Shown: positions 1 through 22,673 of the stretch, piece after piece
How the letters are laid out: the number at the start of each line of letters is the position of its first letter
How positions within the stretch are numbered: the first letter of the stretch is position 1
Source: a virus
Reading direction: 5' to 3' (one strand)
DNA: 22,673 nt
Virus record (IMG/VR): IMGVR_UViG_3300047553_000021
Span: 1 to 22,673 of that record
Made by a program: the position numbers and the translations under genes
Notes under the pieces: generated by a model
What the model saw: the letters and a program-made list of their open reading frames with translations, nothing else
Database searches by the model: none
Told to the model about the DNA's origin: nothing

Positions 1-196
1 CCCAGTCGATCGAATCACGCCCGGCACAATGCGACACGGCTGCACGGTGCAAAGTGCCTTCGATCATGTCGCGGCCACTATCGGACAATATTGTTTTTAG
101 TTCTTTCTCTTCTGCGGTCAACGCTGCAATTTCAGCCTTGATTAGTGCGAGACGGTCAACGGCTGCGCTTAACAGGGTGCGGTTATCGTTTTTCAT
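1..196 (-). CDS. Leftward small phage protein, 3' end off the window
   Basis: Read leftward, an open frame starts with ATG at 196-194 and runs off the left edge after 65 codons without a stop. The product begins MKNDNRTLLSAAVDRLALIK and has a helical, charged stretch (AEIAALTAEEKELKTIL, residues 21-37) followed by GTLHRAAVSHCAGRDSIDW. Small proteins with this plan (a short coiled coil, then a GTLHR.. beta part ending near DW) occur in the early regions of many phages, but I know no function for them. The start is supported by AAGGA on the minus strand (plus 206-210), 9 nt upstream. It follows the 46-residue membrane-protein gene on the same strand with a 26-nt gap, so the two are probably one leftward operon. 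The plus-strand frame over this region is its shadow. Confidence 0.72.
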   Translation of the reverse strand, partial: MKNDNRTLLSAAVDRLALIKAEIAALTAEEKELKTILSDSGRDMIEGTLHRAAVSHCAGRDSIDW

Positions 197-212
197 GGGT
201 TTAAGTCCTTCA

Positions 213-390
213 GGGTTACGGGTTACAAAGAGAAAAGAATCACGGTGCTCAAATACAGAGCACACCAAAACACTAACGCGCCCACAATAACCGCGAACCC
301 GCTGGGTTCACGGGTTACGGGTGCGGGTGTGTAGTTCTCGCGGAATTGATCAAAGGGTTTCATAGTTTCCTCTTTACGGTTACGGGTTAC
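213..390 (-). repeat. GGGTTAC (minus strand GTAACCC) heptamer clusters before leftward genes
   Basis: Tandem heptamers GGGTTAC lie at 213-219 and 220-226, singly at 312-318, and as a pair with one mismatch at 377-383 and 384-390. On the minus strand both paired copies read GTAACCCGTAACC and sit 2-4 nt upstream of the ribosome binding sites of the two leftward genes (at 206-210 and 368-372). The single copy lies inside the membrane-protein gene. Placement right before two ribosome sites suggests a shared leader or operator element; this is inference. Confidence 0.6.
223..363 (-). CDS. 46-residue single-span membrane protein
   Basis: Leftward frame from ATG (363-361) to TAA (225-223). The N-terminal half is polar (MKPFDQFRENYTPAPVTREP). 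Residues 23-46 are one hydrophobic helix (FAVIVGALVFWCALYLSTVI) ending right at the C terminus, so the protein is probably a small inner-membrane protein with N-terminal polar residues outside the bilayer; topology is not determinable. The start has a good ribosome site, GAGGA on the minus strand (plus 368-372), 4 nt upstream. A 15-bp copy of the local ACCC-GCT-GGGT dyad (295-309) lies inside the gene and encodes EPSGF (residues 19-23), and a GGGTTAC heptamer (312-318) encodes part of PVTRE. No family is recognised. Confidence rests on the start signal, the clean membrane helix and operon spacing to the next leftward gene. Confidence 0.68.
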   Translation of the reverse strand: MKPFDQFRENYTPAPVTREPSGFAVIVGALVFWCALYLSTVILFSL

Positions 391-394
391 ATTT

Positions 395-418
395 ACACGG
401 GCTTTTGTGTGCCCGTGT
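395..418 (-). promoter_or_regulatory. Leader hairpin before the leftward membrane-protein gene
   Basis: ACACGGGC (395-402) and GCCCGTGT (411-418) form a perfect 8-bp stem with an 8-nt loop. It lies in the predicted leftward transcript between the TATACT box and the ribosome site of the 46-residue gene. No T-run follows on either strand, so it is more likely a leader structure than a terminator. Confidence 0.45.
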
Positions 419-422
419 GGAA

Positions 423-461
423 AGTATAACGCAAAACAAACCCGCTGGGTTTACATGTCAA
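423..461 (-). promoter_or_regulatory. Possible leftward promoter
   Basis: On the minus strand a good -10 box TATACT (plus 423-428) lies about 60 bases upstream of the 46-residue gene. A consensus TTGACA (plus 456-461) is present, but 27 bases separate the two, against the usual 16-18, so they may not act as a pair. A perfect AAACCC-GCT-GGGTTT dyad (438-452) sits exactly between the boxes, an operator-like position. The promoter may need an activator, or the TTGACA may be coincidental. Confidence 0.35.
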
Positions 462-552
462 CACATTTATTTTTATCCCAGTGGGTTGTACGATAGTGAA
501 AAGCTATCCCGCTGGGTTTCCATTGTACCCAGTGTGTCCGTGTTTCCTCAAG

Positions 553-856
553 GGTGTGACAAGTGTGACTGAAACGGGGGGTAAGGGTTTCAGATTTTCG
601 GATTTTTTGTGCTATTTCAAAAAGTCGTAAATTTTGCGTCTCCCGTGCGGAGTCACTTTGTCACACCCGCACCCGCGAAACCCAGTGGCGCGAATTAAAC
701 CGGGGTTTTGCACCCGCTGGGTGCGCGAAACCATGGTTTTCGGGTCAATTTAATGCTCTCCACTGGGTTTGTATTTCCCATTGGGTTTGCGCCACTCTGT
801 CACATTGTCACACCCTTGATCCGTTGACCCGCTGGGTCCTGTCACATTGTCACACC
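553..856. repeat. Paired TGTCACA elements, four copies
   Basis: A 16- to 18-base element with two TGTCAC(A) half-sites and a CC end occurs at 799-815 and 840-856 (TGTCACATTGTCACACC, identical), at 651-667 in the same orientation (AGTCACTTTGTCACACC) and inverted at 553-570. A half element (TTGTCACACCC) recurs near 1129-1139 inside the start of terS. Regular spacing of half-sites suggests a protein binding site; which protein cannot be told from this window. Confidence 0.7.
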
Positions 857-878
857 CTAGGTTTTGACCCGCTGGGTC
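799..878 (+). repeat. 41-base direct repeat, two copies
   Basis: Units at 799-838 and 840-878 each consist of TGTCACATTGTCACACC, about 10 less conserved bases, then TTGACCCGCTGGGTC. Each unit thus joins one paired TGTCACA element to one ACCC-GCT-GGGT dyad with almost the same spacing. This shows the two repeat types are used together here. Confidence 0.75.
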
Positions 879-971
879 GCGGGTTCGCGGTGGCCGTGTG
901 GCGCCGGATTCGCCGGCGATTCTGGGCGCGGGATTCCGGGCGCATGGGGTGGGTGTGGTCCCGCGACCCTC

Positions 972-1015
972 CGGTCCCGGCGACGGCGGGTCCGCGAACA
1001 ATTTTTTTATTTTTT
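972..1015 (+). terminator. Possible intrinsic terminator upstream of terS
   Basis: CGGTCCCG (972-979) can pair with CGGGTCCG (987-994) with one T-T mismatch and a 7-nt loop. A T-rich tract follows at 1002-1015. The T-tract starts 7 bases after the stem, farther than usual, so the call is weak. If real, it would insulate the late operon from rightward transcription out of the repeat region. Confidence 0.3.
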
Positions 1016-1054
1016 CAAATTAACCCAATTACCCACTGGGTCAACTAATCACTG

Positions 1055-1093
1055 CTTCCCATGACACGCAACTTGTGGTAGATTCCGTACCAC
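1055..1093 (+). promoter_or_regulatory. Possible extended -10 promoter and hairpin abutting the terS start
   Basis: TGGTAGATT (1076-1084) matches an extended -10 (TGn-TAGATT); no good -35 is seen 16-18 bases upstream (around CTTCCC). The predicted start of transcription would fall near 1091, only a few bases before the terS ATG at 1095. GTGGTA (1075-1080) and TACCAC (1088-1093) form a 6-bp stem with a 7-nt loop. No ribosome binding site precedes terS, so a nearly leaderless message is possible. Confidence 0.3.
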
Positions 1094-1094
1094 T

Positions 1095-1652
1095 ATGGAA
1101 ACAAGGAATCCCTCATCCGTAGGCGCAGTTGTCACACCCGTCAGCAACGACAACCTGGAATTGCCACAATGGCTATCTGTGCCTGACCCCAAGCCGCCAG
1201 CACCAAGCAAGGTGATGCGCGACCTTGTCCATTCCCAATACGACAACATCTTCGAGCGTGTGATCGAGCAGATTTACCGTGGACGCTCGTTGGCCTCGTT
1301 GCTCCAAGAAGACCCCCGTGAGATCAACTATGAAGATTTCCTGCGGTGGATCAAACGCGACCCCATGCGCCATGAACGGTTCAAAGAAGCGCAGGAGTCG
1401 CGCACCGAGTTCATCGCTGGTGAGATTCTTGAGATTGCCGATGCCGAAGACTCCATAGAAGATGTGCAGCGGTCTAGATTAAAGATCGACACTCGTAAGT
1501 GGTTGATGGGTGCGTGGAACAGGAAACGCTACGGCGAGACAAAGACACTCGAGATGGCAGGATCGATCAGCATCACCGGTGCGCTGGCTGCGGCCCGTGA
1601 GCGCTTGGTCGAGGCAGAGGTTATAGATGTGACACCGAAGGAGATTGAATGA
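1095..1652 (+). CDS. terS: Terminase small subunit (Sf6 gp1-like)
   Basis: This protein recognises the packaging site on the concatemeric phage DNA and hands it to the large subunit. It has 185 residues (Sf6 gp1 has 140, P22 gp3 162), with an unstructured N-terminal 40 residues. A helical DNA-binding part follows (about 45-100), in which a helix-turn-helix-like segment ends in FLRWIKRDPMRHERFKEA. The family signature comes next: EILEIADAEDS (110-120), then RSRLKIDTRKW (126-136) and the RYGE end (145-148). The gene directly precedes terL, as usual. No upstream start is possible because an in-frame stop lies at 1062-1064. No ribosome site precedes ATG 1095; a hairpin abuts it instead. Confidence 0.88.
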   Translation: METRNPSSVGAVVTPVSNDNLELPQWLSVPDPKPPAPSKVMRDLVHSQYDNIFERVIEQIYRGRSLASLLQEDPREINYEDFLRWIKRDPMRHERFKEAQESRTEFIAGEILEIADAEDSIEDVQRSRLKIDTRKWLMGAWNRKRYGETKTLEMAGSISITGALAAARERLVEAEVIDVTPKEIE

Positions 1653-1729
1653 TTGTGTTTGTAAACATTGCACTGCTTGCCGTTGGCTTGATCGTGCTCG
1701 ATTGGCTCCTTGACTGGTGGTTCGACTAA
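1649..1729 (+). CDS. 26-residue membrane miniprotein between terS and terL
   Basis: An ATG overlaps the terS stop (ATGA at 1649-1652) and the frame ends in TAA at 1727-1729, directly abutting the terL ATG. The product is almost entirely one hydrophobic helix: MIVFVNIALLAVGLIVLDWL, then LDWWFD with an acidic, Trp-rich end. The start has a near-perfect ribosome site, AAGGAG at 1638-1643, 5 nt upstream, far better than terS or terL. The exact fit of stop-start junctions on both sides, the strong ribosome site and the membrane-like composition argue for a real gene; its translation may also couple terL to terS. No family is recognised. Possible roles are a small membrane regulator or simply a translational relay, both inference. 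Confidence 0.62.
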   Translation: MIVFVNIALLAVGLIVLDWLLDWWFD

Positions 1730-3271
1730 ATGCAACGACCCATTTACTCGCCTGAGGAGGAGCAACTGCTGATGACGCAGTTGTGGAGCCCACAGATTGC
1801 CGATGATCCTGAGAACTTCGTCATGTTCTGCTTCCCATGGGGGCAGTCCAACACACCCTTGGAGAAGTTCAAAGGACCGCGCCAGTGGCAACGCCGTGCA
1901 CTGCGCCGCATCGCAGAGTTCATCAAGACCAACAAGGCCAAGCTAAACAACGACGAGTTGATCGATGCGCTACGCAGAGCCGTGTCCTCTGGTCGCGGTG
2001 TGGGGAAGTCTGCCCTTGTGTCGTGGCTCGTGCTGTGGATGCTGACCACGCGCATCGGGTCGTCCGTTGTCGTGTCTGCTAACAGCGAGACACAGCTACG
2101 CACGGTCACATGGGGTGAACTGACTAAGTGGGCCACCATGTCGTTGAACGCACATTGGTGGGAGCCGTCAGCCACCAAGCTCTCACCCGCTGCGTGGTTG
2201 ACTGACCTCGTTGAGCGTGACTTGAAGAAGGGCACGCGCTACTGGGGTGCCGAGGGGAAACTGTGGAGCGAAGAGAACCCTGACGCCTACGCCGGTGTGC
2301 ACAACATGGACGGCATGATGGTGATCTTCGACGAAGCATCGGGTATCCCTGATGGCATCTGGTCGGTGGCTGCGGGCTTCTTTACAGAGAACATCTTGGA
2401 CCGTTACTGGTTCGCGTTTAGCAACGGTCGTCGCAACACCGGGTACTTCTACGAAGCGGTTGACGGCAACAAGCGTGACTTTTGGGAAAGCGAGAAGATC
2501 GACGCACGCACAGTCGAGGGCACCGACAAGTCGATCTATGAACAGATCATCGCCGAGTACGGCGAAGACAGCGACGAAGCCCGCGTCGAGGTGTACGGCG
2601 ACTTTCCCAAGAGTGGCGAAGACCAGTTCATCATGCCCTCGGTGGTAGACGATGCGATGAAGCGGCCCAAGTACAAAGACATGACCGCACCCGTGGTGCT
2701 CGGCGTGGACCCCGCACGCGGCGGCATGGACAGCACCGTCATCGTGGCACGCCAAGGCCGTGACATCCTTGCCATCCGACGGTTCAAGGGCGACGACACC
2801 ATGACCACCGTGGGGCATGTGATCGACGCCATCGAGGAGTTCAAGCCCGTGATCACCGCCATCGACGAAGGTGGTCTAGGTTACGGCATACTTGACAGAT
2901 TGACCGAGCAGAGGTACAAAGTGCGCGGGGTGAACTTTGGCTGGAAAGCCAAGAACCCTGTGATGTGGGGCAACAAACGAGCCGAGATGTGGGGTGCGAT
3001 GCGCGAGTGGTTAAAGACCGCATCGTTACCACAAGACAGACAGTTGAAAGCTGACCTGATCGGACCGATGAAGAAGCCCAACTCCGCAGGCACTTTGTTT
3101 TTGGAAGGGAAAAAGGAAATGAAAGCGCGTGGTCTAGCGTCACCCGATGCCGCTGACGCGATTGCAGTCACTTTCGCGTTCCCTGTATCACATCGGGAGT
3201 ACAATCCCCGAACAACCGAACGGCGCAACGCACAAAACGGCACCGTTTCAACATCATGGATGGGGGCATAG
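1730..3271 (+). CDS. terL: Terminase large subunit (packaging ATPase and nuclease)
   Basis: This is the DNA packaging motor, which docks on the portal, translocates DNA with ATP and cuts it. It has 513 residues (P22 gp2 has 499). Walker A is SGRGVGKS (87-94) and Walker B is MMVIFDE (196-202, with D201 and E202). The coupling motif is probably FSN (230-232). The C-terminal RNase H-like nuclease shows VLGVDPARGG (323-332, D327), ITAIDEGG (375-382, D379) and SPDAADAIAVTF (471-482, D473/D476), the three expected acidic clusters. The ATG directly follows the stop of the 26-residue gene and has no strong ribosome site, so translation is probably coupled. All catalytic residues appear intact. Confidence 0.96.
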   Translation: MQRPIYSPEEEQLLMTQLWSPQIADDPENFVMFCFPWGQSNTPLEKFKGPRQWQRRALRRIAEFIKTNKAKLNNDELIDALRRAVSSGRGVGKSALVSWLVLWMLTTRIGSSVVVSANSETQLRTVTWGELTKWATMSLNAHWWEPSATKLSPAAWLTDLVERDLKKGTRYWGAEGKLWSEENPDAYAGVHNMDGMMVIFDEASGIPDGIWSVAAGFFTENILDRYWFAFSNGRRNTGYFYEAVDGNKRDFWESEKIDARTVEGTDKSIYEQIIAEYGEDSDEARVEVYGDFPKSGEDQFIMPSVVDDAMKRPKYKDMTAPVVLGVDPARGGMDSTVIVARQGRDILAIRRFKGDDTMTTVGHVIDAIEEFKPVITAIDEGGLGYGILDRLTEQRYKVRGVNFGWKAKNPVMWGNKRAEMWGAMREWLKTASLPQDRQLKADLIGPMKKPNSAGTLFLEGKKEMKARGLASPDAADAIAVTFAFPVSHREYNPRTTERRNAQNGTVSTSWMGA

Positions 3272-3535
3272 ATGGCAACAAAGAAGAGTGTATCTTTGAG
3301 CGTTAAACGCGGTGAGAAGTTGCCTGCTTCCAAGGGTGCTGGCCTGACCGAGAAGGGTCGCGCCAAGTACAACCGTGAGACTGGTTCTAATTTGAAAGCC
3401 CCCGCCCCCAACCCAAAGACGAAAGCAGACGCAGGTCGTAAAGCCAGCTTCTGCGCCCGCATGGAAGGGGTTGTCAAAAACGCCAAAGGCGACGCAGAAC
3501 GCGCCAAGGCATCTCTCAAACGATGGAAGTGCTAA
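3272..3535 (+). CDS. Small lysine-rich protein, DUF6321-like
   Basis: An 87-residue, strongly basic protein whose ATG directly follows the terL stop; GGGGG at 3262-3266 is the likely ribosome site. It contains KRGEKLPASKGAGLTEKGRA (13-32), GRKASFCARMEGV (55-67) and a C-terminal AKASLKRWKC. This layout (KG.GLT.KGR.KYNR.TG.NLKAP, then SFCARM.GV, then RAK.SL..W.C) is one I recognise as DUF6321, a small family common near terminase genes in marine and freshwater phages. Its function is unknown. The two conserved Cys and the high Lys content suggest nucleic-acid contact, which is inference. It is the first of three small basic genes lying between terL and the GroES-like gene. Confidence 0.8.
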   Translation: MATKKSVSLSVKRGEKLPASKGAGLTEKGRAKYNRETGSNLKAPAPNPKTKADAGRKASFCARMEGVVKNAKGDAERAKASLKRWKC

Positions 3536-3537
3536 TC

Positions 3538-3702
3538 ATGGCTACAAAACCCGGACTTTACGCCAACATCCACGCCAAGCGTGAGCGCATCAAAGAAGGC
3601 AGCGGCGAGAAGATGAGAAAACCCGGCACCGCTGGTGCACCCACCGCCAAAGCGTTCAAGGAATCTGCAAAAACGGCCAAAAAGCCAACGAAAGGTAAAT
3701 AA
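3538..3702 (+). CDS. Small basic protein, 54 residues
   Basis: ATG 3538 to TAA 3700-3702; TGGAAG (3524-3529) is an acceptable ribosome site. The product starts MATKPGLYANIHAKRERIKE, has GEKMRKPGTAGAPTAKAF in the middle and ends in a run of lysines and alanines (KTAKKPTKGK). Proteins beginning GLYANI.AKR.RI..GSGEKMRKPG are widespread in phage head-gene clusters without known function. Lys-rich tails suggest binding to nucleic acid or to an acidic virion partner (inference). It lies 2 nt after the previous gene and 1 nt before the next, in the same operon. Confidence 0.8.
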   Translation: MATKPGLYANIHAKRERIKEGSGEKMRKPGTAGAPTAKAFKESAKTAKKPTKGK

Positions 3703-3703
3703 A

Positions 3704-3853
3704 ATGCCACTCGTCAAGTCAGCCAGTAAAAACGCGTTCCGTGCCAACGTAAAAGCCGAAGTCAAGGCCGGAAAACCTGTAAAACAGGCCGTTGCCATCG
3801 CGTATTCAGTCAAACGCGTAGCCCAGAAACCAGCCCCAAAAAGTAAAAAATGA
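3704..3853 (+). CDS. Small basic protein, 49 residues
   Basis: The product is MPLVKSASKNAFRANVKAEV followed by KAGKPVKQAVAIAYSVKR and a basic tail ending KPAPKSKK. The MPLVKS.SK.A...N...E...GKP.KQAVAIA.S..R pattern is a recurrent small phage protein found near terminase and portal genes, function unknown. The frame is open further upstream, but ATG 3704 fits best: it is the conserved family start and has AAAGG (3691-3695) 8 nt upstream. Its stop overlaps the GroES-like start (ATGA at 3850-3853). It completes a run of three Lys/Ala-rich small proteins. Confidence 0.8.
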   Translation: MPLVKSASKNAFRANVKAEVKAGKPVKQAVAIAYSVKRVAQKPAPKSKK

Positions 3854-4095
3854 GCCTGATTGCAACGCAAAACTGCATCATCATCGAACCCGATGTTGAG
3901 AAACACGAATTGTTCATCATCCCACCCGGCGACAAGATGGAAACGGGGATCGTTGTCTCCGTTGGCCCACTTTGCACAGACATCCAAGCTGGCGACCACG
4001 TATACTTCGGCGTGGGACAAGAATTTAGGCACGAAGGCAAGGACTACGTTGTCATTCGTGAACCCCACGTCTTAGGAGTTTTAGAACATGGCTGA
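3850..4095 (+). CDS. GroES-like co-chaperonin
   Basis: An 81-residue protein with the GroES beta-barrel pattern: NCIIIEPDVEKHE (8-20) as the first strand, a short mobile-loop region (about 18-31), METGIVVSVGPLCTDIQAGD (30-49), DHVYFGVGQEF (49-59) and a C-terminal DYVVIREPHVLGVLE (65-79). E. coli GroES has 97 residues; this version is shortened in the loop and roof, as phage co-chaperonins often are. By analogy with T4 gp31 it would cap host GroEL to help fold virion proteins such as the coat (established for T4, inferred here). It starts on the previous stop (ATGA) and overlaps the portal gene by 8 nt, so it is translationally coupled to both. Confidence 0.82.
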   Translation: MSLIATQNCIIIEPDVEKHELFIIPPGDKMETGIVVSVGPLCTDIQAGDHVYFGVGQEFRHEGKDYVVIREPHVLGVLEHG

Positions 4096-6280
4096 TCCAA
4101 CAGGAATAGTGGCTGCTGCGGCAGTTGCAGTAGGCGGCTCTGCCAAAGATAAGAGCAGCGCCGATGTGCTGGCCACCGCCCGCACCCGCCTTGACATGGC
4201 CATCTCGGCGTTGTCCGAGTCCCGTGAAGACGAACTTGACGACTTGCGCTTTTATGCCGCGTCACCGGACAACCAATGGCAGTGGCCCGCCGATGTGTTG
4301 GCCACCCGTGGTGCCGTGCAGGGTCAAACGATCAACGCACGCCCCTGTTTGACCATCAACAAGCTGCCACAGCACGTCCATCAGGTCACCAACGAGCAAC
4401 GCCAAAACCGCCCACAGCCCAAAGTCATCCCTGCTGACGATGCAGCCGACGAAGAAGTGGCAGAGGTCTACAACGGTGTGATTCGCCACATCGAATACAT
4501 CTCCGATGCTGACGTGGCCTACGACACAGCGTGCGAAAATCAAGTGGCCTATGGTGAAGGCTACGTGCGGATTCTGACCGAATACTGCGACGAAAAGTCG
4601 TTCGACCAAGACATCAAGATTGGTCGCATTCGCAACAGCTTCAGCGTCTACATGGACCCGCTGATTCAAGACCCCTGCGGTGCAGACGCCGAGTGGTGCT
4701 TCATCACCGAAGACATTCCTCTCAAAGAATACCAGCGTCTGTACCCCAAAGCTGCACCCATCACCACCTTGCAGACCTTGGGTGTTGGCGATCAAGAGAT
4801 TTCACAGTGGCTCAACGAGAACACTGTTCGCATCGCTGAATACTTCTACAAAGAGTACACCAACGAGACATTGAACCTGTACCCCGGCAACGTGACTGCG
4901 TTTGAAGGCACGCCCGAGGACAAGATGCTGAAAATGCAGTTCGGTGCGCCCATCAGAAGCCGTAAATCAGAGCGTTGCAAGGTCAAATGGCTCAAGATCA
5001 ACGGCTACGAAATCCTTGAGCAATCCGACTGGGCGGGTATGCACATCCCCGTGATTCGTTGCGTTGGTAACGAGTTTGAGGTCGATGGTCGCTTGTATGT
5101 GTCCGGATTGGTGCGAAACGCCAAGGACGCACAGCGCATGTACAACTACTGGGTGTCCCAAGAAGCCGAAATGTTGGCTTTGGCACCCAAGGCACCTTTC
5201 ATTGGGTACGGTGGCCAGTTTGAAGGCTACGAGATGCAATGGAAGACCGCCAACACGACCAACTGGCCGTATTTGGAGGTCAACCCAGACGTTACAGACG
5301 GTCAAGGTGCCGTTCTGCCGCTGCCACAACGCGCACAGCCGCCCATGGCGTCATCGGGTCTGTTGCAAGCCAAAGCTGGCGCATCCGACGACATCAAATC
5401 ATCGACCGGTCAGTACAACGCAGCGTTGGGCATGACATCAAACGAGCGCTCCGGCAAGGCTATCTTGGCCCGCCAGCGTGAGTCCGACATCGGCACCTAC
5501 CACTACGTTGACAACTACGCCCGCATGATCCGCTACATCGGTCGTCAACTGGTTGACCTGATCCCCAAAATCTACGACACACAGCGTGTGGCCCGCATCA
5601 TTGGTGAAGATGGTGAGTCCACCACCGCTAAGATGAACCCACAACAGCCCGAGGCGGTCAAGAAGATCGTCAACGAGCAAGGCATCGTGATTGACAAGAT
5701 TTACAACCCCGCAGTCGGCAAATATGATGTGCAGGTCATCACCGGTCCCGGCTACGCCACCAAGCGCCAAGAAGCCTTGGAAGCCATGGCCCAGTTGCTG
5801 CAAGGTAACCCACAGTTGTGGTCTGTTGCAGGCGACCTGTTTGTCAAGAACATGGACTGGCCCGGCGCACAAGAGATGGCCAAGCGGTTTGCCAAGACCA
5901 TCGACCCCAAAATTATTGGCGACGATGAAGACAATCCAGCGTTGGCTGCTGCCAAACAGCAAATGGAAGCCATGGCTCACGAACTTGAGCAAATGCACGG
6001 CATGTTGCAAAACGTTCAGCAATCGTTTGAAGCCCGCGACATCGAGGTCAAGGAATACAAGGCTCAAGTGGACGCCTACAATGCCGAAACGAACCGCCTC
6101 AAGGCTGTTCAAGCAGGCATGTCACCCGAGCAGATTCAAGACATTGTCATGGGCACGCTTCACGCAGCCATGGACACCGGCGACATTGTTGCAGGTGCAC
6201 CCATGATGCGCGAGAATGCGGAAATGCCTGAAATGGGCGAAATGCAACCCGAACAACCCATGGGAGGTATGCCTCAATGA
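4088..6280 (+). CDS. Portal protein (P22 gp1-like)
   Basis: Forms the dodecameric ring at the capsid vertex through which terminase pumps DNA and to which the tail attaches. With 730 residues it matches the P22 portal (725). The N-terminal region (about 35-130) has the P22-portal features LRFYAASPDNQW, RPCLTINKLPQHVHQVTNEQ and NRPQPKVIPAD. NSFSVYMDPLIQDPCGADAEW (around 190-210) is the typical DP..D..DA.W.F element. The C-terminal part (about 610-680) is a long helix rich in Gln, Glu and Met, as in the P22 barrel, followed by a Met/Glu/Gly/Pro tail. ATG 4088 has AGGAG (4074-4078) 9 nt upstream and overlaps the GroES-like gene by 8 nt. Confidence 0.94.
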   Translation: MADPTGIVAAAAVAVGGSAKDKSSADVLATARTRLDMAISALSESREDELDDLRFYAASPDNQWQWPADVLATRGAVQGQTINARPCLTINKLPQHVHQVTNEQRQNRPQPKVIPADDAADEEVAEVYNGVIRHIEYISDADVAYDTACENQVAYGEGYVRILTEYCDEKSFDQDIKIGRIRNSFSVYMDPLIQDPCGADAEWCFITEDIPLKEYQRLYPKAAPITTLQTLGVGDQEISQWLNENTVRIAEYFYKEYTNETLNLYPGNVTAFEGTPEDKMLKMQFGAPIRSRKSERCKVKWLKINGYEILEQSDWAGMHIPVIRCVGNEFEVDGRLYVSGLVRNAKDAQRMYNYWVSQEAEMLALAPKAPFIGYGGQFEGYEMQWKTANTTNWPYLEVNPDVTDGQGAVLPLPQRAQPPMASSGLLQAKAGASDDIKSSTGQYNAALGMTSNERSGKAILARQRESDIGTYHYVDNYARMIRYIGRQLVDLIPKIYDTQRVARIIGEDGESTTAKMNPQQPEAVKKIVNEQGIVIDKIYNPAVGKYDVQVITGPGYATKRQEALEAMAQLLQGNPQLWSVAGDLFVKNMDWPGAQEMAKRFAKTIDPKIIGDDEDNPALAAAKQQMEAMAHELEQMHGMLQNVQQSFEARDIEVKEYKAQVDAYNAETNRLKAVQAGMSPEQIQDIVMGTLHAAMDTGDIVAGAPMMRENAEMPEMGEMQPEQPMGGMPQ

Positions 6281-6642
6281 GCAAAGCAGCAGATTTTGTA
6301 GGATTACTGTTTCTCGCCCGCGACGTGGCGCATTCGGTGCATTTGAACACCCGCAGTTTTTCCAAACACATGGCGCTTAATGCGTTTTATGACGGCATCA
6401 TTGATCACGCTGACGCGTTTGCTGAAGCCTACCAAGGCCGTCACGGTCTAATTGGCCCCATCAGCTTGATGTCTGCCAAGAAAACTGGCAATATCACGGA
6501 ATTCTTGGAAGATTCGTTGGCCGACATCGAGAAAATGCGGTATGAGGTGTGCGACAAGTCGGACTCATCATTGCAGCAGTTGATCGACAACATCGTTGAA
6601 CTGTATCTGACCACGTTGTACAAACTCAAATTCTTAGCATAA
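6277..6642 (+). CDS. DUF5856-like all-helical protein
   Basis: A 121-residue protein starting on the portal stop (ATGA at 6277-6280) with GGGAGG (6262-6267) as ribosome site inside the portal end. Residues 13-58 hold ARDVAHSVHLNTRSFSKHMA and FYDGIIDHADAFAEAYQGRHG; the C terminus is IVELYLTTLYKLKFLA. I recognise this as DUF5856, found in many phages beside head genes. The H..H...SF..H.A...FYD...D..D..AE..QG pattern resembles the first half of Dps/ferritin-like four-helix proteins, so a ferritin-like fold is plausible, but that is inference and metal binding is unproven. Four helices can be drawn. The role in the virion or in host takeover is unknown. Confidence 0.8.
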   Translation: MSKAADFVGLLFLARDVAHSVHLNTRSFSKHMALNAFYDGIIDHADAFAEAYQGRHGLIGPISLMSAKKTGNITEFLEDSLADIEKMRYEVCDKSDSSLQQLIDNIVELYLTTLYKLKFLA

Positions 6643-6651
6643 GGAACCATC

Positions 6652-6918
6652 ATGGCATATTACAAACAAGGTAATGCTGACTCGCAAATCAAAGTCGGCT
6701 TCGGCAAAATCTACGGTGTGTTTGTTTCAAGCACATCAAGCGGCACATTTGCGTTGTATGACACCGCAACCAGCAGCACCAGCGATCCAAAAATTGTGAA
6801 TACTGTCACCGTGGCTGCGGGCACTCAATATGTCAGCTTTCCCGTTGGCGTGAGTTTCAACAAAGGTCTATACATCGACATTGCCAACACGATTGAGTAC
6901 ACTGTCGTTTACGAATAA
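6652..6918 (+). CDS. Small beta-rich virion-type protein
   Basis: An 88-residue protein, start MAYYKQGNADSQIKVGFGKI. It is rich in Ser, Thr, Val and Gly and alternates polar and hydrophobic residues, which suggests a beta-sandwich. Its C-terminal part (AAGTQYVSFPVGVSFNKGLY, then IEYTVVYE) resembles small proteins encoded between portal and scaffold genes of many phages. No enzyme motif is present. A minor capsid or decoration role is a guess from position. AAGGA just upstream is a good ribosome site. A 51-nt gap with two hairpins separates it from the scaffold gene. Confidence 0.75.
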   Translation: MAYYKQGNADSQIKVGFGKIYGVFVSSTSSGTFALYDTATSSTSDPKIVNTVTVAAGTQYVSFPVGVSFNKGLYIDIANTIEYTVVYE

Positions 6919-6931
6919 CCCCAAACCCGTA

Positions 6932-6963
6932 CTGATGCGGCTCATCAGGGAATCTAAGGATTC
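6932..6963 (+). promoter_or_regulatory. Two adjacent hairpins, the second covering the scaffold ribosome site
   Basis: CTGATG (6932-6937) pairs with CATCAG (6943-6948) over a 5-nt loop. Directly after it GAATC (6950-6954) pairs with GATTC (6959-6963) over the loop TAAG. The scaffold ribosome site AAGGA (6956-6960) lies in that loop and the 3' arm, 9 nt before ATG 6970. This could reduce scaffold translation or tie it to ribosomes from upstream; scaffold autoregulation is known in P22, but this mechanism is inference. Confidence 0.45.
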
Positions 6964-6969
6964 GAGCAA

Positions 6970-7773
6970 ATGGATGAAGAAGTCCAAAACTTAGCGGAAG
7001 TAGTACCCGCGCCAGCAACGGAAGTGACGGCCACTCCTGAAGCTGAAGTAAATGCGCCGGAAGTCACTGCTAATGGTGAGCAAACAGATCAACCCGCGTC
7101 AAAGGTATTCACGCAGGAAGAACTTGATGCAGCTATTGGTAAACGGCTTGCGAGAGAGCAACGTAAATGGGAGCGAGAGCAACAAGCGCGTTTGAAAGAA
7201 CAGCAACTGTTGCAAGCAGTCCCTCAAGGTGCACCAACGCGTGATCAGTACGACTCTGATGAAGCCTATGCGGAAGCATTGGCCACAGTCAAAGCCGAAC
7301 AACTGGTTCATCAGCGTAAGCAACAAGAGGAACAGCGAAAAATTCTTGCTGCGTATGAGGAAAGTGAAGAAAAGGCCCGGGACAAATACGATGACTTCGA
7401 CCAAGTCACCCGTAACCCAAACCTGCCGATCACTCAAGTCATGCTCGAAGCGATCCAGTCTTCGGACATTGGACCCGATGTAGCCTACTACCTTGGAACC
7501 AATCCCAAAGAGGCCGACCGTATCGCCAGTTTGTCGCCCTATCTGCAAGCAAAAGAAATTGGGAAGATCGAAGTGAAAATCGCTTCTAATCCTCCTGTGA
7601 AAAAAACTTCATCTGCGCCAGCACCAATTAACCCGGTGACTGCCCGTGGTGCAACACCTGCTGTGTATGACACGACTGACCCTCGCTCGTCGAAGGCCAT
7701 GACTGACTCAGAGTGGATTGCAGCCGAACGGCAGCGCCAAATTAAGAAGTACCAAGCACAGATGACCCGCTAA
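6970..7773 (+). CDS. Capsid scaffolding protein
   Basis: Guides coat assembly and is absent from the mature head. It has 267 residues (P22 gp8 has 303). The first 45 residues are acidic and rich in Ala, Glu and Pro. FTQEELDAAIGKRLAREQRK (about 47-66) starts a long charged coiled coil (to about 135), a hallmark of phage scaffolds. The C terminus is a basic helix (SEWIAAERQRQIKKYQAQMTR region), as in P22, where a basic C-terminal helix-turn-helix binds coat. Position between portal and coat fits. Translation may be limited by the hairpin over its ribosome site. Confidence 0.88.
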   Translation: MDEEVQNLAEVVPAPATEVTATPEAEVNAPEVTANGEQTDQPASKVFTQEELDAAIGKRLAREQRKWEREQQARLKEQQLLQAVPQGAPTRDQYDSDEAYAEALATVKAEQLVHQRKQQEEQRKILAAYEESEEKARDKYDDFDQVTRNPNLPITQVMLEAIQSSDIGPDVAYYLGTNPKEADRIASLSPYLQAKEIGKIEVKIASNPPVKKTSSAPAPINPVTARGATPAVYDTTDPRSSKAMTDSEWIAAERQRQIKKYQAQMTR

Positions 7774-7790
7774 TTTTATAAAGGACCAAA

Positions 7791-8999
7791 ATGTCTAATA
7801 GCATCTTAACCATTGACATGATCACCCGTAAGGCTCTCGAAATCCTTGAGAACAATCTGGTGATTACCCGTAACGTGAACCGTCAGTACGACGACAGCTT
7901 CGCTGTTGAAGGCGCAAAAATCGGTTCTACATTGCGTATCCGTTTGCCCGACCGCGCTCTGGTAACTGACGGTGCCGCCTTGCAAGTTCAAGACGACAAC
8001 GAACAGTTCACCACTTTGACTGTTTCCAGCCAAAAGCACATCGGTGTGAACTTCACATCTGCTGAATTGACCATGCAATTGGACGACTTCGCAGAGCGTG
8101 TGTTGAAGCCTCGTATCAGCCAATTGGCATCTAGCGTTGACGCTGACGTTGCCAACGCTTATAAGTACATCGGTAACTCCGTTGGTACTCCCGGCACTAC
8201 TCCTGCAACTTCTTTGGTCTTGTTGCAAGCCCAACAAAAGTTGAACGAAAACGCTGCTGTGATGTCTCCACGTTACGCTACTGTGAACCCTGCCGCCAAC
8301 GCTGGCTTGGTTGAAGGTTTGAAAGGTCTGTTCAACCCAACAGACGTGATCAGCCGTCAATTCAAGAACGGTATGATGGGTGAAAACGTGTTGGGCTTCG
8401 AGGAAGTCAACATGTCTCAATCTATCAAGCAGTTCACAACTGGTTCACGTACAGCCACCGGCGGTACAACTTCTGCTGCTGTGACTACCGAAGGTGCAAC
8501 CACCATCGCTATCACCGGCGCAGGCGCTAACGCCACCATCAAAACTGGTGACGTGTTCACCGTTGCTGACTGCTACGCTGTCAACCCACAAACTCGCGAA
8601 TCAACCGGTTCGTTGTTCCAGTTCGTCGCTGCTGCTGACGTGACTTTGAACGGCTCTGGCGCTGGTAACGTGACCGTTGCTGCAATGTACTCAGCATCTA
8701 ACGCTCTGGCTACTGTGGACGTGTTGCCACAAACCAGCAAAGCCGTTGTGTTCGTTGGTACCGCTTCAACTCAGTACCCACAAAACTTGGTGTACCACAA
8801 AGACGCCATCACTTTCGCAACTGCTGACTTGTTGTTGCCACAAGGTGTGGACATGGCTGCCCGTGCTGTGCACAATGGCATCAGCTTGCGCGTTGTTCGT
8901 CAATACGACATCAACAACGACCGCTTGCCTTGCCGCGTGGACGTGTTGTACGGTTACAGCACTATCCGTCCTCAAATGGGCGTGCGCCTCTGGGGCTAA
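7791..8999 (+). CDS. Major capsid protein (P22 coat-like)
   Basis: Main shell protein, 402 residues (P22 gp5 has 430). N-terminal residues MSNSILTIDMITRKALEILE and NLVITRNVNRQYDDSF, the element GSTLRIRLPDRA (46-57), SSQKHIGVNFTSAELTMQLD and DDFAERVLKPRISQLAS are typical of the P22 coat family (HK97 fold). The C-terminal part carries NLVYHKDAITFATADLLLPQ and ISLRVVRQYDINNDRLPCRV, both characteristic. An Ala/Thr/Gly-rich middle (about 215-250) is where the family carries its inserted domain. Codon choice leans to TTG, CGT, GCT and GGT more evenly than in neighbours, which fits very high expression. AAAGGA precedes ATG 7791, and a strong terminator follows. Confidence 0.95.
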   Translation: MSNSILTIDMITRKALEILENNLVITRNVNRQYDDSFAVEGAKIGSTLRIRLPDRALVTDGAALQVQDDNEQFTTLTVSSQKHIGVNFTSAELTMQLDDFAERVLKPRISQLASSVDADVANAYKYIGNSVGTPGTTPATSLVLLQAQQKLNENAAVMSPRYATVNPAANAGLVEGLKGLFNPTDVISRQFKNGMMGENVLGFEEVNMSQSIKQFTTGSRTATGGTTSAAVTTEGATTIAITGAGANATIKTGDVFTVADCYAVNPQTRESTGSLFQFVAAADVTLNGSGAGNVTVAAMYSASNALATVDVLPQTSKAVVFVGTASTQYPQNLVYHKDAITFATADLLLPQGVDMAARAVHNGISLRVVRQYDINNDRLPCRVDVLYGYSTIRPQMGVRLWG

Positions 9000-9007
9000 A
9001 CCGAAAT

Positions 9008-9029
9008 GGAGGCTTCGGCCTCCTTTCTT
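9008..9029 (+). terminator. Intrinsic terminator after the coat gene
   Basis: GGAGGC (9008-9013), loop TTCG, GCCTCC (9018-9023), then TTTCTT. The stem is perfect, and the C-TTCG-G tetraloop is especially stable. It lies 8 bases after the coat stop. The next gene starts 28 bases later with no visible promoter between, so read-through probably supplies downstream genes at reduced level. Confidence 0.85.
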
Positions 9030-9056
9030 GTCAAATCTTTTTAAAGGAAATTTATC

Positions 9057-9467
9057 ATGGCATTACCAAACGGCGCAGGCGGTTACCAAGTTGGTGACGG
9101 CAATACAAACGAAGTTAGCATGGGCGTTCAAGCTGCTCCTCCGACAGCTACAGCTACAGCTACTTTGACTACAGCTCAAATCACTGGCGGCATTTTGTTG
9201 GGTTCCCCCGGCTCATCCGCTGCTGCTTACACTCTGCCTACAGGCACTAGCCTCGATACAGCAGTGCCTAGCGCAAAAGTGAATAGCTCATTCGACTTCA
9301 GCGTGATCAACGTTGACGGTTCTTCTTCTGGCGTCATCACAATGACTGCTGGTACAGGTTGGACTATTGTAGGCTTGGCTACTATCGCTGCTACTGCAGG
9401 CACTGCAGGTAAGTTCCGTTGCCGTCGTACTGGCGAAGGCACTTGGACTTTGTACCGCTTGGCTTAA
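9057..9467 (+). CDS. Probable capsid decoration or head-fibre protein
   Basis: A 136-residue, Thr/Ala/Gly-rich protein lying directly after the coat gene. After a short N-terminal arm it has ATATATLTTAQITGGILLGS (31-50), YTLPTGTSLDTAVPS (58-72), FDFSVINVDG (79-88), GVITMTAGTGWTIVG (92-106) and the end FRCRRTGEGTWTLYRLA. This is a recurrent beta-rich domain of phage capsid-surface and fibre proteins (TLT..Q...G, LPTG..L, F.....N, vT...GtGWT.vG, FR.RRTG....YRLA). A decoration role is inferred from position and composition. The gene sits between two strong terminators, so its dosage is probably set separately from coat. Upstream AAAGGA is a good ribosome site. Confidence 0.78.
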   Translation: MALPNGAGGYQVGDGNTNEVSMGVQAAPPTATATATLTTAQITGGILLGSPGSSAAAYTLPTGTSLDTAVPSAKVNSSFDFSVINVDGSSSGVITMTAGTGWTIVGLATIAATAGTAGKFRCRRTGEGTWTLYRLA

Positions 9468-9480
9468 TAAAAGCGAACCT

Positions 9481-9507
9481 AAAGGGGGCCTTCGGGTCCC
9501 CTTTTTT
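9481..9507 (+). terminator. Intrinsic terminator after the decoration gene
   Basis: A 10-bp stem AAAGGGGGCC / GGTCCCCTTT (9481-9490 and 9495-9504, one G-T pair) with a TTCG loop continues into a T-run to 9507. It shares the TTCG loop of the terminator after the coat gene. The tail genes follow at once with no visible promoter, so it is probably leaky. Confidence 0.88.
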
Positions 9508-9518
9508 AAGGAATAAAT

Positions 9519-9761
9519 ATGGCAGTTATTTACATGACTCACCCCATCCATGGCGCAAAAGTTGCCACCATGGAAATGGAAGCAGTTGCTGATGAAGAAA
9601 ACGGTTGGGTGCGATATACTCCAGAAACGCCTTCTATTCAGGAAGAAGCGGCTCCGAAACAGGAAGTTAAAAAACGTGGTCGCAAGGCCGCTGAAGCAGA
9701 ACAACCCGCAGCCGAAGAAGTGCCTGAATTTTTAGCACCGCAGGCTGATCAAGGAGAGTAA
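9519..9761 (+). CDS. Small conserved phage protein, MAVIYM..H family
   Basis: An 80-residue protein. The first 33 residues (MAVIYMTHPIHGAKVATMEM, then ENGWVRYTP) look conserved; small phage proteins starting MAVIYM.HP.HG.KVA are common beside gp4-like genes. The rest is a charged, Pro/Glu/Lys-rich tail with a basic KKRGRKAAEAE patch (51-61), likely unstructured. The function is unknown. In marine and freshwater phages such proteins lie between capsid and tail genes. AAGGA (upstream of 9519) supports the start, and the stop is one base before the next ATG. Confidence 0.72.
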   Translation: MAVIYMTHPIHGAKVATMEMEAVADEENGWVRYTPETPSIQEEAAPKQEVKKRGRKAAEAEQPAAEEVPEFLAPQADQGE

Positions 9762-9762
9762 T

Positions 9763-10494
9763 ATGGCAACGTATACCGCAGGCGATCAGATCAACAGAGC
9801 GTTGCGATTGCTAGGTGTGCTTGCTGAAGGTGAGACACCCACGGCCCAGATGTCGGAAGACGCGCTGATGGCTCTCAACCAAATGATTGACTCTTGGAAC
9901 ACCGAACGACTTTCGGTGTTTTCCACGATTGACCAAATCGTTGAATGGCCAGTCGGCTCAATCAACGAAACTCTTGGCCCCACCGGTTCATTGGTGCGAA
10001 CAAACGGCACCGCCGTGCGCCCAATTCTGGTTGATGACGCCACGTATTTCAAAGACCCGAGCACAGGTGTGTCTTATGGGATCAAGCTGATCAATCAGCA
10101 ACAGTACGACGGGATTGCCGTCAAAACTGTGACCTCGACTTATCCGCAGGTATTGTTTGTCAACAACACCTTCCCCGATATTGACATGTTCATCTACCCG
10201 CGCCCAACGCGGTTGCTGGAATGGCATTTCATCAGCGTTGAAGAGTTGACACAACCTGCTGCGCTTACAACCGAGTTGCACTTCCCACCCGGGTACATGC
10301 GTGCCTTTGCGTACAACCTCGCAATGGAAATTGCACCCGAGTTTGGTGTTGAACCCTCACCCCAAGTGCAACGCATCGCAATGACATCCAAGCGCGATCT
10401 CAAACGCATCAACAACCCTGATGATGTGATGTCAATGCCTTACGCCATTGTGGCCACACGTCAACGTTACAACATCTACGCTGGTAACTACTGA
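9763..10494 (+). CDS. Tail accessory / head completion protein (P22 gp4-like)
   Basis: In P22, gp4 binds under the portal after packaging and begins tail assembly. This 243-residue protein (P22 gp4 has 166) begins MATYTAGDQINRALRLLGVL, then ETPTAQMSEDALMALNQMID and SWNTERLSVF, the standard start of this family. The C-terminal part has FPPGYMRAFAYNLAMEIAPE and SKRDLKRIN. The extra length relative to P22 is normal for the group that includes beta-strand inserts in the middle. AAGGAG lies directly before ATG 9763. The stop shares one base with the next gene (TGATG at 10492-10496). Confidence 0.88.
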   Translation: MATYTAGDQINRALRLLGVLAEGETPTAQMSEDALMALNQMIDSWNTERLSVFSTIDQIVEWPVGSINETLGPTGSLVRTNGTAVRPILVDDATYFKDPSTGVSYGIKLINQQQYDGIAVKTVTSTYPQVLFVNNTFPDIDMFIYPRPTRLLEWHFISVEELTQPAALTTELHFPPGYMRAFAYNLAMEIAPEFGVEPSPQVQRIAMTSKRDLKRINNPDDVMSMPYAIVATRQRYNIYAGNY

Positions 10495-11936
10495 TGAAAA
10501 GTCCGATCCTTGGTGCAAGCTATGTGGCCCGCAGCGTCAATGCTGCGGACAACCGCATGGTGAACCTTTTCCCCGAGTTGGTCCCCGAAGGTGGCAAAGA
10601 ACCTGCGTTCTTGAGCCGCTGCCCGGGGCTGCGCCGCAAGGCGACGGTTGGCACAGGTCCGATTCGTGGATTGTGGCAAACCAAAGGAGTCATGTATGCG
10701 GTGTCAGGCGACACCTTTTACAAGGTCGAGACATACGGTAGAACACGCCTCAAAGGCACAGCAATCGGCACGGTGACAGGTACTGGGCCTGTGTCCATGT
10801 CTGACAACGGCACGCAGATTTTTATCGCCTGCAATCCTGATGGATTCATTTACAACATCGTCACCGAAGTCTTTGCCCAGATCACAGACCCCGATTTCCC
10901 CGGCGCTGTAACCGTGGGCTATTTGGACGGCTACTTTGTGTTCAACGAACCCGACAGTTCCCGCGTGTGGGTGACTGCATTGCTCGATGGTCTATCGGTT
11001 GACCCGTTGGACTTTGCAAGCGCCGAGGGCGATCCTGATGGTTTGGTGTCTTTGATTGTTGACCACCGTGAAGCGTGGCTCTTTGGCACCAACTCAATCG
11101 AGGTTTGGTATGACGCAGGGCTGCCAGACTTCCCCCTACAGCGCATCCAAGGCGCTTTTAACGAGATTGGTTGTGCTGCCGCATATTCGGTGGCCAAACT
11201 CGACAATGGTGTGTTTTGGCTAGGTGCTGATGCCCGTGGTCGTGGTATTGTCTATCGTGCCAATGGGTATACAGGTCAGCGCATCTCAACGCACGCTGTT
11301 GAATGGCAAATTCAGCAGTATTCCGATATTTCGGACGCAATTGCCTACACCTACCAACAAGACGGTCACGCGTTCTACGTGCTCATTTTCCCATCGGCGC
11401 AGACCACATGGGTCTACGATGTGGCTACGCAGTCATGGCATGAGCGTGCCGGTTGGTCCAATGGTGACTTTGTTCGCCATCGCTCAAACTGTCAGGTGTC
11501 TTACAACAACGAGATCATCGTAGGTGACTACGAGAACGGCAATTTGTACGCCTACGATCTTGAGGATTACACCGACAACGGCGACATCCAAAAATGGTTG
11601 CGTTCATGGCGTGCTTTGGGCACCGGTCAAAACAACCTCAAGCGTAGCGCACAACACACCTTGCAGATCGATTGTGAGTCAGGTGTGGGCACGAACACGG
11701 GTCAGGGTAGCGATCCGCAAATGATGCTACGTTGGTCTGACGATGGTGGCCACACATGGTCAAACGAGCGTTGGGTGTCAATGGGTAAGATTGGTGAATA
11801 CTACACCCGAGCAATCTTCCGTCGCCTTGGTATGACGCTAAAACTGCGTGACCGTGTCTATGAAATATCAGGCACCGATCCAGTCAAAGTCGCTATCATG
11901 GGGGCCGAACTTTATGTGACGCCTACCAATGCCTGA
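10494..11936 (+). CDS. Packaged-DNA stabilisation protein (P22 gp10-like)
   Basis: In P22, gp10 forms the tail hub below gp4. This 480-residue protein (P22 gp10 has 472) shows the family start SPILGASYVARSVNAADNRM and NLFPELVPEGGKEPAFL. Next come the pattern CPGLR and, through the middle, beta-propeller-like repeats such as VGYLDGYFVFNEPDSSRVWV and GTNSIEVWYDAG. The C-terminal part has MLRWSDDGGHTWSNERW, seen in the same family and in tail hub proteins. Translation is coupled to gp4-like by TGATG; no separate ribosome site is seen. It overlaps the fibre gene by 8 nt. Confidence 0.9.
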   Translation: MKSPILGASYVARSVNAADNRMVNLFPELVPEGGKEPAFLSRCPGLRRKATVGTGPIRGLWQTKGVMYAVSGDTFYKVETYGRTRLKGTAIGTVTGTGPVSMSDNGTQIFIACNPDGFIYNIVTEVFAQITDPDFPGAVTVGYLDGYFVFNEPDSSRVWVTALLDGLSVDPLDFASAEGDPDGLVSLIVDHREAWLFGTNSIEVWYDAGLPDFPLQRIQGAFNEIGCAAAYSVAKLDNGVFWLGADARGRGIVYRANGYTGQRISTHAVEWQIQQYSDISDAIAYTYQQDGHAFYVLIFPSAQTTWVYDVATQSWHERAGWSNGDFVRHRSNCQVSYNNEIIVGDYENGNLYAYDLEDYTDNGDIQKWLRSWRALGTGQNNLKRSAQHTLQIDCESGVGTNTGQGSDPQMMLRWSDDGGHTWSNERWVSMGKIGEYYTRAIFRRLGMTLKLRDRVYEISGTDPVKVAIMGAELYVTPTNA

Positions 11937-14001
11937 ACAACAAAACATAACCAATATTCCGTCCAACCGGGTTGATTTCATCGACCCGCGCACGGGTTTG
12001 GTTTCGCGTGAATGGTATCGGTTTTTCTTAAATCTGTTTAACTTAGCAGGTGGCGGCGGCAACCAAACATCTTTAGACGATTTGCAAGTCGGTCCACCCC
12101 CTCAACCGGTTTCTGATAGCGGTGGTGGCGGTGGTTCTGGAACTGTGACATCTGTAGATGTGTCTGGTGGCACAACTGGTTTGACCACCAGCGGTGGTCC
12201 TATTACCTCGAGTGGCACGATCACATTGGCAGGCACATTAAATGTCGCTAACGGTGGTACAGGTGCTACTACGGAAGCAGGCGCTCCATTTGCGCTTAAA
12301 GGTGCAAACGCTGACATCACCAGCATGACAGGTGTGACAGGTGGCATTTCGTCACCTGATTATGTGCAGTTCGACACAACCTATGCCACAACCTTGGGTG
12401 TTGGTCAACTTGGATGGGATGGCAACGACACCCTCGGTCTGGGCATGATCGGTGGCAACGTCATCCAACACATCGGTGAAGACCAATTCTTCTACTGCAA
12501 AGCATCGTCGGCCATCACCAAAGGTCAAGTGGTCATGTTCACCGGTGCCGTGGGTGCTAGTGGTGTGCCCACAGGCGCACCTGCTACGGGTATCACCGAC
12601 GGCACATACATCATGGGTGTTGCCGCAGAAACGATTGCGCTAAATGGTTTTGGTTTGATTCAGACTTTTGGCACGCTGCGTAACGTCAACACATCGGGAT
12701 ATGCCGATGGTGACATCCTTTGGTACAACCCTGCTGTTACAGGTGGGTTGACAAGCACTAAGCCCTCGGCACCCAATGTCAAAGTACAAATGGCCGCTGT
12801 GATCAATGGTGGCTCTGCTGGCGGCGGCACGATTTTGATCCGCATCGACCCCGGCTCAACGCTTGGCGGCACCGACTCCAACGCGCAGATTGGTACTCCG
12901 AGTAATGGCCAAATCATTACGTATGACGGCGCTGCGACTTACTGGAAAAACACCACGCTGACCGCAGGCACGGGCATCTCGGTGACGGCTGCTTCTGACG
13001 GTACGTTGACAGTCGCCAACACTAGCCCGTCATCGGGCGGCACCGTCACTTCGGTGGCCATGACTGTCCCGACCGGTCTGTCGATCAGCGGCAGCCCAAT
13101 CACTACTTCGGGTACGCTGGCGGTGACATACACAGCAGGCTACTCGATCCCTACCACCGCAAGTCAAACAAATTGGGATACCGCGTATTCCGAACGTTTG
13201 CAATGGGACGGTGGTTCGACGAATCTGGTTGCCGCAACTGGCCGCACATCCCTCGGGGGCACCACGGTTGGCCAGAACATGTTCACGCTCACCAATCCGA
13301 GTGCGATCACGTTCCCACGGTTTAACGCTGACAACACCGTTTCCGCGCTGACAGCCTCGGCGTTTCGCACAGCCATCGGCGCGGGCACAGGGGATGGCAC
13401 GGTCACCAGCGTCACGGGTACGTCACCTGTGGCCTCAAGTGGGGGCACAACGCCTGCAATCAGCCTTTCCAGCGGCTACGGTGACACACAGAACCCCTAC
13501 GCCAGCAAGACAGCAAATTATTTCTTGGCCGCGCCCAACGGCTCGGCAGGTGCGCCCACGTTCCGCGCTATCGTGGCCGCAGACATCCCCACCTTGAACC
13601 AGAACACTACGGGCACCGCATCCAATGTCACGGGCACCGTGGCCATCGCCAACGGCGGCACGGGTCAAACCACCAAAACCGAGGGGTTCGACGCACTGTC
13701 GCCCACCACGACAAAGGGTGACTTGATTGTTAGCAACGGGACAGACAACGTCCGTCTTGGTGTGGGCGCGGACACCTACGTGCTCACCGCTGACTCAACC
13801 GCGTCAAGCGGTGTCAAGTGGGCAGCGGCTGCGGGTGGTGGTAGTAACATCACAGCCCAAGGAATGTGGGAGAATGCGCTCACAATCTCGTCAAACTACA
13901 CCATCACGTCAGGTAACAGCGCAATGTCTGCTGGTCCCATCACGATTGCCTCTGGTGTGACCGTGACCATTCCGTCTGGCTCACGTTGGGTTGTTGTTTA
14001 A
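11929..14001 (+). CDS. Repetitive tail fibre protein
   Basis: A 690-residue protein in the slot where P22 has the tail needle gp26. The N terminus contains RVDFIDPRTGLVSREWYRFF, a conserved attachment segment of many phage fibres. Residues 60-80 are a Gly-rich linker. Then come fibre-type repeats: three GTVTSV segments (71-76, 368-373, 490-495), each followed by a variable stretch, and two NGGTGxTT motifs (about 107-114 and 569-576). The C terminus (about 640-690) is a beta module with SGPITIASGVTVTIPSG-like strands ending SRWVVV, shared with the fibre at 19022. It begins inside the gp10-like gene with no clear ribosome site, so it is coupled. The receptor is unknown. Confidence 0.85.
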   Translation: MPEQQNITNIPSNRVDFIDPRTGLVSREWYRFFLNLFNLAGGGGNQTSLDDLQVGPPPQPVSDSGGGGGSGTVTSVDVSGGTTGLTTSGGPITSSGTITLAGTLNVANGGTGATTEAGAPFALKGANADITSMTGVTGGISSPDYVQFDTTYATTLGVGQLGWDGNDTLGLGMIGGNVIQHIGEDQFFYCKASSAITKGQVVMFTGAVGASGVPTGAPATGITDGTYIMGVAAETIALNGFGLIQTFGTLRNVNTSGYADGDILWYNPAVTGGLTSTKPSAPNVKVQMAAVINGGSAGGGTILIRIDPGSTLGGTDSNAQIGTPSNGQIITYDGAATYWKNTTLTAGTGISVTAASDGTLTVANTSPSSGGTVTSVAMTVPTGLSISGSPITTSGTLAVTYTAGYSIPTTASQTNWDTAYSERLQWDGGSTNLVAATGRTSLGGTTVGQNMFTLTNPSAITFPRFNADNTVSALTASAFRTAIGAGTGDGTVTSVTGTSPVASSGGTTPAISLSSGYGDTQNPYASKTANYFLAAPNGSAGAPTFRAIVAADIPTLNQNTTGTASNVTGTVAIANGGTGQTTKTEGFDALSPTTTKGDLIVSNGTDNVRLGVGADTYVLTADSTASSGVKWAAAAGGGSNITAQGMWENALTISSNYTITSGNSAMSAGPITIASGVTVTIPSGSRWVVV

Positions 14002-14010
14002 GGAAAGCCA

Positions 14011-14352
14011 ATGACAGTCACCGCACGCAACCTTGTCCCTGCCAAACTCGTCGAGAACACTCAGACGACGCAGTACACCGTGAGCAGCAACATCACTGCT
14101 ACCATCATCGACAAGTTCACTGCGACCAACATCAGCGGCTCCACGGCCACCATCAGCGTCAACATCGTCACTGGGTCGGACACCGCAGGCAACCAAAACC
14201 TGATCACCAAGCAGCGCACGCTCACAGCGTCCGAGGTCTACACTTTCCCAGAACTTGTCGGTCAAATCTTGACAAACGGCTCGTTTATCTCCACCCTTGC
14301 CAGTGCGCCCAACGCCATCAACATGCGCGTCAGCGGAAGGGAGATTTCGTGA
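14011..14352 (+). CDS. Small beta-rich tail-region protein
   Basis: A 113-residue protein starting MTVTARNLVPAKLVENTQTT. It alternates Thr/Ser/Ile/Val strands (IIDKFTATNISGSTATISVN, 32-51), then TKQRTLTASEVYTFPELVGQ and a C-terminal NAINMRVSGREI. The DKFTATN.SG....V.. pattern resembles small single-domain beta proteins encoded beside phage fibre genes. No catalytic motif is present. It is probably a virion or fibre-associated component, by position only. AAGGAAA lies just upstream. Its stop overlaps the next start (GTGA at 14349-14352). Confidence 0.72.
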   Translation: MTVTARNLVPAKLVENTQTTQYTVSSNITATIIDKFTATNISGSTATISVNIVTGSDTAGNQNLITKQRTLTASEVYTFPELVGQILTNGSFISTLASAPNAINMRVSGREIS

Positions 14353-14789
14353 ATCAAGTTGCCGAAGTACCACTTGTTGAAAAACTGCAAGAGGAAATAT
14401 CTAAATTTCCTCAATACGAGCCGCCAACGGAACACATATTCCACGGTGGTATGTACTGCCGACAAGTTTGGCGTCCCGCAGGCTGTGTCATTGTGGGAAA
14501 AGTTCACAAAAAGGAACATTTCTACATGGTTGTTTCTGGCACCGTCAGCGTAACGACTGATGACGGCGTTCAAACTTTAACTGCTCCTGCTTTGCTATGT
14601 AGCAAACCGGGTACCAAACGAGCCGTATTTGCCGAAACGGATGCGATATGTATGACCATTCATCGTGTTGATTCAAATACGGTGGAAGATGTAGAATCAG
14701 AATTAGTCGAAGATGACTTAAACTCGATGTTTGCTGTTGGAAACAAAGTAAAACATCAGGAAATTGAGGTAACACCATGTCCTTTGTAA
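14349..14789 (+). CDS. Cupin-fold protein
   Basis: Starts at GTG 14349, overlapping the previous stop; this is the only start that fits the operon, since the longer open frame runs back through the preceding gene. The 146-residue product has a cupin barrel pattern: GGMYCRQVWRPAGCVIVGKV (33-52), HKKEHFYMVVSGTVSVTT (53-70), GVQTLTAPALLCSKPGTKRA (73-92) and TDAICMTIHR (97-106). Cupin motif 1 keeps H53, E56, H57 and G64, but not the usual HxH pair. In motif 2 the PG turn (87-88) is followed by KR where a metal-binding His is usual. It may therefore be structural or a sugar-binding cupin rather than an oxygenase. Cupins of this kind recur near ejection genes in related phages, function unknown. 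Confidence 0.75.
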   Translation: MNQVAEVPLVEKLQEEISKFPQYEPPTEHIFHGGMYCRQVWRPAGCVIVGKVHKKEHFYMVVSGTVSVTTDDGVQTLTAPALLCSKPGTKRAVFAETDAICMTIHRVDSNTVEDVESELVEDDLNSMFAVGNKVKHQEIEVTPCPL

Positions 14790-15487
14790 CAGCAGCGATG
14801 ATTGTAGGTGGTGCCACATTGGCATCATCTTATATGGGTTCGCGTGCAGCAGGAAAAGCCGCAGATGTACAAGCCGGGGCATCTGATCGCGCCGCTGACC
14901 TTCAGTATCAGCAATTTAGAGAAGCTGCCGCCCTGCAAGAGCCTTGGCGTCAAGCTGGTCAACGCGCGTTGACTAAACTTGAGGGTGCTGTTGACTACAC
15001 ACCGTTCAATTACAACGCATTTACTGCTGATCCCGGCTACGCGTTTCGTTTGTCGGAAGGTCAAAAAGCACTTGAGCGTAGCGCCGCTGCCCGTGGTGGC
15101 TTGATGTCTGGTGCGACAGGTAAAGCGCTGACCCGGTATGGTCAAGAAATGGGTTCGCAGGAATATACAAACGCATTCAATCGCTATCAAACCGAACGTG
15201 CTGCCAAGTTGCAACCATTGCAGTCTCTTGCTGGTGTGGGTCAAACGACCGCGCAACAAATTGGTCAAGCTGGTCAGAACATGGCTAGTAATGTAGGCGA
15301 GGCGTTAATGAGTGGTGCAAATGCCCGGGCGTCAGGATACGTTGGTGGCGCAAACGCGTTAAACCAAGGCTTGAACACATACCTTAATTACACGCAGGGT
15401 CAGAACATGTTGAACATGTTGAACCAAGGTAATGTGATGGCCGGTTTACAAACACCTGCAGGTATTGCAAGTTATTTCGGGGGTTAA
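14777..15487 (+). CDS. Candidate DNA ejection protein (P22 gp7 position)
   Basis: A 236-residue protein, close to P22 gp7 (229), and first of three consecutive candidates in the gp7-gp20-gp16 order. The N terminus is a small hydrophobic, Ala/Gly-rich helix (TAAMIVGGATLASSYMGSRA, 5-24). A helical, Gln-rich middle with QEPWRQAGQRALTKLEG (53-69), DPGYAFRLSEGQKALERSAA (85-104) and ARGGLMSGATGKALTRYGQE (105-124) is a pattern I know from internal virion proteins of podoviruses. The C-terminal part is rich in Gln, Asn and Gly. GAGGT precedes the ATG by 7 nt inside the cupin gene, which it overlaps by 13 nt. It presumably enters the host envelope with the DNA. Confidence 0.75.
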   Translation: MSFVTAAMIVGGATLASSYMGSRAAGKAADVQAGASDRAADLQYQQFREAAALQEPWRQAGQRALTKLEGAVDYTPFNYNAFTADPGYAFRLSEGQKALERSAAARGGLMSGATGKALTRYGQEMGSQEYTNAFNRYQTERAAKLQPLQSLAGVGQTTAQQIGQAGQNMASNVGEALMSGANARASGYVGGANALNQGLNTYLNYTQGQNMLNMLNQGNVMAGLQTPAGIASYFGG

Positions 15488-15493
15488 TAAAAC

Positions 15494-16735
15494 ATGCCAA
15501 TCAATCCCAATATTGCACTTGCTGTAAAACCTATTGAGGTCGCAAACCCATTAAACGCATATGCCCAGATGCAGCAAATTCGTGGTGCGCAACAACAAAA
15601 CGCTCTTGCTCAAATGCAGATGCAAGAATACGAGCGTGCACGCGGCGAAGAAGAACGACTTCGCAACTACCTTGCAGACAAACCTGATTTAACAAGCGCC
15701 GAAAATCAAGCGTCATTGCTGACCCAGTTTGGTAAAACGGGTCGTGAAACTTTGAAAAGTTTGGGCGAGTTTCAAAAAGCGCAAACCGATGAAGCTGCAC
15801 GCAAAGCAAAGTTGCTAGAAGATGAACTAAAACGATCCAAAACGTATTTGGAAGGTGTTTCCACACCCGAGCAATTTATCGAATGGCACATGGCAAATCA
15901 CGCCAATCCCATACTTGGTAAAGAATTGGCGTCACGGGGAATCACTCCCGAAAGCTCAAGGGCGCGTATTGAGCAAGCTATGCGAACCCCCGGCGGCTTT
16001 GAAAAATTGCTACAAGAATCCAAACTGGGTGTCGAGAAATATACCGAACGTACCACATTAACCGAAGCAGATCGCCAACGCATCAAGCAAGAAGGTCAAC
16101 GTATTGGTCTGGAAGGCCGTCGTGTGGCTGTGATGGAAGATGAAAACCGTCGCGCCAAAGACCCAGTATTCCAGCAAAAAATGGCTGCTGCTAAAGCAAC
16201 AGGTGAAGCGATTGCTAAGAACGAAGTTGCCGCCAAACAGGCATTGCCCGGTGTGATTGCGAATGCTCAAGAGGCTGTAAACCTTGTTGATCAATTGGTC
16301 GGCAAACAAGAGGTGCGTGACAAGTCTGGCAAAGTGCTTCAAGCTGCTACAGCGCCTCACGTTGGTTTTGAAAATGCTGTGGGTACAACTTGGAAACCCG
16401 GTTTTCGATTCATCCCCGGTACAGACGCAGCCGACTTTCAAGCATTGTTTGAACAGGTTAAAGGTTCTGCATTTTTGGAGGCATTCAACACGCTTAAGGG
16501 TGCTGGCGCGATTACTGAAAAAGAAGGCGAAAAAGCAACCGCTGCCCGCACTCGCATGTCTACTGCACAAAGCGAAGCCGAGTTTGTCAAAGCTGCCCGC
16601 GAGTATCAAGATGTGATTCGCAAAGGTGTGGAAGTCATGCAGAAGAAGGCTAGTGGTGGCGCGGCTCCCGCGATGCCTGCTGGCGCAGGTGGTGCTGTGG
16701 ATATGAACAATCCGTTGCTCGGTGGCCCACGATAA
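15494..16735 (+). CDS. Candidate DNA ejection protein (P22 gp20 position)
   Basis: A 413-residue, largely helical and charged protein (P22 gp20 has 471). The first 60 residues are a Gln/Ala-rich coil containing QMQQIRGAQQQNALAQMQMQ. A second coil spans about 190-260 (TEADRQRIKQEGQRIGLEGR). The C-terminal domain holds DFQALFEQVKGSAFLEAFNT, LKGAGAITEKEGEKATAA and a Gly/Ala/Pro tail. The F..L.GAG.ITE.EG..A...RM..AQSE.EF element is a known conserved block of phage internal or pilot proteins. It lies 6 nt after the gp7-position gene. The ribosome site is unusual: a GGGGGT run inside the previous gene end, about 11 nt away. Confidence 0.75.
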   Translation: MPINPNIALAVKPIEVANPLNAYAQMQQIRGAQQQNALAQMQMQEYERARGEEERLRNYLADKPDLTSAENQASLLTQFGKTGRETLKSLGEFQKAQTDEAARKAKLLEDELKRSKTYLEGVSTPEQFIEWHMANHANPILGKELASRGITPESSRARIEQAMRTPGGFEKLLQESKLGVEKYTERTTLTEADRQRIKQEGQRIGLEGRRVAVMEDENRRAKDPVFQQKMAAAKATGEAIAKNEVAAKQALPGVIANAQEAVNLVDQLVGKQEVRDKSGKVLQAATAPHVGFENAVGTTWKPGFRFIPGTDAADFQALFEQVKGSAFLEAFNTLKGAGAITEKEGEKATAARTRMSTAQSEAEFVKAAREYQDVIRKGVEVMQKKASGGAAPAMPAGAGGAVDMNNPLLGGPR

Positions 16736-16744
16736 GGAAACATC

Positions 16745-19000
16745 ATGGCAGACTTAGCCGCGATCCTCACTGACCCCAACTTCGTCAATGCTAATCCTGC
16801 GACGAAGCAGGCCATCTTTCAAAAATGGGCACCCCAAGACCCCAACTTTGCAAATGCCAATCCTGCAACTCAGCAGGCCATCATGCAAAAGTTTGGGGTG
16901 ATGCCTGTGCAAACTCAACCCGAGTTGCCAGAGTCTCTGCGTCCATCGCTTCCACAACCCGCTGCGGCTGCGCCATCTGAGGTGCCCGGCACCCGTAAGC
17001 CACCAAGCACCGCGCAGCGCGTGTATGAGGCTGCACGCCCTTATGTTGCCCCTACTGTTGAGGCACTTGGTGCTGTTGGTGGCGGTCTACTTGGTGCAAC
17101 CGCTGGCACATTCGGCGCTGGTCCCGTGGGCACCGCCGTTGGTGGTGTCGCTGGTGCTGGTTTGGGCTACGGCATCGCCAAAGAAGCCCTTGAAGCTGCT
17201 GATGTGGCGATGGGTGTGAAAGCACCCCGCCAAGGCGCAGCACAGGTTACAGAACCCGTCCGTAACATCCTCGAAGGGGCAACCTTTGAGGCTGGTGGCC
17301 GTGTGGCCGGTCCCTTGATTGCCAAGGGTGTGGGCGCACTTGCTGACCTTAAAAACATCCCCAAGAACAAAGCCGCTGAGATTGCACGCAACGCGCTTGG
17401 CCCAGACCTGCCCGAAGTGCTCAACGCACTCAAGGCATCGCAGGGTAAAGGTGTCAGCGCCGCGCAAGCCACCGCAGACATCAACAGCCCCACATGGCAG
17501 GCGTTGCTTGATCGTGTGTCTAAACGCGATCCACGCTTCATGGCTGCTTTGGAAAAGTCCCAAGGTGAAGTGTCGCTGAACGCTCTGGCCAAGTTGGCCG
17601 GTGGCACCACGGCTGCCGAGACTCGCGCCACTGTTGAGAACGCCAAGAACGCGCTCAACGCAATGACTGAACCTCAGCGTCAGGCTGCCCTTAATCGTAC
17701 CAATCTGGGCAAGTCTGTGGCCGAATACGAGGCTCAAGCTGCCAAGTTGGGAGTGGAAGCCGCAGCCGAAGTGCAAAAGGTCCGTGACCTCATCAGCGCC
17801 GGTAAAGCTGCCGAGGCATGGGCACGTCTTGATCTGATCAAGCGCAACCTGCCAGTCGGGGCCACCAAGTACACCTATTTTGGCGAACTCGGCAAACAGG
17901 CTGACGAGTGGGCATCCCGAGCCGCTGACGCATCCCTCGATCTGGGCCAAGGCGCACGCTTTGCCCAAGGCGCTGCTGACGCCCTGCGCTCTGTAGGCAT
18001 CAAACCCCTCGAAGGTGGCTCGTTGGTCAACAGCGTCAAGGCTATTGGTAATAACCCTGAGTTCGCTGGCAACGATGTGCTGCAAGGTGCGATCAAGAAC
18101 GTCGCTGACGACATCGCCAAGTGGACCGACAGCGGCGGCGTCATTGACGCCAAGGCACTTGACGCCATTCGCAAGAACTCGGTCAATGCCGCGATCCAAC
18201 AGCTTCGCCCCGGCATGGATGCCACCGCACAACGCAATCTGGCCGCAGGTGTGCTCAACGACATCAAGCCTGTGCTGATTGACGCGGTTGAGGCTGCCGG
18301 TGGTACTGGGTACCGTCAATACTTGGCAGACTATGCCAAGGGTATGCAGAAGATTGCTGAACGCAAACTGACAGGCGAAGCGTTAAAAATGTGGAAGACC
18401 AACAAGGACGAGTTTGTGCGTTTGGTCAACAACGAAGCACCTGAAACAGTTGAAAAGTTTCTCGGTAAAGGCAACTACAACATCGCAACCGAGTTGGCCG
18501 ACAACACCATGTCAACGCTCAAGAGTGAGGCTGAAAAGGTTGTGCGTGAAGCCAACATCAAATCGCAAGTCTCAGGCGGTCAAGAGGCACTCAAGCAGTT
18601 GCTGATTGAGAACATGTCCAAGCTGCGCGTGCCCTCGTATCTGAGCGCCGTGGCTGCGACAACCAACAAAGCCTTGAACATCTTGGAAAACAAGATCGGC
18701 AAGAAGACCATGCAGATGTTGACCGAAGCCTCACAGACCCCCGAGGGTGCTGCCGCGCTGCTAGAAACGCTGCCCGCGACTGAGCGTAGCCGTGTGCTGC
18801 AGTTGATTTCTGACCCTAGTATCCTTACCCAAGGTTCCAAGATGTATGCCCCTCCCGGTATGATCACCAAAGGTGAACTTGCCAAACAAGCAGCGGAAGC
18901 AATTCGCACCGGTTCGGTCACCGCAGGGGTCAACGCTTTGGCACCTGACCGATACAATACAAACGCCCTTGCACAACAGCCTGTTAGGGTCATAGAATAA
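16745..19000 (+). CDS. Large ejection protein (P22 gp16 position)
   Basis: A 751-residue protein (P22 gp16 has 609), last of the three candidate ejection proteins. The N terminus has two 22-residue repeats, each with DPNF..ANPAT.QAI.QK (10-28 and 32-49). A Pro-rich linker follows (about 54-90), then a Gly/Ala-rich stretch 108-144 (LGAVGGGLLGATAGTFGAGP and VGGVAGAGLGYGIA) that looks like glycine-zipper membrane helices. The rest is a long helical region rich in Ala, Lys and Glu. A membrane-penetrating channel role in DNA ejection is inferred from P22 and from the zipper. AAGGAAA lies 4 nt before the ATG. No lytic transglycosylase motif is seen. Confidence 0.78.
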   Translation: MADLAAILTDPNFVNANPATKQAIFQKWAPQDPNFANANPATQQAIMQKFGVMPVQTQPELPESLRPSLPQPAAAAPSEVPGTRKPPSTAQRVYEAARPYVAPTVEALGAVGGGLLGATAGTFGAGPVGTAVGGVAGAGLGYGIAKEALEAADVAMGVKAPRQGAAQVTEPVRNILEGATFEAGGRVAGPLIAKGVGALADLKNIPKNKAAEIARNALGPDLPEVLNALKASQGKGVSAAQATADINSPTWQALLDRVSKRDPRFMAALEKSQGEVSLNALAKLAGGTTAAETRATVENAKNALNAMTEPQRQAALNRTNLGKSVAEYEAQAAKLGVEAAAEVQKVRDLISAGKAAEAWARLDLIKRNLPVGATKYTYFGELGKQADEWASRAADASLDLGQGARFAQGAADALRSVGIKPLEGGSLVNSVKAIGNNPEFAGNDVLQGAIKNVADDIAKWTDSGGVIDAKALDAIRKNSVNAAIQQLRPGMDATAQRNLAAGVLNDIKPVLIDAVEAAGGTGYRQYLADYAKGMQKIAERKLTGEALKMWKTNKDEFVRLVNNEAPETVEKFLGKGNYNIATELADNTMSTLKSEAEKVVREANIKSQVSGGQEALKQLLIENMSKLRVPSYLSAVAATTNKALNILENKIGKKTMQMLTEASQTPEGAAALLETLPATERSRVLQLISDPSILTQGSKMYAPPGMITKGELAKQAAEAIRTGSVTAGVNALAPDRYNTNALAQQPVRVIE

Positions 19001-19021
19001 CGTGGCCAATAAGGAATAAAG

Positions 19022-19756
19022 ATGGCATCACTTTCACCCACACCAAAGCTACAGTTCTTCGGAACCGATGGGTCGCCTCTCGTCGGTGGCAAGCTGTACA
19101 CGTATGCCGCTGGCACTACGACTCCTTTGGCCACCTACACCGACAACACCGAGAATACCGAGAACACCAACCCGGTAATTCTGGATTCCAACGGTGAAGC
19201 GAACGTGTGGTTGCCAAGCACCACATCGTACAAATACGTGCTCAAGACTGCTGAAGATGTCACCCTGTACACGGTTGACTACATCTCGGTGCCCTTGACC
19301 TCGAACTCATTTGCATCACCCCCACCCATCGGCAGCGATGTGCCTAACTCTGCCACGTTTACGACTCTGAACGTCACTGGCGCTGCAATATTTGAAAGCA
19401 CTGCTAACTTTACAGACCCTGTGGAGTTTGACTCGACGGTTGATTTCACTGGAACTGGCGCTATCAAGCTCAACGTAGGCACGACAGCGCAGCGCCCAGC
19501 GTCACCTGTTGACGGTGACATTCGCTACAACACCGACACGCTCAAGTACGAGGGCTACAGCAACGGCTCATGGGGTCAGTTGGGCGGCGGCGCTACTGGT
19601 GGTGGTACTGACCAAATCTTTAATTTGAACGGTCAAACTGTCAACACTGACTACACTATCCCAACAGGCTTTAACGCTAGCACCGTTGGTCCTCTTACCA
19701 TTGCCACTGGCATCACGGTTACTGTTCCTGCGAGCAGCAACTGGGTTATCCTCTAA
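19022..19756 (+). CDS. Fibre with tailspike-type head-binding domain
   Basis: A 244-residue protein. Residues 1-90 match the head-binding domain of P22-type tailspikes: LSPTPKLQFFGTDGSPLVGG, KLYTYAAGTTTPLATYTD, PVILDSNGEANVWL and SYKYVLKTAEDVTLYTVDYI. Within it NTENTENTN (42-50) is a small tandem repeat expansion. Residues 104-160 are short beta repeats, followed by the fibre motif TAQRPASPVDGDIRYNTDTL and a Gly-rich hinge. The C-terminal module (about 197-244, ending SSNWVIL) resembles the end of the 690-residue fibre. No enzymatic (beta-helix glycosidase) domain is present; P22 gp9 has 666 residues. It may therefore be an adaptor onto which the next three proteins attach (inference). AAGGA supports the start. 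Confidence 0.85.
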   Translation: MASLSPTPKLQFFGTDGSPLVGGKLYTYAAGTTTPLATYTDNTENTENTNPVILDSNGEANVWLPSTTSYKYVLKTAEDVTLYTVDYISVPLTSNSFASPPPIGSDVPNSATFTTLNVTGAAIFESTANFTDPVEFDSTVDFTGTGAIKLNVGTTAQRPASPVDGDIRYNTDTLKYEGYSNGSWGQLGGGATGGGTDQIFNLNGQTVNTDYTIPTGFNASTVGPLTIATGITVTVPASSNWVIL

Positions 19757-19765
19757 GGAGTAAAT

Positions 19766-20332
19766 ATGAGTTCTGTTGTTCTTACTGGCGACACATCTGG
19801 CTCAGGAACTATCACAGTTCCAGCTGTCGCTGGCACTTTTACCGCAACAATTGGGTCTGCCACAGGCACTCACTATCCGTTTACCGCTGGAACTGCTGTT
19901 GCATCCACTAGCGGAACATCAATTGATTTCACCTCAATTCCGTCTTGGGTTAAACGCATTACTGTTATGTTTAGCGGGGTTAGTACGAACGGGACAAGCA
20001 ATCCGCTTATGCAAATTGGCGCTGGAAGTGTTTTGACATCTGGCTATCTCGGCAGCGCACAAACAATTAGCACAACTGGAATTGCAACTACAGGATGGGC
20101 TTTAAGCGCATCTACTGCGGCAACATCTATATTTAACGGGTCTGCCGTTATAACTAATATGGGAAGTAATGTTTGGTCTATGTTTGGGGTCATAGGTTAT
20201 TCAAACGCCGCAGGTGTTGCTATGTTTGGCGGCTCAGTTTCTCTTGGCGGCATTCTAGACCGCGTTCGTATCACCACCGTCAACGGCACAGACACATTTG
20301 ACGCTGGCTCTATTAACATCTTGTACGAATAA
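19766..20332 (+). CDS. Receptor-binding candidate, paralogue A
   Basis: A 188-residue, Gly/Ser/Thr-rich beta protein. After a 41-residue N-terminal part with TGDTSGSGTITVPAVAGTFT it has the shared block GTAVASTSGTSIDFTSIPSW (42-61), then VKRITVMFSGVSTNGTS. A variable centre follows (about 80-165), then the shared end NGTDTFDAGSINILYE. It is homologous to the products at 20509 and 21117. The domain, seen in other phages near fibres, is probably a single jelly-roll-like unit; function unknown, receptor binding inferred from position after the head-binding fibre. AAGGAG lies just upstream of the ATG. The centre differs from its paralogues most strongly. Confidence 0.8.
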   Translation: MSSVVLTGDTSGSGTITVPAVAGTFTATIGSATGTHYPFTAGTAVASTSGTSIDFTSIPSWVKRITVMFSGVSTNGTSNPLMQIGAGSVLTSGYLGSAQTISTTGIATTGWALSASTAATSIFNGSAVITNMGSNVWSMFGVIGYSNAAGVAMFGGSVSLGGILDRVRITTVNGTDTFDAGSINILYE

Positions 20333-20350
20333 TCAATAAAGGACTTCAAA

Positions 20351-20509
20351 ATGACTACACCTACACGCATCATCGTAGACTTGGCAACAGGTCAATCCAC
20401 AGAAGTTGAACTCCAAGGCGCTGAGTTGGAAGCATACAACGCTTCGTTGGCTCAACAAGCCGCAGAAGCTGCTGCCGCTGAACAAGCTAATCCTGTCGAG
20501 GGTCAATAA
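20351..20509 (+). CDS. 52-residue protein between paralogues A and B
   Basis: ATG 20351 to TAA 20507-20509, with AAGGA (20338-20342 region) as ribosome site; the stop shares its last A with the next ATG (TAATG). The product starts MTTPTRIIVDLATGQSTEVE, continues LQGAELEAYN and ends in an Ala/Gln/Glu-rich helix (SLAQQAAEAAAAEQANPVEG). Short proteins with an N-terminal strand pair (RI.VD..TG....VEL) and a Glu/Ala helix are often encoded next to fibre genes, and some are fibre-assembly chaperones; that role is a guess here. It is the only non-paralogue inside the cassette array. Confidence 0.65.
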   Translation: MTTPTRIIVDLATGQSTEVELQGAELEAYNASLAQQAAEAAAAEQANPVEGQ

Positions 20510-21114
20510 TGTCCACGATCATTAACGCATCAACCTCGTCTGGGTTAGTTCAGACAGCAGACACCAGTGGAACGCTGGAACTGCAAAGCAACGGCACTAC
20601 ACAGCTTACTGTTTCTTCTACTGGCGCTTATGGTCAGTTGAAGTCTGGAACTGCTCAAGCGTCCACATCGGTCACTTCGATTGATTTCACGGGTATCCCA
20701 TCATGGGTAAAGCGTATCACTGTTATGCTATACGGTGTAAGTACGTCCTCAACAAATCCAGCCAGAGCCCAATTAGGAACTGGAGGAACGCCCACTTATA
20801 TTGCTTCAGGGTATGCAGCATCTGCTGCTGCTCTTGGAAGTGCAAACACAACGGCAATAACTGCATTTACTGATGGATTTCCTTTTTCTCGCACATCTGT
20901 CGCAGCAGATACTGTATCGTCAATTATGACACTCGTAAAAATAACGGGGAATATTTGGGAAGCTAGTGCAAACACAAGAACATCTGGAAATACCGTGTTT
21001 AGTGTTGTGTCGGGCCAAGTAGATGCTGGTGCAGAAGTAACCGCTCTAAGAATAACAATCAACGGAACAGACACCTTTGACGCTGGTTCCATCAACATTC
21101 TTTACGAGGGCTAA
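20509..21114 (+). CDS. Receptor-binding candidate, paralogue B
   Basis: A 201-residue beta-rich protein, the most diverged of the three. Its N terminus (SSGLVQTADTSGTLELQSNG, then TTQLTVSSTGAY) is a recurrent phage-fibre motif not shared with A or C. The common block follows: GTAQASTSVTSIDFTGIPSW (47-66) and VKRITVMLYGVSTSSTN. The centre (about 84-175) is unlike A and C, and the shared end NGTDTFDAGSINILYE is followed by an extra Gly. The last codons (TACGAGGGC) provide GAGGG as ribosome site for the next gene. Its own start overlaps the previous stop, with GAGGG (20498-20502) upstream. Confidence 0.78.
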   Translation: MSTIINASTSSGLVQTADTSGTLELQSNGTTQLTVSSTGAYGQLKSGTAQASTSVTSIDFTGIPSWVKRITVMLYGVSTSSTNPARAQLGTGGTPTYIASGYAASAAALGSANTTAITAFTDGFPFSRTSVAADTVSSIMTLVKITGNIWEASANTRTSGNTVFSVVSGQVDAGAEVTALRITINGTDTFDAGSINILYEG

Positions 21115-21116
21115 TC

Positions 21117-21647
21117 ATGTCAGTTGTAATCAATGGCTCCGCAGGGGTCACAACAAACTCAGGTGCTGTGTATAACGGCATTTCTTCTGGCACTGCGGTT
21201 GCCTCAACCAGCGGAACAAGCATTGATTTCACTTCTATCCCGTCATGGGTGAAGCGTATTACTGTGATGTTCAATGGAGTATCGACAAATGGAACATCTG
21301 CATATCAAATTCAAATAGGTGATTCTGGTGGTATTGAAAATACTGGCTATTCATCAAGTGCATCACGAATATCAACAACAGTAACAACTCAAAACGGTAC
21401 GGCTGGTTTTGTTTTGTTTGGCGGCGCAACAGCTGCCGCAGCTGTATATCAAGGATATTTTACTATTTCATTGCTTGGCTCTAATGCTTGGTGTATGCAA
21501 GGGGCCATTGCCGATGTAACCAATACACAAACGCAAGTATCGTGTGGTTCTAAAACATTGTCAGACACGCTCACGCAAATCCGCATCACAACAGTCAACG
21601 GCACAGACACCTTTGACGCTGGTTCAATCAACATCTTGTATGAGTGA
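21117..21647 (+). CDS. Receptor-binding candidate, paralogue C
   Basis: A 176-residue protein closest to paralogue A. It begins MSVVINGSAGVTTNSGAVYN, has the shared block GTAVASTSGTSIDFTSIPSW (25-44) and VKRITVMFNGVSTNGTS, identical to A except for one residue, a different centre (about 63-152, with two Cys at about 127 and 145), and the shared end RITTVNGTDTFDAGSINILY. Its start is 3 nt after gene B, with GAGGG as ribosome site. Its end overlaps the holin-like gene by 8 nt, so the array runs straight into lysis-type genes. Confidence 0.8.
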   Translation: MSVVINGSAGVTTNSGAVYNGISSGTAVASTSGTSIDFTSIPSWVKRITVMFNGVSTNGTSAYQIQIGDSGGIENTGYSSSASRISTTVTTQNGTAGFVLFGGATAAAAVYQGYFTISLLGSNAWCMQGAIADVTNTQTQVSCGSKTLSDTLTQIRITTVNGTDTFDAGSINILYE

Positions 21648-21837
21648 TTCGGTGGAAACAAAACTCGCGGTGCATGAGGCAATCTGCGCCGAGCGCTACA
21701 ACCGCATCGATGGTCAGTTGACCAACGGTGACAAGCGCATGGCCAAGATCGAATATCTGCTATACGCTGTCATAGCTGCCGTGTTGTTGGGTCCGGGTGT
21801 TGCTGCTGACTTTGTGAAAAAGTTACTGGGGTTGTGA
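21640..21837 (+). CDS. Holin-like small membrane protein
   Basis: A 65-residue protein, ATG 21640 inside the end of paralogue C (8-nt overlap). The frame is open further back, but only this start fits the operon. The N-terminal half is charged and helical (VETKLAVHEAICAERYNRID, then GQLTNGDKRMAKIE). Residues 40-57 form one membrane helix (LLYAVIAAVLLGPGVAAD), and the end is VKKLLGL. This layout, with E-A-R-L-A-V-H-E-type start, short coil and one membrane span, resembles XhlA-like or single-span holins and similar small lysis-cassette proteins. A role in lysis is likely but unproven; no endolysin is in the window. Confidence 0.68.
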   Translation: MSDSVETKLAVHEAICAERYNRIDGQLTNGDKRMAKIEYLLYAVIAAVLLGPGVAADFVKKLLGL

Positions 21838-21862
21838 CATTGATCCGTTTAGCCTTCTCCTC

Positions 21863-22624
21863 ATGGCGCAAAGTGCTGTCTCTTTCATCAGAGAAGGTTG
21901 CGACATGCTCAAAGAGGGCCAAGTGGCTGTCGATGAGTTTCGTGAGCAAGCTGAAGGGCTTGTGGGACAAGTTGAAGAAATCTATGGAACCCTTGAAAGC
22001 CTATGGAAATGGGCTTTTTCTTTATGGGAGCAACTATTTGGCGACAAGGTTCAAAAGCCTGAGTCAACTGTCGAAGTACAAGCCAGCCCAAGGGTGGAGA
22101 AAAAGGCAAGTGCTCGACAAGCAGACCCAGACCCAGAGATTCTTCAGATGCGCGTGGTGCATGAAGTTAGCCAGCGCCTTGGGCAGTTTTTCGACATCCA
22201 GCAAAAAATCGCAAACTACTACAGGGACTTAGAACTTGAGTCATTGAGCGTTTACGATCCAGACCAAAACAATGCCAAGAAAGCAATTGAGCGCGTAGAG
22301 GTCGAATTGCAAATGGAATACTTGGGCGTGCAGATCAGGGAAACCATGGTCTACGCGCCCAAAGAATTGAAAAATCTGTATTCGCGGTTTTTAGAAATGT
22401 ACGGCAGAATTGAAGAAGAGCAAGAGTTTGCCCGGCAACAGCAGATCATGCAGGCTAGGTACAAAAGGGCAAGGGAATGGCGACATCGCAATCTAAAAAT
22501 CGAACTAGCAATGTGGGCCGTGGGAGCAATGGTCGTATGGCTGGTGCTGGTGGGGATGATGATGCAGATCGCGTTACTCAGTGGGCTATCACGGGAATGG
22601 TTTTCTTTGGAGTCGTGTGTTTAA
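21863..22624 (+). CDS. Coiled-coil protein with C-terminal membrane helix
   Basis: A 253-residue protein. Residues 1-60 are an amphipathic helix pair (MAQSAVSFIREGCDMLKEGQ, then VEEIYGTLESLWKWAFSLWE), followed by a charged linker (62-90). Two long charged helices (about 92-125 and 137-208) precede a single hydrophobic span (about 215-240, MWAVGAMVVWLVLVGMMMQI). No enzyme signature is visible. Similar MAQSA..F..EG-type proteins occur after fibre genes of related phages. A membrane-anchored role in lysis or host contact is possible. No ribosome site precedes ATG 21863, and the frame stays open upstream to 21839, so the start is uncertain. Its last 148 bases overlap an out-of-frame gene. Confidence 0.72.
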   Translation: MAQSAVSFIREGCDMLKEGQVAVDEFREQAEGLVGQVEEIYGTLESLWKWAFSLWEQLFGDKVQKPESTVEVQASPRVEKKASARQADPDPEILQMRVVHEVSQRLGQFFDIQQKIANYYRDLELESLSVYDPDQNNAKKAIERVEVELQMEYLGVQIRETMVYAPKELKNLYSRFLEMYGRIEEEQEFARQQQIMQARYKRAREWRHRNLKIELAMWAVGAMVVWLVLVGMMMQIALLSGLSREWFSLESCV

Positions 22625-22641
22625 TTTTTATACCAAATTAG
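22477..22641 (+). CDS. 54-residue membrane protein, out of frame inside the previous gene
   Basis: ATG 22477 to TAG 22639-22641, in a different frame from the 253-residue gene. The N-terminal half is polar and Asn/Ser/Gly/Arg-rich (MATSQSKNRTSNVGRGSNGR), then an acidic knot (GGDDDADRVTQ), and residues 37-52 form one membrane helix (WAITGMVFFGVVCLIF) ending IPN. AAAAGGG (22463-22469) lies 7 nt before the ATG. The clean polar-acidic-membrane layout, and a stop just past the host frame, argue for a real overlapping gene. The arrangement recalls overlapping Rz/Rz1 spanin pairs, but no lipobox or signal peptide is present, so it should not be called a spanin. It could be a small inner-membrane lysis or exclusion protein. 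Confidence 0.6.
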   Translation: MATSQSKNRTSNVGRGSNGRMAGAGGDDDADRVTQWAITGMVFFGVVCLIFIPN

Positions 22642-22660
22642 GCGGTCCAATTTATTTTAT

Positions 22661-22665
22661 AGGAG
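22661..22665 (+). promoter_or_regulatory. Ribosome binding site of a gene beyond the window
   Basis: AGGAG followed by an A-run fills the last bases. With a normal 6-9 nt spacer the start codon would fall at or just past position 22673. This is presumably the next late or lysis gene. Confidence 0.55.
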
Positions 22666-22673
22666 AAAAAAAA

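Follow-up and report, generated by a model that had tools for sequence, protein, structure and literature searches.

A probable split tailspike in a P22-like podovirus, with a short anchor and separately encoded tip proteins whose centres are exchanged among related phages

We analysed a 22,673-base virus record, described as aquatic and bacterial (the whole of this stretch of DNA is called the window below), and propose that it probably encodes a split tailspike, in which a virion anchor is accompanied by co-translated, separately encoded and swappable tip proteins. Matches to the P22-type portal (PF16510, E 4.5e-174) and coat protein (PF11651, E 1.3e-39) indicate that the genome is that of a P22-like podovirus. 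A tail accessory factor of P22 type was also matched (E 2e-4), as was an ejection protein, the latter below the Pfam threshold. A second contig, IMGVR_UViG_3300043443_000195, is 100% identical to the window in the anchor, the upstream protein and the first tip, and the two records apparently represent one phage population sampled twice.

The anchor or adaptor gene (P0004, 19022..19756, plus strand) encodes 244 residues, with a head-binding region followed by a fibre-type C-terminal segment. Residues 7-91 match the tailspike head-binding domain of PDB 7eeq (E 1.2e-9), PHROG tail and fibre families were also matched, and no Pfam domain, enzymatic or otherwise, was found. This agrees with an earlier note on this DNA, which had assigned the 19022 product a tailspike-type head-binding domain and no enzymatic domain. 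The AlphaFold model of the anchor is poor (pLDDT 55). A 690-residue fibre-like protein encoded at 11929-14001 ends in a motif, GPITIASGVTVTIPSGSRWVVV, that resembles the one in the anchor, which suggests that the two proteins share a C-terminal segment.

Downstream lie three genes for small proteins, found where the earlier note had placed them and with the lengths it gave: tip protein 1 (P0001, 188 residues, 19766..20332), tip protein 2 (P0002, 201 residues, 20509..21114) and tip protein 3 (P0003, 176 residues, 21117..21647), all on the plus strand. In a search of 6,729 open reading frames, copies 1 and 3 matched at E 7e-40, copies 1 and 2 at E 4e-27 and copies 2 and 3 at E 3e-27, a similarity far past chance by which the three are clear paralogues. 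The array that had been described thus stands as a set of paralogues but is not strictly contiguous, as a 52-residue gene (P0005, 20351..20509, plus strand) separates copies 1 and 2, the start of tip 2 overlapping its stop. P0005 has no match in Pfam or PHROG, is kept in place in five relatives (L247, L249, L250, L252 and L254), and possibly has an assembly-related role. In other relatives, genes weakly similar to the tail-assembly chaperone PF16778 (sub-threshold) lie inside the array. An AGG-type ribosome site precedes each tip gene in the window, and the starts of copies 2 and 3 are at the preceding stop or a few bases from it, such that these two copies look translationally coupled. A search for internal promoters and terminators gave no excess of motifs over shuffled sequence.

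Each tip consists of an N-terminal stub, a constant N block, a variable centre and a constant C block, on the plus strand throughout. In tip 1, the slot-1 stub begins MSSVVLTGDTSGSGTITVPAVAG and is followed by the N block (GTAVAST...GVST, 19889..19987), the centre (19988..20266) and the C block (RITTVNGTDTFDAGSINILYE, 20267..20329). Tip 2 has a slot-2 stub that begins MSTIINASTSSGLVQTADTSGTLELQSNGTT, with the N block at 20647..20745, the centre at 20746..21048 and the C block at 21049..21111. The slot-3 stub of tip 3 is MSVVINGSAGVTTNSGAVYNG, and its N block, centre and C block occupy 21189..21287, 21288..21581 and 21582..21644. The N block of the tips reads GTAVAST..TSIDFTSIPSWVKRITVM..GVST, their common C block reads RITTVNGTDTFDAGSINILYE, and the invariant columns of the three are GTA.AST...TSIDFT.IPSWVKRITVM..GVST together with the end NGTDTFDAGSINILYE. 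The shared block that the earlier note had listed (GT-AST-SIDFT-IPSW-VKRITVM-GVST) and the common end are therefore present in all three tips, and the centres, as it had also stated, are strongly different (22-37% protein identity among the three copies); the N-termini differ too. At the DNA level, the blocks show up as two three-copy repeat families, one of 110 nt that is 69-75% identical to its reference copy and another of 67 nt that is 70-85% identical.

This pattern of constant borders and variable centres is a trait of a large family, beyond the three genes of the window. Searches of viral contigs each returned at least ~590 relatives of the tips. We collected 329 unique full-length genes; among these, the N block carries ~3.3-3.7 bits, most of the centre 1.3-2.2 and the C block 3.4-4.1. 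One to five copies are found per locus, and copies from the same locus are as divergent as random copies (0.33 vs 0.33). One locus (L150:5914-9470) has five clustered tip domains, one of them on a 354-residue fibre-type protein. A Pfam search of the tips gave no hit, Pfam being without a model for the tip, and revealed no enzymatic domain. Two PHROG families, 29482 (unknown; 477 positions) and 18673 (tail fibre; 373 positions), match the tip domain, but these are profiles of longer proteins and not of stand-alone tandem arrays.

Structure prediction for tip 3 gave a confident beta-sandwich over residues 25-176 (AlphaFold mean pLDDT 90.2, pTM 0.83). The constant strands are 25-30, 35-38 and 47-57 in the N block and 154-159 and 166-175, the final strands, in the C block, and the strands between them, in the centre, are mostly variable. 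The solved neighbours retrieved by Foldseek include galectin-8, Toxoplasma MIC1 and the receptor-binding protein head of phage Tuc2009. In VIA-align, legume lectins and galectins rank at the top and make up most of the matches (best Z 7.5 over 133 residues at 3.5 A; no chain at Z >= 8), a middling resemblance that is suggestive of a lectin-like fold for the predicted tip. Sequence searches of the PDB, run with one tip copy and with a profile of 110 sequences, gave no match, and the predicted structural relatives among viruses are in many cases larger, uncharacterised phage proteins.

The presence of stand-alone tips is complementary to the length of the anchor. Recognised tip-family genes lie within 3.2 kb downstream of 64 of the 65 short anchors (219-308 residues), the remaining one (L259) having other fibre-like genes downstream, and stand-alone tip-type genes follow none of the ten long anchor relatives (413-700 residues); Fisher's test gives 1e-11 for this association, a value that is overstated as the genomes are related and independent transitions are few. 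The stand-alone genes after short anchors belong to several unrelated tip families, and the C-terminal region of the long proteins of L299-L301 is a stand-alone gene in L268, L282, L286 and L181. Across the family the tip domain is almost always at the extreme C-terminus. It ends longer proteins in cultured phages (Rhizobium RHph_N65 and RHph_N3_2, and Pelagibacter HTVC019P gp43), follows an Mtd_N domain in gp15 of Pseudomonas phage AH02, and is joined to a tail-fibre N-terminus (PHROG 18673) in the 354-residue fibre of L220. The tip of this last protein and the 194-residue stand-alone tip of L213 differ at 0 of 261 centre nucleotides.

Because short anchors have tips, long ones have none and the same tip domain occurs on long fibres, the earlier suggestion that the 19022 product is an adaptor and the three proteins its tips is supported, and the tip domain is, by its position in these genes, probably a fibre tip. 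Alternatively, the tips might be capsid decoration or other virion-surface lectins outside the tailspike, a reading in keeping with their lectin-like fold and with their lack of a recognisable virion-attachment domain. We consider it decidedly unlikely, given that tip presence follows the length of the tailspike anchor and that this tip also occurs joined to the N-termini of tail fibres. In three relatives (L162, L163 and L164) the upstream 751-residue protein is 81-85% identical and no anchor or tips are found at the corresponding place; L162, in which this protein is 85% identical and the cassette is missing here, carries, at another place in its record, an open frame of 640 residues whose N-terminus is of the anchor type.

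Comparison of relatives shows that the centres are exchanged between phages; this evidence comes from pairs of relatives and from no pair of the window genome with a close neighbour. In L295 and L296, the anchor gene, the stub and the near downstream DNA are ~90-100% identical and the centre is 35-57% identical over ~280 nt, with 7 of 156 nucleotides differing in the borders versus 136 of 246 in the centre (p 4e-29). The same contrast between border and centre inside the gene is seen in L154/L058, L277/L302, L295/L302 and L074/L185. L025/L028 show the reverse, with an identical centre (0/258) and with 25 differences in 120 border nucleotides. By P0003 numbering, the junctions lie at residues 56-59 and at residues 152-161, in or beside the constant blocks, and the variable centre of tip 3 matches the segment exchanged between relatives. 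The uniform divergence without breakpoints that the earlier note had named as a refutation of its reading is thus not what the relatives show. A further candidate mosaic, L060/L067, was dropped, as shifted copies had been aligned, seemingly within the same phage.

Rapid evolution of the centres under positive selection, with no exchange, could also yield the alternating variable and conserved positions seen in the centre strands, which are expected of an exposed face. Stub and N block match in 18 pairs, several of them non-independent; their centres are at the floor of identity in 6, at least 95% identical in 11 and intermediate in 1, so that intermediate identities are nearly absent. Moreover, the synonymous sites of swapped centres have diverged as well where the flanks are 90-100% identical (for example, 9 of 20 fourfold sites identical in the centre vs 25 of 29 in the borders). 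Fast protein selection alone is therefore excluded for these pairs, and rapid evolution without exchange, contradicted for the relatives, is extremely improbable as a general account.

In close relatives each of the three positions keeps its own N-terminal stub (stubs are 24-46 residues long) while the tips vary. Slot-2 stubs are 77-90% identical in nucleotides to that of the window in five relatives with unrelated centres, and the slot-1 stub is 80% identical in L247 and L249, the tip of L249 belonging to a different family. In L251, L253, L255 and L257, slots 1 and 2 are occupied by a family other than that of the window tips, which in L251, the record tested, matched PHROG 11355 (tail fibre). 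Related tips with centres 70-90% identical (13 pairs) have a stub class in common in 46% of cases and flanking DNA in none, and for centres 55-70% identical stub sharing is at the level of chance (20% vs 19%). Stub class shows no clear association with the tip tree (125 changes vs 130.1 +/- 3.2 when shuffled); SH-aLRT >= 80 is reached by only about half of the branches of this tree (109 of 212), and the pairwise comparison of stubs and flanks is the better test.

Peptidase_S74 proteins occupy other slots in some relatives. As these carry a chaperone domain, and as the tips are small and directly 3' of a fibre gene, the tips could be fibre-assembly chaperones or transient caps (Tfa-like or S74-like) that fold or shield the anchor and do not bind receptors; such caps have been described in Alteromonas phages (PMC10579305). 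We regard this function as unlikely. Full-length fibres end in the tip domain at their C-terminus, one anchor would have to be served by several divergent copies per genome, and the hypervariable centre is swapped independently of its surroundings, whereas a chaperone must fit its client.

The earlier note had attributed the exchange to conserved DNA borders. The exchange itself is borne out in relatives, but DNA borders as its driver are not: identity at fourfold sites of the N border is 0.32-0.42 among the copies of the window versus 0.34 in random pairs from different phages. Because this is near the random level, what the borders keep constant is the protein and not the DNA; in the N block, no DNA motif common to the family is conspicuous. 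We infer that the borders form a structural frame that lets swaps survive, DNA identity helping only between close phages. RecT was not found in the relatives and an Erf-type annealing protein was found in 2 of 10, so there is no uniform recombinase to which the exchange could be ascribed.

It may also be asked whether the three copies form a reservoir that is actively rewritten within the genome, by gene conversion through the borders, a retroelement or an invertase. Constant borders with variable centres would be expected, and the within-locus fourfold identity of the N border across the family is slightly above that of random pairs (0.43 vs 0.34). However, no within-locus pair exceeds 0.72, the values for the window are near random, and clean swaps occur between phages. 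Gene conversion among the three copies was rejected, as the fourfold sites give no signal of recent exchange inside this genome. Also rejected were a diversity-generating retroelement, an invertase and an integrase: reverse transcriptase (PF00078) had no match in nine related records (the window being a fragment), and resolvase and integrase (PF00239 and PF00589) had none in ten. Active diversification within the genome is thus very unlikely. The use of the tips as alternatives to one another, which had been suggested, is likewise unsupported, as the genes are intact and closely spaced, with apparent coupling of copies 2 and 3, and as the search of relatives revealed no enzyme for switching.

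Under the split tailspike proposed here, the 19022 product would dock on the P22-like tail by its tailspike head-binding domain and would have no tip of its own. Each downstream gene would give a small tip made of a slot-specific N-terminal stub and a ~150-residue lectin-like beta-sandwich, the stubs presumably docking on the anchor. The N and C border strands would be the constant part and the middle strands the variable and presumably receptor-contacting part. As the genes lie close together and co-translation is probable, the virion probably bears several tips of different specificity, with no switching. The middle ~100 residues would be swapped between phages by recombination, with junctions in or beside the protein-conserved borders, and whole tips would also be replaced by unrelated tip families or moved onto the long fibres of other phages. 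We infer that the tips are in the virion, docked on the anchor, bind receptors and are used in combination; centre swaps would be a plausible natural way to change the cells that are gripped.

Modular exchange of receptor-binding proteins is already known, with T-even gp38 and branched adaptors as precedents. The gp38 adhesins (T2, S16 and PP01) are small, separate fibre-tip proteins with constant motifs around reshuffled hypervariable receptor-binding segments (PMC6630733, PMC12892980), an arrangement that the tip family resembles. However, gp38 combines glycine-rich motifs and a poly-glycine-II sandwich with several hypervariable loops, all short, whereas the tips, at one to five paralogues per locus, have a predicted beta-sandwich that is lectin-like and has strands throughout, a single exchange unit of ~100 residues and border blocks that are not glycine-rich motifs; no sequence relation was found. 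In branched systems (Klebsiella KP32 RBP1/RBP2 and the Ackermannviridae TSPs), an anchor protein carries added, exchangeable receptor-binding proteins, which in KP32 attach by a conserved peptide at their N-terminus (PMC13082707, PMC11414711). Similarly, the anchor here has a virion-attachment domain (the 7eeq match). The slot stubs, conserved while the tips differ, are candidate docking peptides. Unlike those large depolymerases or tailspikes, most of the added proteins here are ~120-330 residues with no enzymatic domain found, and the anchor is without a tip, whereas KP32 RBP1 carries a receptor domain.

In P22, the tailspike is a single protein that includes an enzymatic beta-helix. It shares with the present system the virion type and the type of head-binding domain at the N-terminus of the anchor, but anchor and tips are here on separate genes. 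The likeness to Mtd of Bordetella phage lies in the tip relative behind Mtd_N in AH02 gp15 and in variability concentrated in one region; Mtd is a tropism determinant diversified by a retroelement, whereas here whole segments are replaced and the nine relatives lack a reverse transcriptase. Unlike the invertible tail-fibre segments of Mu and P1, the tip copies are all in the same orientation, and the ten relatives lack PF00239 and PF00589. A limited, open-access text search found no description of a P22-like tipless anchor with several small swappable tip proteins.

Aquatic phage metagenomes are rich in tail genes of unassigned role. If the split tailspike is correct, the host-range determinants of uncultured P22-like phages would include a large family of proteins that are short and uncharacterised. 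As the unit of exchange and its junctions are located to within a few codons, a change of host range by trade of a ~100-residue module would be directly testable, and the modules would provide a sequence handle for receptors shared among uncultured phages. Going further, we tentatively entertain, at somewhat less than even chances, that one virion bears several different lectin-like tips simultaneously on a common anchor and that an AT-rich centre of ~100 residues is traded freely among unrelated aquatic phages; each phage would then sample a shared pool of receptor specificities rather than evolve its own.

Family-wide, the GC content at fourfold sites is 0.26 in the centres and 0.40 in the borders and stubs of the same genes (p 1e-38), as if the AT-rich centres belonged to a separate pool, although this difference may have other causes. 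Relatives of the tips also occur outside viral records, in stretches that may be prophage or contaminating phage. Among 84,980 genomes of bacteria and archaea scanned, only 6 such relatives were found (L324-L329), in bacterial metagenome-assembled genomes assigned to Opitutae, Saccharibacteria, Patescibacteria, Mesorhizobium and others.
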